Notes: generated by a model from the letters alone, not told the origin. Positions 1-64,000 are shown, counted from the stretch's first letter. The stretch is DNA of 64,000 nt from Terriglobia bacterium (GCA_020073485.1 JAIQFB010000002.1:1-64000), one strand, 5' to 3'. Numbers and translations: made by a program.

Positions 1-323
1 ATCAATTTCGCGATCTCATGCGAGTGCTGGAACTCCGCGCAGTCCACCTTGATCACCGCGCGCGGGTCTCCGAACAGGATCTCCGCGGCCGCTTCCACGA
101 TGCGCGTTTTGCCCGACCCGGTCGGCCCGAGGAACAACAGGTTCCCCACCGGACGCCCCGTCGAGCTCATGCCCGCGCAATAAACCTGATACAGGTCCAC
201 CAGCGCGCGGACTCCCTCTTCTTGTCCGACGACCTTGCTTTTCAGCGCGGCCTGGAATTCCTGCGACTCCACGCTTCTCAGCGTCGGGTCCAGTTGTTGT
301 TGCGATGCTCGGTGGCTGCTCAT
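1..323 (-). CDS. ClpA/ClpB-like AAA+ ATPase, 3' part outside window
   Basis: Only the first 107 codons lie in the window; the gene continues past the left edge. The protein has a short polar leader, then a segment beginning VVGQEEGVRALVDLYQVY and a Walker A motif GPTGSGKT at about residues 66-73, followed by KVDCAEFQHSHEIAKL. This is the pattern of the second (C-terminal) AAA domain of Clp/Hsp100 ATPases, which unfold proteins in the cytoplasm. No Clp N-domain or first AAA module precedes it, so it may be a single-AAA member of the family. The ATG has a strong ribosome site (AGGAG), which overlaps the stop region of the upstream gene 10 bp away, so the two are probably one operon. Family confident, exact role unknown. 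Confidence 0.82.
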   Translation of the reverse strand, partial: MSSHRASQQQLDPTLRSVESQEFQAALKSKVVGQEEGVRALVDLYQVYCAGMSSTGRPVGNLLFLGPTGSGKTRIVEAAAEILFGDPRAVIKVDCAEFQHSHEIAKL

Positions 324-333
324 GGTCTTTCTC

Positions 334-768
334 CTACCGGTACTTCCGGTCTGCCAATACGCCCCGGTGCGGGGCGCGGTCAAATTGATCCAGCTTGACA
401 CCAACCGTGGAGTGCAAAAGACGTAGCTGGGTGACGATCTCTTGCCCTGCTTCCGGCGCATTCGATACATCGAGCAATGGCGGAAACAGGTCGGCAAGAT
501 CGAGATTCAAATTGCGCAGCGTGGAAACCAGTTTTTGAACCTGGTTGGATTTCGGGTCGTAGAGTTCGACGCGGTTGTTGACCTGCTCGCGCAGTTCGCG
601 CCAGTTCACATCCACGAAGGGATACGAGCGGGTAACCTGGCGCACAACGTCATCCGTGATCCGGGGGCGTTCCCCGAGCTTGGCCAGATGCAGTTGCCGA
701 ACCCGGCCGCCTTTGCGGACGTTATGAACCAGGTAGAACGTGTTCCCTTTTCGCCGTAGAAAAGCCAT
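334..768 (-). CDS. hypothetical protein, operon with AAA+ ATPase
   Basis: A 144-residue protein I do not recognise. It starts with a basic segment (MAFLRRKGNTFYLVHNVRKG) that superficially resembles the opening of some IS1634-type transposases. No catalytic region follows, so I do not call it a transposase. The middle contains VNNRVELYDPKSNQVQKL and a leucine-rich stretch, and the end is basic. The ATG is preceded by CTGGAG. The stop codon lies next to the ribosome site of the AAA+ ATPase gene downstream, suggesting co-transcription and a linked role. A promoter with an inverted repeat lies directly upstream. Confidence 0.7.
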   Translation of the reverse strand: MAFLRRKGNTFYLVHNVRKGGRVRQLHLAKLGERPRITDDVVRQVTRSYPFVDVNWRELREQVNNRVELYDPKSNQVQKLVSTLRNLNLDLADLFPPLLDVSNAPEAGQEIVTQLRLLHSTVGVKLDQFDRAPHRGVLADRKYR

Positions 769-795
769 GATTTACTCCAGGCTCCGACATCGCAT

Positions 796-829
796 CTGTA
801 GTGTACGTACCTTCCACTACAGGTGTCAA
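796..829 (-). promoter_or_regulatory. sigma-70-type promoter with overlapping inverted repeat
   Basis: On the minus strand a -35 box TTGACA (824-829, perfect) and a -10 box TACACT (800-805) are separated by 18 bp, just upstream of the 144-residue gene. An 8-bp perfect inverted repeat, CTGTAGTG (796-803) and CACTACAG (815-822), has arms covering the -10 box and the spacer. This is the geometry expected for a repressor operator. The half-site TGTAGTG is reminiscent of BlaI/CopY-type operators, but no regulator gene is adjacent, so the regulator is unknown. Confidence 0.55.
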
Positions 830-1005
830 TTTAGATGTCGGCGCCGCGCACATTTTGCCTCGTAAAAGTAACTCCCCTTCCCGCGCCGCTCCGAGCGCCC
901 CGGGTTCCATTTTGGATTTCGCCAGGCAGCGTCCGGATCTTTCACCTCGTACTTCTTGCCGCCTTTCCATCCTCCTAAGTAATTAGATGCTGATTTTTGC
1001 TGCAT
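826..1005 (-). CDS. small hypothetical protein (59 aa)
   Basis: An open frame of 59 codons from ATG to TGA. The product begins MQQKSASNYLGGWKGGKKY, contains two tryptophan/asparagine/proline motifs (AAWRNP and KWNPG) and ends in a basic tail (KCARRRHLN). It has no signal peptide and no membrane segment. The ribosome site is weak (GAG 5 bp before ATG). The gene ends inside the -35 region of the promoter of the next minus-strand gene, so it is probably a separate transcription unit. The composition (Trp, aromatic and glycine residues in a coherent pattern) favours a real protein, but no homology can be named. Confidence 0.45.
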   Translation of the reverse strand: MQQKSASNYLGGWKGGKKYEVKDPDAAWRNPKWNPGRSERRGKGSYFYEAKCARRRHLN

Positions 1006-1115
1006 GATCTCGATTGTGTTCGAATGAGCCGCCTCGCGCTATAGTTCGAATGGGGGAAAGGGATAGTTCCCGCGAACTAGTACATATAAAACGCGATATT
1101 TGCAGGACGAATTTG

Positions 1116-1433
1116 ATGCATAGGAAGAATGCATACGCGTTAGTGAAGAAAATTCCGCGCGGGCGAGTGATGACCTACGGGCAACTCGCCGCCGCGGTGA
1201 AGTTGCCCGGCGGAGCGCGCGCCGCAGGCCGCGCCATGGCTGCCTGCCCCAGCGGCCAGGGTATTCCCTGGCACCGTGTGGTCGGGGCGGGGGGCCGATT
1301 GCTCTTGCGTGAGCCTAACGTCTGGATGCAGCGAAAGCTGCTGGAGAGCGAGGGCGTCGCGGTCGCCGAACGCCGTATTCAGGATTTCAAGAGTTGCCAG
1401 TGGAATCCCGCCAGGAAGAAACACCGGGCCTGA
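1116..1433 (+). CDS. alkyltransferase-like (ATL) DNA-binding protein
   Basis: A 105-residue protein made only of the DNA-binding domain of the O6-alkylguanine-DNA alkyltransferase (MGMT) family: GRVMTYGQLA at 17-26 and PWHRVVGAGG at 51-60. True MGMTs have the acceptor cysteine in PCHRV. Here a tryptophan (W52) occupies that place, the hallmark of ATL proteins, which bind O6-alkylguanine lesions and hand them to nucleotide excision repair rather than reversing them. An upstream in-frame ATG at 1014 would add 34 residues unlike the family. The ATG at 1116 has AGGA in front and fits the domain start. It stands alone, on the same strand as the ABC exporter downstream. Confidence 0.85.
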   Translation: MHRKNAYALVKKIPRGRVMTYGQLAAAVKLPGGARAAGRAMAACPSGQGIPWHRVVGAGGRLLLREPNVWMQRKLLESEGVAVAERRIQDFKSCQWNPARKKHRA

Positions 1434-1525
1434 CCAGGAATAAACGAAAGGGGCTCAGGAAGATAAGCGAGGCGCATAGACGGCGTTCGCGCCTAAACGA
1501 CGTATTGTGTTATATGTAAGGGCTC

Positions 1526-2449
1526 ATGTTAACAGCCGCGACCATCGAAGTGGAGAGCCTGACCAAACGCTACGGCAGCGTTGAGGCCCTGCGCGGCGTC
1601 AGCTTTTCCGTCAGCGAAGGCGAAGTCTTCGGCCTGCTCGGCCCCAATGGCGCCGGAAAGACCAGCACCGTCGAGATCCTCGAGGGCTTGCGCACGCCCG
1701 ATAGCGGCAGGGTAAGCGTTTGCGGGCTGGACCCGCAGACCAGCGGCATCGAGTACAAGTACGTGATCGGCGCGGCTTTGCAGTCCACTGCCCTGCCCGA
1801 CAAGATGCGCGTCCACGAAGCGCTGGACCTGTTCGGGAGTTTCTATCCCCGCCGCCGTGGTACCAGCGAACTGATCAAGCGCTTTGGCCTCGAGGAAAAA
1901 CGCAACGCGCTCTATTCCCATCTCTCTGGTGGGCAGAAGCAGCGGCTGGCTTTGGCCATGGCGCTGGTCAACGATCCGCGCGTTGTTTTCCTGGATGAGC
2001 CGACCGCGGGGCTCGATCCCCAGGTGCGGCGGGAGATCTACGACATAGTCGAAGAGTTGAAGAAAGAAAAGAAGACCATCCTGCTGACCACGCACTACAT
2101 TGAAGAGGCCGAAAGACTCTGCGACCGCGTCGCCATCGTGGACCACGGCAAGGTTATCGCCCTGGGCACGCCGCGCGAACTCAAGCAGCGCTCCGGCGCA
2201 GTCACGCGAATCACCGTGCGCATGGCCAAGCCGGAAACCAACGGCGCGCTGAATACCCTCGAAGGCGTGACCGAGTGCCGCACCGAAGCCGACGATTACC
2301 TGCTCTATTCCACGCGCGTGCCGCGCACGATCGTCGCACTGGTCAAACATCTTGAAGAGCAGAATAACGAGCTGGTCAGCCTGGAAATTTCCGCTCCGTC
2401 GCTCGAAGACATTTTCCTCGAGCTGACTGGAAGAAGGTTGCGCGATTGA
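1526..2449 (+). CDS. ABC-2 type exporter, ATP-binding protein
   Basis: A 307-residue ATPase of the DrrA/CcmA-like class of ABC transporters. Walker A GPNGAGKT at about 39-46, signature LSGGQKQRLALA, Walker B VVFLDEPTAGLD and the H-loop (TTHYIEEAE) are all present. A C-terminal extension of about 80 residues (ITVRMAKPE to LEDIFLELTGR) is typical of drug or polysaccharide exporters in this class. The stop codon overlaps the TTG start of the permease by 4 bp, so the pair is translationally coupled. The substrate cannot be told from sequence. Confidence 0.93.
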   Translation: MLTAATIEVESLTKRYGSVEALRGVSFSVSEGEVFGLLGPNGAGKTSTVEILEGLRTPDSGRVSVCGLDPQTSGIEYKYVIGAALQSTALPDKMRVHEALDLFGSFYPRRRGTSELIKRFGLEEKRNALYSHLSGGQKQRLALAMALVNDPRVVFLDEPTAGLDPQVRREIYDIVEELKKEKKTILLTTHYIEEAERLCDRVAIVDHGKVIALGTPRELKQRSGAVTRITVRMAKPETNGALNTLEGVTECRTEADDYLLYSTRVPRTIVALVKHLEEQNNELVSLEISAPSLEDIFLELTGRRLRD

Positions 2450-3336
2450 AGAATACCTGGGCACTTACGATGAGCCGCATGCGCCTGGCGATGCGCAACC
2501 GCGCCTTTTTGTTTTTCAGCTTGATCATGCCGCTGGCGTTCCTGTTTATTTATGCGGGCATTTTTGGACGCGGAAGGGCCCAGTCCGTGCCGTATTTGCT
2601 GGCCGAAGTTCTGGCGCTAACCGTTATGGGGAGCTTCTGGGGCCTGAGCGTGCAACTGGTGACGTTCCGGGAGCAAGGCATCCTGCGCAGGTTCCGCGTC
2701 GCTCCGGTCTCGGCGAGCGCCATGCTGGCCTCCAGCCTGCTATCGAATTATTTCCTCACCTTGCCGACGATTGTCGTGGAGTTTTTTCTGTCCCGTTCGG
2801 TATTTCACATGATGGGGCTTGGCAATCTGCTCTCGATTCTCGTATTAGTGACGTTGGGGACCATCTGCTTCGCGTCTCTCGGCCTGATCGTGGCCAGCAT
2901 AACCAACACCATGCAGGAAACCCAGATCATCAACCAGATCATCTGGTTCGTGTTCCTTTTCATCTCCGGGGCGACGATTCCCTTCCCGATGTTGCCGAAC
3001 GCGGTGCAGGCGGTCGCGGTATTCCTTCCCGCCACGTACCTGGTCAGCGGCCTTCAGCGCGCCATGATCGACCACACCAGTATCGGCGGCCTCGGGATGT
3101 ACGTGGCCTCCTTGCTCGGCTGCGCGCTCATCGCGTTTCTCATTTCCGCGCAACTCTTCCGCTGGGATCCCGAAGCGAAGGCGCCCCGCCGGGCGAAGCT
3201 GTGGGCTGCGGCAGCGATCATTCCCTTCTTATTGCTCGGCGCCCTGGAAACGCTCAGCGGGGACCTGCGCAGCCACGCGATGCAGAATTTGCAATCCATC
3301 CGGGAACCCTACTCGATGGAACGCATCGACCACTGA
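2446..3336 (+). CDS. ABC-2 type exporter, permease
   Basis: A 296-residue integral membrane protein. It has a short cytoplasmic N-terminus, then about six hydrophobic segments in the ABC-2 pattern, including the family-typical ISGATIPFPMLP region before the last helices. It starts with TTG inside the stop of the ATPase gene (overlap TTGA). The last 60 residues add another hydrophobic helix and a soluble tail (ETLSGDLRSHAMQ) beyond the usual ABC-2 core. It forms the membrane half of the exporter with the preceding ATPase; drug or lipid export is possible but not shown. Confidence 0.9.
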   Translation: MKNTWALTMSRMRLAMRNRAFLFFSLIMPLAFLFIYAGIFGRGRAQSVPYLLAEVLALTVMGSFWGLSVQLVTFREQGILRRFRVAPVSASAMLASSLLSNYFLTLPTIVVEFFLSRSVFHMMGLGNLLSILVLVTLGTICFASLGLIVASITNTMQETQIINQIIWFVFLFISGATIPFPMLPNAVQAVAVFLPATYLVSGLQRAMIDHTSIGGLGMYVASLLGCALIAFLISAQLFRWDPEAKAPRRAKLWAAAAIIPFLLLGALETLSGDLRSHAMQNLQSIREPYSMERIDH

Positions 3337-3431
3337 TCGAGTGCTCCGATCCCGGACTCCTCCACCAACCATATTGGCCTTGCAGGCATGGAAGAAGCGC
3401 AAATCCCCGGCACGGGCGAGCCCAATCGCTG

Positions 3432-3440
3432 TGCTATAAT
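3432..3440 (+). promoter_or_regulatory. extended -10 promoter of ilvE
   Basis: TGCTATAAT combines a TG dinucleotide with a perfect TATAAT box 60 bp upstream of the ilvE start. No good -35 box lies 17 bp further up, consistent with an extended -10 promoter. Very similar strings precede other genes in this window. Confidence 0.5.
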
Positions 3441-3499
3441 TTCCCTGCCGGTTCCGAAATCCTTGCAAAACACTGGGAATTGCGGCGTGGAGAACTCCG

Positions 3500-4447
3500 A
3501 TGGCTATGAAGCCGACCGAAAAAATCTGGCATAACGGGAAATTCATTCGCTGGGAAGACGCGAGGATTCACGTCCTTTCCCACGTGGTCAGCTACGGCTC
3601 GGCCGTCTTCGAGGGCATCCGCTGTTACGAAACCAAAAACGGCCCGGCGATTTTCCGCGTGCGCGAGCACATGCAGCGCCTGATTAACTCGGGCAAGATT
3701 TACCGCATCGAGTGGCCCTACACGGCGGAAGAACTTTCCAGCGCCGCCGGCGAGCTGGTGCGCGCCAATAAAATGTCATCGTGTTACATACGCCCGATTG
3801 CCCTGCGCGGCTATGGCGACATCGGCGTCGGCGGGCTGGCCGTGCCCACTGAAGTGTACATGGCCTGCTGGGAGTGGGGACGCTACCTGGGCCCCGAGGC
3901 CATCGAAAACGGCGTGGATGTTTGCGTCAGCTCCTGGAACCGCATGGCGCCCAACACTCTTCCGAGCATGGCCAAGGCCGCTGCGAATTACATGAATTCC
4001 CAGCTGATCCATATGGAAGCGCACGCGAACGGATATTCCGAGGGCATCGCGCTCGATACCAACGGATTCGTCAGCGAAGGCTCCGGCGAAAATATTTTTG
4101 TCGCCATGGATGGTGTGCTGATCACGCCGCCGCTGGGAGCTAGCGTCCTGCCGGGCATCACCCGCAGCTCGGTGATGACGCTGTGCGAGGATCTGAAAAT
4201 CCCGGTGCGCGAGCAATTGGTCCCCCGGGAAATGCTCTACCTCGCCGATGAGGTTTTCTTCACCGGCACCGCGGCCGAAATCAGCCCGCTGCGTTCAGTC
4301 GACCGGATCAAAGTCGGCAAAGGAACGCGCGGCCCGATCACCAAGGCGCTGCAGGAAGAATTTTTCTCCATCCTGAGCGGCGCGCGCCCCGACCGGCACA
4401 ATTGGCTCACGCCAGTCAATGTGCCTCTGGGCGCGGCGACCCGCTAA
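3500..4447 (+). CDS. ilvE: branched-chain amino acid aminotransferase
   Basis: A 315-residue fold type IV PLP aminotransferase that interconverts valine, leucine and isoleucine with their 2-oxo acids. Family features: WHNGKFIRWEDA at the N-terminus, SYGSAVFEGIRCY, the SMAKAAANYMNS region, which carries the PLP-binding lysine, and GFVSEGSGENIF, which contacts the cofactor. The length is normal for bacterial IlvE. The start ATG follows GGAG. An ATG two codons later is also possible. It is monocistronic, with an extended -10 promoter upstream and a hairpin downstream. Confidence 0.93.
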   Translation: MAMKPTEKIWHNGKFIRWEDARIHVLSHVVSYGSAVFEGIRCYETKNGPAIFRVREHMQRLINSGKIYRIEWPYTAEELSSAAGELVRANKMSSCYIRPIALRGYGDIGVGGLAVPTEVYMACWEWGRYLGPEAIENGVDVCVSSWNRMAPNTLPSMAKAAANYMNSQLIHMEAHANGYSEGIALDTNGFVSEGSGENIFVAMDGVLITPPLGASVLPGITRSSVMTLCEDLKIPVREQLVPREMLYLADEVFFTGTAAEISPLRSVDRIKVGKGTRGPITKALQEEFFSILSGARPDRHNWLTPVNVPLGAATR

Positions 4448-4458
4448 GAAAACTGGCA

Positions 4459-4481
4459 GGGGCACGGCACCGCCGTGTCCC
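4459..4481 (+). terminator. hairpin downstream of ilvE
   Basis: A 10-bp GC-rich stem (one G-T pair) closes a 3-nt loop 12 bp after the ilvE stop codon. No T-run follows, so intrinsic termination is doubtful; it may instead protect the 3' end. The rest of the gap to the aquaporin gene shows only a TGATATAGA extended -10-like string at 4642-4650. Confidence 0.35.
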
Positions 4482-4691
4482 TGAAACCGAACCGCAAACC
4501 GGAAAAATCATAAGCAGTCAGGCCCTCGAGGGGCCGTGCGGAACCGTGGTCTGTGAAAATTGCGAGGCCATCCCTGAAACGTGAATCACACGACACCCGC
4601 GAAGATTTTTGAGACAAGTTCCCGCCGGGCACTCGCAATCCTGATATAGAATATCGTACTTAATTAACTCGATTCTGGCAGAGGCCTCCCG

Positions 4692-5387
4692 ATGTACAAC
4701 AAGCCGCAAAAACTTGTGGCCGAATTTGTAGGAACGTTTGCACTGGTATTTTTTGGCGTGGGCGCGATCATCGCCGATCAGTTTCTCCGCTCGAACGCGA
4801 ATGGGCCATCCGCCTACGGCTGGCTGGGCATCGCCCTGGCGCAGGGCCTGGCCATCGGCGTCATGGTGTCCGCGCTCGGGCATATTTCCGGCGGCCATTT
4901 CAATCCCGCCGTGACCATCGGCTTCTGGGTCACACGAAAATTTTCCACCTTCGATACGCTGGCTTACTGGATCGCGCAGGTGGCGGGGGCGGTCGTCGCC
5001 GCGTACCTGCTGCGAAGGCTTCCGTTTGACGCCTGGAGTTCGGTGCAATTGGGCGCTCCGGATCTGGCCAGCGGCGTGACACGCACCACGGGCATGATCT
5101 TCGAGGCGGTGATGACGTTCTTCCTGGTTTTTGTGGTCTTCGCGACAGCCGTCGATGAACGCGGCGCGTTCAATAAAATCGCCGGCTTTGCGATCGGGCT
5201 GACGGTCACCCTGGGCGTTCTGCTCGGAGGGCCATTTACCGGCGCGGCGCTGAATCCGGCGCGCGCCTTTGGTCCGGCACTAGCCGCTAACCATTGGCCA
5301 AACCACGGCGTCTACTGGATTGGCCCGCTGGCAGGTGGCGTCGCTGCAGGCTGGCTCTACGACATGCTGTTTCTTCCTAAGAACTAG
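4692..5387 (+). CDS. aqpZ: aquaporin (MIP family water channel)
   Basis: A 231-residue channel with six hydrophobic segments and two half-helices carrying the NPA motifs: GGHFNPAVTIG (about residues 60-70) and GAALNPARAFGP (about 183-194). The second motif is NPAR, as in water-selective aquaporins; aquaglyceroporins usually have a conserved aspartate after it. It should act in the inner membrane for water or small neutral solutes. The ATG follows GAGG. It stands alone between ilvE and a terminator. The symbol is given by family; glycerol transport cannot be excluded. Confidence 0.88.
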   Translation: MYNKPQKLVAEFVGTFALVFFGVGAIIADQFLRSNANGPSAYGWLGIALAQGLAIGVMVSALGHISGGHFNPAVTIGFWVTRKFSTFDTLAYWIAQVAGAVVAAYLLRRLPFDAWSSVQLGAPDLASGVTRTTGMIFEAVMTFFLVFVVFATAVDERGAFNKIAGFAIGLTVTLGVLLGGPFTGAALNPARAFGPALAANHWPNHGVYWIGPLAGGVAAGWLYDMLFLPKN

Positions 5388-5466
5388 CCCGGATTTCTTG
5401 GCAGGATGAGAAAATCCCCGCCTCTGAAAAGGCGGCCTACAACAACCTATCGCGGCGGTGCTTTAG

Positions 5467-5492
5467 CCCGGGTCCTCGGACCCGGGGTTTTT
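5467..5492 (+). terminator. rho-independent terminator after aquaporin gene
   Basis: A 9-bp GC-rich palindromic stem (CCCGGGTCC / GGACCCGGG) is followed by G and five T residues, 80 bp after the aquaporin stop. The nominal loop is 2 nt, so the end pairs must open in practice. Confidence 0.6.
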
Positions 5493-5540
5493 CGCTGTGC
5501 GTAGAAACATTATCCCCTTGCGCGGCGCCCGCCCATATTC

Positions 5541-5549
5541 TGCTATCAT
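5541..5549 (+). promoter_or_regulatory. extended -10 promoter of LON-domain gene
   Basis: TGCTATCAT sits 15 bp before the ATG at 5564, so the predicted transcript has a leader of only about 8 nt. No SD-like sequence precedes the start codon, consistent with near-leaderless translation. Confidence 0.45.
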
Positions 5550-5563
5550 GTCGGCCAAAATTC

Positions 5564-6187
5564 ATGAGCCTAGAACGCATACCCCTATTCCCGCTGGACA
5601 TGGTTCTGTTTCCGGGGCAGGCGGTGCCTCTGCACATCTTTGAGCGCCGTTACCGCCTCATGACGCGCTATTGCATGGACACGCAATCCCCTTTCGGTCT
5701 CCTCTTTTTCCATGAAGGACATCTCGCGAGGACCGGCTGCTCCGCGAGGATTGTGAAAGTCCTGAAGCAATATGAGGACGGCCGTTCCGACATTCTGACC
5801 GCCGGTCAGCGCGCCTTTCGCTTGATTCGCACGCATGACGAACAGCCCTATTTCGAGGCCGACGTCGAATACCTGGAAGAAGATTTCACCGGAATCGATT
5901 CCCGTGTTTCCGAGCAACTCGAACAACTCTTCCAGCAGTTCCACCGCATCCTTTACGAAAAGGAGGACGCGCCGCCTTTTGAAACCGAGGGAAGCATTTC
6001 CCTCGCCTACCACGTCGCCTCCGAATTGCCGGTGGACGTAGCGCTGCGTCAGGAGCTACTGGAATTGCGTTCGGAAGCCGAGCGCCAGCAGCGATTGGTC
6101 GAGCGGCTCACCGAGTGGTACCCGCAGTTGCAGGCCCGCGAACGGGTCCGCAGCAAAGCGGCAGGAAATGGCCACCATAAGTTGTAG
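5564..6187 (+). CDS. LON substrate-binding domain protein
   Basis: A 207-residue protein consisting of the N-terminal LON domain only. It opens with IPLFPLDMVLFPGQAVPLHIFERRYRLM in two continuous blocks, as in stand-alone LON proteins, and has a C-terminal helical part rich in Glu and Arg (LLELRSEAERQQRLVERL). It lacks the AAA and Ser/Lys protease domains of Lon. Such proteins are thought to recognise substrates or act as chaperone-like factors; the function here is unknown. The start lies within about 15 bp of the promoter, and a hairpin follows the gene. Confidence 0.88.
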   Translation: MSLERIPLFPLDMVLFPGQAVPLHIFERRYRLMTRYCMDTQSPFGLLFFHEGHLARTGCSARIVKVLKQYEDGRSDILTAGQRAFRLIRTHDEQPYFEADVEYLEEDFTGIDSRVSEQLEQLFQQFHRILYEKEDAPPFETEGSISLAYHVASELPVDVALRQELLELRSEAERQQRLVERLTEWYPQLQARERVRSKAAGNGHHKL

Positions 6188-6188
6188 G

Positions 6189-6207
6189 CGGCGCCTCTCC
6201 GGCGCCG
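6189..6207 (+). terminator. hairpin after LON-domain gene
   Basis: A perfect 7-bp stem CGGCGCC / GGCGCCG with a 5-nt loop (TCTCC) lies just after the stop codon. It is followed by TTGTAAG rather than a T-run, so it is a weak terminator at best. Confidence 0.4.
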
Positions 6208-6300
6208 TTGTAAGCGCGGCCCGCTGCAGCCTTGGATGAACTCTGCAGCAATTCTCCATGTAGCATATAATGGTCTCTCGAAACGATTCAGGGGACCCCG

Positions 6301-7782
6301 ATGACTACCAAACCCTCCACGCTAGGCGAATTGAAAAAACTTCCGGGATATGCGCCCGGCGCGGTTCGCCGAACAGTCAAGGACGAGCTTCGCGCGAACC
6401 TGCTGCGCATGCTCGAGGACGGCGAACCTCTGTTTCCCGGAGTTCACGGGTACGAAGAAACTGTTCTGCCGCAGATCGCGAACGCCATTCTGGCGCGGCA
6501 CAATTTCATCCTGCTGGGCCTGCGCGGGCAGGCCAAGAGCCGCATCCTGCGCGGGCTGATCCATTTTCTGGACAAGGAGATTCCCTACATCGCCGGCTGC
6601 GAAATTCATGACGATCCGCAAGCGCCGCTGTGCCGCGCCTGCCGCGACCTGCTGGCCGAAAAGGGCGACGCCACGCCCATTGCCTGGCTGCCGCGCGACT
6701 TGCGCTTCATCGAAAAGCTGGCCACACCGGACGTCACCATCGCCGATATCCTGGGCGACGTGGACCCCATCAAGGCGGCGCGCTCGGGCCGGGCCCTGGG
6801 CGATGAACTCACCATCCACTACGGCCTGCTGCCGCGCGCCAATCGCGGCATTTTCGCGGTTAACGAACTTCCCGACCTGGCCGGGAAAATTCAGGTGGGC
6901 CTGTTCAACATCATGCAGGAAGGCGACATTCAGATTAAGGGCTACCCGGTGCGCATGCCGCTCGACGTGGCGCTGGTCTTTACCGCGAACCCCGAGGATT
7001 ATACGGCGCGCGGAAAAATCATCACGCCGCTCAAGGATCGCATCGGCTCGGAAATTCGCACGCACTATCCCGCGACGGTCGAGGAGGGCGTAGCCATCAC
7101 CAAACAGGAGGCATGGGTGGCGCGCGACGGCGGAAAATCCGCCGTCGATGTTCCCGCGTATATCCGCGAAGTGATCGAGCTGATTGCCTTTTTGGCGCGC
7201 GAGGACAAGCGCATCGACAAGCGATCCGGGGTGAGCCAGCGCCTGCCGATCGCGTGCCTGGAGAGCGTGGTCAGCAATGCGGAGCAGCGCGCCGTGCGCA
7301 ATCATGAAGCGCGCTCTTCGGCGCGCATCGCCGATATCTACTCCGCGCTTCCGGCCATCACCGGAAAGATGGAGCTCGAATATGAAGGCGAATTGCGAGG
7401 GGCGGAAAATATCGCCAACGAGTTGATTCGCGGCGCCGTCGGAAAAGTGTTCACCCAGCACATGGAGGGCGCGAATCTCCAGCCGGTCGTGCAATGGTTC
7501 GAGCTGGGCGGCGAGTTGAAGGTTTTGGAAAACGCTCCCGCCGCCGATGCGCTCGTGCAGCTGAAGAAGATTCAAGGCCTGATGGAACACATCGACCGCA
7601 TGGGCGCCGACAGCCGCTGCGGCCCTGCGGGCATGGCCGCAGCGGCGGAATTCATTCTCGAGGGACTCTGGGCGCACAAGCGCATCAGCCGCAGCCAGGA
7701 ACGCGGCTTTCACGCCGAGCGCCCCAGGACGCCCGAGCCGCGCGAGCAACAACCGCGCCCGCCCCGGCGCCAGTTTAATTAA
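6301..7782 (+). CDS. chelatase I-like (MoxR/ChlI class) AAA ATPase
   Basis: A 493-residue AAA ATPase related to magnesium-chelatase subunit I and bacterial ATPases that pair with VWA proteins. It keeps the arrangement Walker A - long insert - Walker B - sensor (VFTANPEDYTARGKIITPLKDRI). The insert holds a Cys/His-rich stretch (CEIHDDPQAPLCRACRDL) that could bind a metal. Two motifs deviate: Walker A reads GLRGQAKS (A where G is usual before K), and Walker B reads GIFAVNELPDL (Asn-Glu instead of Asp-Glu). The ATG follows AGGGGA, and TATAAT lies at 6266-6271. The VWA partner begins 20 bp downstream. Probably remodels or inserts a cofactor in a target protein; target unknown. Confidence 0.88.
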   Translation: MTTKPSTLGELKKLPGYAPGAVRRTVKDELRANLLRMLEDGEPLFPGVHGYEETVLPQIANAILARHNFILLGLRGQAKSRILRGLIHFLDKEIPYIAGCEIHDDPQAPLCRACRDLLAEKGDATPIAWLPRDLRFIEKLATPDVTIADILGDVDPIKAARSGRALGDELTIHYGLLPRANRGIFAVNELPDLAGKIQVGLFNIMQEGDIQIKGYPVRMPLDVALVFTANPEDYTARGKIITPLKDRIGSEIRTHYPATVEEGVAITKQEAWVARDGGKSAVDVPAYIREVIELIAFLAREDKRIDKRSGVSQRLPIACLESVVSNAEQRAVRNHEARSSARIADIYSALPAITGKMELEYEGELRGAENIANELIRGAVGKVFTQHMEGANLQPVVQWFELGGELKVLENAPAADALVQLKKIQGLMEHIDRMGADSRCGPAGMAAAAEFILEGLWAHKRISRSQERGFHAERPRTPEPREQQPRPPRRQFN

Positions 7783-7802
7783 GTTTTGGTGGGTTCACGG
7801 AC

Positions 7803-9071
7803 ATGACCAAATACATCCGCTACAAGAAATACGAGGGCGAGCCCGGCGACGGCGTCGACATGCAGGAGCTCGTCAAGCGCCTTTCCGATTTCTTCCTGCA
7901 AAGCGGCTTTGAATCGCAGTACTACGGCATGTCCGAAATGGACCCTGAAAAATCGATGGAGGCCCTGCGCCAGGCCATCCAGCGCGCCCTCGAAGAAGGC
8001 GACCTGCTCTCCGACGAGCAAATGCAGGAACTGATGGACGGCACTCCCGAACAGATGGACGCCAAGATGAAGGAGTTGATCGACCAGTTGATGGACCGGC
8101 TCATGGAAGAGGGCTACATCACCGGCCAGCCGCAAGTCACCGCGCCGCCGGAGAAGACGCCGCGCGGGCAGGTGGGCCAGGGACGCGATCGCGATCAAGA
8201 AAATCAAGCGCTCTTTGAAATTACGGACAAGACCATCGACTTTCTCGGCTTTAAGACGCTCAAAGACCTCATGGGATCGCTCGGAAAAAGCAGCTTCGGT
8301 CGGCATGACACGCGCGATCTAGCGACGGGCGTCGAATCCGGCGGTATTTCGCGGCCCTATGAATTCGGCGACACGTTGAATCTGGACATCAGCGCGACCT
8401 TATTTAATGCCGTGCGGCGCGAAGGCTCCAAGGTTCCTATCGAACTCGATTATCCCGATCTGATGGTCCACCAGACCGAATATCAAAGCTCCTGCGCGAC
8501 CGTGCTCATGCTTGACTGCAGCCACAGCATGATCCTATACGGCGAGGATCGTTTCACTCCGGCCAAGAAAGTTGCGCTCGCACTCTCGCATCTGATCCGC
8601 ACGCAGTTCCCCGGCGACTCCCTGCATCTGGTGCTCTTCCACGATTCGGCCGAGGAAATGCCGCTGGGAGAACTGGCCCGCGTGCAGGTCGGCCCGTACT
8701 ATACGAACACGCGCGAGGGGCTGCGCCTGGCCCGCCGCATTCTCTCGCGCCAGAAAAAAGATATGAAGCAGATCGTCATGATCACGGACGGAAAGCCGTC
8801 GGCGCTGACGCTAGAAGACGGGCGCATCTACAAGAACGCCTTCGGCCTCGATCCCCTGGTCGTCACGCAGACGCTCGAAGAAGTGGGCCGCTGCCGCCGC
8901 TCGGGCATCCTGATCAATACCTTCATGCTTGCCAGCGATCACAGCCTCATTCATTTCGTGCAGAAGGTGACCGAACTGTGCCGCGGCAAAGCGTATTTCA
9001 CCACGCCGTATACGTTGGGGCAGTACCTGCTCATGGATTACATGCAGAAGAAAACCCGCCACATTCACTAG
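7803..9071 (+). CDS. VWA domain protein, partner of AAA ATPase
   Basis: A 422-residue protein. The N-terminal half is acidic and rich in Met, Gln and Glu helices. The C-terminal half is a von Willebrand factor A domain with a complete MIDAS: DCSHSM (DxSxS) near residues 239-244 and ITDGKPSA further on. This is the organisation of chelatase subunit D-like and CoxE-like proteins that work with MoxR/ChlI ATPases. The domain binds a metal ion and probably contacts the ATPase or its target. It follows the AAA gene by 20 bp on the same strand. Confidence 0.88.
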
Positions 9072-9099
9072 ATGATTTTTAGATACGTTCCGGAATGAT

Positions 9100-9137
9100 G
9101 TGAGCGAGCAGTTCTCGCTGTGATTCGCCTCGCTCAC
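9100..9137. terminator. inverted repeat between convergent genes
   Basis: A 9-bp perfect inverted repeat (GTGAGCGAG at 9100-9108, CTCGCTCAC at 9129-9137) with a 20-nt loop lies between the VWA gene and the convergent 54-codon minus-strand ORF. It could terminate or stabilise both transcripts. No T-run is seen. Confidence 0.35.
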
Positions 9138-9151
9138 CACAAGAACCTACG

Positions 9152-9316
9152 CTACTTGCCGTTTTCTTCCAGCAAATTCCGCTTGTGCTTGGGCGGTTTC
9201 AAACGCTTGTCGGGGATGACACGCGCGGCGGGGGGAGGTCCGGCCAATTCGCGGGCGCGGCGCCGCGCTTCGCCTCCGGCGGTAAATTTCTTTCGTTTGC
9301 GTTTGCGCGGGCTCAT
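9152..9316 (-). CDS. small basic protein (54 aa)
   Basis: A 54-codon frame from ATG to TAG, with GGGGA about 8 bp before the start. The product begins MSPRKRKRKKFTAGGEARRR, has an Ala/Pro stretch, then PDKRLKPPKHKR and an acidic end. It is extremely basic, which suggests nucleic-acid or ribosome binding, though nothing more specific can be said. The gap from 9317 to 9604 holds a poor promoter candidate (TTGTTG, 16 bp, TAATAT at 9496-9501) for the large plus-strand gene and nothing else recognisable. Confidence 0.5.
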   Translation of the reverse strand: MSPRKRKRKKFTAGGEARRRARELAGPPPAARVIPDKRLKPPKHKRNLLEENGK

Positions 9317-9604
9317 CGTTTTCCCCAAAAGATGTCCAATGACTCCGCGGCAAGTGTATCACCGACATCGCCGCAAGAGCCGCGGCGAAGCCGCCACCGT
9401 TTCTCCTGATCCACTTCGGCACATTCTCTTTTAACTTATAAGACACACTCGGTAAAGTTGTCCAATGATGTACTTGTTGTTCCGTTGTGCCCGCGTAATA
9501 TCGAATTGCAACAGCGATTTCTCACAACTTAATCGGCGGGCCCGGGCTGACCTTCGTTCCCCTCCTTTGGTCTGATACCCCGACACCCCAAAAGGATAGC
9601 CGTG

Positions 9605-12600
9605 ATGCTTAGCGACTTTCGCATGAGTCGTAGTGGTGTGTTTTGCCGCGCACTTGGAATCTCCGCCCTTATCGCCATTCTTTTTGTGGCTGGCTGCGCA
9701 ACAGGCGGGAGCGCGACATTTACCGTAACAACGGCGTCGGGGCAACTGGCGACCGTCATTGTTAATGCGGCATATCCTTCAACGACGCTTACGGCTGCAA
9801 ACGGGACAGCTCCATATTCCTGGGCCGTCACATCGGGAGCGCTTCCGACGGGCATGAGTCTGAGTTCCGGCGGGGTCCTTTCCGGCACGCCCACGGCCAG
9901 CGGCACTTTCAATTTCACGGTCGTAGTGACGGACTCCGCAACGCCTGCTCATACGGCCACCGCGGCCCTTAGTGTTTTGATCAATCCGGCACTCGCATCG
10001 GTATCTTTGAATCCGACTACGGTAACCGGTGGGACGTCATCGACCGGAACGGTCACACTGAATGGCGCGGCAGCGGCCAGCGCCTCCGTAACACTTTCCA
10101 GCAACAACGCAGCCGCTACCGTGCCGGCGACTGTAACGGTTGCTGCAGGGGCGACCTCGGCCACTTTCCAGGTCACAACCTCCGCTGTGACTGCCACGAC
10201 TCCGGTGACCATCACTGGTACTTTTGGAGTAGCCAAGACTGCCGCACTCACAGTGAATGCTCCGACCGTGCAATCGGTTGCGCTGACTTTGTCGACCGTA
10301 ACAGGGGGCACAGGAACGACCGGAACGGTTACCCTGACTGGACCAGCGGCTACCGGTGGCGACGCCGTAACGCTGACCAGCGACAACGCCGCGGCTGTGG
10401 TGCCAGCGACGGTATCGGTGCCCTCAGGTCAGACTAGCGTGCAATTCAACGTGACGACTACTGCAGTCGCCAATAGCGCGACGGCGCATATTCAGGCGGC
10501 TTTCAACAACACGTCGCAGATGGCAACACTGACAGTCTTGCCGGCTCCAACGATTGCCAGCTTTACCGCGGCAGCCACGACTATTACGGCTGGCAACTCG
10601 ACGACCCTGACGGGAGTGTTCAGCAACGGAACCGGCAGCGTCAGCAATGGCGTGGGCGCGGTCAACAGCGGCATCGCAGTAACGGTTTCTCCGGCAGTGA
10701 CGACTACTTACACGTTGACAGTGACCAATGCGGCCGGCACTGCTGTAACCAAGCAGGCCACCGTGACCGTCGTTGCGGCACCCGTGATCACCAGCTTTGC
10801 GCCCGCAGCGGCGACTATCACCGCCGGGACTTCGACGACCTTGACGGGAGTTTTTAGCAACGGTACGGGCAGCGTTGACAACAGTGTGGGCGCTGTAGCC
10901 AGCGGCACAGCGGTGACAGTCTCTCCAGCATCGACCACCACTTATACACTCACAGTGACGAATACGGCCGGAGCTACAATAACCAAGCAAGCCACCGTAA
11001 CCGTCGTTGCCTCCCCGGCTATCACCAGCTTCGTATCGGCAGCGGCGACCATCACCGCGGGAACTTCGACGACTTTGACCGCAGTATTCAGTAACGGAAC
11101 CGGCAGCGTCGATAACAGCGTGGGCGCTGTGACCAGCGGCACGGGTGTGACAGTGTCTCCCGCCTCGACCACGACTTACACCCTGACAGTGACGAACGCG
11201 GCCGGGACTGCTGTAACCAAGCAAACTACTGTAACCGTCGTTGCCGCCCCGGTTATCACCAGCTTCGCGCCTGCAGCGGCGACCATCACCGCCGGGACTT
11301 CGACGACCTTGACGGGAGTTTTCAGCAACGGAACCGGAAGTGTCGATAACAGCGTGGGTTCTGTGACCTCCAATACGGCGGTCACCGTGTCGCCAGCCTC
11401 GACCACGACCTACACACTCACCGTAACAAATACGGCCGGGACTACCCAAACCAAGCAGGCCACCGTGACCGTCGTTCCCGCACCCGTCATCACGAGCTTT
11501 ACGCCCGGGTTGGCGACCATCGTTTCCGGAAATACGACAACATTGACCGCTGTGTTCAGCAATGGAACCGGCAGCATCGACAACGGCGTGGGTGCCGTGA
11601 CGAGTGGAACGCCCATCAACGTCACTCCGGCAGCGACGACCACTTACACACTAACGGTGACCAACGCTGCGACTACACCCGCAACTGTCACGAAAACGAC
11701 GACGGTGACGGTGGATGTGCCCCCTGCATTCACAAGCGGCAATAGCGCAACCTTTACGATCGGATCAGTTGGCACCTTCACTGTGCGAACGAGCGGAAAT
11801 CCGGTGGCGGGTTTGACTGCCGTCGGCACGCTTCCCGGTACCGTGACCTTCCATGACAATGGCGATGGCACGGCCACGATCAGCGGAACGCCCAATGGAT
11901 CGCCGGCAAGTTATCCCATCTCGATCACAGCCAGCAACGGAGTGGCTCCCAACGCTGTTCAATCCTTCACCCTGAGCACGGTTTTGGTTCAGGCGCCGGC
12001 GATCACCAGCGCCAACAACGTGACTTTCACAGCCGGAGCCAGTGGCACTTTCACGGTAACCGCGACCGGTAGCCCCGTGCCAGCTTTAACTTCCGTCGGC
12101 TCGCTGCCCGGCACGGTGACCTTCCATGACAATGGCAACGGCACGGCCACGATCTCCGGAACAGCCCCATCGACAAGCAGTTCCCAGATCACCGTCACGG
12201 CAAACAACGGCGTAAGCCCCAACGCGCAGCAAACCTTTACGCTGAACGTTGTGGCCGCCCCGGCGATTACCAGTTTCATAGCGGGTCCGACGACCATTAC
12301 GGCTGGAAGTCCGTCGACCCTGACGGCCGTATTCAGCGGCGGCACAGGTAGCGTAAGTAACGGTGTGGGGGCGGTGACCAGCACCGTTGGTGTAAATGTT
12401 TCCCCAGGAACTACAACGACGTATACCTTGACCGTAACCAATGCAGCGACCACGCCTGCTGTTGCCACGTTGACGGCGACGGTGACCGTGGTCCCCGCTC
12501 CCGTCATTGCCAGCTTTAACGCCACGTTTACGACGATCGTTGCCGGAACTTCGACAACATTGACGCCCCAATTTAGTAACGGAACCGGAAGCATTGACAA

Positions 12601-15220
12601 CAGTGTGGGCACGGTGACAAGCGGGACCGGCGTGACTGTGTCTCCGGCGACGACCACCACTTACACTCTGACGGTCACCAATACGGCTGGAAGTAAGGCC
12701 ACCTCTTCGGTGACGATCACAGTGACTGGCCCGCCAACCATCACTAAGTCTTTCGGCCACGGCGCCATCGCGCTTGGCGGGTCCACTTCGTTGACTTTCA
12801 CCATTCAGAACAATGACGTGACGTCGCTGAGCGGAGTTGGTTTTAGCGATACATTGAGTGGCGGCTTGGTCGTATCGACACCCAACGGGCTGAGCGGTTC
12901 TTGCGGCAGCGGCACCATTACCGCGGTAGCGGGATCCAGTTCCGTGAGCCTAGCCGGAGGGACGCTGGGCGCCAATACGTCATGCACTTTCAGCGTCAAC
13001 GTCACCGGAAATACCGCCGGCACAATCAACAATACCACCACGGCGGTGACTTCAACCGAAGGCGGCACCGGCGCAACCAGCAACACGGCAACCCTCGTCG
13101 TGCTTGCTCCGCCGACGGTTACTCAGCTCAGCGCAAACGTTGGGGGACCCGGGTCGACAGTCGTCATTACCGGAACGAACTTCGGAACCACGCAGGGATT
13201 GGGATCCGGCACGGTTACCCTCAACGGGGTTACCGCAACACCAACAAATTGGAGTTCCACGAGCATCACGATAACCGTGCCATCCACAGCGACCGGTTCT
13301 GGTTTTGTGGTGGTCACTGTGTTGGGTGTATCCAGCGCAACCGGCAGCGCGTCTGCCTTTACTGTGGCGGCGTGCACGACAAACTGCACGATTTCGGGGA
13401 CTGTCACTTCCGGTCCCACGGTTGCGGGCGTGAACGTCGCACTTTCCGGCGGCCCCACCAGCAAGCCAAACACCACCACCGATTCGAGCGGAAACTACAG
13501 CTTCACCGGCCTGGCAGGAGGAACGTATACCGTTACTCCTTCTCTTGCCGGTTACACGTTCAGCCCAACGGCTCCCTCGGTCACCACTTCCGCCAACACC
13601 ACGACGCAAAACTTCACGGAGATATCCACTGTGGCATCCTTCAGCATCAGCGGGACGCTGACCTACGCTGGCTCAAAGACAGGGCGCACCTATATCCGCG
13701 TTTACCAGGGCAACGGCTGCTCAGGACAAGGTTGTGCCTTAGCGGGAACGAGCTTGGCTTCCGCTCCTTCCTCAACTGGCACTGCGTATACCGTCAGGGG
13801 TCTGCGAAATGGAAGCTATACGGTGGTGGCGGAAGTCGACACCCTGAATTCCGGGGAACCCAATGCGTCGAACCCTTGGGGCAATTCCTCAACCGTTACA
13901 ATTTCTTCGTCGGATGTGACGGGTGCAAATGTGACTCTCACCGACCCGGCGACCCCGACACCGGTGGCAATCTCGGACGTGTCCGTCGCTCCCGGAAACG
14001 GATTCGGGCTCTTGCAATATGACCAACATAACGGTGGTGCTCTGCAGGATAGCAACGGCCGGGAGATCGCGACGTCCTACGAGGTCGACTACGACACGGA
14101 CATCAATTTCACCAATCCGGCCCCCACGGTCCTAACTTTTGCGGCCCACGGCAATCACGACAGGGTTTACATCGTCCACAATCTCGCGCCCGGAACGTAT
14201 TATTTCAGAATGTACGCACTGGTTGGCGCCACGAAAAGCGCGCCGGTTACCTCCAGTGCGGTGGTCATCCGCGCAGCGGGAACCGGAGCGAACACCGTTT
14301 CCGGCACGGTCACCTTCCCCGGAGCAGCAACCGGGCCGCTTTATGTGGGCGTGTTTGACGGGACCACGATGTGGGGGCAAGTGATTGCTTCACCCACCAG
14401 TCCGGCGGCATATAGTTTCTCGGGTGTTCCGGCCGGCAACAACTATCAGGCCTTTGCCATCATCGATCAGAACAACAACGGGCTGATCGAGGCCAGCGAC
14501 ATCACCAACGTCAACAATAATCAAGGTGGTCCTCCTCCGCTCACCGTAGGCAGTGGCACCACGACCAACAACATCACGCTCACCAGCGCTGTTTCAACGA
14601 TCAGTGTCACCACGGGTCACCAGCAATTCAACGGGGGCAGCGATACCTATAGTTTGAATTTGGGGATCGCCTGGGGAAGCAAGCGCCCCGTGGCCATGAC
14701 CCTGCTCTCCGGGCCGAACGTGAACATGCCGTGGGACATGCCCGTCGACTCCAACAACAGTGAGAATGTGAATCTGAACAGCGTGGCTCCACAGGTGGGG
14801 GATACCTACCAATTCCAGGTGACCTTCTCCGATTCGAGCACGCAAACCCTAACCGGTTCCGTGACCGTCGTGCTTAATGCGTTTGCACGAAATCTGGCGA
14901 TGAATTCACCTGTCGCCGGAACTGCAACCGTGCCGGTGCTCAACTGGACTGCTCCAGCAACGCCCCCGGCGTCCTACACCTATAAAGTGAATCTCTTTAA
15001 CGATACCAGCACGTCCACATCACAAGAGTTCTGGAGTTACAACGGCTCGGGACAAGGCAATGGTATTTCGAGCAGCACGACAAACGTAACCTTTAACACG
15101 GACAGCTCAGCGAACCCCAACTCCAGCTTGACCGTTGGGGGAACCTACGACTGGTCGGTAACTGTTCAGGATGACAACGGAAACAGTGCGCAGGAAACGA
15201 CCAGCTACCTCGTACCGTGA
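9605..15220 (+). CDS. giant Ig-like repeat surface lipoprotein
   Basis: About 1,870 residues. A signal peptide ends in a lipobox (LFVAGC, Cys near residue 31), so it is probably a lipoprotein carried to the cell surface. Order of parts: a putative-Ig (cadherin-like) domain (YSWAVTSGALPTGMSL ... LSGTP); two short repeats with STVTGGTGTTGTVTLTG; five tandem 78-residue repeats (ITSF...TTLTGVFSNGTGS...TTYTLTVTN); two further Ig domains; two more copies of the 78-residue repeat; a DUF11-like segment; an IPT-like segment; a carboxypeptidase-regulatory-like domain (SGNYSFTGLAGGTYTVTP); and C-terminal beta-rich modules. No enzyme domain is visible, so an adhesive or structural role is inferred. A GTG three bases upstream is an alternative start; AAAGGA precedes both. 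A strong terminator follows. Confidence 0.85.
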   Translation: MLSDFRMSRSGVFCRALGISALIAILFVAGCATGGSATFTVTTASGQLATVIVNAAYPSTTLTAANGTAPYSWAVTSGALPTGMSLSSGGVLSGTPTASGTFNFTVVVTDSATPAHTATAALSVLINPALASVSLNPTTVTGGTSSTGTVTLNGAAAASASVTLSSNNAAATVPATVTVAAGATSATFQVTTSAVTATTPVTITGTFGVAKTAALTVNAPTVQSVALTLSTVTGGTGTTGTVTLTGPAATGGDAVTLTSDNAAAVVPATVSVPSGQTSVQFNVTTTAVANSATAHIQAAFNNTSQMATLTVLPAPTIASFTAAATTITAGNSTTLTGVFSNGTGSVSNGVGAVNSGIAVTVSPAVTTTYTLTVTNAAGTAVTKQATVTVVAAPVITSFAPAAATITAGTSTTLTGVFSNGTGSVDNSVGAVASGTAVTVSPASTTTYTLTVTNTAGATITKQATVTVVASPAITSFVSAAATITAGTSTTLTAVFSNGTGSVDNSVGAVTSGTGVTVSPASTTTYTLTVTNAAGTAVTKQTTVTVVAAPVITSFAPAAATITAGTSTTLTGVFSNGTGSVDNSVGSVTSNTAVTVSPASTTTYTLTVTNTAGTTQTKQATVTVVPAPVITSFTPGLATIVSGNTTTLTAVFSNGTGSIDNGVGAVTSGTPINVTPAATTTYTLTVTNAATTPATVTKTTTVTVDVPPAFTSGNSATFTIGSVGTFTVRTSGNPVAGLTAVGTLPGTVTFHDNGDGTATISGTPNGSPASYPISITASNGVAPNAVQSFTLSTVLVQAPAITSANNVTFTAGASGTFTVTATGSPVPALTSVGSLPGTVTFHDNGNGTATISGTAPSTSSSQITVTANNGVSPNAQQTFTLNVVAAPAITSFIAGPTTITAGSPSTLTAVFSGGTGSVSNGVGAVTSTVGVNVSPGTTTTYTLTVTNAATTPAVATLTATVTVVPAPVIASFNATFTTIVAGTSTTLTPQFSNGTGSIDNSVGTVTSGTGVTVSPATTTTYTLTVTNTAGSKATSSVTITVTGPPTITKSFGHGAIALGGSTSLTFTIQNNDVTSLSGVGFSDTLSGGLVVSTPNGLSGSCGSGTITAVAGSSSVSLAGGTLGANTSCTFSVNVTGNTAGTINNTTTAVTSTEGGTGATSNTATLVVLAPPTVTQLSANVGGPGSTVVITGTNFGTTQGLGSGTVTLNGVTATPTNWSSTSITITVPSTATGSGFVVVTVLGVSSATGSASAFTVAACTTNCTISGTVTSGPTVAGVNVALSGGPTSKPNTTTDSSGNYSFTGLAGGTYTVTPSLAGYTFSPTAPSVTTSANTTTQNFTEISTVASFSISGTLTYAGSKTGRTYIRVYQGNGCSGQGCALAGTSLASAPSSTGTAYTVRGLRNGSYTVVAEVDTLNSGEPNASNPWGNSSTVTISSSDVTGANVTLTDPATPTPVAISDVSVAPGNGFGLLQYDQHNGGALQDSNGREIATSYEVDYDTDINFTNPAPTVLTFAAHGNHDRVYIVHNLAPGTYYFRMYALVGATKSAPVTSSAVVIRAAGTGANTVSGTVTFPGAATGPLYVGVFDGTTMWGQVIASPTSPAAYSFSGVPAGNNYQAFAIIDQNNNGLIEASDITNVNNNQGGPPPLTVGSGTTTNNITLTSAVSTISVTTGHQQFNGGSDTYSLNLGIAWGSKRPVAMTLLSGPNVNMPWDMPVDSNNSENVNLNSVAPQVGDTYQFQVTFSDSSTQTLTGSVTVVLNAFARNLAMNSPVAGTATVPVLNWTAPATPPASYTYKVNLFNDTSTSTSQEFWSYNGSGQGNGISSSTTNVTFNTDSSANPNSSLTVGGTYDWSVTVQDDNGNSAQETTSYLVP
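10544..11713 (+). repeat. five tandem 234-bp coding repeats
   Basis: Units start at 10544, 10778, 11012, 11246 and 11480, exactly 234 bp (78 codons) apart. Two diverged copies begin at 12257 and 12497. Nucleotide similarity is visible by eye over long blocks, for example the segments encoding TTLTGVFSNGTGS, so units may recombine or have spread recently. All repeats preserve frame within the giant lipoprotein gene. Confidence 0.85.
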
Positions 15221-15320
15221 TCGCATACGGACAGGTGGCCGATCAACCGGGTTGTGGCCATAATCATAGGGCCGGGTAAGAAAACTGGCCCTTGCAACGC
15301 AACCCGCAGCTTCCAGAAGG

Positions 15321-15352
15321 GCCGGCCCGGAACTTCGGGCCGGCTTTTTTTT
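15321..15352 (+). terminator. rho-independent terminator of giant lipoprotein gene
   Basis: A 9-bp GC stem (GCCGGCCCG / CGGGCCGGC) with a 6-nt loop GAACTT is followed directly by eight T residues, 100 bp after the stop codon. A textbook intrinsic terminator. Confidence 0.88.
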
Positions 15353-15353
15353 G

Positions 15354-15429
15354 GTAGGACAGGCTTCAGCCTGTCGGGTTTGTGAGCCGGCAGGAAAATC
15401 TAAACCCGACAGGCTGAAGCCTGTCCTAC
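15354..15429. repeat. palindromic intergenic element, copy 1
   Basis: Two perfect 28-bp inverted arms (15354-15381 and 15402-15429) are separated by 20 bp. Each arm contains the imperfect inner palindrome GACAGGCTTCAGCCTGTC. The element lies between two convergent genes, directly after the T-run of the terminator. Related copies occur at 19439, 24939, 37101 and 40571. Confidence 0.85.
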
Positions 15430-15503
15430 TCAAAACACGCCTGCCGGGAGAAGTTTGCGAGAGGTAGGAAAAACTATTTTGGGACCGTGGTGAAAACTTT
15501 AGG

Positions 15504-18086
15504 TCAGCTGTGGTGGGCCGCGGCAACCGCCGTAGCCGTCAGATACTCAATCAACTCAAACACCTTGGGGCCCGTGCAGACTTCGTAATAGACATGTGCG
15601 CCCGCGCCGCCGATTTTCCCGTCGGGCAGCAACTGGCGTACGAATCCGCGGCGGATGATCACCGGCTCGACTCCGTCGCCAACCGGCGTTTCCCCGGCAT
15701 AAAAAATGACGCGCTCCATACCCCAGGGCATGACGCAGTCGGCCTCGATCGAAGTGAGCGCGATTTCCTCCTGCAATTTCCGGAACCCTTCGTCGTTGAG
15801 CTCCACTCCGTTCAGGTTGAAGCGGATCAGGAATTCGTCGGCCTCATCCTCGGCCACGCCTTCCATCATGGTCTGGAACAGGAACAGGCGGAACATCGAC
15901 TGATTTTCAGATAGCAGGCGCTTGGCGGCTTTCGAGCAGCTCGAAAGGCGATCCGACAAATTCAGCGCGCGGGAAATCATGATGCGCGAGTCGGTGTCCA
16001 TCCAATAGGTGGGAGCGGAGCCCTGGAAGGCGATGCCGATGCCCAACTCCAGGCGCGGCAGGTCGCTCGATTCCGAGCGGTCGTTGTAGGCGGAAGAAAC
16101 CGCCAGAATCTGCCGGGCGAGGGCGCAGGCCTTGGATACGGCGCGCTGCTGCACGCGGTTCGACTCGGTCTCAAAAATGGCCAGCACCAGCGCGTCGCCT
16201 TCGATGAAGACTTTCGCCGCGCCATAACGGTCGAGAATGCGCTTCACCGGCTCGTAGAAATTCAGGCTGAATAGCGACGCCGGGTTGAGCCCCCGCGCGA
16301 GCAGATCCTGCGTGATCTTCGTTGAGCCGCGCACGTCGGCTTTGATGATGGTGTGGGAAAGGACGCGGTCCTCGGCCGGCTTGGCCTCTTCCGGAAGCAA
16401 GAACTCGTACAAGCTGTGATTCATGTCCGAGAGTTCCCGCGTGCGTTCGTTGCGCACCAGGTTGACACGCTCCATGGCCGCGGTCAGGCGCTCGTAATTC
16501 TGGGTATCGCGCCGCAAGCGCATGAAATCCTCGGCAAAGCGGAGGGCCACCGCGCGCACCTCTTCGCGGGGCGTCTTGCGGATCTTCTTGCAAACCTCGT
16601 CGATGCGCTGCATGGAATATTGCCGCGCCGGAAACTGCTTCAGGATGTCCTCGACGCGCTTGTATTCCTCGCGCGAGGCCAGCGCCTTCTTCAACTGCTG
16701 CAAGTGGATTGGCGGGCAGTAATCGTGGCAGATGTTCCGCAACTGGTAGCTGGAAAGGATATGCGCGAGCAGATCGCGCTGTTCCAGCCGTGCGATCCAC
16801 TCATCCAGGAGCCGGCCGCGGAGCTCGCCCGCGCCGCCGCGGTCCTCGCCAGGCACGCTGGCATCGAACAGGCGGCGCGCATTTTCCGGCTCATTCAGAT
16901 AGTCACCCAGGCGCTCCTGAACTTGCTTGGCCAGGAAATCGGCTTTGCCGCGGGCCGTTTCAATACGCGGGGCAATGCCCTCGAGTTTGATCCGCGCGTG
17001 ACGCAGCCGCTGTTCCACATCGCTGATTTGGCCGCGAAGCTGGGCGGGATCGGGCCCGAGCCCCACGCGTCCCATCAGGCCGTCGCTGCGTTCGAGCCGC
17101 CGCAGCAGCGTGGCCCGCTCCTCCTCCAGGCGCGCAATTTCTCCCCTGGTGGCCATGGCCGCATCCAGGATTTGCTGGTGCGATTGGGCCGCCTCGCCGA
17201 GTTCCCCTCCCTGGCTTCCGGCCAGGATGGACTCCCGCATGAAATCGAGCAGCAGCGCGTCAATGGTCTCGAAGCGGTCCTGGTCTTTCAGATAATTTCC
17301 CAGCAGGACGTATTGCTCCAGAAAAAGCACATCGTCCTTGCCGCCTTCAACGAATGCGAGACGGTTGTTCAAGACGTCGTAGGCCCCCGCGGGTTCCTCG
17401 CCAAACAGCGCCTTTCGCGACCTGGCCAGCGTGTTTTCTTCGATTTCCATCAATGCCTGGTAAACGTGCTGCCCGGTCTGGCGGAACATATTGCGGCGGT
17501 TGGCCTGCAATTCGGCCAGCCGCGCCTTGATCACGTGCGCCTGTTCGGTGTGGTCAAAATGCCCACCGCGGCTGCGGATCCATTCCTTGGCTTCCAGCAT
17601 CAGGTTCGCGAACTGCGTGCTGATTTCCTGGGTCAGGAATTTCAGCAGGGCCACGCGCAATACCAGGTCGATCTCGATGTTCTGCTCGTACTTGGCGTAC
17701 TGCAGACCGGCGTGCAGCAATTCCGAAAGCTGGCGCTTCCAGGAAGAGACTTCCGGCGCGCGCGACTTGCGGTCGGCTTCCCGCCGCTGTCCTTGGCGGC
17801 GTTCCGCTTGCAGCCGATCCGTTTGGGAAAGAAAGGTGAGATTCGCGTTCTGGCGAATGAATTCGAGCAGGTAAGCCCCGCTGGATTCCACAAATTTGGG
17901 ACTGAGGAAAACATCGTGGTGGATGTTATCCACCCCCACGGCTAAGGTCCCCAACGAGAGTTCAGCCGAGTAGGTTTTCAGGTCCACTCGGGCAGGATTC
18001 CCCGCGGAGAGCATGGATGTGCGCTCGGCCATAAAAGTTCGCAGAAGGCTCTTATTTAGGATAACAACCGCTGAAAATGCGAACAA
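15504..18086 (-). CDS. large protein with C-terminal class III nucleotide cyclase-like domain
   Basis: 860 residues from a TTG start; an ATG at 18030-18032 (residue 19) is an alternative, and neither has a convincing ribosome site. Residues 1-80 have mixed hydrophobic segments. Residues 80-550 are mostly charged helices, likely coiled coil (ARLEEERATLLRRLERSD). Residues about 575-735 match the class III adenylate/guanylate cyclase fold: KADVRGST (metal Asp584), IEGDALV (metal Asp631), LELGIGIA and ALNLSDRL (Asn709, Arg713). The lysine that usually contacts the base is not at its normal place. A C-terminal 120-residue part is unassigned. It might make a cyclic nucleotide or be a degenerate sensor. 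It stands alone, convergent with the giant lipoprotein. Confidence 0.7.
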   Translation of the reverse strand: MFAFSAVVILNKSLLRTFMAERTSMLSAGNPARVDLKTYSAELSLGTLAVGVDNIHHDVFLSPKFVESSGAYLLEFIRQNANLTFLSQTDRLQAERRQGQRREADRKSRAPEVSSWKRQLSELLHAGLQYAKYEQNIEIDLVLRVALLKFLTQEISTQFANLMLEAKEWIRSRGGHFDHTEQAHVIKARLAELQANRRNMFRQTGQHVYQALMEIEENTLARSRKALFGEEPAGAYDVLNNRLAFVEGGKDDVLFLEQYVLLGNYLKDQDRFETIDALLLDFMRESILAGSQGGELGEAAQSHQQILDAAMATRGEIARLEEERATLLRRLERSDGLMGRVGLGPDPAQLRGQISDVEQRLRHARIKLEGIAPRIETARGKADFLAKQVQERLGDYLNEPENARRLFDASVPGEDRGGAGELRGRLLDEWIARLEQRDLLAHILSSYQLRNICHDYCPPIHLQQLKKALASREEYKRVEDILKQFPARQYSMQRIDEVCKKIRKTPREEVRAVALRFAEDFMRLRRDTQNYERLTAAMERVNLVRNERTRELSDMNHSLYEFLLPEEAKPAEDRVLSHTIIKADVRGSTKITQDLLARGLNPASLFSLNFYEPVKRILDRYGAAKVFIEGDALVLAIFETESNRVQQRAVSKACALARQILAVSSAYNDRSESSDLPRLELGIGIAFQGSAPTYWMDTDSRIMISRALNLSDRLSSCSKAAKRLLSENQSMFRLFLFQTMMEGVAEDEADEFLIRFNLNGVELNDEGFRKLQEEIALTSIEADCVMPWGMERVIFYAGETPVGDGVEPVIIRRGFVRQLLPDGKIGGAGAHVYYEVCTGPKVFELIEYLTATAVAAAHHS

Positions 18087-18214
18087 GGCGGCGAGTCCTA
18101 CCCGTTAATAGCAATGACGGAGCAAACAATACCATCAGATTGGGGTGGTCTTGAGGGTGTCGAAACAGCTTACGGAAAAACGCCGGGAGCCTCCCGCGCC
18201 CAGACCAGCGCAGG

Positions 18215-18811
18215 CTATTGCGGCAGCCAGTTAGGACCGATCATTTCGCGCAATGCTTCCGGGGTTGCCCAAGGCGCGGAGTTCGCGAAACGTTTCACCC
18301 ACTCGGCTCCGGCGCCGATTTTCACGCGGTCCGGTGTGAACTCAGGCGAAAGCGTGTTGGCCATCAAAGCATAGGCAGCGCCTTTGTGCAGCCGCAGGGC
18401 CTTCCAGCAGCCGCCCGGGACCGCCACCACCGGGCGCTCGCCGGCAGCCAAATTCATGCCAAGAGTCACTTTCTCGGCGTGTCCGTCCGGATGAAAAATG
18501 AAATAGTCCACCGGGCCGCCCTCGATGAGGATGTGCGTATCGTCGGGCGCGAGCCAGTGCAGATAGTTGATGGGCAGGTCTTTGGTGAGCATGTAGTAGT
18601 TCTGGCTCTGCACGGCCAGGGCGCGGCCGTCCACGGTCACCATTTGCGAAGATTGCTCGATGATCCCGAGATATCCCGATTCCTTGGGCAGGACCTTGAG
18701 GTTCAGCAAGCGGATGAGTTCGCGGGCACGCGCATCCGAACCCACCTGGGGCGCGGCGGCCAGCGGCGCGAGGCCAGTCAACGCAATCGCCACAAGAAAG
18801 AAAGCTTTCAT
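18215..18811 (-). CDS. cupin superfamily protein (DUF985/Cupin_5), secreted
   Basis: 198 residues with a signal peptide (MKAFFLVAIALTGLAPLAAA) followed by the DUF985 cupin: ELIRLLNLKVLPKESGYL, NYYMLTKDLPINYLHWL, GGPVDYFIFHPDG and RPVVAVPGGCWKA. Family members fold as small beta-barrels; most lack a known substrate and are usually cytoplasmic, so the export signal here is notable. The ribosome site is weak. It is last in the minus-strand run after tsaE, 125 bp away. Confidence 0.82.
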   Translation of the reverse strand: MKAFFLVAIALTGLAPLAAAPQVGSDARARELIRLLNLKVLPKESGYLGIIEQSSQMVTVDGRALAVQSQNYYMLTKDLPINYLHWLAPDDTHILIEGGPVDYFIFHPDGHAEKVTLGMNLAAGERPVVAVPGGCWKALRLHKGAAYALMANTLSPEFTPDRVKIGAGAEWVKRFANSAPWATPEALREMIGPNWLPQ

Positions 18812-18936
18812 GCCGCAAGACTAGCGTGCAATTCCACCCAACGCGAGCGCTTTTTGCCTTATGTGCAGGCGATTGGATGTTTTTGAATTTCCGAGTGCCG
18901 CACCCTTTATTTTATAAAGGTGCGGGTTTCTCACAA

Positions 18937-19410
18937 TTATTTCTCGAAACGCAAACCCGAGATTGTCATGCGGCGCGCGTCTCCCCCGGCGTGTTCCAGG
19001 TGAATCTCGACCCGCGGCCAATCGCTGCGGAAGGTGAACCGCTCGGACCACTCGATAATGACGATGGCTTTCTCCGCCAGAGCGTCCTCGAGGCCCAGGG
19101 ATTCGAGGTCGTGAAAATTTTCGACGCGGTACAGATCGACGTGGTAGACCTTGAATGGCTGTGAACTCGCTTCGGACGCGGGCGTAATGGATTTCTGAAA
19201 CACGTGGACCAGCGTGAACGTAGGGCTGGTTACGTCCTCTTCGCGTGCGGCACCTAGGCCGCTGATGATTCCCTTGGTCAGCGTGGTTTTTCCCGCGCCC
19301 AGGTCTCCGCTCAGCAGAACCAGCACAGGAGGGGAAAGTTTTGCGGCGATTTCCCTGCCCTTCGCGATGGTTTCCTCTGAGGAGTGAGTGATGAATTCCT
19401 TATCCGGCAT
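18937..19410 (-). CDS. tsaE: tRNA threonylcarbamoyladenosine biosynthesis ATPase TsaE
   Basis: 157 residues. The P-loop GDLGAGKTT (about 35-43), the TSPTFTLVHVF motif and the IIEWSERF segment identify TsaE, the ATPase that works with TsaB and TsaD to make the t6A37 modification of ANN-decoding tRNAs in the cytoplasm. The ATG at 19408-19410 is preferred over an upstream TTG. It lies downstream of nnr on the same strand; tsaE next to nnr is a frequent arrangement in bacteria. A palindromic element separates the two. Confidence 0.92.
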   Translation of the reverse strand: MPDKEFITHSSEETIAKGREIAAKLSPPVLVLLSGDLGAGKTTLTKGIISGLGAAREEDVTSPTFTLVHVFQKSITPASEASSQPFKVYHVDLYRVENFHDLESLGLEDALAEKAIVIIEWSERFTFRSDWPRVEIHLEHAGGDARRMTISGLRFEK

Positions 19411-19438
19411 TTCTCTCAACCAATTTGATTTGTATCTT

Positions 19439-19516
19439 CAGTAGGATGGGTTTGAGCCTGTCTGCTGCTCGTTCTCGGCCATCGCAAAAGCCGGACAGGC
19501 TGAAGCCTGTCCTACT
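19439..19516. repeat. palindromic intergenic element, copy 2
   Basis: Two imperfect arms (about 19439-19464 and 19491-19516) share GACAGGCT and TCCTACT with the element at 15354. The right arm reads, on the minus strand, TAGGACAGGCTTCAGCC, and its first three bases are the stop codon of nnr. Confidence 0.75.
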
Positions 19517-21125
19517 CAAACCCTTCCCACTCCGCCAAAACGCGCGCATACGCCTCGGGGATCGCTTCGACCAGGTCCGATGCAATCAGCGGCGCTTCTC
19601 CGACGCGCGACGCTGCGATATCACCCGCCAGGCCGTGAAGGTAAATTCCAAAACTCAGCACGCACGGCCAATCCTCGATTCCAAATTGCGCGGTGAGTCC
19701 GGCGAGCATGCCGGTGAGGACGTCTCCGGTGCCACCGGTGGCCATGCCGGGATTTCCCGTCGTATTGATGTAAGTGTGCCCCGAGGGAGTCGCCAGGATC
19801 GTGTGAAAGCCTTTGAGGATCACGTTCGCGCGCCAGCGCCCTGCCGCTTCCAGTGCCACCTCCAGGCGCCGCGCCTGCACTTCCTTCGCGGTGATGCCCA
19901 GCAGGCGCGCCATTTCGCCCGGGTGAGGCGTGATCGCCAGGGCCGAGGCGCGGCGCTGGTTCAGATGATCGGCCATTCCGGCGAACGCGTTCAAACCGTC
20001 CGCATCCAGAATAATTGGAAGATCGGTCTCGGCGACCAGGGCGCGAATGAATTGTTGCGTTTCGTTGTGCGTGGAAAGCCCCGGACCAATGGCGATCACG
20101 GATTTGCCGCGGGTAATTTCGGAGAAGCGCCCGTAATCGAAGTTTCGATTGCTTGCGGTTCCCGCTTCGGTGGAGGCCAGCGGCACGGTCATCAATTCGG
20201 GCATTCCCGCGGCGACCACGGGCAGGACAACATCCGGCGTGGCCGCCGTCGCAAGTCCCGCTCCGGAGCGCAACGCGCCGCGGGCCGCAAGCACGGCCGC
20301 GCCCGATTTCCCCAATGATCCGGCCACCAGCAGCGCATGGCCATAGTTCCCTTTGTTCGCGGCCGGATCGCGCGCGAGAGGCAATGCGCGAAATTCTCCA
20401 GGCTCGATCCAGTGAATTTTCAAGTGCGGATCGGACTCCAGAAGTTCCGCCGGGGTTCCGATCCCGCGAACCACAAGTTCTCCGCAACACGAGGAGCGCG
20501 GCAGGATCAACTGGCCGAGTTTGGGCGCGGTAAAGGTGACTGTGTAGTCGGCCGCCAGGACCGGCCCACCAAAATCCTGCGCATCGGAAGCAAGTCCGGA
20601 AGGCATATCCACGGAGACGATCTGGAGTTTTCCGCTCTTGCCGTCAATTGTTCCCCGCGCCGCGTTCACATCCTGGATCACATCGGCCAGCAGGCCCTCG
20701 ACCGGTCCGCGCAATCCTGTCCCGAGAAGCGCATCCACGATCAGATCCGCGTCCGCCAGCCTGGCGCGGGCCGTTTGCCATTCGGCGTGGCTGGTCACCA
20801 CGTGAAGTTCGCCAAGGCCCTGCTGCCAGCGTTTCAGGTTCGCCGCCGCATCGCCCTCCACCGCCCCGGGATTGGAAAACAGAAACACTTCGGGCGCGCA
20901 GCCGGACTGCTTCAGCAGCCTTGCGGTCACGAAGCCGTCGCCGCCGTTGTTGCCCTTCCCGCAAAGCACCAGGATCTTGCGGTCGGCGAGCGCGGCAAAT
21001 TTGCCGTGAAGGAATTCGGCAACAGCCGCGCCCGCGTTTTCCATCAGCTGCAAACCCGGAATGGCGTATCGCTCGGTAGTGAGCCGGTCCGCCTCGCGCA
21101 TCTGTGCCGCGGTGAGAACTTTCAC
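19512..21125 (-). CDS. nnr: bifunctional NAD(P)H-hydrate epimerase / ADP-dependent dehydratase
   Basis: 537 residues with both halves of the NAD(P)HX repair enzyme. The N-terminal YjeF epimerase half covers about 1-215 (GLQLMENAGAAVAEF, LCGKGNNGGDGFVTARLL). The C-terminal ribokinase-like dehydratase half covers about 230-537 (GHALLVAGSLGKSGAAVLA, ILDADGLNAFAG, ITPHPGEMARL, GTGDVLTGMLAG). It repairs hydrated NADH and NADPH in the cytoplasm. It starts with GTG inside the stop of the phosphatase gene (overlap GTGA). Its TAG stop is contributed by a palindromic repeat. Confidence 0.93.
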   Translation of the reverse strand: MKVLTAAQMREADRLTTERYAIPGLQLMENAGAAVAEFLHGKFAALADRKILVLCGKGNNGGDGFVTARLLKQSGCAPEVFLFSNPGAVEGDAAANLKRWQQGLGELHVVTSHAEWQTARARLADADLIVDALLGTGLRGPVEGLLADVIQDVNAARGTIDGKSGKLQIVSVDMPSGLASDAQDFGGPVLAADYTVTFTAPKLGQLILPRSSCCGELVVRGIGTPAELLESDPHLKIHWIEPGEFRALPLARDPAANKGNYGHALLVAGSLGKSGAAVLAARGALRSGAGLATAATPDVVLPVVAAGMPELMTVPLASTEAGTASNRNFDYGRFSEITRGKSVIAIGPGLSTHNETQQFIRALVAETDLPIILDADGLNAFAGMADHLNQRRASALAITPHPGEMARLLGITAKEVQARRLEVALEAAGRWRANVILKGFHTILATPSGHTYINTTGNPGMATGGTGDVLTGMLAGLTAQFGIEDWPCVLSFGIYLHGLAGDIAASRVGEAPLIASDLVEAIPEAYARVLAEWEGFE

Positions 21126-23188
21126 GCCTGAAGCTCCTTGGTGGAAGCGGAAAATCGCGAAACAATTACGGTCATGTCATCGGCTTGCTCCGGCGAGCCG
21201 GACCATTGCTCGGCCGCGCGCATCATGGCCTCGGCAATTACTCGGGGAGAAGAATCCTTATCGTGCAAAGCGACTTCCACCAGCCGATCAGCGCCGAACT
21301 CCTCGCCATACACGTTTTCGGATTCGATTAATCCGTCGCTATAGGCGATCAGGATGCCGCCGGGCTCAATGCTCACGATGCCCTGGTCGAATGGCACGTC
21401 GTTGAACAATCCCACCACCATCCCGCCCGTTTCCAGCCTGTTTATTTTGTCTCCGCAAATGTAGACCGGAGGCAAGTGTCCCGCATTGGTGTACATCAAC
21501 TGCTGCGTTTCGGTGTCGTACACGCCAAAAAAGAAAGTGGCGTAGCGCTCCTCAGAGCTGTTGCGGAACAAATGCCGGTTCAGGTGAGAAACAATTTCCG
21601 CCGTGTTGATTTGCATCTGACTGTTTCCTGATCCGCCGTTGCGATAGCGCAGCACGTCGCTTCGCAATGCCGCCTGCACGTTGGCCATCAGCAGCGCCGC
21701 GGAGATTCCCTTCCCGCTGATGTCCGCCAGTGCAATGGCCAGGCGCGTGGGCGAGATGCGGATGAAATCATAGTAGTCGCCGCTCACGGTTCGTGCGGGA
21801 CGGCAGATGGCTTCCAGCTCCACGCCCGGCAATTTCGGGAGCGTGTGCGGAAACAGCTGCTGCTGCACTTCGTGGGCGATGGAGAGTTCATTTTCCAGCC
21901 GTTGCCGCCGCCGCTGCTCCTCGATGAGCGTGGAAACCGAAGCTGTCATGGTGTTGAACGATTCGCCGAGCGCCGCGAGCTGGTCGCGGTGCGGCACGCG
22001 GACGCGATAGCTAAGGTCGCCGGCCTGAACGTGCTGCGTCGCCTGGTAGAGGCTGTCCACGGCACTGGTGATCGTCCGCGTCAGGGCGATACCCGTATAC
22101 AGCGATCCGAGTTCAATGACAAAAAAAACCGCCCCCACGATCAGCAACGCCGTGGCCGCAGCCCCGCCGAGGTCTCCCAGGGGCCCGAACAGCTTCCGGT
22201 TTAACAGCGACGGCCGGGTGCGGAACGACGCGAACACCCGGACTGCGCCCTCCTGCCCCTGCTCATGATCCATGTCGATGACATCCAGCGCGACGATTCC
22301 AGAGATGAGCTTGTCGAATGGATTCGCGGCTTTCGGCTCCGCCCGTCCGAGCGTGCCGACCTGTTCGACCGACGTAAATTCCTCCCGGTTGATCACGATG
22401 GGAGCTTCCACGCGGGTTTCGGCTTTTTCCGGATGGAGCACGTTGAATTGGATGGGCCCGAGTTCCGGCGCCAGCGAATCGATCAGCTCTTGCGTCACCG
22501 GGACGATTGCGGAAACCAGGATGGGCCCCGAAGGAGTCTGCCGGTCGACGACCGCTCGCAGCGCAAGTTGGCCATCGCTGAAAACAAGGCCTCGAAAACG
22601 GTTCCGAAGTCGCCCTGTATTTCGCGCGAGCAATTCCTCGCCCTTGCCGCTTTCGATCCGCAACCCGGGAAGCTCCGCCATTGCGTTTTTCAGATACGTT
22701 GCGGCATCCTCCGGCAAGGTTAACGCCGCCGCGCGGTGGCCTGAAGTCGCTTCCACTGCGTAGGATGTGGCCATGGCTCCGGCGACGGCGCTCAGGCGCT
22801 GCACGCGCTCTTCCATTTCGGCATAGATGACATAGGAACCGAGTTGCCAGTACATCAGGTACGCCGCAAGTCCCGCCATCGTCAGTAAAAGCAAGACGGG
22901 GACGACCGCGATGAAAAGATAGGCGATTATCAACCGGTTGCGCAGGCGCCAGAGCAGACGATTGCGTGCCCACAGTGATGCGCGAACCGCAAGATATACG
23001 GCGGCGCAAATCGCCAGGAAAAGAAGAAACCCGCTCTGCGGGGTTCGTTCGTAAATTTGGCGCAATCCCAGGAGAAACGCATACAGGAGCAAGACAGCCA
23101 GCGCTCCCCAATCGGCAAGGCTCAGGCCCTGCCAGAAATTGCGAAGACGAGTTGTCCGTATGTCGGCCATGTCTGCTGAGGCGCTCAT
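21122..23188 (-). CDS. membrane HAMP-PP2C (SpoIIE/RsbU-type) phosphatase
   Basis: 688 residues. About three hydrophobic segments lie in the first 120 residues, followed by an extracytoplasmic sensor region to about residue 340 and a last membrane helix (AAATALLIVGAVFFVIEL). Next are a HAMP domain (TSAVDSLYQATQHVQAGDL) and a PP2C phosphatase with metal-binding motifs (SGDYYDF, ALADISGKGISAALLMA, YTNAGHLPPVY, YSDGLIESEN). Such proteins dephosphorylate anti-anti-sigma factors in partner-switching stress pathways; no RsbV or RsbW gene is in the window. The stop overlaps the start of nnr. The start codon is uncertain (ATG at residue 7 is an alternative). Confidence 0.88.
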   Translation of the reverse strand: MSASADMADIRTTRLRNFWQGLSLADWGALAVLLLYAFLLGLRQIYERTPQSGFLLFLAICAAVYLAVRASLWARNRLLWRLRNRLIIAYLFIAVVPVLLLLTMAGLAAYLMYWQLGSYVIYAEMEERVQRLSAVAGAMATSYAVEATSGHRAAALTLPEDAATYLKNAMAELPGLRIESGKGEELLARNTGRLRNRFRGLVFSDGQLALRAVVDRQTPSGPILVSAIVPVTQELIDSLAPELGPIQFNVLHPEKAETRVEAPIVINREEFTSVEQVGTLGRAEPKAANPFDKLISGIVALDVIDMDHEQGQEGAVRVFASFRTRPSLLNRKLFGPLGDLGGAAATALLIVGAVFFVIELGSLYTGIALTRTITSAVDSLYQATQHVQAGDLSYRVRVPHRDQLAALGESFNTMTASVSTLIEEQRRRQRLENELSIAHEVQQQLFPHTLPKLPGVELEAICRPARTVSGDYYDFIRISPTRLAIALADISGKGISAALLMANVQAALRSDVLRYRNGGSGNSQMQINTAEIVSHLNRHLFRNSSEERYATFFFGVYDTETQQLMYTNAGHLPPVYICGDKINRLETGGMVVGLFNDVPFDQGIVSIEPGGILIAYSDGLIESENVYGEEFGADRLVEVALHDKDSSPRVIAEAMMRAAEQWSGSPEQADDMTVIVSRFSASTKELQA

Positions 23189-23269
23189 TCGTCAGGATGG
23201 CGCACAATAACCCATCCAGAACAAATATAAAGGATGCGCGAGGGATGATACCACCGCCCCGCGACGGAT

Positions 23270-24844
23270 TCAGATGCGAGTGAACGTCGTGTTGCCGGGA
23301 TCGGCGGCGCGCGCCATCCTGGCGCGGCCGTTCGAGGACAGATGTTCGAGGAGCAGATAGACGCTCTCCGCGGATGCAGCCGCGCCCACGGCAGCGGCAA
23401 TCTGGTCGGCCGTCTGCGGGGCGCTGGATAGCGCCGCGTGCGCCTTTGCCTGCAAGGCGAGAACGGCGGCCGCGGCTTTCTTTCCGGCCTCGACGCCTGG
23501 CTGGTGGTAGGCGTTGATGTGAACGAGCGAAGCGTAGAATCCGACGGCGCGTTCAAACAGCGCGATGAGCGCGCCCACCGTGCGGGCGTCGACGCGGCGC
23601 ACGGTAATGGTCATGGACTCGCGGTCGTTCCCGTACAACGCCTCGCGCGTGCCCAGCAGGAACCCGTGCAGGTAATCGCCGGCGGTGACTCCGGGCTCGA
23701 CCTCGACGGACGAGCCGCCGGATTCGAGTACGCGAACGAACGTGACGAAGAAATTGTTGATTCCGTCCCGCAACTGTTGAACAAAGGCGTGCTGGTCGGT
23801 GGAGCCCTTGTTGCCGTACACCGCGATTCCCTGATCCACGCGCTTGCCGTCCAGATCGAGCCGCTTGCCGAGCGATTCCATCACCAGTTGCTGCAAATAC
23901 CGGCTGAACAGCAGCAGGCGATCCTTGTACGGCAGGACGACCAGGTCCTTCTTCCCTTTTCCGCCCGTGGCCGCGTGCCACATCAACGCCATCAGCGCGG
24001 CGGGATTCCTGCGCGTTTCATGGACGCGCGTGGCCGCATCGCACGCGGCGGCTCCCTCAAGCATCGCCTGGATATCGATTCCCTGCAAAGCCGCGGGGAG
24101 CAAGCCCACGGCTGAAAGTTCGCTGGTCCTTCCGCCCACCCAATCGAACATGGGAAAGCGGGCAAGCCAGCCTTCGGCGGCCGATTGCTTATCCAAATGC
24201 GATCCGGCCATAGTGACGGCGACGGCGTGGCGCGCGAAATTGAGATTCACGGCTTGATAGGCGGCGGCGACCACGACCATGCCGTTGCGCGTGTCCGGAG
24301 TTCCGCCGCTCTTGCTGGTCACAACGCACAGCGTTTCGGGGAGAAGTCCTTTCAGCGTTTCCAGCGTGCGCGCAATGCCGTCGGGATCGGTGTTATCAAT
24401 GAAATGAATCCGCATGCGATCCGATGCGGGATCGCCCAGCGCGTCCCCCACGAACATGGGCCCGAGCGCCGACCCGCCTATGCCGATTGCCAGCACTTGC
24501 GTGAACCGTGACGCCATGGGCGGGCGGATCTTACCCGCATGCATATCGGCGGCAAATTTCTTGATGGATTCCACACTTTCCGTAATTTCCCGTGCGATCT
24601 CCTTGGTCGGCGCAAGCAGCGGCGCGCGCAGCCAGTAGTGGCCCACCATGCGATTTTCATCGGGATTTGCGATGGCACCCGATTCCAGCGCGTCCATGCT
24701 GGTGAACGCTTTCTGCATGAATGGTTCCATCGTGGTCAGGAATGACTCGTCAAAATAAATGCGGCTGATATCCAGCGTGAGGTCCAGCAAATCCACGCGG
24801 CACGCATGTTGCCGGTAGCGCTTCCAGAGATCGGGGGCTTCCAT
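23270..24844 (-). CDS. pgi: glucose-6-phosphate isomerase
   Basis: 524 residues. It interconverts glucose 6-phosphate and fructose 6-phosphate. Recognisable blocks: [30 protein letters not shown] (phosphate site), [12 protein letters not shown] and [19 protein letters not shown] (active-site Gln/His region). The ATG is preceded by an excellent ribosome site (AGGAGGG). It lies 112 bp downstream of tkt and 81 bp upstream of the phosphatase gene on the same strand, coupling glycolysis with the non-oxidative pentose phosphate pathway. Confidence 0.94.
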
Positions 24845-24938
24845 TGCATTCCCTCCTGGGAGATGAGGCTAAATCCTTGTTTGCAGCGATGCGGATTGAA
24901 TTGCCAGGCCATCCGGCGGTGTGGACGCCGAAAAAGAA

Positions 24939-24960
24939 GACAGGCGGAAGCCCGTCCTAC
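24939..24960. repeat. palindromic intergenic element, single arm (copy 3)
   Basis: One arm of the palindromic family (GACAGGCGGAAGCCCGTCC then TAC) abuts the end of tkt. No facing arm is visible in the gap to pgi. Read on the minus strand it begins GTAGGACGGG, and the TAG is the tkt stop codon. Confidence 0.6.
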
Positions 24961-27062
24961 TTTTGGGCCTTCGCATTCTGAATCTGCGCCTTCGCCTGGG
25001 CGACAATGTTTTCCACGGTGAAGCCGAAGTGTTTCAGAAGGGCCTTCAGCGGCGCGGAGGCGCCGAAGCTGTGCATCCCGATGCTACTGCCCCTCATGCC
25101 CACGTAGCCCGACCATCCGAACGTGGACGCCATCTCGACCGAAACGCGCGCCTTCACTCCAGGCGGCAGAACCGAATCCCGGTAGGCCTGGTCCTGGCGC
25201 TCGAATAGTTCCCACGACGGCATGCTGACAACGCGCGCCTGAATTCCTTCTTTGGAAAGCTGCTCGTAGGCCTCAACGCACAAAGAAACCTCGCTGCCCG
25301 TTGCCAGCAAAAGCACATCGGGCTGCGCGCTGGGGCTGCCTGCCAGCACATACGCGCCTTTCGCAACCCCCGTGGCGGGAGCAAACTTCGCGCGGTCGAA
25401 AGTGGGAAGTGCCTGGCGCGTGAGAACCAGCAGCGCGGGCTCATGTTGCAACCTCATGACCACGCGCCACGCCTCGGCTACTTCGTTCGCATCCGCCGGG
25501 CGCAATGTGATCAGCCCGGGGGTGGCGCGCGCCATGGCCAGATGCTCGATCGGCTGGTGCGTGGGACCGTCTTCCCCTACGCCCAGCGAATCGTGCGTCA
25601 GAACATAAATCGCGGGGATTTGCATCAGCGCGCTGAGCCGCAAGCCGCCGCGCATATAGTCGGTGAAAACGAAAAACGTCGCGCCGAACGGGCGGACTTT
25701 CGTAAGGCTCATCCCGTTAACAATCGCGGCCATGGCGTGTTCGCGGATGCCGAAGTGCAGATTGCGCCCGGCATAATTCCCCGCCTGAAATCCGGTGGCG
25801 CCCTCAAACGTGAGCAGCGTCTTGGTCGAAGGCGCAAGGTCGGCCGAGCCGCCAATCAGCCACGGAACATTTTTGCCGATGGCATTTTCAACTTTTCCGG
25901 AAGAGTCGCGCGTGGCGAGACCCTTGGCATCGGCTGGAAACGCCGGCAAATCTTTGTCCCATCCCTCAGGAAGCTGGCGATGCTCCATGCGATTGATTTC
26001 TTCGGCCAGGGCCGCGTACTTTGCCCGGTATGCATCGAATTTCGCGGACCACGCGTCGTGGTGCGTTTTTCCCCGCTTGCCGATCCCGCTCTGGAAATGA
26101 TCGTAGACGCCGTCGGGGATGAAAAACTTCGCGTCCTCGGGCCATCCGTACGCCCGCTTGGTCAATTTGACTTCTTCCTCGCCGAGCGCCTCTCCGTGCG
26201 CCGCGTGACTGTCCTGTTTATGCGGCGAGCCCCAGCCGATGTGGCTATTCACAACGATGAGCGTCGGGCGATCGCCGGTTTGTTGGAACGTTCGCAAGCC
26301 CGCGCGGATCAGATTTAGATCGTTGGCGTCGGGGACGTGCGTGACGTTCCAGCCGTAGGCCGCAAAGCGCGCCGCCACATCCTCGGAGAACGCCAGCGGC
26401 GTTCCGCCCTCGATCGTGATCCGGTTGCTGTCATAGATCCAGCAGAGGTTGGAAAGTTTCAAGTGCCCGGCCAGCGACGCGGCTTCGCTGGAAATTCCTT
26501 CCATCATGCAGCCGTCGCCGCCGAGCGCGTACACGTTGAAATTGTAAAGATCTTCAAAACCCGGCTGGTTGTAGCGCGTGGCGAGCCACTTCCCGGCCAG
26601 CGCCATGCCCACACTCGTTGCGAAGCCCTGGCCCAGCGGCCCCGTCGTGGTTTCCACGCCCGCGGTCAGGTGCGATTCGGGATGTCCGGCGCAGCGGCTG
26701 CCTAGCTGCCGGAAATTTTTGATGTCTTCGAGCGGAACCGCAAGGGTTCCCGCAACCTGGCCGTTTCTCCCGTCCGATTTCACGCCGGCCAGATGCAGCA
26801 CTGAATAGAGCAGCATGGATGCGTGGCCCGCGGAGAGAACGAAGCGGTCGCGGTTCGGCCACAACGGGTCATTGGGATCGTAGCGCAAGAATTCCTGCCA
26901 CAAGCAGTAGGCCACCGGCGCCATGGACATCGGCGTGCCAGGGTGGCCGGAATTTGCAGCCTGCACCGCGTCGATGGAGAGCGTGCGGATGGTATTGATG
27001 CAGCTCATCTCCATCGGAGTAGCGGCATTCTGAACGGAAGCAGTGGTGTCGGTTACGCTCAT
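24957..27062 (-). CDS. tkt: transketolase
   Basis: 701 residues. A thiamine-diphosphate enzyme of the pentose phosphate pathway moving two-carbon units between sugar phosphates. Features in order: NSGHPGTPMSMAPVAY, the TPP motif GDGCMMEGISSEAASLAG, GWGSPHKQDSHAAHGEALG, FGIREHAMAAIVNG, DSLGVGEDGPTHQPIEHL and the C-terminal domain with TGSEVSLCVEAYEQL. The ATG follows GAGGAG. The TAG stop comes from a palindromic repeat arm. The 252-bp gap to the next gene has no clear terminator or promoter. Confidence 0.95.
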   Translation of the reverse strand: MSVTDTTASVQNAATPMEMSCINTIRTLSIDAVQAANSGHPGTPMSMAPVAYCLWQEFLRYDPNDPLWPNRDRFVLSAGHASMLLYSVLHLAGVKSDGRNGQVAGTLAVPLEDIKNFRQLGSRCAGHPESHLTAGVETTTGPLGQGFATSVGMALAGKWLATRYNQPGFEDLYNFNVYALGGDGCMMEGISSEAASLAGHLKLSNLCWIYDSNRITIEGGTPLAFSEDVAARFAAYGWNVTHVPDANDLNLIRAGLRTFQQTGDRPTLIVVNSHIGWGSPHKQDSHAAHGEALGEEEVKLTKRAYGWPEDAKFFIPDGVYDHFQSGIGKRGKTHHDAWSAKFDAYRAKYAALAEEINRMEHRQLPEGWDKDLPAFPADAKGLATRDSSGKVENAIGKNVPWLIGGSADLAPSTKTLLTFEGATGFQAGNYAGRNLHFGIREHAMAAIVNGMSLTKVRPFGATFFVFTDYMRGGLRLSALMQIPAIYVLTHDSLGVGEDGPTHQPIEHLAMARATPGLITLRPADANEVAEAWRVVMRLQHEPALLVLTRQALPTFDRAKFAPATGVAKGAYVLAGSPSAQPDVLLLATGSEVSLCVEAYEQLSKEGIQARVVSMPSWELFERQDQAYRDSVLPPGVKARVSVEMASTFGWSGYVGMRGSSIGMHSFGASAPLKALLKHFGFTVENIVAQAKAQIQNAKAQK

Positions 27063-27314
27063 CCCAAACTCCTCGGCTATCCCGCGGAAGAGATCCCTGT
27101 TCCACGGTCAGATTGAAGACACTACTTTAGCCTAAAGCCAGGATTGTGCGACACGCAGAATTGTCTATCCAGGAAGGGAGAGGTTCGCATTCGTCGTCAG
27201 CCCATTTTGGGAATAACGCAAGGACGCGGCAAATGTATTTATTGATTCTGGAAGTCCAGTCGGTGGCCCAGAGTCAAGCAAGGCCGGGGCCGCGAAAACC
27301 CGCGCAAGAAGCCG

Positions 27315-30300
27315 CTATTGCACCGTCAGCGTCACCTTGGTGGTCAGCGAGGCATTCCCGGAAGCCGCCGTGATCGTTATCTGGTACATGCCCGCCGGAG
27401 TGCCTGTCGCGGGATTCAGCGCCGGGCTGGAATATCCGGGTGAACTTCCGCAGGCGGCCATCGCGGACGCGACGAGCAGGAGCAGCACGACCAGAAATTG
27501 CGGGACGTATCGCCGGACCGGGGCACTGACAGCGCAAAGTCCAAACCAAATTGACGCGATGAGGAAAGCAACTGCGCACAATAGCAGTACCCGCGGCCAG
27601 GCGATGCGCGGAAGGAGCGGAACGATTCGCGCCGTGTGCGCCATCGTGGCGATGGAAAGTGTAACGTTTGTGCTCTTGGTCCCGGCCGGAAGCGAGGACG
27701 GGGAAAACGATGCGGTGGAGTTCGGTGGCACTCCCGACGCGCTGAAATTCACGGTGCCTCCCAACGAACCATTCGCCGGAGCCACCGCCAGCATGAAGCT
27801 GGCGGGCTGCCCGGCGGAAACAGTTGAGTTGGAAGCCGGGGCGGTCACCGCGAAATCGGCCACGGCGAAGGCGAGTGCGGAGGTCATGCCGCCGCCGGGT
27901 GACGGGTTGTTCACCGTGATATTCAGCGTCGCGCCGGGCGTCATCACATTTGTCGGCAGGACGGCGGTGAGCGACGTCGCGCTGACGAGCGTGGTGGCCA
28001 GCGATACGCTGCCCGTTTGCACGACGGAGCTCGAATTGAAATTCGCTCCCGTCATATTCAAGGTGACCGGGCCGCTTCCCGGCGCGACGCTCGTCGGCGA
28101 AAGGCTGGTCATGACCGGCACGGGATTATTCACCGTGAACGACATCGGCACGGAGGGAGCGCCGTTCGAATTCTTCACCACGACCAGGATTGTTCCGGCC
28201 AGGGCGACGGCGGTTTGGGGAATGTATGCCTGCAACACGGTGGGCGTGTTGTTGTTGAACGCAGCGGAAACGGGCGCGGAACCGAACATTACGGTCGAGG
28301 AGGAAGAAAATCCTGTGCCGATTATGGTCAGCGTGAATCCAGACGGCGGAACTGCGCCGGCCGTGACACTAGCGGGACTAAGCGACCCCACGGTCGATTG
28401 CGTATTCGCGGGAAGTACCGTCAAATTCACCGCCGACGACGTTCCCCCGCTGGAAAAATTAACGCCCAACGCGGGATTGGAGAGAGTGACGGCTATCGTG
28501 CCCAATGTTGCGATGGAGGAAGCCGCCACCGTAGTGGTGAGCTGCGAAGAGCTTACAAACGTAAAGGGCTGCACGACGCCGTTAAAATCCAGCGTCGCTC
28601 CCTGCACAAAATTCGCCCCATTGATTGTCAGCAGGAAGGGCTGCGATCCCGTGACCACGCTCGGCGGACTGATCGACGAGACCGTGGGAGATGCATAGTA
28701 GACAGAAAATCCACCGGAAGTGGAATTCCCTCCCCCAGGAGCCGGATTATTGACCAGGATCGAGTGTGCACCAATATTTCCAGTTGCCGAGGCCGGAATC
28801 TGCGCCGTAAGTTGTGTCGCGCTCACAAACGTCGTCGGTTCCATCTGCCCGTCGAACGATACCGCCGCCCCGGAAACGAAATTCGAGCCGGTAACCGTCA
28901 GGGTGAGCGCTCCGCTGTCTTGGATCACAAAGGCTGGACTGACGGATGAAATTGTGGGCAGAGGGTTAGCGGTCACTGTCGGCGGAATCGCGGAAAAAAT
29001 AGAAACCGTGCTGGCGCTCGGATTCGCGGCGACGAACCCCGCGCGACCAACCGCAGGGAGGGTTTGGATGAACTCCCCGGAGACGATGGATCCGGGCTGC
29101 GCCTGGGACGCAAAGATCAGAGAGCTTTGAAGTGTGCCGTCGCCGTTCCCCAAAAAGACATTCACGGCCCCACTCGCCGGGCATCCGGAATTGACGCAGA
29201 GCGTATCCGTGACGGCAACATCGACACGGCCATCGCCATTGTAATCCCCCAAGGTAATAGCCAAAGGGGAAACTCCCGCGGGATAATCCACCTTCGTTTG
29301 GAATGTGCCGTCGCCATTTCCGAGCAGGATGGAAAGCGAAGCGCTCGAATTATTGGAATCCAGCACCGCGAGATCGAGTTTACCGTCGCCGTTAAAATCC
29401 GCGGCCGCGATTTGTCCCACGTACAAATTGAGGGAATAGTTTGCGTGTAGCAGGAATGTGCCGTCGCCATTTCCGAGCAGGATAGAAACGGTGCTGCCCG
29501 CCAGGTCGAAGTTGCAGACGGCGAGATCGAGAATGCCGTCGCCGTTGAAATCTCCCGCGACGAATTGCGTTCCCAGCGCGGCGAGATCCGTGTGGATCAA
29601 GACCGGGGTGCCGAAAGTTCCGTCGCCATTTCCCGGCAGGAAATAGACGCCCGTGTCTTGCCCCACCACCAGATCCAGGCGGCCATCGCGGTTGAAATCG
29701 CCAACCAGGGGAGTGATGGGAGTGTTCGCATCCGCGGGCAGGGGATAATCCTTGGGATTGTCGAAAACGTTCAAGGAGCGGCCCATGGAGACTGAAAATG
29801 TATTTCCCAGGCTCAGTAGATCATAGAGGCCGTCGCCATTGAAATAGCCGGTGACCACCGAGTTCGGGCTGGCCACGGTGAGAGCTACCGAGGCGTTTGG
29901 CCCGATGGTCGTGATGTAACCGTGATCCAGAACGCAGGACAAGAGCGCCGGGCAGCCGCCGCTGGCGATTTCCAGATTTGGCTGGGGCGAAACCGGAATA
30001 TAAGCCACTGCCATGGAAGACGGCAGATTGATTTCGGGACTGCCCAAGGAATCCGGAAAATTGGTGTCCGTCCGATTAAAAGCCAGCGTGCTCGCCGGGG
30101 TGGTCACCTCGAACAAAACCGCGTTGGACGCACCGCCGCCCGGCGACGGGTTGGTAACCGTCACGGGAATTGTGGCCGCCGCCGCAAGATCGGAGGCTGG
30201 AATCGCAGCGGTGAGTTTCGCGCTGCTGACAAACGTTGTCGGGCGCGCGCTTCCGTTCCAATTCACCACGGCGCCATTGACGAATCCCGCGCCGTTCACG

Positions 30301-30449
30301 GCAAGCGTCAACCCGGCGGTGCCCGGCGCGGCGCTTGCCGGGGACAATGGACTATGGACAAAGGGCACAGGATTGTTTTGGGCCGACAGGGACATGCAAA
30401 ATGACGCAAGGACTAATGGTAAGAGAGCAGTCGCGAGCCTGACGCGCAT
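27315..30449 (-). CDS. FG-GAP/IPT repeat surface protein with C-terminal membrane segments
   Basis: 1,044 residues. The ATG at 30447-30449 is chosen because it has GGGAGG upstream and is followed at once by a signal peptide (MRVRLATALLPLVLASF). Order: an IPT/TIG domain (FVHSPLSPASAAPGTAGLTL), at least four FG-GAP/VCBS repeats with Ca-binding loops (DFNRDGRLDLVVG, DFNGDGILDLAV, DFNGDGKLDLAV, DYNGDGRVDVAV), about five IPT repeats (SPxSVxxGS), then two hydrophobic helices near residues 935-1000. A lipobox-like LVASAMAACGSS and a final module ending TTKVTLTVQ follow. It is probably a surface or periplasmic adhesin; no enzyme motif seen. Confidence 0.82.
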   Translation of the reverse strand: MRVRLATALLPLVLASFCMSLSAQNNPVPFVHSPLSPASAAPGTAGLTLAVNGAGFVNGAVVNWNGSARPTTFVSSAKLTAAIPASDLAAAATIPVTVTNPSPGGGASNAVLFEVTTPASTLAFNRTDTNFPDSLGSPEINLPSSMAVAYIPVSPQPNLEIASGGCPALLSCVLDHGYITTIGPNASVALTVASPNSVVTGYFNGDGLYDLLSLGNTFSVSMGRSLNVFDNPKDYPLPADANTPITPLVGDFNRDGRLDLVVGQDTGVYFLPGNGDGTFGTPVLIHTDLAALGTQFVAGDFNGDGILDLAVCNFDLAGSTVSILLGNGDGTFLLHANYSLNLYVGQIAAADFNGDGKLDLAVLDSNNSSASLSILLGNGDGTFQTKVDYPAGVSPLAITLGDYNGDGRVDVAVTDTLCVNSGCPASGAVNVFLGNGDGTLQSSLIFASQAQPGSIVSGEFIQTLPAVGRAGFVAANPSASTVSIFSAIPPTVTANPLPTISSVSPAFVIQDSGALTLTVTGSNFVSGAAVSFDGQMEPTTFVSATQLTAQIPASATGNIGAHSILVNNPAPGGGNSTSGGFSVYYASPTVSSISPPSVVTGSQPFLLTINGANFVQGATLDFNGVVQPFTFVSSSQLTTTVAASSIATLGTIAVTLSNPALGVNFSSGGTSSAVNLTVLPANTQSTVGSLSPASVTAGAVPPSGFTLTIIGTGFSSSSTVMFGSAPVSAAFNNNTPTVLQAYIPQTAVALAGTILVVVKNSNGAPSVPMSFTVNNPVPVMTSLSPTSVAPGSGPVTLNMTGANFNSSSVVQTGSVSLATTLVSATSLTAVLPTNVMTPGATLNITVNNPSPGGGMTSALAFAVADFAVTAPASNSTVSAGQPASFMLAVAPANGSLGGTVNFSASGVPPNSTASFSPSSLPAGTKSTNVTLSIATMAHTARIVPLLPRIAWPRVLLLCAVAFLIASIWFGLCAVSAPVRRYVPQFLVVLLLLVASAMAACGSSPGYSSPALNPATGTPAGMYQITITAASGNASLTTKVTLTVQ

Positions 30450-30793
30450 GGAACCTCCCACACTTGCGTTAGCGGAGCCGGGGACAAACAATCTGCGCTG
30501 ACGCGGGAGAAGCCCGAACCATGGCAATCCATGAAAGGCCTTGCACGAACACGAAACCCGGATGCCCGAATTCATCTTGGTAGTACGCAGGCTTCCGCGC
30601 CCAATTCAGGAAACTGGACTTCCCCACTGGACGGGAATAGTAATCCATTTCTTCTGAAAAGTCACTATCTGTGACAGTTCGCCCAAAACGTGCGCGGCAT
30701 GGGAGGTGGCGGCGTCACAGGAACGCCGTGTTCAATTGTGAAACGAAAGTTTAGTTATCCGTGGATTAGGATTACCGGCTGAGATTCTAGTTC
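30450..30793. other. 344-bp gap upstream of FG-GAP gene
   Basis: It separates two minus-strand genes and should hold the promoter of the FG-GAP protein gene. The only structure seen is a 5-bp inverted repeat GTCAC / GTGAC at 30661-30675, too short to interpret. Frames running through 30450-30575 extend the FG-GAP gene upstream but lack signal-peptide character. I see no RNA gene. Confidence 0.5.
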
Positions 30794-31708
30794 CTACTTG
30801 CGCGCGGGCTCAAAAACTCGCCAATGGAATGCAAACGAGTCGTCGCGGTGAGCCAGAAGGTAGGAAACGCTGTGGCCGCCGGGATAAAGATGGAATTCAT
30901 GAGGGATCTTCAGCGCATCCAGGGCCTGGTGCATTTCACTCGCACCGGTATAAAAGCCAAAAGAGTCTTCGGTGCCGCAATCGAAGTAAATTTTCATTTT
31001 TGAAAGAAGAGCGGCATTCTGTTTCGCCAAAACAAACGGGCTGTTCAGGTTCCAGAATTTCAAGTCGATGGGATTTCCGAAGACTTTGGTCAGCAGCTGC
31101 GCCGCCGGGTTTCCCGAGGAAGCTCCCGCGTTGACTCCCATGGGCGGCTCGCGCATCAGCGCCGCGCTATGCGCGCTCACCGATCCGAACAATTCCGGAT
31201 GCGCAAACGCAATCCGCAACGCCCCGTAGCCTCCCATGGAGAATCCGGTAATCGCGCGGGACGCGCGCCCAGCCTGCACCCTGTAGCTGCGTTCGATATA
31301 GGGCATGAATTCGCGAAGGAAGAAGTCGCCATACAATGTCTTGCCGTCGCGTGAATTGATGTAAAACGTGTCCCGCCCGTCCGGAGCCACGACCAGAAAA
31401 TCGCCGACTTTGTGGTCGCGGCGCAAATCCTGCAACGCGTTCCATTCCCCATCCAGTACGGCCGACTGCGCGTTGCCTCCGAGCCCGTGCAACAGGTACA
31501 GAACCGGGTATCGCTGCGCCTGGGCTTGCGGCGCGGAATAGCTCGCGGGCAAGAACACGCAATAGCGCACCGAGGAATGCAGGATGGCGCTGCGCAAAGC
31601 GCGGCAATCCGCGCGTTCCTGCGCGCCGGCCGCGGTCGCCGCGGCAAGCGCAACAAAAACAACGCAGGCCAGGCGTGCCCATCGATACTGGTGCAGAATG
31701 CGTGGCAT
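30794..31708 (-). CDS. secreted esterase (esterase D / tributyrin esterase family)
   Basis: 304 residues. A signal peptide (ACVVFVALAAATAAGAQ) precedes an alpha/beta hydrolase of the putative-esterase family. The nucleophile elbow is GFSMGGYG (Ser157), the likely acid is Asp248 or Asp243 in DCGTEDSF, and the histidine is in PGGHSVSY (His279). YPVLYLLHGLGG gives the oxyanion-hole region. It probably cleaves acyl or acetyl esters outside the cytoplasm; the substrate is unknown. No clear ribosome site precedes the ATG. Confidence 0.85.
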   Translation of the reverse strand: MPRILHQYRWARLACVVFVALAAATAAGAQERADCRALRSAILHSSVRYCVFLPASYSAPQAQAQRYPVLYLLHGLGGNAQSAVLDGEWNALQDLRRDHKVGDFLVVAPDGRDTFYINSRDGKTLYGDFFLREFMPYIERSYRVQAGRASRAITGFSMGGYGALRIAFAHPELFGSVSAHSAALMREPPMGVNAGASSGNPAAQLLTKVFGNPIDLKFWNLNSPFVLAKQNAALLSKMKIYFDCGTEDSFGFYTGASEMHQALDALKIPHEFHLYPGGHSVSYLLAHRDDSFAFHWRVFEPARK

Positions 31709-32036
31709 AAAGTCGAAATTCGATTGTAGGGTCGCGACATCGTTGTAGCAAGCGAACGCCGCGCCCCTTCAGCCCGCGCGGCGTCTTACAGAATCCTTAC
31801 GGCGCACGCACGACTTCCTAATCCCGCATACCGCATGATTCCTTTGCAAGCAGGTACCACTGGAATGACCGGCAAGAGCACACCGAGATGTGACCAGGCG
31901 CACAGCGCAGCGGACCAGCGAACCATTATAAAGGGCGTCAGAACGCGGCCCTTTCAGGTGCTCAGCAAGCCGCGCTGGGTGAATGACTCCGATCCCGGAT
32001 CCTCACCGTTCAGCGCTCGCGCCGGAAGGAGGCCGT
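31709..32036 (+). promoter_or_regulatory. 328-bp leader region upstream of kdp cluster
   Basis: Probable promoter and leader for the small membrane protein and kdp genes. TATAAA at 31927-31932 is a -10 candidate without a good -35, as expected for an activator-dependent promoter. Immediately after it, AAAGGGC (31930-31936) and GCCCTTT (31948-31954) form a 7-bp hairpin with an 11-nt loop. No KdpE site can be named with confidence, and the divergent esterase gene must also start from this region. Confidence 0.35.
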
Positions 32037-32342
32037 ATGGCTATTAAACTTTTTCTCTTGCTCAATGCCATGGGCGTCATTTTTCTTCTGTATGTTCTGG
32101 CCAACTTTTGGAAGGAAGCCAGCCGGACAAGATCCGATGTCCGGCCCGATGAATTCGATTTCATGCAGGAGGAGAGACCGGCGGTGCTCGTCGTGACGCA
32201 CCTGATCGCTCATGGCACGCACGGTAATGGGAGCGTTGTTCCGCTGCAGCTTCGGGAGCCGGCTTCCGCCGGCAAGAAGAATCGTCCAGGCCGCGGCGCC
32301 GCAATTTATGAGATGGAGGTAAAGCGGTATTCCGCGAGGTGA
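32037..32342 (+). CDS. small membrane protein upstream of kdp operon
   Basis: 101 residues from an ATG with one of the best ribosome sites in the window (AAGGAGG, 4 bp spacing). Residues 2-22 are a hydrophobic helix (AIKLFLLLNAMGVIFLLYVL), followed by a soluble charged tail with no recognised domain. The tail beyond about residue 45 could be a fortuitous extension, but the start signal is strong. It sits 89 bp before the first kdp micro-ORF on the same strand, so it may be part of the potassium operon. Confidence 0.5.
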   Translation: MAIKLFLLLNAMGVIFLLYVLANFWKEASRTRSDVRPDEFDFMQEERPAVLVVTHLIAHGTHGNGSVVPLQLREPASAGKKNRPGRGAAIYEMEVKRYSAR

Positions 32343-32431
32343 TATTTGTAGTGACCGGTGCGAGAACCAGGCTTCTGTTACATGAGAATGAAAAAGAGTC
32401 AGGGAAAGCAATCGAAGGAGCTCTGAAAATC

Positions 32432-32518
32432 ATGCTGGACACGATTTTTACCATATCCACTCTGGTGTTTTTTGTGGGGGCGGTATTGTACGTGAAATTC
32501 TGCGATGGATTGAGGTAG
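32432..32518 (+). CDS. 28-residue membrane micropeptide preceding kdpF
   Basis: A 28-codon frame with AAGGAG 11 bp before the ATG. The product is one hydrophobic helix with a short tail (MLDTIFTIST, LVFFVGAVLY, then VKFCDGLR). It ends 4 bp before kdpF, has the same length as KdpF and shares its first five residues (MLDTI). The KdpF ribosome site lies in its last codons, so the two are coupled. It could be a diverged KdpF duplicate or a separate small subunit of the pump. Its ending VKFCDGLR differs clearly from KdpF (MLRPEKF). Confidence 0.6.
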   Translation: MLDTIFTISTLVFFVGAVLYVKFCDGLR

Positions 32519-32522
32519 CGAG

Positions 32523-32609
32523 ATGCTGGATACGATTGTATCGCTGGCGGTGTGCGGTGGATTGCTGATTTACCTGGTGTACGCGATGCTGCGGCCGGAG
32601 AAGTTCTGA
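32523..32609 (+). CDS. kdpF: potassium-transporting ATPase small subunit KdpF
   Basis: 28 residues: one transmembrane helix (VCGGLLIYLVYAML) ending RPEKF, which is the characteristic end of KdpF. KdpF is a lipid-like stabiliser of the KdpFABC complex, binding KdpA in the inner membrane. A GAGG ribosome site lies within the end of the preceding micro-ORF. kdpA begins 2 bp downstream. Confidence 0.88.
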   Translation: MLDTIVSLAVCGGLLIYLVYAMLRPEKF

Positions 32610-32611
32610 CC

Positions 32612-34378
32612 ATGACCAACAATGGATGGTTCCAAATTCTGTTTTTTCTGCTGGTGGTGCTGGCGCTGACCAAGCCGCTGGGCGCGTTCATGACGCGGGT
32701 GTTCAACCGCGAGAAGACGTTTCTGGATCCGGTGCTGCGGCCGATTGAGAAGTTGTTGTACAGGCTTACGGGCGTGGACGAAGCCACCGAGATGGGCTGG
32801 AAGGAATACGCCGGGGCGATGCTGATCTTCAGCGGCGTGACGCTGGCGCTGACGTATCTGATCGAGCGGGTGCAGAACCATCTGCCGCTGAATCCCCAGC
32901 ACCTCCCTGCCGTGGCGCCGGATCTGGCGTTTAACACCGCCGTTTCGTTCACGACGAATACGAACTGGCAGGCGTATGTGCCGGAAACCACGATGTCGTA
33001 TCTGACGCAGATGACGACGCTGGCGTATCACAACTTCATATCCGCTGGGGTGGGGATCGCACTGGCCATTGCCGTGGTCCGGGGAATCGCGCGGCGTGAA
33101 AAGGACACCATCGGGAATTTCTGGGTGGACATGACGCGCGCGGTGCTTTGGGTTTTGCTGCCGCTCTGCCTGGTAGGTGCGCTGTTCCTGGTCTGGCAGG
33201 GCGTTCCGCAAAATTTCAAGCCGTACGCGACCGCGCAGCTCGTGGATCCGCAGACGGTGCAGACGACCGGGGCGGATGGTAAAACAACCACGCAGGTCAT
33301 CAAAGAGCAAACGATCGCCCAAGGGCCCACGGCGTCCCAGGAAGTGATCAAGGAGTTTGGCACCAACGGCGGCGGCTTTTTCAACGCCAATAGCGCGCAT
33401 CCTTATGAGAATCCCACGCCGCTCTCGAACCTGCTTGAAATGCTGCTTATCTTTGCGATCGGTGCAGGGCTGACCTATACCCTGGGGCAAATGACGGGCT
33501 CGCCGCGGCACGGCTGGGCGGTGTGGTGCGCGATGGCCATCTTGTTCCTGGTGGGCGTCACGGCGGCGTATTCTGCCGAGGCGCGCGGAAATCCATTGGT
33601 GGAGACTTCCGCGAATCACGTGCAGCCCGCCGGAAACATGGAAGGCAAAGAGATCCGTTTCGGCATCGCGAATTCCGCGCTATGGGCGGTGGTCACCACC
33701 GACACCAGCTGCGGCGCGGTGAACTCGATGCACGATTCATTCACGCCGCTCGGCGGGATGATTCCACTGATCAACATGCTGCTGGGAGAAGTCATCTTCG
33801 GCGGCGCGGGCTCGGGCCTGTACGGAATCATCGTCTTCATCATTCTCTCGGTATTCATCGCAGGGCTGATGGTGGGGCGCACGCCGGAATACCTGGGCAA
33901 GAAGGTCGAGGCGTTCGACGTGAAGATGGCCATGCTCACGGTGCTGATTTATCCGCTGTTCGTCCTGGGGTTCACGGCCATCTCCGTCGTTGCGCCGAAA
34001 TTCGGATTATCGAGCCTGGCCAACGCCGGGCCGCACGGGCTTTCCGAAATCTTTTACGCTTATGCGGAAGCGGGCGCGAATAACGGCTCGGCGTTCGCGG
34101 GCTTGAACGCCAACACGCTCTGGTACAACACGACGATCGCCACGACCATGCTGTTCGGCCGGTTCTTCATGGTGATTCCGGTGCTGGCCATTGCCGGGAG
34201 CCTGGCGCGCAAGAAACACGTGCCCGAATCGGCCGGAACGTTTCCGGTAACCACGCCGCTATTCACCGGCTTGCTCATCTCCGTCATCCTGATCGTTGGC
34301 GCGTTGACCTTTTTCCCCGCGCTCAGCCTGGGCCCGATCCTGGAGCACCTGCTGATGAACGCGGGCAAGACTTTCTGA
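32612..34378 (+). CDS. kdpA: potassium-transporting ATPase, K+ channel subunit KdpA
   Basis: 588 residues, 10 or more hydrophobic segments. KdpA is the K+-binding, channel-like subunit. The four pore-loop motifs of the selectivity filter are visible: [26 protein letters not shown] and LNANT. The ATG at 32612 is chosen because it follows kdpF by 2 bp and gives the usual N-terminus; frames upstream would run through kdpF. Full length for the family. Confidence 0.96.
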
Positions 34379-34385
34379 GGACCCA

Positions 34386-36422
34386 ATGGAACGCAAATCG
34401 AAATCGCTGTGGGACACAAAGATCGTGACGCGCGCGGCCGTGGATTCGTTGGTGAAGCTCGACCCGCGCACGCTGATGAAGAATCCGGTGATGTTCGTGG
34501 TGGAGATCGGCGCGGCGCTGCTGACCTTCACGGTGATTCGGAATCAAATGCATCACCAGGCGGGATTCGCCTTTGAACTGCAGATCACGCTGTGGCTGTG
34601 GTTCACCGTGGTGTTCGCCAACTTCGCCGAAGCCATGGCCGAAGGCCGCGGCAAGGCGCAGGCCGACACGCTGCGCAAATCGCGCACCGAGACCGTTGCG
34701 CGAAAGGTGAAGGCCGACGGCACGATTGAGGAAATCTCCGGATCGAAACTCCGCTCGGGGGACGTGGTCATCGTAACCGCGGGCGAATTTATTCCCGGAG
34801 ACGGCGAAGTGATCGATGGCGTCGCATCGGTGGACGAATCGGCGATCACCGGAGAATCGGCGCCGGTGATTCGCGAATCGGGCGGCGACCGCTCGGCGGT
34901 GACCGGCGGCACGCGCGTGCTCTCGGACGAAATCAAGGTGCGCATCACGTCCAATCCCGGCGAGACGTTCTTGGACCGCATGATCAAGATGGTCGAGGGC
35001 GCTTCGCGGCAGAAAACGCCGAACGAAATCGCGCTGAACATTCTGCTCTCCGGGCTGACGATTATTTTTCTGCTGGCCGTGGCCGCGCTGCAGCCCATGG
35101 CGATTTATTCCGGCGCGCCGCAAAGTCCGTTCGTGCTGTGGTCGCTGCTGGTGTGCCTGATTCCGACGACGATCGGCGGGCTGCTTTCGGCCATCGGCAT
35201 CGCCGGGATGGACCGCGTGATTCAGCGCAACGTCATGGCCATGTCCGGCCGCGCCGTGGAAGCCGCGGGCGACGTGGATACGCTGCTGCTCGACAAAACC
35301 GGCACGATTACGCTGGGCAATCGCCAGGCGACCGAGTTGATACCCGCTCCGGGCGTGTTGGATGCGGAACTGGCCGACGCGGCGCAGCTCGCCTCGCTCG
35401 CCGATGAAACCCCCGAGGGGCGCTCGATCGTGGTTCTGGCCAAGGAAAAGTACGGCTTGCGCGGACGCCCGCTGTCCTCGCTCGACGCCACGTTCATCCC
35501 CTTCTCGGCGACCACGCGCATGTCGGGCGTCGATTTCGACGGCCGCGCGATTCGCAAGGGCGCGCCGGATGCGATCAAGAAGTACGTGATCGAGCAAGGC
35601 GGCACAGTCCCGATACAGGTGGACGAAGTGGTGCAAATCGTGGCCAGCTCCGGCGCGACGCCTTTGCTGGTCGCCGCTAACAACCGGCTGCTGGGCACCG
35701 TGCGCCTCAAGGACATCGTGAAAGGCGGGATGAAGGAACGCTTCGATCACCTGCGCGCGATGGGCATCCGCACCGTGATGATCACCGGCGATAACCGCCT
35801 GACCGCCGCGGCCATCGCGCAAGAAGCGGGCGTCGACGATTTTCTGGCCGAAGCCAAGCCCGAAGACAAGCTCGCACTGATCCGCAAGGAACAATCGAAA
35901 GGAAAACTGGTGGCCATGACCGGCGACGGCACCAACGACGCGCCCGCGCTGGCCCAGGCCGACGTGGGCCTGGCCATGAACGCCGGAACGCAGGCCGCGA
36001 AAGAAGCCGGCAACATGGTGGACCTGGATTCCAACCCGACCAAGCTGATCGAAATCGTCGAAGTCGGCAAGCAACTGCTGATCACGCGCGGCGCGCTCAC
36101 CACGTTTTCGGTGGCCAACGACGTGGCGAAATATTTCGCCATCATCCCCGCGATGTTCGCCGGAGCTTTCCCCGTGCTGCAGGCGCTGAACATCATGGGC
36201 CTGAAGACGCCGGAGTCGGCGATCCTGTCGGCCGTGATTTTCAACGCGCTGATCATCATCGCGCTGGTGCCCCTGGCCTTGCGCGGCGTGCAATATCGCC
36301 CGCTGGGCGCTTCGGCCCTGCTGCGCTGGAATCTGCTGGTCTACGGCGTGGGCGGAATCGTCGCGCCGTTCATCGGCATCAAGCTGATCGACGTGATCAT
36401 CACCCGGCTGCACTGGGCGTGA
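34386..36422 (+). CDS. kdpB: potassium-transporting ATPase, ATP-binding subunit KdpB
   Basis: 678 residues. The P-type ATPase subunit of KdpFABC. It shows TGES (155-158, the actuator; its serine is the known inhibitory phosphorylation site in E. coli KdpB), the phosphorylation motif DKTGTIT (Asp303), KGAPDAI in the nucleotide-binding domain and [11 protein letters not shown] in the hinge. The ribosome site GAGGA overlaps the kdpA stop. It couples ATP hydrolysis to K+ uptake through KdpA. Confidence 0.96.
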
Positions 36423-36461
36423 GGAAACAAGTTTCAGAAGTGCGCATTTGAGGAAAAACAA

Positions 36462-37034
36462 ATGAAAAAGAATTTCATGATTTCGATCTGGATGACCATC
36501 GCAACGACGATCCTGCTCGGCGTCGTCTACCCGTTCGTGGTGACCGTCCTGGCACAAGTGCTCTTCCCCAGCCAGGCTAACGGTTCGCTGATTACGCTAA
36601 ACGGAAAAGTGGTCGGCTCGCGCCTGATCGGCCAGCCGTTTTCCTCCCCCGGCTATTTCCGTTCGCGCCCCTCGGCCGCCGGCAACGGCTACGACGCGCA
36701 AAATTCCGGCGGCTCCAACCTCGGCCCCACCAACAAATCGCTGATCGATCGCGTAAGCGGCGACGCCCAAAAAGCCCAGGCCGAAAATCCCGCGAGCCCC
36801 GTCCCCATGGACCTGATCACCACGTCCGGCTCCGGCCTCGATCCCCACATTTCACCGGCCGCCGCCGCATTCCAGGCCCCGCGCGTGGCCAAGGAACGCG
36901 GCATGACCGAAGCCGACGTCACCACCCTCATCGCCAAACACACCGAACCCCGCCAACTCGGCTTCCTCGGCGAACCCCGCGTCAACGTCCTGGAACTCAA
37001 CCTCGACCTCGACGCCGTTCATCCGATGCATTAA
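36462..37034 (+). CDS. kdpC: potassium-transporting ATPase subunit KdpC
   Basis: 190 residues. One N-terminal transmembrane helix (MTIATTILLGVVYPFVVTVL) and a periplasmic domain with the family motifs GSRLIGQPFSSPGYFRSRPS, GGSNLGPTN and SGSGLDPHISPAAA. KdpC is required for assembly and high-affinity function of the pump. It follows kdpB by 39 bp with GAGGA before the ATG. Last gene of the kdpFABC operon. Confidence 0.95.
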   Translation: MKKNFMISIWMTIATTILLGVVYPFVVTVLAQVLFPSQANGSLITLNGKVVGSRLIGQPFSSPGYFRSRPSAAGNGYDAQNSGGSNLGPTNKSLIDRVSGDAQKAQAENPASPVPMDLITTSGSGLDPHISPAAAAFQAPRVAKERGMTEADVTTLIAKHTEPRQLGFLGEPRVNVLELNLDLDAVHPMH

Positions 37035-37100
37035 CCTGCACTTCCGCAGCGCTTGCCCATCAGGCCCTCCTCAAACCGAACCATCGGCGGGCCTCGAGTA

Positions 37101-37177
37101 GCGTAGGCTTCAGCCTGCGCGGTTTAGAGCAACTGGGGCAAAGAATGGAAAACCGCGCGGGCTGAAGCCTACGTTAC
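37101..37177. repeat. palindromic intergenic element, copy 4
   Basis: Facing arms at about 37104-37125 (GTAGGCTTCAGCCTGC then GCGGTTT) and 37149-37173 share the GGCTTCAGCC core with copies 1 and 5. It lies between the convergent kdpC and kdpE genes, so it may also serve as a bidirectional terminator. Confidence 0.75.
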
Positions 37178-37217
37178 CAAAATCCGCGACGCGGCCTTTT
37201 CTACACACTCCGCGTCG

Positions 37218-37931
37218 CTATTTCTTCTTTGGTTTGCCAGGCGCGGCACCAGTGGGCTCAAACCGGTAGCCTACCCACGGATCGGTGTGAATGTACTTGG
37301 GGTGCGACGGGTCCGGTTCAATCTTTTTGCGCAACTGGTTAATAAACACTCGCAGGTATTCCGTTTCATTTCCGTAGTCCGGCCCCCAGACGGCCTGCAG
37401 CAGGCGGCGGTGTTCCAGCGGCTTGCCCTGGCTCGACACCAGATGCCGCAGCAGATCGAACTCCTTCGGCGTCAGCCGCACCGGGTTGCCCTTGACCAGC
37501 ACTTTCCTGCGCTCGAAATCGATTTCCAGATCGTCGGAAACGTAGGAAGGGATAGGCTCGGCGGAGGTGGTCCTGCGCAGGGCCGCGCGAATGCGCGCCA
37601 GAAGTTCCTCGACGCTGAAGGGCTTTACGACGTAATCGTCGGCTCCGGCATCCAGAGCCAGCACTTTGTCGTGCTCGGTATTGCGGACCGTCAGCATGAT
37701 GATGGCGACGTCGGACTGGTCGCGAATCTCGCGGCAAGTTTCCAGGCCTCCCATCCCCGGCATGTTGACGTCGAGTAGCACGAGCTCGGGGCGCTCCTTG
37801 CGCATGATTTCCAGAGCTTCTTCGCCGCTCTTGGCCTCGACCACCGAGTATCCGTTGCTCGATAATGTGGTCCGCATTACGCGGCGAATTTGCGGCTCGT
37901 CGTCCACAACCAGAATCGTCGATGTGCTCAT
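37218..37931 (-). CDS. kdpE: response regulator KdpE
   Basis: 237 residues, OmpR/PhoB class. The receiver domain has DD at 10-11, phospho-acceptor Asp54 (LLDVNMPG) and Lys in YVVKPFS. The C-terminal winged helix contains LTPKEFDLLRHLVSSQGKPLEHRRLLQAVWG, in two adjoining blocks, and VFINQLRKKIEPD, typical of KdpE. It should activate the kdp promoter under K+ limitation. Its ATG overlaps the stop of the kinase gene (ATGA). Confidence 0.92.
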   Translation of the reverse strand: MSTSTILVVDDEPQIRRVMRTTLSSNGYSVVEAKSGEEALEIMRKERPELVLLDVNMPGMGGLETCREIRDQSDVAIIMLTVRNTEHDKVLALDAGADDYVVKPFSVEELLARIRAALRRTTSAEPIPSYVSDDLEIDFERRKVLVKGNPVRLTPKEFDLLRHLVSSQGKPLEHRRLLQAVWGPDYGNETEYLRVFINQLRKKIEPDPSHPKYIHTDPWVGYRFEPTGAAPGKPKKK

Positions 37932-39388
37932 CGGTGTTCCGCCGTCCCCCTGACAATTGGCAGGCTGAATGAAAATACGGACCCTTGGCCCAACTGGCTG
38001 ATCACGCCGATTGTCCCGCCGTGCGCTTCCACGATGGCTTTGGCGATCGGCAAGCCCATGCCCGTGCCCTGCACCCGGTAGCGTTGATCCGAACCTCTGT
38101 AAAACTTGTCGAAAATGAGGGCGAGCTCGGCGTCGGCAATTCCGGGTCCTTGATCAGCGACGCTGAATGAGACAAAATCTCCCTGCTCCTCCGCGCCGAT
38201 CGTGATGGGGCGGTCGGGAGCGGAATACAAATTCGCGTTCTCGATCAGATGGACGAGCACTTCCTTGGCCCGCGCCAGGTCCGCGCGCACCAGCAGGTCC
38301 TGATTCTTCATTTCGATTCGAACCGGCCGTGTTCCCAAAACACCCTTGCAGACATCCAGCGCCTCGGAGATCAGATCCACCACCCGAAGCGTTTCCATCT
38401 GCAGCTTGACCTCGCCCGCTTCCAGGCGCGCCATTTCGGCGGCTTCCCCGACCAGGCGGTTCAGCCGGTCGCACTCTTCATTGATGATATTCAGTAGTTC
38501 GATGCGCTGGCCGTCGTCGAGTTTCGCCGGAGAAAGCAGATTCGTGACCGAAACCTTGATGGACGTGAGGGGCGTGCGGAAATCATGCGCGATGGCGTCC
38601 AGCAGCGCCGACTTCAGGCGCTCCCCCTCGCGCGCCGCCTCGGTCTTCCCCACCATTTCGATGGCGCGGGCCCGCTCGATGGCCACGGCGATCAGCGACC
38701 CCAGAGCCTCCAGCGACGGCCGCGAAAGCACAGGGCCGGAGATGCCCACGCTGCCCAGAATGCGCGATCCCAAACGAAGCGGAGCGAAGCAGACGCTGTG
38801 CTCCTCATCCACCTCCATGTCCTCGCGCGCCACGATCGCTTTCAGGTGATCCGCGTCGAGTTGCGGCAGGTTCATGCCGGAACGGTAGACCTTCTGCTTG
38901 TCCGTCAGGAACACGGCCGCGGCGCCCACCTCAAACGTCTCCACGATCTGGCGCGGGATGGCGTTCAGCAACTCGATGGGATTGCCGGCGGTCAGCAACC
39001 GTTGGCTGAATTTGTACAGGCGCTCGACTTCGCGGCGGCGGCGGTTGGCTTCTGCGGCCTGATTGCGTGCGCGCGTCGAGAGATCGCTGGCGAGAACGGA
39101 AGTTGCCAGAAACGTGATCAACGCCACCCAATTCTGCGGATCGGCAATGGTGAAGGTGCCCACCGGAGGCAGGAAAAAATAGTTGTAGGCCAGCGTGGCA
39201 ACCAGCGACATGAAGACGGAAACTGCGAGTCCCCAGAGAGTGGAAGCTCCGAGAACAGCGAGCAAATAAGTGAAGGCAATGGTCGTCGAATTGAAGCGAT
39301 GGGTCGACCGGTAGAATATGGTAATCGCCGCGACGGCAGCCAGAGCGGCCGCGTACCGGGCCAGTGTTATAGGCAGATTCTTCTTCAC
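37928..39388 (-). CDS. KdpD-like sensor histidine kinase, C-terminal half only
   Basis: 486 residues equal to the C-terminal half of KdpD. It has a four-helix DUF4118 membrane region (about 10-105, including LLAVLGASTLWGLAVSV), a GAF-like domain, a dimerisation domain with phospho-acceptor His268 (AIAHDFRTPLTSIK) and an ATPase domain (LIENANLYS, DQGPGI, GTGMGLPIAKAI). It lacks the N-terminal KdpD and USP domains, which are encoded separately on the other strand 52 bp away. It overlaps kdpE by 4 bp. It phosphorylates KdpE by inference. Confidence 0.9.
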   Translation of the reverse strand: MKKNLPITLARYAAALAAVAAITIFYRSTHRFNSTTIAFTYLLAVLGASTLWGLAVSVFMSLVATLAYNYFFLPPVGTFTIADPQNWVALITFLATSVLASDLSTRARNQAAEANRRRREVERLYKFSQRLLTAGNPIELLNAIPRQIVETFEVGAAAVFLTDKQKVYRSGMNLPQLDADHLKAIVAREDMEVDEEHSVCFAPLRLGSRILGSVGISGPVLSRPSLEALGSLIAVAIERARAIEMVGKTEAAREGERLKSALLDAIAHDFRTPLTSIKVSVTNLLSPAKLDDGQRIELLNIINEECDRLNRLVGEAAEMARLEAGEVKLQMETLRVVDLISEALDVCKGVLGTRPVRIEMKNQDLLVRADLARAKEVLVHLIENANLYSAPDRPITIGAEEQGDFVSFSVADQGPGIADAELALIFDKFYRGSDQRYRVQGTGMGLPIAKAIVEAHGGTIGVISQLGQGSVFSFSLPIVRGTAEHR

Positions 39389-39440
39389 GGCGCGATTCTA
39401 GCCTAGCATTTATTGCGCATAATAGAAGAGAATATCTGCG
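39389..39440. promoter_or_regulatory. 52-bp divergent promoter region of split kdpD genes
   Basis: The only space between the divergent start codons of the kinase gene and the KdpD-sensor gene. It contains CATAAT (-10-like, plus strand) about 20 bp before the right-hand ATG. Promoters of the two genes must overlap, which suggests joint control. Confidence 0.45.
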
Positions 39441-40565
39441 ATGACCAAGACGCCCGAGCAGTGGCTGGAAGAGGTCTCCCCTCAGGAACGCACCAAGGGA
39501 ATTCTGAAGCTTTTTCTTGGCTACGCCCCGGGAGTCGGCAAGACCTACGGCATGCTGGGCGAAGCCATACGCCGGCGCAGCCGTGGCGAAGATGTGGTCG
39601 TCGGCATCGTGGAAACGCACGGGCGCAAAGCCACCGCGGAACTCGCCGCGCAACTCGAGCAAGTCCCAATGCGCAAGATCGAATACAAGGGCACGGTCTT
39701 CGAGGAGATGGACCCGGACGCCATTATCAAGAGAAATCCAAGAGTCGTGCTCGTGGACGAACTGGCCCACACCAACATCCCCGGCAGCAAACACCGAAAA
39801 CGGTATGAAGACGTCCTCGACCTGGTCGAAGCGAAGATGGAAGTACTTTCCACGGTGAACGTGCAGCATTTGGAGAGCATCGCTCCCACCGTCGGCGCGA
39901 TTACCGGCATCAAAATTCGCGAAACCGTTCCCGATTGGGTGCTCGAACACGCCAACGAAATCGTGATGGTCGACCTGACCCCGGAAGCCCTGCAAAACCG
40001 TATGAAACGCGGCGAGGTGTACCACACTGAAAAAGTCGACCAGGCTCTCAGGAATTTTTTCCGCCGAGGCAACCTGATCGCGCTCCGGGAACTCGCCCTC
40101 CGCCAGGTGGCCGAACAGGTGGACCGCAGCCTGGAATCCTACATGGAGCAAAAGAATATTCAGGACCTGTGGCCTGTGCGCGAACGTATCGCCGTGTGCT
40201 TCAGCTCGAACCCCAGGGCGCAATATCTGATTGCGCGCGCGGCGCGCATGGCCCGGCGGATGGACGCCGAGTTATTCGCGATCTACGTCGATATCGGCCA
40301 CGACACTTCCGAGCAGGATCAAAACTCGCTCAACGCCAACATTCAATTTTCGGAAAGCCTCGGCGCGAAAGTGGTCAAACTCAAGGGGAAAGAAGTGGCC
40401 GCCGCGACCGCGGAATTCGTGCGCGAAAAACACGTAACGCAAGTGATCTTCGGCCGCACGGCTGTCGAAGGCTGGCGAAAATATCTCTACATGACCGCGA
40501 TTCACCGCTTCCTGCGCGACGCCCCAGCGGTGGATGTCCACATCGTGACGCAGGAAAACGATTAA
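39441..40565 (+). CDS. kdpD: stand-alone KdpD N-terminal sensor domain plus USP domain
   Basis: 374 residues. The KdpD domain covers about 20-230, with Walker A GYAPGVGKTYGML (27-39), GIVETHGRK, VLVDELAHTN (Walker B) and VNVQHLESI. A universal-stress-protein domain covers about 245-374. The protein ends before the membrane and kinase parts, which are a separate gene on the opposite strand. In complete KdpD these cytoplasmic domains sense K+ or bind ligands and set kinase versus phosphatase activity. Here the protein must act in trans on the kinase, by inference. A palindromic element follows. Confidence 0.9.
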   Translation: MTKTPEQWLEEVSPQERTKGILKLFLGYAPGVGKTYGMLGEAIRRRSRGEDVVVGIVETHGRKATAELAAQLEQVPMRKIEYKGTVFEEMDPDAIIKRNPRVVLVDELAHTNIPGSKHRKRYEDVLDLVEAKMEVLSTVNVQHLESIAPTVGAITGIKIRETVPDWVLEHANEIVMVDLTPEALQNRMKRGEVYHTEKVDQALRNFFRRGNLIALRELALRQVAEQVDRSLESYMEQKNIQDLWPVRERIAVCFSSNPRAQYLIARAARMARRMDAELFAIYVDIGHDTSEQDQNSLNANIQFSESLGAKVVKLKGKEVAAATAEFVREKHVTQVIFGRTAVEGWRKYLYMTAIHRFLRDAPAVDVHIVTQEND

Positions 40566-40570
40566 GAACT

Positions 40571-40645
40571 GTGGCACAGGCTTCAGCCTGTGGGGTTTTG
40601 ATTTTTGCAGGCCCCGCACAATCCACAGGCTGAAGCCTGTGCCAC
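40571..40645. repeat. palindromic intergenic element, copy 5
   Basis: Two perfect 23-bp inverted arms (40571-40593 and 40623-40645) with a 29-nt centre; each arm contains CAGGCTTCAGCCTG. It lies 5 bp after the stop of the KdpD-sensor gene, between two convergent genes. Confidence 0.85.
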
Positions 40646-40673
40646 CAAGATTCGCTTTCCCGAGAAATGAGAG

Positions 40674-41843
40674 TTACAGCGCGCGCAATGCCACGGAAAC
40701 AGGCTGCCGCGCGGCTCGGATCGCAGGCGGCACGCCGCCGACCAGCCCCATGAACAACGCAAACGCAATGCCGCCAAGCAACAATTCCGGCGTCACGCGA
40801 AACGCAAACGCGAGATACGTGAACGTCTGGAAATTCATGGTCCCGGTCGTCAGCCCATTCAACGGAATCACCAGAAGACACCCGAGCAATCCGCCCAGAA
40901 AAGAAATGAGGAGCGCCTCGATCAAAAAGGAGAACACCACGCTGCCGGCGCCGAAACCCAGCGCGCGCATGGTGGCGATTTCGCGCGAACGCTCCGCGAC
41001 CGCCGAATACATGGTATTGAGCGCGCCGAACACCGCGCCGATGCCCATCACCACCGCCACAATCGTCCCCAGGACCACAATAAGCGTCGTGAGTGTTTTC
41101 GATTGCTTGTCGTAGTAATCGCGCTCCCGGTCCACCTCGACAGTCATGCGCGGGTCGGCCGTGAGCGCGTCCTTGAATGCGCCGAGCGCGCCGGGAGAGG
41201 TCAAGTGCGCCGTGACAGACTGGAAGACGTTTTCCGGGCGGTGGTACACCTGGTTCACGACGTTTGCGTCGGCCCACACTTCGGAATCAAACGCGCCGCC
41301 GCCCGAATCGAAAACACCAACCACCTTCCACGCGCCCCCGCCGAACTTGATGGTGTCGCCAAGATCCAACCCCTGATAAGACGTCGCCGCGTGATTGCCG
41401 ACCACGAGTTCATTCAATCCGGGCTGGAAAAATCGCCCGGCGACGATCTTGATGTTGTCACGCACGCGCAACACCATGGGCGATACGCCGCGAACTTGCA
41501 CATTCGCGTCGGTGCCGCTGGATTTCAACGGGAATGCCGCGATCACCACGACCTCAGCGCTCACGAGCGGGCCCGCGTCGGATCGCGCGACGCCTGGCGC
41601 GTCCTGGAGTACCTTCACCTGCTCCAGCGAAACGGCGCCATCGATTTCCGAAGTCGAGCCCGCGCGGCGCACCATGGCATTTTGCGTCGATCCCGAACTG
41701 ACCAGCGTCATCTTGAATCCCCGCGCCAGCGACATCATGGCCACGAAGACGGAGACCGTGCCGGCAATGCCCAGAATCGCGACGATGGCGGAAGTCCACC
41801 GCGCCCGCACGCTCCGCAAATTGTAGATCACAGGTATGGCCAC
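40674..41843 (-). CDS. FtsX/MacB-type ABC transporter permease (second)
   Basis: 389 residues. An N-terminal helix (SAIVAILGIAGTVSVFVAM), a periplasmic MacB_PCD-like domain to about residue 255, then three C-terminal helices of the FtsX fold including the SREIATMRALGFG coupling region. The GTG at 41841-41843 is chosen because it follows GGAGAG and sits 2 bp after the upstream permease stop; longer frames would overlap that gene. Last gene of the four-gene export operon. Confidence 0.9.
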   Translation of the reverse strand: MAIPVIYNLRSVRARWTSAIVAILGIAGTVSVFVAMMSLARGFKMTLVSSGSTQNAMVRRAGSTSEIDGAVSLEQVKVLQDAPGVARSDAGPLVSAEVVVIAAFPLKSSGTDANVQVRGVSPMVLRVRDNIKIVAGRFFQPGLNELVVGNHAATSYQGLDLGDTIKFGGGAWKVVGVFDSGGGAFDSEVWADANVVNQVYHRPENVFQSVTAHLTSPGALGAFKDALTADPRMTVEVDRERDYYDKQSKTLTTLIVVLGTIVAVVMGIGAVFGALNTMYSAVAERSREIATMRALGFGAGSVVFSFLIEALLISFLGGLLGCLLVIPLNGLTTGTMNFQTFTYLAFAFRVTPELLLGGIAFALFMGLVGGVPPAIRAARQPVSVALRAL

Positions 41844-41845
41844 GG

Positions 41846-42985
41846 TCAGACTCTCCGGATCGCATCCACCACGCGCAGGCGCATGGCCGAAAACGCCGGC
41901 AAGATTCCTCCCGCGGTTCCCACAAGGAGCGCCGTCCCGAATCCGGCGACAATCCAAATCGGCGGCAGATAAAAGTACGGCAAAATTCCCCCGGTGGGAT
42001 CGCCGCGCAGGCTGAATAATTTCGCCAGCAACAATCCCAATCCCCCGCCAACAAACGCGACAATCAGCGATTCCATCATCACCAGCAGCAGCACAAACCG
42101 GTTGGAGAATCCCAGTGCTTTCAGCACGGCCAGTTCCCCGATGCGTTCGCGCACCGCGATGGCCATGGTGTTCCCGGTCACGAGCAGGAGCGTGAAGAAC
42201 ACGACGCCGCCCACCGTGAGAATCAGGAACTCGATGTTGCCCATCTGCTTCACGAACGACGCGGCGAATTCCTTCTCCGTGTCCGTCTTGGTTTCAAACG
42301 GCGAGTTGGCGAATTCGGCGTCGATGGCCTTGGCAACCTTCACGGAAAGATCGGGTTCGGCCACGCGCACGACGTACCAGCCCACGTCCCCTTTGCCGAA
42401 GGCTCTGCGCTCGTCCAGATAATCGTAGTGAAACCAGAACTGCGTGGTGTCGTCCTGTGCGCGCGAGCCTTTATAGATTCCACGAAGGTTGAACTCCCAC
42501 GACCCGGTATAGATCGTGCCCCTGAGGGGAATACGGTCGCCCACCTTCCAGCCGAACCGCTCGGCCGTGTTCTGCCCGGCGATCGCGCCTTCGCGGTCCT
42601 CGGCAAATGCCTTCCACTGATCCTCCGGAATGATGAACTCGGGATACATGGCACGTTGATTTGCGACGTCCACGGCAAATTGCGGAAAGAAATTCTTTTC
42701 GTCCTGATACACGCCGCCAAACCAGTTCTGATAGGTCACCTGCTTGATTCCGTCCATGCGCAGCAGGCGGTCGCGATAGGAAAGCGGCAGCGGCTGAATC
42801 AACGACGTCTTGTTGATGACCACCAGGCGGTCGGCGCCGGCGATATCCACGCCCTGGCTGAATGCCCCGCGGACAATCACCAGCAGACCGAACAAAAACA
42901 GCGCGACGGCAAACGATCCGATCGTCAGCGACGTCCGCAACTTTTTCCGGAAAAGATTCGCGATCAACAGCGGCAGGAATTTCAT
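41846..42985 (-). CDS. FtsX/MacB-type ABC transporter permease (first)
   Basis: 379 residues, with the same FtsX design as the gene that follows: an N-terminal helix (SFAVALFLFGLLVIV), a periplasmic domain with RGIYKGSRAQDDTTQFW, and a C-terminal helical bundle with AVRERIGELAVLKALGFSNR. Its ATG overlaps the ATPase gene stop by 4 bp (ATGA). Two different permeases probably form a heterodimer around one ATPase dimer. Substrate unknown. Confidence 0.9.
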   Translation of the reverse strand: MKFLPLLIANLFRKKLRTSLTIGSFAVALFLFGLLVIVRGAFSQGVDIAGADRLVVINKTSLIQPLPLSYRDRLLRMDGIKQVTYQNWFGGVYQDEKNFFPQFAVDVANQRAMYPEFIIPEDQWKAFAEDREGAIAGQNTAERFGWKVGDRIPLRGTIYTGSWEFNLRGIYKGSRAQDDTTQFWFHYDYLDERRAFGKGDVGWYVVRVAEPDLSVKVAKAIDAEFANSPFETKTDTEKEFAASFVKQMGNIEFLILTVGGVVFFTLLLVTGNTMAIAVRERIGELAVLKALGFSNRFVLLLVMMESLIVAFVGGGLGLLLAKLFSLRGDPTGGILPYFYLPPIWIVAGFGTALLVGTAGGILPAFSAMRLRVVDAIRRV

Positions 42986-43707
42986 GGTTTGCCCGCTCCC
43001 TCCGGCGCATCCACCAAGCTTCCCTTTTCCAGATGCAGCGTCACCTGCGCCTGCTTCGCAACCGCCGGATCATGCGTGACCATCAGCACCGTCTTGCCAT
43101 ACTCCTGAACCAGGCGCCCGATCAACTCCATGATTTCATCGGCCGCCTTGCGGTCCAGGTCCCCCGTCGGTTCGTCGCACAGTAGAAATGTCGGATCGGA
43201 AACAATGGCGCGCGCAATGGCCACGCGCTGCTCCTGCCCTCCGGAAAGCTGCCGAGGGTAGTGCTTCATGCGATCCCCCAGGCCCACCAATTGCAGCGCG
43301 GTTTCCACGTGCTTCTTGCGGTCGGACTTGGAAAGTTTCGTGAGCAGCAGCGGAAGTTCCACATTTTGAAAAGCCGTCAGAACCGGGATGAGGTTGTACA
43401 TCTGAAAAATGAACCCGACGTGGCGCGCCCTCCAGTCCGTCAGCTTGCTCGCGGACATGTGCGTGATTTCGTCACCGGCCACGGTGATCGTTCCGGCGGA
43501 GGGAACATCCAGCCCGCCCAGCAGATTCAGCAGCGTGGTCTTGCCCGATCCGCTGGGACCCATGAACGCGACGAAGTCTCCGCTGTCGACATCGAGGTTT
43601 AGCCCTTGCAGGACGTGAATTTCCTCGCCGCCGCGCGTGTATTTCTTGTCCAGGCCGCGCACGTGAATCAGGCTCGCCGCGCCTCCGTTGCCGTCCACTC
43701 GTACCAT
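42982..43707 (-). CDS. MacB/LolD-class ABC transporter ATP-binding protein
   Basis: 241 residues. Walker [10 protein letters not shown] (50-58), signature [12 protein letters not shown], Walker [13 protein letters not shown] and H-loop [12 protein letters not shown] place it in the LolD/MacB/FtsE class. These ATPases power extrusion from the inner membrane or periplasm by mechanotransmission rather than transport through the membrane helices. The ATG at 43705-43707 is chosen for its GAGGA site 7 bp away. An in-frame start at 43818 would overlap the adaptor gene. Confidence 0.93.
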
Positions 43708-43717
43708 GCCGCGATCC

Positions 43718-44962
43718 TCACTTCTTAACTTCGACGGTTTGGCCGTCGCGCAGATTTTCAGGGACTTTCGCCACGATCGTGTCTCCCTCGGCCACTCCCG
43801 CCAGGACTTCGACGTCATCTCCCCGTTGCGAACCGAGTGTGACGGCGCGGCGCTCTACGACGCCGTCATGAACCAGGAACACTGCGGCTTTGCCGCCCTG
43901 CTGGCGCACCGCGGAGCTTGGGACCAACGCCTTCGGCGCGGCAGCCTCGCTTCCGGCAGCGGCGCGCGCTTGTTCTTCGCCCAGGAACGCCACTTTAACG
44001 CCCATGTCCGGCAGGATTCGTGGGTCCAGTTTGTCGAACGTGATGCGAACTTTCACCGTGGCCTTCTGGCGGTCGGCGGTCGGGATGATGGTTCGCACGT
44101 GCGATGGAATCTGCCAGTTCGGATACGCATCCAAGGTGGCGTTCACGCGCTGCTGCGGTTTGACGCGAGCAATATATGATTCGTTCACGTCCACTTCGAT
44201 TTCCAGCGACTGCATATCGACAATGGTGGCGATCCCGGTGCGCGTAAATCCTCCGCCCGCCGAAATCGGCGACACCATTTCGCCAACCTGCGCATCCTTG
44301 GAAACCACTTGCCCGGAGAACGGAGCGCGAATCGTGCAGTTGTTTACATTTTCCTGCGCCACGTCGATTTTGCGATCCGCGGCCGAGACCTGGTCCTTGG
44401 TCAGCGCGATGCGCGCGCGGTAGCTTTCAGTGAGCGTGCGTGCGGCGTCCAGGGCCTGATCGGTTGAAATGCCCGCGGCCGTGAGTTTCTCCGTTCGCTG
44501 CAGTTCGCGTTCCGCATTCGCGAGATTGACTTGCAAGTCATTCACGGACGACTGCGTCGCAGTGCGGTCCGCCTTGGACGAAGCCAGCGCGGCATCGAAT
44601 TCCGAGCAATCCAGGCGCGCGATGATCTGGCCCTCCTTGATGTGCATGCCCTCGTCGGTATCCACCTCGATCACGCGGCCCGTGATTTTCGCCGCCACGC
44701 TGGACCTCCGCCGTGGCGTGACATAGCCACTGGCATTGAGCAAGGCCGCTTCGGGAGCATTGGCCGCGCTTCGCGCCGTGGTCACTTCCACGACCACCTT
44801 TGGGTCCTTGAAGCGATAAACGACGGCCCCCCCGGCAAGAAGCATTAATAAAATGGCCGCAAGCCATCTCAGCCGCTTGCCCCAATTGCCGGTCTTGCGG
44901 ACGCTGTCGTCGATCTTTAGGGACGACAAATCTGCCATGGGTTTGCGAGGGGTTGTGTTCAT
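43718..44962 (-). CDS. periplasmic adaptor (membrane fusion protein) of efflux system
   Basis: 414 residues. An N-terminal membrane anchor (LRWLAAILLMLLAGGAVVY), a biotinyl-lipoyl half-motif (GRVIEVDTDEGMHIKEGQIIARLD), a coiled-coil hairpin (about 125-200), the second half-motif (CTIRAPFSGQVVSKDAQVGE), a beta-barrel and a C-terminal membrane-proximal domain. It is the MacA/HlyD-like adaptor that links the inner-membrane ABC exporter to an outer-membrane channel. First gene of the operon (adaptor, ATPase, two permeases). No TolC homologue lies in the window. Confidence 0.91.
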   Translation of the reverse strand: MNTTPRKPMADLSSLKIDDSVRKTGNWGKRLRWLAAILLMLLAGGAVVYRFKDPKVVVEVTTARSAANAPEAALLNASGYVTPRRRSSVAAKITGRVIEVDTDEGMHIKEGQIIARLDCSEFDAALASSKADRTATQSSVNDLQVNLANAERELQRTEKLTAAGISTDQALDAARTLTESYRARIALTKDQVSAADRKIDVAQENVNNCTIRAPFSGQVVSKDAQVGEMVSPISAGGGFTRTGIATIVDMQSLEIEVDVNESYIARVKPQQRVNATLDAYPNWQIPSHVRTIIPTADRQKATVKVRITFDKLDPRILPDMGVKVAFLGEEQARAAAGSEAAAPKALVPSSAVRQQGGKAAVFLVHDGVVERRAVTLGSQRGDDVEVLAGVAEGDTIVAKVPENLRDGQTVEVKK

Positions 44963-45055
44963 CGAAGCCTCATTATACAGGCGGACGCCTCGGAGTTGAT
45001 GAATGTCATCGGTATGACCGCCGGGACCCGTGGCGGAGCTTTAAGGGAATTACTT

Positions 45056-45421
45056 TCAAGCTGATGGGCCCGCGCGCCGGGACCCGATCAACCGCGCGGT
45101 TACCGCATGCCGGTGCTCGAACATTTGTTCGAGTTTACGGCGAACAAATCTCCCGGCAAGCAATCGTCCCAGAACACCAAACGGAAGGGCATACTCCACT
45201 TTGTCTTCGAGAATGCACGCGGCGGCACCCACCGGCTCAAACGTGTGCGTATGCTTCCAGTACGCGAACGGGCCAGAAACCTGAACGTCGCTGAAATAGT
45301 GGCCGGTTTCGAAGTCCTGATGCTCGGCAACCCAGCGCCGGCGAAAAGGCCATCGACCAAACCGCAGCACGGCGCGCAAAAGTCGAGCGCGGTTCGCGCG
45401 CAACTTGTAGAATGCCTGCAT
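45056..45421 (-). pseudogene. SRPBCC family protein, probably N-terminally truncated remnant
   Basis: 121 codons. The part from about residue 28 (RRRWVAEHQDF, YFSDVQVSGPFAYWKHTHTFEPVG, VEYALPFGVLGRLLAG, FVRRKLEQMFEHR) closely follows the C-terminal two thirds of SRPBCC/cell-division-inhibitor-like proteins, which bind small hydrophobic ligands. The usual N-terminal beta strand and helix are missing. The frame remains open for 20 codons upstream of the ATG with no start codon before a TAA, and there is no ribosome site. I infer a decaying gene; a functional short protein cannot be excluded. The convergent strand shows no better frame. Confidence 0.5.
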
Positions 45422-45593
45422 GAGTCGGGCCGGGTCCTGACTACATCCAATTTCGACAGTTCCCGGGTCGATCGGAGATTAGCAGAGTCTACGGCAAATT
45501 GAACCTTGCCGGAAAATTAGAAAGTGGCGCGGGTTATGCTTGTGCGCTGAACGCTCCCAGTGAAGCGAGTAGCCCGCTTACAAAAGGAAAAAC

Positions 45594-46718
45594 ATGGCGC
45601 AATTATTCGATCCACTTCCGATCCGCGGCATCACGCTCGCCAACCGCATTGTCGTCTCGCCGATGTGCCAATATTCCAGTGACGACGGATTTGCCAACGA
45701 CTGGCACCTGGTGCACCTGGGCGGACGCGCCGTGGGCGGCGCTTCGCTGGTGTTCACCGAGGCCACCGCAGTGACGCCGGAAGGGCGCATCACCCCCGAG
45801 GATCTGGGAATCTGGAAGGACGCGCACATCGAATTCTTGTCGCGCATCGCACGGTTCGTGGCCGGTCAGGGCGTGGTCCCCGGCATGCAGCTCGCTCACG
45901 CGGGCCGCAAGGCCAGCACGCAGCGGCCTTGGGAGGGCACAAGCAAAGTTCCCGTCGAAAAAGGCGGATGGGTGCCATTGGCCCCGAGCGCCGTCGCCTA
46001 TTCGGATCACTACGCCATGCCCCGCGCCATGTCGAAGGAAGAAATTCGCGGCATCGTGGACGCCTTCGCGCAGGCCGCGCGCCGCGCGCTGGAGGCGGGC
46101 TTCCGCATCCTCGAAATTCATGGCGCCCACGGCTACCTGATGCATGAATTCTTTTCCCCGCTCAGCAATTTCCGCGCGGACGAATACGGCGGCTCGTTTG
46201 AAAACCGCACGCGCATCGCGCGCGAGGTCGTCACCGCGGTCCGCAAACAAATGCCGGACAATCTCCCGCTGTTCATTCGCATTTCGGCGACCGACTGGAA
46301 AGAGGGCGGCTGGGACCTGGATCAGTCCGTGGAATTGGCCAAGCAATTAAAGCCTTTGGGCGTGGATCTGGTGGATTGCTCCTCCGCGGCCCTGGTCCCG
46401 GACCAAAAAATCGTCGCAGGCCCCGGCTTCCAGGTGCCCTTCGCCGAACGCATCCGCCGCGAAGCAAAGGTGATGACCGGCGCGGTCGGATTGATCGAAA
46501 CGAAAGAGCAAGTGTCGGAGATTCTAGCGAACGAAAAAGCCGACCTGGTTTTCATGGCCCGCGAATTCCTGCGCGATCCGTACTGGCCGCTGCGCTCCGC
46601 CCGAGAACTGAAACAGCCGGTCAGCTGGCCCGCGCAATACCTGCGCGCCGCTCCGCCGGATACCACCGCGCGGAAACCGCTGGATATCGATGCTAGCAAG
46701 GCCAAAGCGGGCAATTAA
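45594..46718 (+). CDS. NADPH-dependent ene-reductase (YqjM-type old yellow enzyme)
   Basis: 374 residues. An FMN-dependent TIM barrel of the OYE family reducing activated C=C bonds. Motifs: SPMCQYSS with Cys25, the class-defining cysteine of YqjM-like enzymes; LAHAGRKAS; GFRILEIHGAHGYLMHEFFSPLSN, in consecutive blocks, with the substrate-binding His pair; and a GAVGLIETKEQ phosphate-binding region for FMN. The ATG follows AAGGA. It converges with murJ downstream. Roles include detoxification of electrophiles; physiological substrate unknown. Confidence 0.92.
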   Translation: MAQLFDPLPIRGITLANRIVVSPMCQYSSDDGFANDWHLVHLGGRAVGGASLVFTEATAVTPEGRITPEDLGIWKDAHIEFLSRIARFVAGQGVVPGMQLAHAGRKASTQRPWEGTSKVPVEKGGWVPLAPSAVAYSDHYAMPRAMSKEEIRGIVDAFAQAARRALEAGFRILEIHGAHGYLMHEFFSPLSNFRADEYGGSFENRTRIAREVVTAVRKQMPDNLPLFIRISATDWKEGGWDLDQSVELAKQLKPLGVDLVDCSSAALVPDQKIVAGPGFQVPFAERIRREAKVMTGAVGLIETKEQVSEILANEKADLVFMAREFLRDPYWPLRSARELKQPVSWPAQYLRAAPPDTTARKPLDIDASKAKAGN

Positions 46719-46730
46719 TACCAGGTTGAC

Positions 46731-48371
46731 TTACAAAGCGCGCCCGCGCATCCGGGAAAACATCTGAATCATGCCGCGCACTTCCGGCATCCCAAGGACG
46801 GCGGCTCCCGCAAAATACGCGATTCCGTACGGGCCAAGGACAACGATCGCCACAATGATCGGATTATGATGTCCAACGGCGACCAGCAATGCCCTGCCGA
46901 TTCCCGCGGCGATCAAGGCTGCGCCCCAACCTTTGGCAAGATAGGCGGGAGCGAGGCCGGTCGCGCCAATGCGGCGGTTCAGCGTGCGGCGCAGCAGCGT
47001 GAACTCTACCCAGGAAGAAACGCCCGCCGAAATCGTAAGCCCCGCGACTCCCCAGCGCGCCTCAATCCCCAGCAGATGCGGCAGCGGAATCGCCGAGAGG
47101 TAACCGAGTACGGTGGTCAAGACCACTCGTATGATGGCGAAATTCAGCGGCGTGCGCGTGTCCTTCAGCGCATAGTAAGTGGACGAATAGAGCCGCCCCA
47201 GCGTCGAGGCCAGCAATCCCACGGTCGATCCGGCAAGGATTCCCCAGACATAGGTCGCATCGGCATGTGTGAACCGCCCCGATTGATAAATCGCGGAGAC
47301 AATGACGTCGCCTAAAACAAGAAACGCGGCCACCGAAGGGATCACCAGAAATGCGATCTGCCGCAACCCAGCGTTTAGCCGCGCGCGCAACACCTCGGCA
47401 ACTTCGGATTCCGCGCCCACCGCGCCAGACATCGCCGGAAGCTCCGCGGCCGATACGGACATGCCGAACAGGCTGACGGGCAGCGTGTAGAGCGTCTGCG
47501 CGTAGGCCAGCGCCGCGACGGCGCCGGTCGGCAGCAGGCTCGCCAGCAGCGCGTCCACGTAGGCGCTGATCTGCACCACTCCCCGGCTGATGAACACGGG
47601 AAAGAAATTGCGCACCACCATGCGTACGTTTTCCAGATGAAACGCGAAAGACAAATGCAACCCGCGCAACAATCCCAGCACCATCGGCAACTGGATCGCC
47701 ACCATCAGCGCCGAGCCCAGCACCGATCCCCAGGACAACACGATGGCCAGACGGAACTGCGCGTACCGCGCGCCAAATCCCCAAAGCGTGCCGATCATTG
47801 CGACATTCCAGATAACGGGCGCGGTGTAGGAAAGAAAAAATTTGCGGTGGCTGTTCAGGATTCCCAGGCACCACGCGGACAAAACAAACAATCCCGCGCC
47901 GGGAAACAGGATGCGCACGATGCGAATGGTCAGCTCGCGCTTCTCCCCGGAAAATCCGGGAGCGATCGCGTCAATCAGGTACGGGGTTGCCAAAACGCCG
48001 ACCAGGACAAGAACGGAGGTGCTGAGGGCCAGCAGCGCCGCCACGGCTCCGGCGGTACGCCGGGCTTCCTTCTCCTCTCCGCGCGCCAGCAGTGACGCAT
48101 ACACGGGAATGAAGGACGCGGAGAGGACTCCCTCGCCGAATAGGTTTTGTAACGCATTGGGAATGCGGAAGGCCGCCTTGAACGCGTCCGCCGCGTCGGA
48201 ATTTCCGAAGTAGTGGGCAAACACGCGGTCGCGGATCAGCCCCGCAACGCGGCTGAGGAAAATTCCGGCGGCGACCAGAAACGACGAGCGCTTCGAGGCG
48301 AACCGGCTGGCAACGGCTGAACCGGGATCGCTCACACGCGGGTTCGATCGGGGAAATTCATATGCACTCAA
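46731..48371 (-). CDS. murJ: lipid II flippase MurJ
   Basis: 546 residues with about 14 hydrophobic segments (MviN/MurJ of the MOP superfamily). The conserved start region SRVAGLIRDRVFAHYFG, FAHYFGNSDAADAFKAAFRIPN and GEGVLSASFIPVYASLL are present. MurJ moves the peptidoglycan precursor lipid II across the inner membrane. The apparent start is TTG, with a short GGA nearby; a GTG at residue 12 is an alternative. It lies between the ene-reductase (convergent) and the motility genes. Confidence 0.93.
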   Translation of the reverse strand: MSAYEFPRSNPRVSDPGSAVASRFASKRSSFLVAAGIFLSRVAGLIRDRVFAHYFGNSDAADAFKAAFRIPNALQNLFGEGVLSASFIPVYASLLARGEEKEARRTAGAVAALLALSTSVLVLVGVLATPYLIDAIAPGFSGEKRELTIRIVRILFPGAGLFVLSAWCLGILNSHRKFFLSYTAPVIWNVAMIGTLWGFGARYAQFRLAIVLSWGSVLGSALMVAIQLPMVLGLLRGLHLSFAFHLENVRMVVRNFFPVFISRGVVQISAYVDALLASLLPTGAVAALAYAQTLYTLPVSLFGMSVSAAELPAMSGAVGAESEVAEVLRARLNAGLRQIAFLVIPSVAAFLVLGDVIVSAIYQSGRFTHADATYVWGILAGSTVGLLASTLGRLYSSTYYALKDTRTPLNFAIIRVVLTTVLGYLSAIPLPHLLGIEARWGVAGLTISAGVSSWVEFTLLRRTLNRRIGATGLAPAYLAKGWGAALIAAGIGRALLVAVGHHNPIIVAIVVLGPYGIAYFAGAAVLGMPEVRGMIQMFSRMRGRAL

Positions 48372-48573
48372 CTTCCATTACAAGAGTTGCCCGGCTGGAA
48401 GTCAACCTCGAGTGTGAAGGGATGTGCGGTTCCCGTGCAACAAACCGCGGAGACTTTGAAATCAGCGGCGAGGGTGGGCGTTAAAGCGTTCCCGAATTCC
48501 GCGGAGTGCGGGCTTTATTTGAAGCCTGCCGAAATCAGGGAGCAGCCATGCGCGCCGGCCCCTCGGCGCGGCG

Positions 48574-48945
48574 TCACCGCGCCGGCGGCTGCAAGCCCGT
48601 CGAGTGAAGGAGTTGGTTGGTCAACCGTATGCCGCTCTCGGCGGCTCTGCGGATTTCCTCGACGCGGAGACGCGAGACCTCCGGCGATTCCTTGCGCTTC
48701 AACAGAAACTCGGTGTGCCCCAAAATGACGGTAAGCAGATTGTTCAATTGGTGAGCGAATTCTCCGGGAAGCCGCTTGACGGATTTGCCCGGGGCCGCCA
48801 GATGGGCCGGGCGAACCGGTTCCGGGAATGGAATCGTCGAGTGCAATTCACACCTTGCCTCGCGACGAATTTCCGGCGACTTCGCTGCTGCCTTCGCATG
48901 GGCCAAGTCACGCGGCTTTTCATCCAGAAAAAGATTTGTGGACAC
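48574..48945 (-). CDS. H-box-only histidine kinase fragment
   Basis: 123 residues from GTG (GAGGA 5 bp upstream). The first 70 residues are unremarkable. Residues about 70-115 form a HisKA-type dimerisation domain of the HDFNNLL class: EFAHQLNNLLTVILGHTEFLL followed by RVEEIRRAAESGIRLTNQLL, written here as separate blocks. A stop codon follows at once and no ATPase domain is encoded here or in the next 200 bp. It may serve as a phosphotransfer or dimerisation partner, or be what is left of a kinase. It lies downstream of cheR and the HDOD gene on the same strand. Confidence 0.6.
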   Translation of the reverse strand: MSTNLFLDEKPRDLAHAKAAAKSPEIRREARCELHSTIPFPEPVRPAHLAAPGKSVKRLPGEFAHQLNNLLTVILGHTEFLLKRKESPEVSRLRVEEIRRAAESGIRLTNQLLHSTGLQPPAR

Positions 48946-49092
48946 GGATATCCTCGTCAAAAAAAGTGAAAACGGACCGAACGGCGGGAAGGGGGATCCA
49001 GCTATGCCGGCACATAAACTGCAAATGCCGACCCAAGGAAACTATTCCGTGGTGGCGGGAGTGTCAACGAAAAACAAGTTGTGTTGTGACCC

Positions 49093-49998
49093 TCACGAGG
49101 CGCCGCGTCCAGCAAACACCGTGGCCACTAGTTCCCCCACTTCCCGGGCGTAATCATCCAGGCTGAAGGTGAAGCGGGCCATGTCCAAGTCGGCCAACCC
49201 AGGGAATTGCATGGCCAAGTACAGCCAGCCGGGCTCATTCGCGAAATCGACCTGCCTCGGCTCATAGTAGCCGTAACCCAGATCGCGCAGCCGGCAAAGC
49301 AAATCGCTCAAGTGAACCATGGCAACCAGCGGGCCGCCCCGGTTGGGGTCTCCAATGTCATGGTGAAGTTCGATGGCGTCGATCAAGTCGGGGGGAATTT
49401 TCCAGGCCTCGCCAAGGATGCGGCCGGAATCGCAGTGCGTGAATCCCAGCGTTGCCTGTTCAGCTTCATTTAATGGAATCTGCTCGATCGTCGCCTTCTG
49501 AATTGTGGCCTTGAATTCCTCGGGCGCCACCATGCAATTCACAAGCACTCCGATGTCATGCAGCAAACCCGCCAGATAGGCCTTCTCGGGATCCGGGTAC
49601 CCGATAATCTCCGCAAATCTGCGGCTGACCAGCGCGCACCCCAGCGAATGCCGCCAGAAGACGGAGGGATCCACCACCCAGCGATTGTTGGGGATGACCT
49701 GCGAAAGCGAATTGGAAAACAACAGGTCGCGCACCCGCCACATTCCCAGGCTGAGGACGGCCGTGCGCACGGTCTCGGCGGGCGTATTGCGGCTGAAAAG
49801 CGCGGAATTCGCCATGCGAATGCACTGCGCCGCGATGGACTTGTCGTAGGAAACGAGTTCCACGATGCGGTTCATGTCCACCTGTTCGGCCGGCTGGTCC
49901 AGGCAGCGCAGCAGCGGACGCAGGATCACGGGAATGGCAGGCATTGCGTCAATTTTGACGATTCGCGAACGGAGACGGTCGAGACTTTCAGTTTTCAT
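49093..49998 (-). CDS. HDOD domain signalling protein
   Basis: 301 residues, nearly all an HDOD domain: IDAMPAIPVILRPLL at the N-terminus, then SYDKSIAAQCIRMANSALF and GLLHDIGVLVN, with partial HD-type metal ligands (HD in GLLHDIG, later ELHHDIGDP). HDOD proteins act in signalling, often in chemotaxis or cyclic-di-GMP circuits; biochemical activity is usually unknown. The ATG overlaps the cheR stop (ATGA), so it is translationally coupled to cheR. Confidence 0.9.
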   Translation of the reverse strand: MKTESLDRLRSRIVKIDAMPAIPVILRPLLRCLDQPAEQVDMNRIVELVSYDKSIAAQCIRMANSALFSRNTPAETVRTAVLSLGMWRVRDLLFSNSLSQVIPNNRWVVDPSVFWRHSLGCALVSRRFAEIIGYPDPEKAYLAGLLHDIGVLVNCMVAPEEFKATIQKATIEQIPLNEAEQATLGFTHCDSGRILGEAWKIPPDLIDAIELHHDIGDPNRGGPLVAMVHLSDLLCRLRDLGYGYYEPRQVDFANEPGWLYLAMQFPGLADLDMARFTFSLDDYAREVGELVATVFAGRGAS

Positions 49999-50903
49999 GG
50001 GGTACCTGCCTTCACGGATGTTTCCACGGCCTTCCAGTACGCAGTAGCTCCGGGAAAATGGACCAGTCGAAACTTGTCGTTGATCCCGAATAGCGATTCC
50101 GAATGCCCCAGAAAGAAATAGCCGTTGGGCAACAGGCCGTTATAGAAATGCTGGATGGTTCGGGTCTTGGACTTGCCGTCAAAATAGATCAGGACGTTGC
50201 AGCAAAAAATTACGTCGATCCCCCGCATGAACAGCATCTTGCTGTCGTCCAGCATATTCAGCCGCGAAAACGAAACATGCGGCCTGACGCTGTCGGCCAC
50301 GCGGTAATCCGCCCCCGACTTGGTGAAATATTTTTTCATGAATTCGGGCGGAACGTTTCGCACCGCGTAGTCGTTGTAAACTCCCTCCTGCGCCTTGGCC
50401 ACCGAACGGTCATTCAAGTCCGTGGCCACCACTTCAAAGGTCCAGCCCTTTAATGTACTTTGCGTTTCCTCCAGCAGGATCATGGCCAGCGTGTAGGGTT
50501 CTTCCCCGGTCGAACATCCCGCGCTCCAGAATCGCAACTTGGTATAGGCCAGCTTCTTCTTTGCCTCCGCCAGCGAGGGAATCACCACTTTGCGGAGAGC
50601 GTCGATCTGCGGGAGGCTTCGGAACAGGCAGGTCTCGCCGATGGTAATTTCGTTGAGCAGGTTCCTCATCTCGGATTCGCGGTTCGGCCGCGCCGTCAGG
50701 AATTCCAGGTATTCGCGCGGCGAACGCGCGCCCACCACTTTCATTCTTCGCACGGCCCGGCTGACCAGAAGGTAGAATTTGTTTTCCGCCTGGTAAATTC
50801 CGGACACCTGGTAGATCAGGTCGCGGATGCGGATCCATGCAGGATCCGCCAAGTATTCCGGGGCGACCGTTTCATCTTTGAGCAAAGTGGCTTCGTTTGG
50901 CAT
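49995..50903 (-). CDS. cheR: chemotaxis protein methyltransferase CheR
   Basis: 302 residues. The N-terminal helical domain (about 15-85) is followed by the SAM-dependent methyltransferase: NEITIGETCLFRS, FWSAGCSTGEEPYTLAMIL (SAM binding), VVATDLNDRSVAKAQEGVY and DVIFCCNVLIYFD. It methylates glutamates of chemoreceptors. No receptor or other che gene is in the window. A weak sigma-28-type promoter lies 200 bp upstream. Cotranscribed with the HDOD gene. Confidence 0.94.
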   Translation of the reverse strand: MPNEATLLKDETVAPEYLADPAWIRIRDLIYQVSGIYQAENKFYLLVSRAVRRMKVVGARSPREYLEFLTARPNRESEMRNLLNEITIGETCLFRSLPQIDALRKVVIPSLAEAKKKLAYTKLRFWSAGCSTGEEPYTLAMILLEETQSTLKGWTFEVVATDLNDRSVAKAQEGVYNDYAVRNVPPEFMKKYFTKSGADYRVADSVRPHVSFSRLNMLDDSKMLFMRGIDVIFCCNVLIYFDGKSKTRTIQHFYNGLLPNGYFFLGHSESLFGINDKFRLVHFPGATAYWKAVETSVKAGTP

Positions 50904-51102
50904 GTGGGTCGCCTTACTGCATTCAATTTTTCAGGACGAAAACAGCTTTTGCAGGGCGCGCAATTCCCCTCGGGATCCGGATCCAGCGGAACTCCGGAGT
51001 TCCCGGGCGCGGCAACGGAGCCACAAATGAAATGACGGATTCTTTGTGGCCCCGTTGGGACGCACCGCGTTTCAAGGATTCGGCCATGGGCGTTCCCCAG
51101 TC

Positions 51103-51129
51103 CCATCGGCCAAGTTGCGGAAAGCTTGA
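51103..51129 (-). promoter_or_regulatory. candidate sigma-28 promoter for cheR
   Basis: On the minus strand TCAA, 15 bp, GCCGATGG: the same two boxes and spacing as the candidate in front of flbD. It lies in the 249-bp gap between motB and cheR, about 200 bp upstream of the cheR start. Both boxes differ from the consensus (TAAA, GCCGATAA) by one or two bases. Confidence 0.5.
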
Positions 51130-51152
51130 ACGGCCTCCGATCCCGGCAAAGG

Positions 51153-52010
51153 TTATTCGGGAGAAGTCGGTCCGCCGGCGTTTCCGGGCCCCCCCATGGG
51201 GTCCGGGTTGGAAATCGTGGTTGGGAATGGTTGTTGCGGAGCGAGTATGACCACGTCCAGCCGTCGGTTTTGCGCACGGCCCGCCGGAGTGTCATTGCTG
51301 GCGATGGGGTGGAATTCCCCATATCCGGCCGCTGAAAGACGGTTGGGGGGCAATCCATATTTGGTGATCAGCAATTGAATCAGTTCCGTGGCTCGAGACG
51401 TCGAAAGCTCCCAATTCGAGGCGAACCGCGCGGTGTGGATGGGCACATTGTCCGTGTGCCCCTCGATTCGCAGGTTTTCCGGCCGCATTTTCAACACTTC
51501 CGCCAGGCGCGAGATCGCATCCATCGAATCCGGACGAATGACCGCCGATCCGCTGTCGAAGAACCCCATCTCCTTGAGGCTCACCACAAGGCCCTCCCCG
51601 TGCATGGTCATGGTGACTTCATGCCTGTTGATTTCCGGGTTCAGCGCTTTCTGGATTTCACGCTGGGCGTCGCGCAACGACTGCATCGCGGCAGGGGAGC
51701 TTAGCGTGCCATTCATGGGATTGACCAAACGTTTCAAATCGGAATCCTTCTTGACGTTTTCCACGATTTGAACCTTTTCAAACGGAATGGCCTCATCGTC
51801 CTGTATGGGGATCTTCTTGCTCGATGTTTCAAAGACTCCCATTTCCTGGAACGCGACTTGGATGGCCATCGCCAGCCGGCCAGCTTTTCGCTTATCCACC
51901 TGCGAAGAGGCATACAGAACGACGAAGAAGGCAAACAGAAGCGTAATGAAGTCCGCGTACGACACCAGCCAGCGCTCGTGATTCACGTGTTCCTTGGGTT
52001 TTCTTTTCAT
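51153..52010 (-). CDS. motB: flagellar motor stator protein MotB
   Basis: 285 residues. A single membrane helix with the proton-binding aspartate (Asp20 in SYADFITLLFAFFVVLYAS), then a plug region and an OmpA-like peptidoglycan-binding domain (FASNWELSTSRATELIQLL, GYGEFHP and NRRLDVVI). The ATG at 52008-52010 is chosen over one 6 bp upstream because it has AAGGA at the right distance. It starts 11 bp after motA. It anchors the stator to the cell wall. Confidence 0.94.
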   Translation of the reverse strand: MKRKPKEHVNHERWLVSYADFITLLFAFFVVLYASSQVDKRKAGRLAMAIQVAFQEMGVFETSSKKIPIQDDEAIPFEKVQIVENVKKDSDLKRLVNPMNGTLSSPAAMQSLRDAQREIQKALNPEINRHEVTMTMHGEGLVVSLKEMGFFDSGSAVIRPDSMDAISRLAEVLKMRPENLRIEGHTDNVPIHTARFASNWELSTSRATELIQLLITKYGLPPNRLSAAGYGEFHPIASNDTPAGRAQNRRLDVVILAPQQPFPTTISNPDPMGGPGNAGGPTSPE

Positions 52011-52021
52011 GCGCACATTCC

Positions 52022-52786
52022 TTAGCCCTTTTCGTCTTTGGGCGATTCCGCTAGAAAGCTGAGCAGTTTGGTCTCAATCATCCGCGGGTTCATGCCTTCC
52101 ATGATGGAGATGACTCCCTCCAGCATCATTTCGTGAATGATTTGGGCCTCGCGGATGCGAATTTTCAGCTTCCCGGCCGATGGCAGCAGGACCAGATTGG
52201 CCGCACCCACACCATAGACTGTGGCCACGAAGGCGACCGCGATTCCCCGGCCCACTTCATCAATGTTGTCCAGGTGCTGCATCACTTGGATCAAACCGAG
52301 AATGGCACCGATGATTCCAATGGTGGGTGAAAACCCGCCAGCCGATTCAAAAACCTTGGGAATATCATCCTCGTACTCGCCTTGTTTTTCCATTTCCAGT
52401 TCCATGATTTTGCGCAGTTCCGTAGGCTCGGTCCCGTCCACCGCCAGCATCAGCGACCGTTTCAGAAAGGGGTCCTGCATATTTTCCAGATCGGAATCGA
52501 GCGACACGATCCCTTCCTTGCGCGCCTTGTGTGCAATGGTCACAATTTCGTGAATGATTTCACGCGGATCGTTTTTCGATTCAAAAAAGATGGTGATCAG
52601 GCTGCGAAATGCGGTCATCACCACTTTGAATGGAAACTGGACCATGATCGCGCCCAGCGTTCCGCCGAAAACAATCAGCGCGGCGGTGGGCTGTAAAATC
52701 TGCCCAATTTTTCCCCCTTCCAGGAGCAGGCCGAGCAGAATGGCACCCGCGGCGATGATCGTCCCTGCAATCGTGCCTATATCCAT
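52022..52786 (-). CDS. motA: flagellar motor stator protein MotA
   Basis: 254 residues with four membrane helices and a long cytoplasmic loop (about 75-150) carrying charged residues for FliG contact. PTIGIIGAILGLIQVMQHL and VYGVGAANLVLLP are the conserved third and fourth helices. It forms the proton-conducting stator with MotB. It starts 3 bp after the flbD stop codon. Confidence 0.95.
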   Translation of the reverse strand: MDIGTIAGTIIAAGAILLGLLLEGGKIGQILQPTAALIVFGGTLGAIMVQFPFKVVMTAFRSLITIFFESKNDPREIIHEIVTIAHKARKEGIVSLDSDLENMQDPFLKRSLMLAVDGTEPTELRKIMELEMEKQGEYEDDIPKVFESAGGFSPTIGIIGAILGLIQVMQHLDNIDEVGRGIAVAFVATVYGVGAANLVLLPSAGKLKIRIREAQIIHEMMLEGVISIMEGMNPRMIETKLLSFLAESPKDEKG

Positions 52787-52789
52787 TTC

Positions 52790-53059
52790 CTATGCTTCCC
52801 CGGAAGCAGGGTCTTTTCGTCTGGCCGATGGGTCCGGCTCCTGCGGAGATGGCCATCCGGAGAAATTTAGAGGAAGCCCTTCGAGCAGGCGCCGGCGGAA
52901 CGCCACAATCCGGTCGAGGATCATGTCGCTGGTTTCCCGGACAACAATTTTTTCGCTGCTCAACAGCGTTATCACCGTGTCCGGCGCGTTTTCAATCAGC
53001 TTGATCAGGTCCGAATTGACGATCAGCGGCTGGCCGTTGAGCCGTGTGAGTTGAATCAT
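52790..53059 (-). CDS. flbD: flagellar FlbD family protein
   Basis: 89 residues. The small FlbD/SwrD family: MIQLTRLNGQPLIVNSDLIK, then the ETAPDT-like ENAPDTVITL and the KIVVRETSDMILDRI motif. It is longer than usual by a charged C-terminal tail of about 25 residues. Family members raise motor power or stator function in Gram-positives. In-frame codons upstream to 53563 have no family similarity, so the ATG at 53059 is used although its ribosome site is weak. First gene of flbD-motA-motB, preceded by a sigma-28-type promoter. Confidence 0.88.
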   Translation of the reverse strand: MIQLTRLNGQPLIVNSDLIKLIENAPDTVITLLSSEKIVVRETSDMILDRIVAFRRRLLEGLPLNFSGWPSPQEPDPSARRKDPASGEA

Positions 53060-53122
53060 TTTGGTTGGCGACCTTGTTTTCCCTTCCCCCGCTATCCCCG
53101 CAATTGTCGGGCCACGCCTTAC

Positions 53123-53149
53123 CCATCGGCGTTTCCCACGCAGGGTTGA
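53123..53149 (-). promoter_or_regulatory. sigma-28-type promoter of flbD-motA-motB
   Basis: TCAA, 15 bp, GCCGATGG on the minus strand, about 65 bp upstream of the flbD start. The spacing is identical to the fliC promoter and the -10 box differs from GCCGATAA at two positions. Confidence 0.55.
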
Positions 53150-53404
53150 GATTGCCCGGGCCGGAGAATGGCTTTGGCATCCGGCGTGCCACAGAAAACA
53201 GCGCCAGGCACGACACGTTTTTCCCCGGGGCTCCAGCCAGGCGTTGCCGGCGTGGACGTTGCCGGGATCAAGGCGTCCCGCACCATTTGGCTCTGCGGGC
53301 CGCGGGTTTCCGTGCGGATCTGCGCGTAGTACTACGCCGCGCCCGGGCAGTACTTCTTGTTTCGTAATGGATAATGGCCGAGTCGGGTGCCCGTCCGGAA
53401 AAAC
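53150..53404. other. spacer between the divergent flbD and fliC promoters
   Basis: Part of the 504-bp gene-free stretch from 53060 to 53563. It carries no ribosome site or coding-like frame on either strand that I can support. The flanks hold the two sigma-28-type promoters. The fliC leader (53438-53563) contains an AAGGAG site only. Confidence 0.5.
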
Positions 53405-53431
53405 TAAAGCCTTGCAACCGTGGGCCGATAG
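53405..53431 (+). promoter_or_regulatory. sigma-28 promoter of fliC
   Basis: TAAA (53405-53408), exactly 15 bp, then GCCGATAG (53424-53431): a near-perfect match to the FliA consensus TAAA-N15-GCCGATAA. Transcription should start near 53438, giving a leader of about 125 nt before the flagellin ATG. Confidence 0.85.
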
Positions 53432-53563
53432 GTGAGGTGGAGGAAGAAAGATCCCTTCCGTAAATCGGAGGAGAGCCAAACGAGTTCCGAAGCCGAACAG
53501 CTTCGGGGCTGCGTGGTCCAAACCGGGAACGGAATCACTTTTGAAACTAAGGAGCCCACACAA

Positions 53564-54817
53564 ATGGCGATCAGTATCTTAAACAACATCGCATCACTCA
53601 CGGCACAGAACCAGTTGGCGGTGACGCAAACCAACTTGAACAAAACACTGTTTCAGCTGTCTTCTGGTTCGCGAATCAATTCCGGCGCGGATGACGCGGC
53701 AGGCTTGGCTATCGCAGACGGCTTGCACGCCAACATCACGGCCTTGACACAGTCGGCGCAAAACGCCAACGGCGGCGTTGGTTCTCTTCAGGTGGCCGAT
53801 GGTTCCCTGGCCCAAGTCACCCAACTGCTCAACCGCGCTGTTACGCTGGCCACCGAATCGGCCAACGGCACTGTGTCGGACAGCCAGCGCACCTCGATCC
53901 AAGCCGAATACGGGCAGATCATTAACGAAATCAACAGCATCGGCAGCAGCACGAACTACAACGGTTCGGCGGTCTTTTCCGGCGCCACTTCCAACATCTT
54001 CCTCAGTGACGGCGTCAGCAACACCACCATCAGCGTCGGCGTCGGCAACCTCACCACGGCAAGTTTGGGATTGGCCGCCGGCACCATCAACCTCGCCACC
54101 CCGGCAACCGCCGCCACGGCCCAAATCACACTCACGGGACAACCGGTTGCAGCCGATCAGGTCAGCGTCGACGGACAGACCTATACCTTCCAGAGCACTG
54201 GCAACGTGGCCGCCGCCGGCGACGTCCAAATCGGCTCCACCCTTGCCCAGACAGTCCTGAATCTCGCTCATGCCATCAATAATTCCGGTGGAACCTCCGG
54301 AGCCGGCAACGACTACATCGCGGCAGGCAATGCCGCGAACACCCATGCCAGCGCCACGGTCAATGGAAGCACCATCACGCTGACCTCGCTGACAACCGGC
54401 ACAGGCGGCAACGCGTTCACGTTGACCAGCCCCACGGACACAAGCGGCCACATCTCTCTTTCCGGTGGCACGTTCACCGGAGGCGCGGCCGCGACGACCA
54501 CTCCCACGGCCGAGCCCAACGACCTGACCACCGCCGCCAACGCGCAGCTCACGCTTGGCCTGATCAACACGGCGATCGCCAGCGTGGCCTCAACTCGCGG
54601 CCAAATCGGCGCCAACATCAATCGGCTGCAAGCGGCGAGCAACGTCATCACCAACCAGACCCAGAACCTGACCGCTGCCGAAGACGGCATCCGCGCCGCC
54701 GATATCCCATCGGTGGTCGCCAACCTGTCGCGTTTCACCATCCTGAACCAGTCCGGTATTTCCGCTCTGGCCCAGGCGAACTCGGCTCAGCAGAGCATCC
54801 TCACTTTGCTCCGCTAA
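53564..54817 (+). CDS. fliC: flagellin
   Basis: 417 residues. The D0/D1 N-terminal region (AISILNNIASLTAQNQL, LSSGSRINSGADDAAGLAIAD) and C-terminal region (ANINRLQAASNVITNQTQNL, SALAQANSAQQSILTLLR) are conserved. The centre is a variable Thr/Ala/Gly-rich surface domain containing a flagellin IN-type motif. It is the filament subunit. The ATG is chosen by its AAGGAG site and by the family N-terminus. In-frame codons upstream to 53432 follow the promoter and lack similarity. The fliD operon follows. Confidence 0.96.
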   Translation: MAISILNNIASLTAQNQLAVTQTNLNKTLFQLSSGSRINSGADDAAGLAIADGLHANITALTQSAQNANGGVGSLQVADGSLAQVTQLLNRAVTLATESANGTVSDSQRTSIQAEYGQIINEINSIGSSTNYNGSAVFSGATSNIFLSDGVSNTTISVGVGNLTTASLGLAAGTINLATPATAATAQITLTGQPVAADQVSVDGQTYTFQSTGNVAAAGDVQIGSTLAQTVLNLAHAINNSGGTSGAGNDYIAAGNAANTHASATVNGSTITLTSLTTGTGGNAFTLTSPTDTSGHISLSGGTFTGGAAATTTPTAEPNDLTTAANAQLTLGLINTAIASVASTRGQIGANINRLQAASNVITNQTQNLTAAEDGIRAADIPSVVANLSRFTILNQSGISALAQANSAQQSILTLLR

Positions 54818-54870
54818 CCGCCAAACGTGAACTAAACACGCGGAAGGCGGGACCCCCGGTGCGGGCTCTA

Positions 54871-54904
54871 CTTAGGGCCCGCCAGAAAAAGGGCCCCGCC
54901 CTTT
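54871..54904 (+). terminator. GC-rich hairpins after fliC
   Basis: Two short inverted repeats lie 45-90 bp after the fliC stop, partly upstream of the stated span: GCGGGC (54861-54866) pairs with GCCCGC around 54877-54882, and AAAGGGC / GCCCTTT (54888-54904) has a 3-nt loop. Neither is followed by a T-run. They may partly terminate the abundant flagellin mRNA or stabilise it. No sigma-28 promoter is seen before fliD. Confidence 0.35.
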
Positions 54905-54996
54905 CGCGGAAGATTCGCAAAGCGGCAAACGTTCTGGAAGACAAAGGGCACGGCTCTTCCACTCGTTGAAACAATCGGGGAGAGAGAGGAAATCAA

Positions 54997-56403
54997 GTGG
55001 CTTCATCGGTATCAAGTCTGGTTTCGGGCCTCGGCACAAATACGGGTTTAAGTACCGGCACGAGTTCAAGCAACACCACGGGTCTCGGCCAAGGCATAGA
55101 TGTAAATTCGTTTGTTCAACTGGCCCTCGCCGGCCAGCAGGCCAACATTACTAATCTTCAAAACGAGCAGACCGGGATCAACTCCCAAAGTTCGGCGCTT
55201 GCGCAAATCACGTCCGCCCTGTCGGCGCTGCAAACTTCCGCCGTGGCCCTGAACGATCCCTTGGGAGTTCTTGCCGGTCAGACCGCGACTTCTTCCAATA
55301 CCGCTGCGGTCACGGCGACCGCTACCTCCGGAGCCATTCCCGGCGCGCATAGCATCGCAATCACTTCCCTGGCCACCACATCGTCGTATTACTCCGACGC
55401 GGTGGCCGCCAGCAACACTGTTTTGGCCACAGGCGACACGATTACCGTTTCGGCTGGAGGCATGCAGGTCGCCTCGGTCACAACGTCTTCGGCGGTCAAC
55501 ACGCTCTCCCAAATCGCAGCGGCCATCAACAATCAGACCACCGCGGTCCAAGCCAGCGTCATTCAGGACGCCAACGGCTCGCGGCTGGCCCTGGTCAGCA
55601 CAGCTTCGGGCGCTCCCGGCAACCTAACCGTCACGGGCAGCTTGCACCGTACCGATACCACTGCCGTCAACTTTACGCAGGCCGTGCCGGGAAACAATGC
55701 CGTGCTATCGGTTGACGGCGTTCCCATCAGCAGCGCCACAAACGTCGTGAACAACGTGATTAGCGGCGTGTCCCTGATCCTGGGCGGCCCCACCGGGAAT
55801 ACGCCGGCGACCCTGGTCGTTGCGCCGGATACTTCCACCATCACGGGCGCGATCAATAATTTCGTTTCCGCCTACAACACGGCCATCGACGCCCTCAACG
55901 CACAGTTCCAGGTAGGTGCCAACGGAACCGCCAGCGGCGCACTGGAAGCCGACAGCTCGGTGCGCGATGCCCAACAATCCTTGCTTTCCGCCATTACCTA
56001 CTCGACAGCCGGAACCGGCGGGCAAGTGAACCTGACCACCCTCGGCATCAGCACGAACAACGACGGCACACTCTCAGTGAATTCCGCGAATCTCGCATCC
56101 GCGCTGTCATCCAATTTTGCGGGTGTGCAGAGTTTCCTGCAGGCTTCCTCGACTGGTTTTGCCGGAAATCTGAATACCGTGTTGAATAACCTGGTCGGCC
56201 CGGCCAACGGCGAACTGACGCTGGATGCTAGCGGGTTGACGCAATCCCACGCTGGATTGACGCAGCAGATTTCGGACCTACAGGCGGCTCTGGCGGTCAA
56301 TCAGCAGAACCTCACCAATATATACGCACAGGTAAACACCACCCTGCAGGAACTTCCGTTGCTGCAACAGCAGCTCAGCCAGCAACTCTCGAGCATCCCA
56401 TGA
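54997..56403 (+). CDS. fliD: flagellar filament capping protein FliD
   Basis: 468 residues. The N-terminal FliD region has GLGQGIDVNSFVQLALAGQ, and ITNLQNEQTGINSQSSALAQI is a coiled segment. The middle is a beta-rich flagellin-hook-like domain. The C-terminal part (QQISDLQAALAVNQQNL, YAQVNTTLQEL) is helical. FliD caps the filament and aids flagellin folding. The GTG start follows GAGAGAGGA. The stop overlaps the fliS start (ATGA). Confidence 0.93.
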   Translation: MASSVSSLVSGLGTNTGLSTGTSSSNTTGLGQGIDVNSFVQLALAGQQANITNLQNEQTGINSQSSALAQITSALSALQTSAVALNDPLGVLAGQTATSSNTAAVTATATSGAIPGAHSIAITSLATTSSYYSDAVAASNTVLATGDTITVSAGGMQVASVTTSSAVNTLSQIAAAINNQTTAVQASVIQDANGSRLALVSTASGAPGNLTVTGSLHRTDTTAVNFTQAVPGNNAVLSVDGVPISSATNVVNNVISGVSLILGGPTGNTPATLVVAPDTSTITGAINNFVSAYNTAIDALNAQFQVGANGTASGALEADSSVRDAQQSLLSAITYSTAGTGGQVNLTTLGISTNNDGTLSVNSANLASALSSNFAGVQSFLQASSTGFAGNLNTVLNNLVGPANGELTLDASGLTQSHAGLTQQISDLQAALAVNQQNLTNIYAQVNTTLQELPLLQQQLSQQLSSIP

Positions 56404-56906
56404 TGAACTCCTTGATGAACAACGACCCCACATTAAGTTACCGCCAGGCGGCGGCCCGCGGCACTTCCCCGGTCGGCCAGGTCGTCGCACTCTACGACAC
56501 CATTTTGCGGGACTTGCTGCGGGCCCTGGCGGCCTTGCAGGCCCGGGACGTGGAAACCCGCGTCTTCGAGCTCAATCATGCTCTGCTGGTGATCGCGCAT
56601 TTGCAGAACGTCCTGGATTTCGAGCGCGGCGGAGATGCCGCGAAACAACTGGAACAACTCTACATAACCACCCGCGGAATGATCGTCCAGGCAAACATCA
56701 AGGCCACGCCCGAGGCTATCGAAGAGATCGTCAACCTCTACGGCGGCTTGCGCCAGGCCTGGTACCAGGCTGAGCAACATCTCTCCCCCCAGCAATCGCC
56801 GGAGCCCGCGCCGGCAAACTACCGCCCGGAGGACACGCCCGAACCGCGCGCCGAGAGCGATACCAACGAACAGTTCGGTACTCCCCAAGTTCAATGGAGC
56901 GCCTGA
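56400..56906 (+). CDS. fliS: flagellin export chaperone FliS
   Basis: 168 residues. The FliS four-helix bundle (about 10-125): YRQAAARGTSPVGQVVALYDTIL, split here by family blocks, LNHALLVIAHLQNVLDFERGG and ANIKATPEAIEEIVNLYGGLRQAW. A Pro/Glu-rich tail of about 40 residues is extra compared with typical FliS. It binds flagellin in the cytoplasm before export. Translationally coupled to fliD upstream and to the next gene. Confidence 0.93.
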   Translation: MMNSLMNNDPTLSYRQAAARGTSPVGQVVALYDTILRDLLRALAALQARDVETRVFELNHALLVIAHLQNVLDFERGGDAAKQLEQLYITTRGMIVQANIKATPEAIEEIVNLYGGLRQAWYQAEQHLSPQQSPEPAPANYRPEDTPEPRAESDTNEQFGTPQVQWSA

Positions 56907-57262
56907 TGGATCACGCCATGCATGGACGTTTTCAATCCGCGAATCAGGAACTTCTCGGTTTCCTTCAGCGCGTGGACAGGCTGGCCACGGGAACCTGTTC
57001 CATCACCGAAAAAGACCTGCGGTCCCTGTCTCAGAGTTTATCGATTCTGGCTCCGGAGGTGGGAGACGCATCTCGCGGCGGAACACTGGACGCCGGCCTG
57101 CAGCAGGAAATCGCCGAGTACGTCAAAAACCTCCGCGCCCTGCAAATCGCCCTTGAAAAAGTTCGCTGCTTCATGCTGACCCGCAAAATGCAAATCGAAA
57201 ACGAACGGCGCCATCTGGAGGGCGTTCAAGGCTGGGTCAACATGTATCGCCAAACGACCTGA
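56906..57262 (+). CDS. small helical protein, possible FliT-type flagellar chaperone
   Basis: 118 residues, mostly amphipathic helix (ELLGFLQRVDRLATG, EYVKNLRALQIALEKVRCFML). The ATG overlaps the fliS stop (TGATG) and has GGAG in the fliS end; a start 12 bp upstream is less likely. Position after fliS and the helical make-up suggest a FliT-like export chaperone (for FliD), but sequence similarity is not decisive. Last gene of fliD-fliS-orf, facing the flgL end. Confidence 0.6.
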   Translation: MDHAMHGRFQSANQELLGFLQRVDRLATGTCSITEKDLRSLSQSLSILAPEVGDASRGGTLDAGLQQEIAEYVKNLRALQIALEKVRCFMLTRKMQIENERRHLEGVQGWVNMYRQTT

Positions 57263-57333
57263 AGCGCCCGCGTTTCTCAGTTGCGGCTCACCCACTATCC
57301 GTTCGTCCGGGGATTCCAACGAAGTCTTGCGGC

Positions 57334-57364
57334 GGCGCCCCGCTTGCACGGATGCAAGGGCGCC
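57334..57364. terminator. hairpin between convergent fliS-orf and flgL
   Basis: An interrupted stem: GGCGCCC (57334-57340) pairs with GGGCGCC (57358-57364), and inside it CTTGCA pairs with TGCAAG around a 4-nt loop, with a 2-nt bulge. It lies in the 230-bp region between two convergent operons. No T-run follows, so the terminator role is inferred from position. Confidence 0.4.
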
Positions 57365-57492
57365 GGCGATTCTTCCGTTTGCGGCCAATTCCGCAGGCCT
57401 ATCGTTTCAGGTTTTCCCAGTCGAGATGGATGCAGCGCTTTCAATTGTTCGTTCGGACTTTGGAAGGATTTCCGCCCCAACACCGCGGCCCG

Positions 57493-58389
57493 CTACTTGA
57501 GGAAGTTCAGCAAATTCATCGTGGAAAGGATCTGGCTGGTGGCCGAAAGAATGGCCGTCGTCGCGGTGGAGGCTTGCTGGAGATTCGTGATGGACGTCGA
57601 CAGGTCCGCGCCAACCAGCGCATTCTCCTGCGTGGCAAGCTGGACCTGGTTGTTGGTCAGGTACGTTTGCGCCGTCTGCAATTGCTGCAAATTATTCCCA
57701 TAAAATACGCGCTGACTGGAAAGCTCGGAAAGCGAATTCGACAGATTGAGATTAGCCGCGGGAAGCCCCGTATTGGTCTGCAATGCCGTGATCAACCCAT
57801 TGAGCGCCCCCAGAACGTCCCCTGAGGGATTGGTAAAAATCTGATTTCCGGGCAGGTTGATGGCAACCGAACGGCCCGGAGAGATGACAAGGGAGTTGAC
57901 ATCGGTATTGCCGTTGTATTTTACGCCGTCCGGCTGGGTCGCATCGAGGACGAACGGCTGGGTGGAAGTCGCGGTCCCGGCAAAGACGTAGCTTCCCTGA
58001 TAGGTCTGGTTCGCCAGACTCAGCACCTGGTCGCGGATCCCGGTCACTTGTTCCGCAATGGCCTGGCGATTGGCGTCGGACACGGTGGCGTTGGCGCCCT
58101 CGATCCCCAGCGAAATCGCCTGCGTCAGTGCCGTGACCACCGAACTCAGCGTGGAATCGATGGTGTTACCTTGCGCGGTCAACGAGGTAATGTTTTGCAG
58201 GTATTGCGTGTCCTGCCCCTGCTGGACGTGGTTCAGCGTGACCTCCGCGGTCGCCGCTGGATTGTCGGAAATCTGGTTAACGGATCGCCCCGTGGAAATC
58301 TGCAACAGCGCCGTGTTTTGCGCCTGCCGGTTCTGCGCGATCGCGGAAAGCAGATCAGGTGCGGGGTTGGGATTAATTCGTACGCTCAT
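57493..58389 (-). CDS. flgL: flagellar hook-associated protein FlgL
   Basis: 298 residues. The flagellin-like N-terminus (LLSAIAQNRQAQNTALLQI, STGRSVNQISDNPAATAEVT) and C-terminal helix (NQVQLATQENALVGADLSTSI, LLNFLK) are conserved; the middle has a beta insert (QGSYVFAGTATST). FlgL (HAP3) joins hook-filament junction and filament. It lies 7 bp after flgK on the minus strand. Confidence 0.93.
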   Translation of the reverse strand: MSVRINPNPAPDLLSAIAQNRQAQNTALLQISTGRSVNQISDNPAATAEVTLNHVQQGQDTQYLQNITSLTAQGNTIDSTLSSVVTALTQAISLGIEGANATVSDANRQAIAEQVTGIRDQVLSLANQTYQGSYVFAGTATSTQPFVLDATQPDGVKYNGNTDVNSLVISPGRSVAINLPGNQIFTNPSGDVLGALNGLITALQTNTGLPAANLNLSNSLSELSSQRVFYGNNLQQLQTAQTYLTNNQVQLATQENALVGADLSTSITNLQQASTATTAILSATSQILSTMNLLNFLK

Positions 58390-58396
58390 GTTCGGT

Positions 58397-59773
58397 TCAC
58401 CTGCTGGCCATGTTCAGAGTCGCCGTAAACAACGTGCTGATGACGTTCACCACATTCGCCGCGGCTTGATACGCGCTCTGGTACTGAATCAAGCTGGCCG
58501 CTTCCTGATCCAGCGAAACGGCGGAGACAGCCCCGCGCTGGTCGTTCAGCTGCTGCTGCACCAGGCCCACCGCCGTTTGCTCGTCTTGCGCCTGCGATAC
58601 ATCGTTGCCGATCTGAAAAATCAATCCCGAATAATAGCTGGCGGGTGTTTGGCCGTTGATGATCGTCTGATTCTGCAGATTCACCAGGGCCTGCGCGTTT
58701 CCGTTGCTTCCGACCGACCCGTCCGAGCTGGCCGCGACCAGGTTCGGGTCGCTGATGGCCACCACCATCGATGCCGCCGCGCCGGTCCGTGAGGCGGGTT
58801 GGTTGAAGAAATTCACGCCGGGATTCCCGTTGGCATCGAAGCCGGCCTTGCTTTGCGTATTCACGGCCGTGGCCAGCCCGTAGGCAAACGTATCCAGCTT
58901 GCTGAGGATCGAGGGAAGTTCCTGATCGCGCACTTGGATCTGCCCGCCCAGGGCGCCGCCGGTGATGGCCGAGGTGATGTCCGTGCCTTGCGCATAGACG
59001 TCGTGATAGGTCGTATTGTTGTTGATTTGCGTGGTGAGATCAAAATTTTGACCTCCGACCACCAGCGATGCGCCGCCGGTCGTGGTGATCGTCAAGCTGC
59101 CGTTTCCCGCGTCGGCTTCGGAAATTCCAATCAAACCGGAAAGTTGCCGGACCAGCTGGGTGCGCTGGTCCAGGGACTGGCCGGGATCTTGTCCAACCCC
59201 CTCGAACCCGCTGATGGTCGTGTTTAACGCGGCAATTTGTTTGGTCAGCTGATTGATCTGCGTTACCGATTGTTGCACTCCGGTATCACTGTTCCCCTGC
59301 AGCGCCTGCAAGTTGGACGAATCCTGCTGGAAGGCCGCGGCCAGATTTTGCCCCGAAGTGATCACCCCCTGGCGCGACGCCGAGTCGCTGGGGTTGGCCG
59401 AAAGCTGCGTCAAGCTGTTGAAGAATGCCGTGAGCGGTGTCTGCAATCCGGTGCTGGCCGATTCGTTGAACAGCGCCTGCGCTTGGTTCAACGGCCCAAG
59501 AAACGCGCTCAGCTGACCGGCAGCCTGATTCTCCTGGTCCAGCCGTCGCTCCAGCAAATTGTCGCGAATGCTGGTCGTCTGCCCCAGAGTCACTCCGGTT
59601 CCAAATAGCAGGTTGCCCAGCAGTACCGGCGAGTTTTCCGACAGGTTGACCTGCTCCCGCGAATACCCTGCAGTGTTCACATTGGCGATGTTGTTGCTTG
59701 TGATCTCGACCGCGCCTTTGTCGGCCGCCAGCGCGCCCAGCGCGATACTCAGAGCTCCGGATAGCCCGCCCAT
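58397..59773 (-). CDS. flgK: flagellar hook-associated protein FlgK
   Basis: 458 residues. The N-terminal rod/hook motif SGALSIALGALAADKGAVEI, the segment ITSNNIANVNTAGYSREQVNL and RLDQENQAAGQLSAFLGPLNQ are typical of FlgK. The C-terminus is VSLDQEAASLIQYQSAYQAAANVVNVI with LFTATLNM, spread over the last 45 residues. FlgK (HAP1) is the first protein after the hook. Its start follows flgN by 1 bp. Confidence 0.94.
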   Translation of the reverse strand: MGGLSGALSIALGALAADKGAVEITSNNIANVNTAGYSREQVNLSENSPVLLGNLLFGTGVTLGQTTSIRDNLLERRLDQENQAAGQLSAFLGPLNQAQALFNESASTGLQTPLTAFFNSLTQLSANPSDSASRQGVITSGQNLAAAFQQDSSNLQALQGNSDTGVQQSVTQINQLTKQIAALNTTISGFEGVGQDPGQSLDQRTQLVRQLSGLIGISEADAGNGSLTITTTGGASLVVGGQNFDLTTQINNNTTYHDVYAQGTDITSAITGGALGGQIQVRDQELPSILSKLDTFAYGLATAVNTQSKAGFDANGNPGVNFFNQPASRTGAAASMVVAISDPNLVAASSDGSVGSNGNAQALVNLQNQTIINGQTPASYYSGLIFQIGNDVSQAQDEQTAVGLVQQQLNDQRGAVSAVSLDQEAASLIQYQSAYQAAANVVNVISTLFTATLNMASR

Positions 59774-59774
59774 G

Positions 59775-60248
59775 TTATGCGCCTTCCTCTCCGGCTTGCG
59801 CCACTACGCCGCCGGATCCCGTCCCCGGCGCATAGGTCACCGCGTTCAGGCCAAGCGAATTCATCAGGACGTGAATGGTTCTTCGCGAGCGCCGAAGATA
59901 GGCCGCATGAATCTGGTTCAGCCGCCCTATCTCCGTCTGCGCCTCGCTCAATTCCTTCATCACCTGCCGCAGGCGGCCGGCCCACGCCGCATTTTCCGGA
60001 GAGTTGGATTCTTCCGGCGACTCCAGCCCGAGGTGCCTCATGCAGGTTTGCTGCAGCAAGCTGATTGCGGGATCGAGCCCCTGAATTCTCCGGCACAATT
60101 CTTCCTGCTCGGCGATTCGCGCATACATTCCGTCCAGGTCCATCGAAATAAAATCCTTGCGGCAATCCAGGAATTGCTGCGCCAGCTTCTGCAGCAACGC
60201 CAGGCGCTTCTCCAGCAACGTGACGTAGGTTTCGACTTCAATTTTCAT
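59775..60248 (-). CDS. flgN: flagellar export chaperone FlgN family
   Basis: 157 residues, mostly helical: YVTLLEKRLALLQKLAQQFLD, then SMDLDGMYARIAEQEELCRRI and a C-terminal helix with RRSRRTIHVLMNSLG. Length, helical pattern and position directly before flgK and flgL match FlgN, the cytoplasmic chaperone for FlgK and FlgL. Starts 3 bp after a 59-codon ORF. Confidence 0.85.
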   Translation of the reverse strand: MKIEVETYVTLLEKRLALLQKLAQQFLDCRKDFISMDLDGMYARIAEQEELCRRIQGLDPAISLLQQTCMRHLGLESPEESNSPENAAWAGRLRQVMKELSEAQTEIGRLNQIHAAYLRRSRRTIHVLMNSLGLNAVTYAPGTGSGGVVAQAGEEGA

Positions 60249-60251
60249 GGG

Positions 60252-60431
60252 CTAGGCCATTTCGTCGAGTTCGTGTTTTTCTTCGTCTTCCGGCTGGCTG
60301 ATCTCCGGCACTTGCGGCGGGGACTTCCCTGCACCTTTGGCTTTCGGACGTGCACTCTTCGCTGACAGATCCTGCGGACCAGGACCTGGATCGAATATCG
60401 ATTCGATGCGGGGAGATACGATCTCCGCCAT
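60252..60431 (-). CDS. small ORF between flgM and flgN (59 aa)
   Basis: 59 codons from ATG to TAG with GGAG about 9 bp upstream. It begins MAEIVSPRIESIFDPGPG, has a basic middle (KSARPKAKGAGKS) and an acidic end (QPEDEEKHELDEMA). No helix-rich or membrane character, probably disordered. It sits 20 bp after flgM and 3 bp before flgN on the same strand, so it is transcribed with the late flagellar operon. I do not recognise a family. Confidence 0.6.
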   Translation of the reverse strand: MAEIVSPRIESIFDPGPGPQDLSAKSARPKAKGAGKSPPQVPEISQPEDEEKHELDEMA

Positions 60432-60451
60432 GGCGGTTCACTCCGCTGCGC

Positions 60452-60760
60452 TTATCCCGTCGAATTGGGAACCAATAATTGAGCCGTAATCGCTCCGGCC
60501 ACCTGGTCGTTGCTGCGGTTGAATTTCCCGGATTGAATTTCCGCCTGCAGCGCGCTGACCTGCTGGGTCCGGATATCGGGAACCTGCGCCAGTTGCGACA
60601 CCAGTTGCCGGACCGTCGCCTGCCCCGAAGATAGTTGCACCGTGTCATTCGGCTCACTTGCTGCGCCCAAGGAAGAACTTCTGGCCGTTCCCGACTGTGC
60701 GTCGGTGATTCGGCTTGTGCTCGTATTTGCAGGCACAGGATTCTGTGGATCAATTCTCAT
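60452..60760 (-). CDS. flgM: anti-sigma-28 factor FlgM
   Basis: 102 residues. The C-terminal half follows FlgM: DTVQLSSGQATVRQLVSQL, VPDIRTQQVSALQAEIQSGKF and AGAITAQLL, divided here into blocks; the N-terminal half is disordered. FlgM holds FliA inactive until the hook is complete and it is exported. An excellent ribosome site (GGGAGGGAAG) precedes the ATG, and a sigma-28 promoter lies about 110 bp upstream, giving an autoregulated loop. Confidence 0.87.
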   Translation of the reverse strand: MRIDPQNPVPANTSTSRITDAQSGTARSSSLGAASEPNDTVQLSSGQATVRQLVSQLAQVPDIRTQQVSALQAEIQSGKFNRSNDQVAGAITAQLLVPNSTG

Positions 60761-60866
60761 TTGGAACTTCCCTCCCGCCGAACAATTCCGCCCAAATCAC
60801 TGCGAGTCATGCCGGCCGCGAATGAGAGGACTCTTAGCATCCCTGTCCAATCCGCCTATAGCTGGA

Positions 60867-60893
60867 TCATCGGCAGTTTATTTCAAAGCTTTA
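60867..60893 (-). promoter_or_regulatory. sigma-28 promoter of flgM-orf-flgN-flgK-flgL
   Basis: On the minus strand TAAA (60890-60893), exactly 15 bp, GCCGATGA (60867-60874), one base away from the consensus -10 box. Predicted transcription start near 60860, about 100 nt before the flgM ATG. Confidence 0.8.
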
Positions 60894-60959
60894 ATAGCAT
60901 GCCTGCTGCCAAAGCCTGCCCACTTACTGCACGTTGCTGATTGCTGGGAAATTATACTG

Positions 60960-61319
60960 TCATTGCCCGGATTTCCCCTGCCCTCCTCCCATCAACGTCG
61001 GTTCTAAGTGTTTTACAATCAATCCTTTAATCCCAAGCCCCCCGGCGCTCCCCACGGCCCCGGCCATGGCTTGCATGCCCAGATTATCAAAATTCTCTAA
61101 TGTGGGGTCGCTATCCTTATCATCTGGGTTATCCGGGTCTGAAAACGTCTCTTTCATCGACTTCCACAATGTCTGCAGCAGGATCGATTCAAACTCCCCC
61201 GCAGCCTTTTGAAGCTTGGCCATTTCGGCGCGATTGGAGCTGCCGGAGTTGCCGGGACGGCCAGCGGCCTCAACGCCCGCGGACAGTCCGGAAATTACCG
61301 GGGAAATAGAGAAGCTCAC
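60960..61319 (-). CDS. flgJ: rod-binding protein, FlgJ N-terminal domain only
   Basis: 119 residues: EMAKLQKAAGEFESILLQTLWKSM and GMQAMAGAVGSAGGLGIKGLIV are the rod-binding motifs of FlgJ. The muramidase domain found in enteric FlgJ is absent, which is common in other phyla. The GTG start overlaps the flgI stop (GTGA) and has GGAG in front; the longer in-frame extension overlaps flgI and lacks similarity. Acts in rod assembly in the periplasm. Last gene of flgA-flgH-flgI-flgJ. Confidence 0.88.
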   Translation of the reverse strand: MSFSISPVISGLSAGVEAAGRPGNSGSSNRAEMAKLQKAAGEFESILLQTLWKSMKETFSDPDNPDDKDSDPTLENFDNLGMQAMAGAVGSAGGLGIKGLIVKHLEPTLMGGGQGKSGQ

Positions 61320-62443
61320 AAGATCTCCAGTTCGGCCTGCAGCGCCCCGGAGGCCTTGATGGCCTGGAGAATGGCGACGATATCTCTGGCCGTCGCGCCG
61401 ATGGATTGCAGCCCCTGAATCAGCTGGTCCACGGTCGCGCCCTCTTCCAGATGAATGGCTTGCGCCGGGCCTTCCTGCGCCTTCACCGTGGTTTCCGGCA
61501 CAACCGCGGTTTGGCCCTGTCCCAGCGGCTGCGGTTGCGAAACCTCCAGGCGCGTGGTCACCTCGATGGCGAGGTTGCCGTGAAGAATCGAACACGGCCC
61601 CAGCGAAACGTCCGCTCCCATCACCACGGTTCCGGTTCGTTCGTTCACAATCACTTTTGCGGGCGTCGAGAACTGGACATTGAGTTCCTCGATGCGCGCC
61701 AGCAGACGCAGCACCGCATCAGGCCCCTTATCGATCCCCGTAATTTCCACGCGCCGGCTGTCGATCGCCTGCGCCACTGACTTCCCGAGTTCCTTGTTTA
61801 CGACCGCAGCGACATCGCGCGCGGTGGCGTAATCCGGATTGCGCAGCAGCAGGGATACGGACGTGAAGTCGCGCAGGTTGACTGCCGTATCGCGCTCCAC
61901 CAGGGCTCCTCCGGCAATGCGGCCGACGGTGGGATGGTTCAGCAACTTGGCGTTGCCGCGCCCTCCGGCACTGTATCCCCCAAGCACGAGTCCGCCCTGC
62001 GCGACGGCGTACACTTGCCCGTCCGGACCGAACAGCGAAGTGAGCAGGAGCGTGCCGCCTTCCAGGCTCTTGGCATCGCCGATGGATGAGATCGTGGCGT
62101 CGATGCGCATGCCTGGCTGCGAGAAGGGCGGCAAGGTCGCGGTGACAAAGACCGCCGCAATGTTGTGAACCAGCATGGTCGCTGGAGCGGCCACGGTCAC
62201 GCCCATTTTTTGCAGCATGCTGGCGAGGGTTTGCGTGGAGAAAATGGTCTGCTGGCGGTCCCCGGTCCCGTTCAGTCCGGCGACCAGCCCGTATCCCATC
62301 AGCATGTTGTCGCGGACGCCCTCGACGGTGGTCACATCCTTCAGGCGCGCCGTGTGAATTTTTGCGTCCTCGGCGCACACGCCCGGCGTTAGTGCCGCCA
62401 GAACAAGCAATGCGCCCGATAACACATTTTGCCGCACTCGCAT
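61316..62443 (-). CDS. flgI: flagellar P-ring protein FlgI
   Basis: 375 residues. A signal peptide (VLSGALLVLAALTPGVCA) then the conserved FlgI sequence: ARLKDVTTVEGVRDNMLMGYGLVAGLNGTGD in consecutive blocks, SMLQKMGV, NIAAVFVTATLPPF, IDATISSIGDAKSLEGGTLL and the C-terminal VVPETTVKAQEG. It forms the ring in the peptidoglycan layer around the rod. The ATG at 62441-62443 is used because the signal peptide starts there. Confidence 0.95.
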   Translation of the reverse strand: MRVRQNVLSGALLVLAALTPGVCAEDAKIHTARLKDVTTVEGVRDNMLMGYGLVAGLNGTGDRQQTIFSTQTLASMLQKMGVTVAAPATMLVHNIAAVFVTATLPPFSQPGMRIDATISSIGDAKSLEGGTLLLTSLFGPDGQVYAVAQGGLVLGGYSAGGRGNAKLLNHPTVGRIAGGALVERDTAVNLRDFTSVSLLLRNPDYATARDVAAVVNKELGKSVAQAIDSRRVEITGIDKGPDAVLRLLARIEELNVQFSTPAKVIVNERTGTVVMGADVSLGPCSILHGNLAIEVTTRLEVSQPQPLGQGQTAVVPETTVKAQEGPAQAIHLEEGATVDQLIQGLQSIGATARDIVAILQAIKASGALQAELEIL

Positions 62444-62455
62444 GAGTTCACTCTC

Positions 62456-62590
62456 GAATCTAAAAATCAAATTTGAGATTTGAATTCTCAAATGCCTGAT
62501 TCAAATCTCAATTGCAAATTCATAATTCAATTTTTCTAATTTCGGATTTCACAATTCATATTTCAAATTGCAAATCGAAAATCAGCCGCA
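62456..62590. repeat. AT-rich low-complexity spacer between flgH and flgI
   Basis: About 135 bp that are roughly 70 percent A+T in a GC-rich neighbourhood, built from degenerate copies of a motif like AAATTTGA / TCAAAT on both strands. It contains local palindromes such as TTGAGATTTGAATTCTCAA. It interrupts an operon whose other junctions overlap or are 14 bp. No coding frame or promoter pair is evident. Confidence 0.65.
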
Positions 62591-62617
62591 ACCCAAAGCG
62601 AAAATCAGATCCGCCAT

Positions 62618-63361
62618 TTAGAAATTCAAGACCTTCAGCATGGTTCGCACCAGTACATTGGGCCGCCGAGTCGCGTCCGCGACCAGGCCTTTGCCGTGAA
62701 TTTCCGCTTCCAGGTTGGCGATGTGGGTGGAGAGCACCGATCCGTCCGAGGCGACGTCGCCGGGGCGCACCAGGCCCCGCAGAATGATCGTCTGGCGGTC
62801 GTTGCCCACGGTGATGTCCCGCACCGCTTCCACCACCAACACGCCGTTGGGCAGCGCTTCCACCACCTGTCCGGTAAGGCTCAACGACAACGTGGAGGCC
62901 AGAGCCGATTGCCCTTTGCCGTTCAGGGCCTCGGCCGAAGTCGGTGAAAATAGATTTTGCCAAAGGCTGGTGGACGGAATCTTTCCCATGAAACTGCTCA
63001 GGCTCGAGGAGGCGCTGTAGGCCCGCTGCGACTGCGCCGTGCCGTTTGCGGTGGCCGAGAAATTGTCCACCACACGGATGATCAGCAGATCCCCGGTCCG
63101 CCGCGCTTTATAGTCGCTGGCCGTATTCGACATTCTGGCCTGCGGCGACCAAAGGCTTCCGGTGGTGCGCCCTTCCTCCGCGGCAATCTCATGGTTGCGT
63201 TTCAAGTAGTCGTCCAGCGAACTCTGCGCCTCGCTGGGCCTGGCCTTTTTTTTCGCGTCGTTCCCCTGCGCGAAAATCCTCCCGGGCGCGAGCAGCGTCG
63301 GGATCATTCCGGCCAGCGCGCAGGCTGCCAGGATTTGCGGTATTTTCCACGCAGTTCTCAC
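62618..63361 (-). CDS. flgH: flagellar L-ring protein FlgH
   Basis: 247 residues. A signal peptide (ILAACALAGMIPTLLAPG) without an obvious lipobox cysteine, then GSLWSPQARMSNTASDYKARRTGDLLIIRVVD in consecutive blocks, VEALPNGVLVVEAVRDITVGND and LRGLVRPGDVASDGSVLSTHIANLEAE, also in blocks, typical of FlgH. It forms the outer-membrane ring. The GTG at 63359-63361 follows GGAGAG; the longer frame overlaps flgA. The lack of a lipobox is unusual compared with enteric FlgH. Confidence 0.92.
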   Translation of the reverse strand: MRTAWKIPQILAACALAGMIPTLLAPGRIFAQGNDAKKKARPSEAQSSLDDYLKRNHEIAAEEGRTTGSLWSPQARMSNTASDYKARRTGDLLIIRVVDNFSATANGTAQSQRAYSASSSLSSFMGKIPSTSLWQNLFSPTSAEALNGKGQSALASTLSLSLTGQVVEALPNGVLVVEAVRDITVGNDRQTIILRGLVRPGDVASDGSVLSTHIANLEAEIHGKGLVADATRRPNVLVRTMLKVLNF

Positions 63362-63375
63362 AAGTCCGCTCTCCC

Positions 63376-64000
63376 TCAAAACTTCAAATCCAGGTGCGCG
63401 CGCCCGTCCACCTGCGCGACAAATATTTTCCCCGTCTGCATCATGCGGACATGAATGCGCTGCCACAGCACTCCCCGCTCCAGCGGCATGACGTCCGCAA
63501 TCACGCGCAGGACATCGGAATGCAGAATCAGCGTGGCCTCCTGCCCGGCCGATACCAGGATTTCCTGCTGCGCCTGCCTGCCAAGCGCCGGAACGAGTGC
63601 CGCAACATTTCTGCTCCCATCCGTCACCGCCGCCGGGCGAGCCGCGCGGACCGGCAGAGCCTGATCCAGCTTCGCCGTCACAACAAATGGCAGCACTTTG
63701 GGATCCTTCGAAGGCCACAGAAGAAATCTGGCGCGCCGGAGACCCGCGTCCGAATCCGCGCGCAGGACTTGAAGTCCCGCGTCGCCGGGCGCCACGAGGA
63801 CTTGCGCCTGCAGCAGAATGTCTTCCGGCCGCAGCATTGTCCGCTGGCCGGCCCCGTTGCTGTCGAGCGATTCGCGGATCGCGTCAAATACTTCCAGCAA
63901 GCTGATTGCACGAACCACGCGAGATATTCCCCCGATCCCCGCCGCGCTGGTTGCAATCAGAAAGACACTCGCGCCGCCAGCGCGAACCTCCCGCGACAAC
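63376..64000 (-). CDS. flgA: flagellar basal body P-ring formation protein FlgA, possibly partial
   Basis: About 207 residues in the window. The C-terminal SAF-like domain is recognisable (QEILVSAGQEATLILHSDVLRVIAD in blocks, GVLWQRIHVRM and GKIFVAQVDG), as in FlgA, the periplasmic chaperone for P-ring assembly. The N-terminus shows a weak hydrophobic stretch (ASVFLIATSAAG) and may be a signal peptide. The start could be the TTG at 63997-63999 or lie beyond the window edge. Followed by flgH 14 bp downstream. Confidence 0.8.
   Translation of the reverse strand, partial: LSREVRAGGASVFLIATSAAGIGGISRVVRAISLLEVFDAIRESLDSNGAGQRTMLRPEDILLQAQVLVAPGDAGLQVLRADSDAGLRRARFLLWPSKDPKVLPFVVTAKLDQALPVRAARPAAVTDGSRNVAALVPALGRQAQQEILVSAGQEATLILHSDVLRVIADVMPLERGVLWQRIHVRMMQTGKIFVAQVDGRAHLDLKF

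What the first reader, a model, noticed from the sequence alone, without database searches (positions are those of the whole stretch)
37218..40565. KdpD split into two genes on opposite strands
The KdpD sensor domain plus USP domain (39441-40565, plus strand) and the DUF4118 membrane-kinase half (37928-39388, minus strand) are separate genes starting 52 bp apart and pointing away from each other; kdpE follows the kinase. In textbook KdpD these parts form one polypeptide whose cytoplasmic N-terminus controls the kinase. Here the control must act in trans, and the two halves can be expressed in different amounts. The divergence cannot result from a simple frameshift; it implies inversion or independent assembly.
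Basis: partly seen in the sequence, partly recalled or inferred. Interest (0 to 1): 0.68.

Follow-up and report, generated by a model that had tools for sequence, protein, structure and literature searches.

The report
Divergently split KdpD potassium-regulator genes
In this soil Acidobacteriota genome the potassium regulator KdpD is two separate proteins encoded back to back; split KdpD is already known, but here the two genes stay together throughout one bacterial class, even where the pump they regulate lies elsewhere, which is a tidy new variant.

Summary
The layout is real. Window 39441-40565(+) encodes a stand-alone KdpD+Usp protein. 37928-39388(-) encodes a DUF4118/HisKA/HATPase histidine kinase, and kdpE overlaps its end. 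The genome has no full-length KdpD (three KdpD-N copies, all under 400 aa).

The split is not a local rearrangement. It occurs in 36 of 44 listed KdpD loci of the class and in 19 of 20 loci fetched from the window's own family. The divergent KdpD-N proteins form one well-supported clade, so the pair probably arose once.

Split KdpD is already described (Alicyclobacillus, Deinococcus, cyanobacteria). A 2024 paper names Acidobacteriota as a common place for it and shows that the N-half is a serine kinase that phosphorylates the pump subunit KdpB. So the N-half need not act on the histidine kinase. Its catalytic motifs, the KdpB target serine and a c-di-AMP synthase gene are present here.

What departs from published cases: KdpD-N sits back to back with the kinase rather than downstream of the pump, and the pump is unlinked in at least 9 of 15 genomes checked. 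In many relatives the two start codons are 18 bp apart, suggesting a shared bidirectional promoter. Verdict: new variant of a known kind, modest interest.

The parts
32523..32609 (+). kdpF, 28-aa subunit MLDTIVSLAVCGGLLIYLVYAMLRPEKF
   Evidence: read directly from the sequence
32612..34378 (+). kdpA (probable ATG start; mechanical ORF starts at 32552)
   Evidence: PF03814 7e-244, start inspection
34386..36422 (+). kdpB, with ITGESAPV carrying the equivalent of E. coli Ser162
   Evidence: TIGR01497 1078 bits; motif
36462..37034 (+). kdpC
   Evidence: PF02669 1e-76
37218..37931 (-). KdpE-type response regulator; first 4 bp overlap the kinase gene
   Evidence: Response_reg + Trans_reg_C
37928..39388 (-). 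split-off KdpD C-half: DUF4118 membrane domain, linker (GAF-like by position, no Pfam GAF hit), HisKA (H-box His268, AHDFRTPL), HATPase
39389..39440 (.). 52-bp divergent intergenic region
39395..39400 (-). -10-like hexamer TAGAAT, 6 nt before the kinase GTG; hexamer of this type conserved in relatives (prediction)
39428..39433 (+). -10-like hexamer GAGAAT, 7 nt before the kdpD-N ATG (prediction, weaker)
39441..40565 (+). stand-alone KdpD N-half (KdpD domain + Usp domain), predicted atypical serine kinase
39519..39545 (+). Walker A, G-X5-GKT (G27-T35)
   Evidence: sequence
39756..39761 (+). Walker B Asp106-Glu107, equivalent of E. coli D109/E110
   Evidence: sequence

Best explanation
It is a split KdpD/KdpE system. 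The minus-strand protein is a K+-sensing membrane histidine kinase that phosphorylates KdpE to switch on kdpFABC when K+ is low. The plus-strand KdpD/Usp protein is a soluble atypical serine kinase that phosphorylates the TGES serine of KdpB and shuts the pump off when K+ is plentiful, probably gated through its Usp domain by c-di-AMP. The back-to-back arrangement lets the 'make the pump' and 'stop the pump' proteins be expressed from one short shared control region while remaining separate polypeptides. Shown here: the anatomy, motif retention, co-occurrence with KdpB, conservation and single-clade ancestry. Inferred from a homologue: the serine kinase activity. Inferred more weakly: c-di-AMP gating and shared promoter control.
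For: Domain anatomy and clear homology to the KdpD-domain crystal structure 2r8r. Walker A G-X5-GKT and Walker B DE are intact in the window protein and in the intact KdpD-N proteins aligned with it; in E. coli D109, E110 and Walker A are essential (PMC11018627). KdpB keeps ITGES. A stand-alone KdpD/Usp chain phosphorylates KdpB and is stimulated by c-di-AMP. One diadenylate cyclase gene is present. KdpB and KdpD-N co-occur: KdpB above cut-off in 21 of 22 genomes with KdpD-N and 0 of 5 without (Fisher p 7e-5, not corrected for kinship). The same genome carries a second set with the same parts on C45. The 2024 paper states that separate ASK and HK chains are commonest in Acidobacteriota and Chloroflexota.
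Against: No activity was measured. TGES is common to P-type ATPases, so the target serine is not by itself specific evidence. The S. aureus c-di-AMP motif (A/G/C)-X-S-X-S-X2-N-(Y/F) is only partly met (CFSSNPRAQ, first Ser kept, motif from PMC8214093); however the two Deinococcus proteins aligned here also lack it. In at least 9 of 15 genomes the N-half stays with the kinase and not with the pump, which a pump-only role does not predict. One genome (G394) has KdpD-N beside a kinase but no KdpB above the cut-off.
Confidence: 0.72

Rival explanations
1. One reading: the free N-half acts in trans on the histidine kinase and/or KdpE and so sets kdpFABC transcription, rather than (or as well as) acting on the pump.
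For: In E. coli the separate KdpD(1-395) stabilises KdpE~P on DNA and gives constitutive kdp expression, and kinases lacking the N-domain cannot repress at high K+ (PMC2714519). Across the class KdpD-N stays next to the kinase; in most Acidobacteriaceae it is co-oriented with and directly upstream of kdpE, and the unit remains when the pump is 0.88-1.06 Mb away on the same contig (G094, G233, G329).
Against: Linkage can reflect coordinated expression only. KdpD-N also occurs directly behind pumps in other Acidobacteriota families and keeps the Walker A/B residues of a KdpB kinase.
Confidence: 0.35
2. Both: the N-half is a serine kinase for KdpB and also a trans partner of the kinase/KdpE, so the two outputs of E. 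coli KdpD are preserved across two chains.
For: Combines the motif evidence with the linkage evidence and E. coli precedents for both activities.
Against: No direct evidence of interaction; the most complex account.
Confidence: 0.33
3. Recent inversion or breakage of a full-length kdpD, leaving two remnants with impaired function.
For: The two proteins together match the N and C parts of E. coli KdpD (NF007793 matched at 10-376 and 631-882).
Against: The arrangement is found in 36 of 44 class loci and 19 of 20 fetched family loci. The divergent KdpD-N proteins form one clade (100/100 support) apart from the full-length clade. The Walker A/B and H-box motifs are intact.
Confidence: 0.03

Closest known systems
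Alicyclobacillus acidocaldarius split kdpD in two divergent kdp operons (Schleussinger et al. 2006, cited in PMC11018627; original not held)
   Same: kdpD split into N-part and kinase part, lying in two divergent operons (title)
   Different: [quoted passage not shown] here it is alone, back to back with the kinase, with the pump on the far side of kdpE or elsewhere in the genome
Deinococcus radiodurans kdpD-N / SK-RR (PMC5716572) and Deinococcus plasmid loci L122, L123
   Same: Separate KdpD-N; kinase and response regulator in an oppositely oriented operon
   Different: KdpD-N is the last gene of the kdp operon and the pump lies between it and the kinase
Short KdpD/Usp atypical serine kinase of Deinococcus geothermalis (PMC11018627)
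   Same: Same domain make-up
   Different: Activity demonstrated there, not here; its sequence was not aligned here
NCBIfam NF038185 'KdpD-like non-kinase potassium sensor'
   Same: Full-length match, residues 3-371 to model 4-372 of 373, E=6e-119
   Different: 397.5 bits is below the curated cut-off of 550
Full-length KdpD of E. coli and of other Acidobacteriota families
   Same: All domains are homologous
   Different: One chain there; 53 of 106 listed KdpD places outside the class have frames of 800 aa or more

Membership tests
Split KdpD (separate ASK and HK chains) | KdpD/Usp domains and TM/HK domains on separate polypeptides | tested here: met
Split KdpD (separate ASK and HK chains) | no full-length KdpD in the genome | tested here: met
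   (genome 97% complete)
[quoted passage not shown]
   window layout; the C45 locus of the same genome does meet it
KdpD atypical serine kinase | Walker A G-X5-GKT and Walker B Asp-Glu | tested here: met
KdpD atypical serine kinase | adenine-coordinating Trp39/Arg190 pair | tested here: inconclusive
   Tyr instead of Trp after GKT (Tyr also in P. syringae 2r8r); the E. coli sequence was not aligned, so R190 was not placed with certainty
KdpD atypical serine kinase | phosphorylates KdpB Ser162 | not testable with these tools
   target ITGES present in KdpB, activity unknown
c-di-AMP-gated KdpD | Usp motif (A/G/C)-X-S-X-S-X2-N-(Y/F) | tested here: not met
   CFSSNPRAQ: C, X and first Ser match; second Ser, Asn and Tyr/Phe do not
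c-di-AMP-gated KdpD | diadenylate cyclase in the genome | tested here: met
   PF02457 E=2.5e-42
NF038185 KdpD_non_kinase | score above curated cut-off (550 bits) | tested here: not met
   397.5 bits
PF02702 KdpD domain | score above gathering cut-off | tested here: met
   306.5 versus 26.1 bits

The most novel reading that the evidence does not exclude
In class Terriglobia selection keeps the pump-inhibiting kinase (KdpD-N) and the pump-inducing kinase together as one regulatory unit independent of the pump, driven in many members by a single symmetric -10 element giving two leaderless divergent mRNAs with starts 18 bp apart, and with KdpD-N acting on both KdpB and the HK/KdpE pair in trans.
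Probability: 0.25. Interest if true: 0.5.

Novelty: new variant of a known kind. Interest (0 to 1): 0.3.

Why it matters
E. coli KdpD joins two opposite outputs, inducing the K+ pump and inhibiting it, in one chain, which makes them hard to separate. A naturally split pair with intact motifs, conserved across a whole class, allows each output to be deleted or titrated alone. The class also offers a natural contrast (pump adjacent or pump far away) against the published inference that read-through from the pump operon is what supplies the inhibitor.

Tried and rejected
A full-length KdpD elsewhere in the genome: none. A c-di-AMP (ydaO-type) or other known RNA switch in window 30500-43000: no Rfam match. 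Recent inversion or frameshift: rejected by conservation. Sigma-70 scan of 37000-40800: 2 promoter-like sites against 1.1 expected by chance, one on the kinase strand (39447-39419, TGGTCA-17-TATTAT), so no support by itself. The -10 tally of 24/25 is biased because start codons were chosen partly by the motif; the fairer version gives 25 of 27 against 9.5 expected from shuffles, and the sequences are related. The histidine-kinase tree was a quick search; it groups the divergent kinases at 97 but includes L027, which is also divergent and was only mislabelled 'tandem' in my list, on a very long branch. No paper on kdp gene order in Acidobacteriota was found in the library, so absence from the literature is not proven.

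Full report
Observation. The reported genes are at the stated coordinates. The + strand protein (374 aa) has the PF02702 KdpD domain (E=1e-91) followed by Usp (E=1e-5). The - strand protein (486 aa) has DUF4118, HisKA and HATPase_c, and kdpE overlaps its 3' end by 4 bp. The start codons are separated by 52 bp. Immediately to the left on the + strand lie kdpF (missed by the mechanical ORF list), kdpA, kdpB and kdpC. The nearest named relatives are Terriglobia / Candidatus Acidiferrum MAGs, so the genome is a soil Acidobacteriota of that group.

Is there a full-length KdpD? No. The genome has three KdpD-domain places: the window and two adjacent ones on contig C45, with open frames of 379, 397 and 369 aa. 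Contig C45 starts with a second, co-oriented set: HK, kdpE, usp, kdpA-B-C, a methyltransferase-like gene, kdpD-N (degenerate), kdpD-N (intact), followed by another kdpB-kdpC-kdpA. So this genome carries three KdpB proteins above the family cut-off and no full-length KdpD.

How widespread is it? In 396 Acidobacteriota genomes searched with PF02702 and PF13493, the 150 listed KdpD places divide as follows. Within the window's class, 43 of 44 have frames under 500 aa; the exception, G036, also has a divergent kinase next to it. Outside the class, 53 of 106 are 800 aa or longer. A kinase immediately divergent from KdpD-N was read from coordinates for 31 class loci and from fetched DNA for 5 more (G281, G112, G241, G273, G249), i.e. 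36 of 44. None of the listed places outside the class is divergent; there the kinase, where one was listed nearby, is mostly 6-12 kb upstream on the same strand with the pump between, as on C45. Within the window's own taxonomic family, 19 of 20 fetched loci have the divergent kinase.

Ancestry. A careful maximum-likelihood tree of 85 KdpD-N regions puts the window and all 32 other divergent proteins in one group (100/100) and the 14 full-length Acidobacteriota KdpDs in another (100/99). A quick tree of the kinases also groups the divergent kinases (97). The divergent pair therefore most likely arose once, early in the class. The midpoint root is for drawing only, so fission and fusion are not distinguished; PMC11018627 argues that separate chains were fused later.

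Two sub-layouts. In most fetched Acidobacteriaceae the order is <HK | KdpD-N> kdpE>, usually followed by the pump. In the window lineage (window, L018, L020) kdpE has the kinase's orientation: <kdpE <HK | KdpD-N>. Linkage to the pump is loose. Of 15 divergent-type genomes searched for KdpB, the pump is not near the unit in at least 9 (0.88-1.06 Mb away on the same contig in G094, G233 and G329; on other contigs in the rest, with a tenth, G073, uncertain because both loci lie near contig ends). In L018, 97% identical in KdpD-N, the unit sits beside a pump that is 93% identical in KdpA to the C45 pump and 56% to the window pump, and DNA similarity to the window begins at window 37200, the end of kdpE. 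The regulatory unit, not the regulator-pump pair, is what has been kept.

Function. In E. coli the KdpD N-domain is an atypical serine kinase that phosphorylates KdpB Ser162; it works alone as KdpD(1-230), and a short KdpD/Usp chain from D. geothermalis does the same and responds to c-di-AMP (PMC11018627). The window protein has the Walker A form G-X5-GKT and Walker B Asp106-Glu107, and KdpB has ITGES. A diadenylate cyclase is encoded. KdpD-N and KdpB co-occur (21 of 22 against 0 of 5). This supports the pump-kinase role by homology. The c-di-AMP step is weaker: the S. aureus binding motif (PMC8214093) is only partly present, although the two Deinococcus proteins aligned also lack it. A transcriptional role in trans has E. 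coli precedent (PMC2714519) and is favoured by the linkage, so I keep it as a serious rival and think both roles may hold; the confidences given to these overlapping readings therefore do not sum to one.

Junction. Upstream of the kinase start codon a TAnnnT hexamer lies 6-7 nt away in 24 of 25 parsed loci. With a null that allows for choosing among start codons, 25 of 27 against 9.5 expected; the loci are related, so these are not independent. In nine or ten loci the two start codons are exactly 18 bp apart, and in several the same symmetric hexamer (for example TATGTT / TAACAT in L072 and L074) is suitably placed for both genes. The commonest spacing of start sites at bidirectional bacterial promoters sharing a -10 is 18 bp (PMC12825309). 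This suggests leaderless, bidirectional transcription in those genera; it is a prediction. The window has a 53-bp spacing with separate candidates TAGAAT (kinase) and GAGAAT (KdpD-N).

Known or new? Split KdpD is known: Alicyclobacillus 2006 (title cited in PMC11018627), Deinococcus (PMC5716572), cyanobacteria, and explicitly Acidobacteriota. The finding's headline is therefore not novel. What I did not find described is the back-to-back kinase|KdpD-N unit maintained across a class and separable from the pump; published cases have the N-chain downstream of the pump. That is a new variant of a known kind and of modest interest.

Noticed in passing
same genome, contig C45 (locus L014: 10588-11691 and 11666-12841): Tandem KdpD-N genes: the first is degenerate (GKS in Walker A, Asp-Gly instead of Asp-Glu in Walker B, Arg-rich segment lost), the second intact. 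The same intact/degenerate pair occurs in L083, L088 and L121, and the degenerate copies form their own clade (100/100), so a pseudo-kinase partner seems to be conserved.
   Followed up: partly
L068, L070, L072, L074, L078, L085, L086, L087, L090 (kinase|kdpD-N junctions): The two divergent start codons are 18 bp apart with -10-like hexamers at leaderless spacing, matching the commonest spacing of bidirectional promoters (PMC12825309).
   Followed up: partly
L018 (226-4953) versus window 32523-37034: In a close sister the same regulatory unit stands beside a different pump (KdpA 93% identical to the C45 pump, 56% to the window pump); the DNA match to the window starts at window 37200.
   Followed up: partly
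L082, L084, L089, L092: A histidine kinase sits directly upstream of KdpD-N on the same strand with no pump nearby; in G394 (L089) no KdpB above the family cut-off was found in the whole genome, so KdpD-N there may have another target.
   Followed up: partly
window 32523-32609: kdpF, 28 aa, is present but below the size limit of the ORF list; kdpA probably starts at ATG 32612, not 32552.
   Followed up: yes
same genome, contig C45:14076-16121: A third kdpB, followed by kdpC and kdpA in the order B-C-A, just downstream of the second kdp set.
   Followed up: no
window 37100-37190 and 40572-40645: A short inverted repeat built on GGCTTCAGCCTG/CAGGCTGAAGCC appears on both sides of the regulatory unit (read); it looks like a dispersed palindromic repeat.
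   Followed up: no
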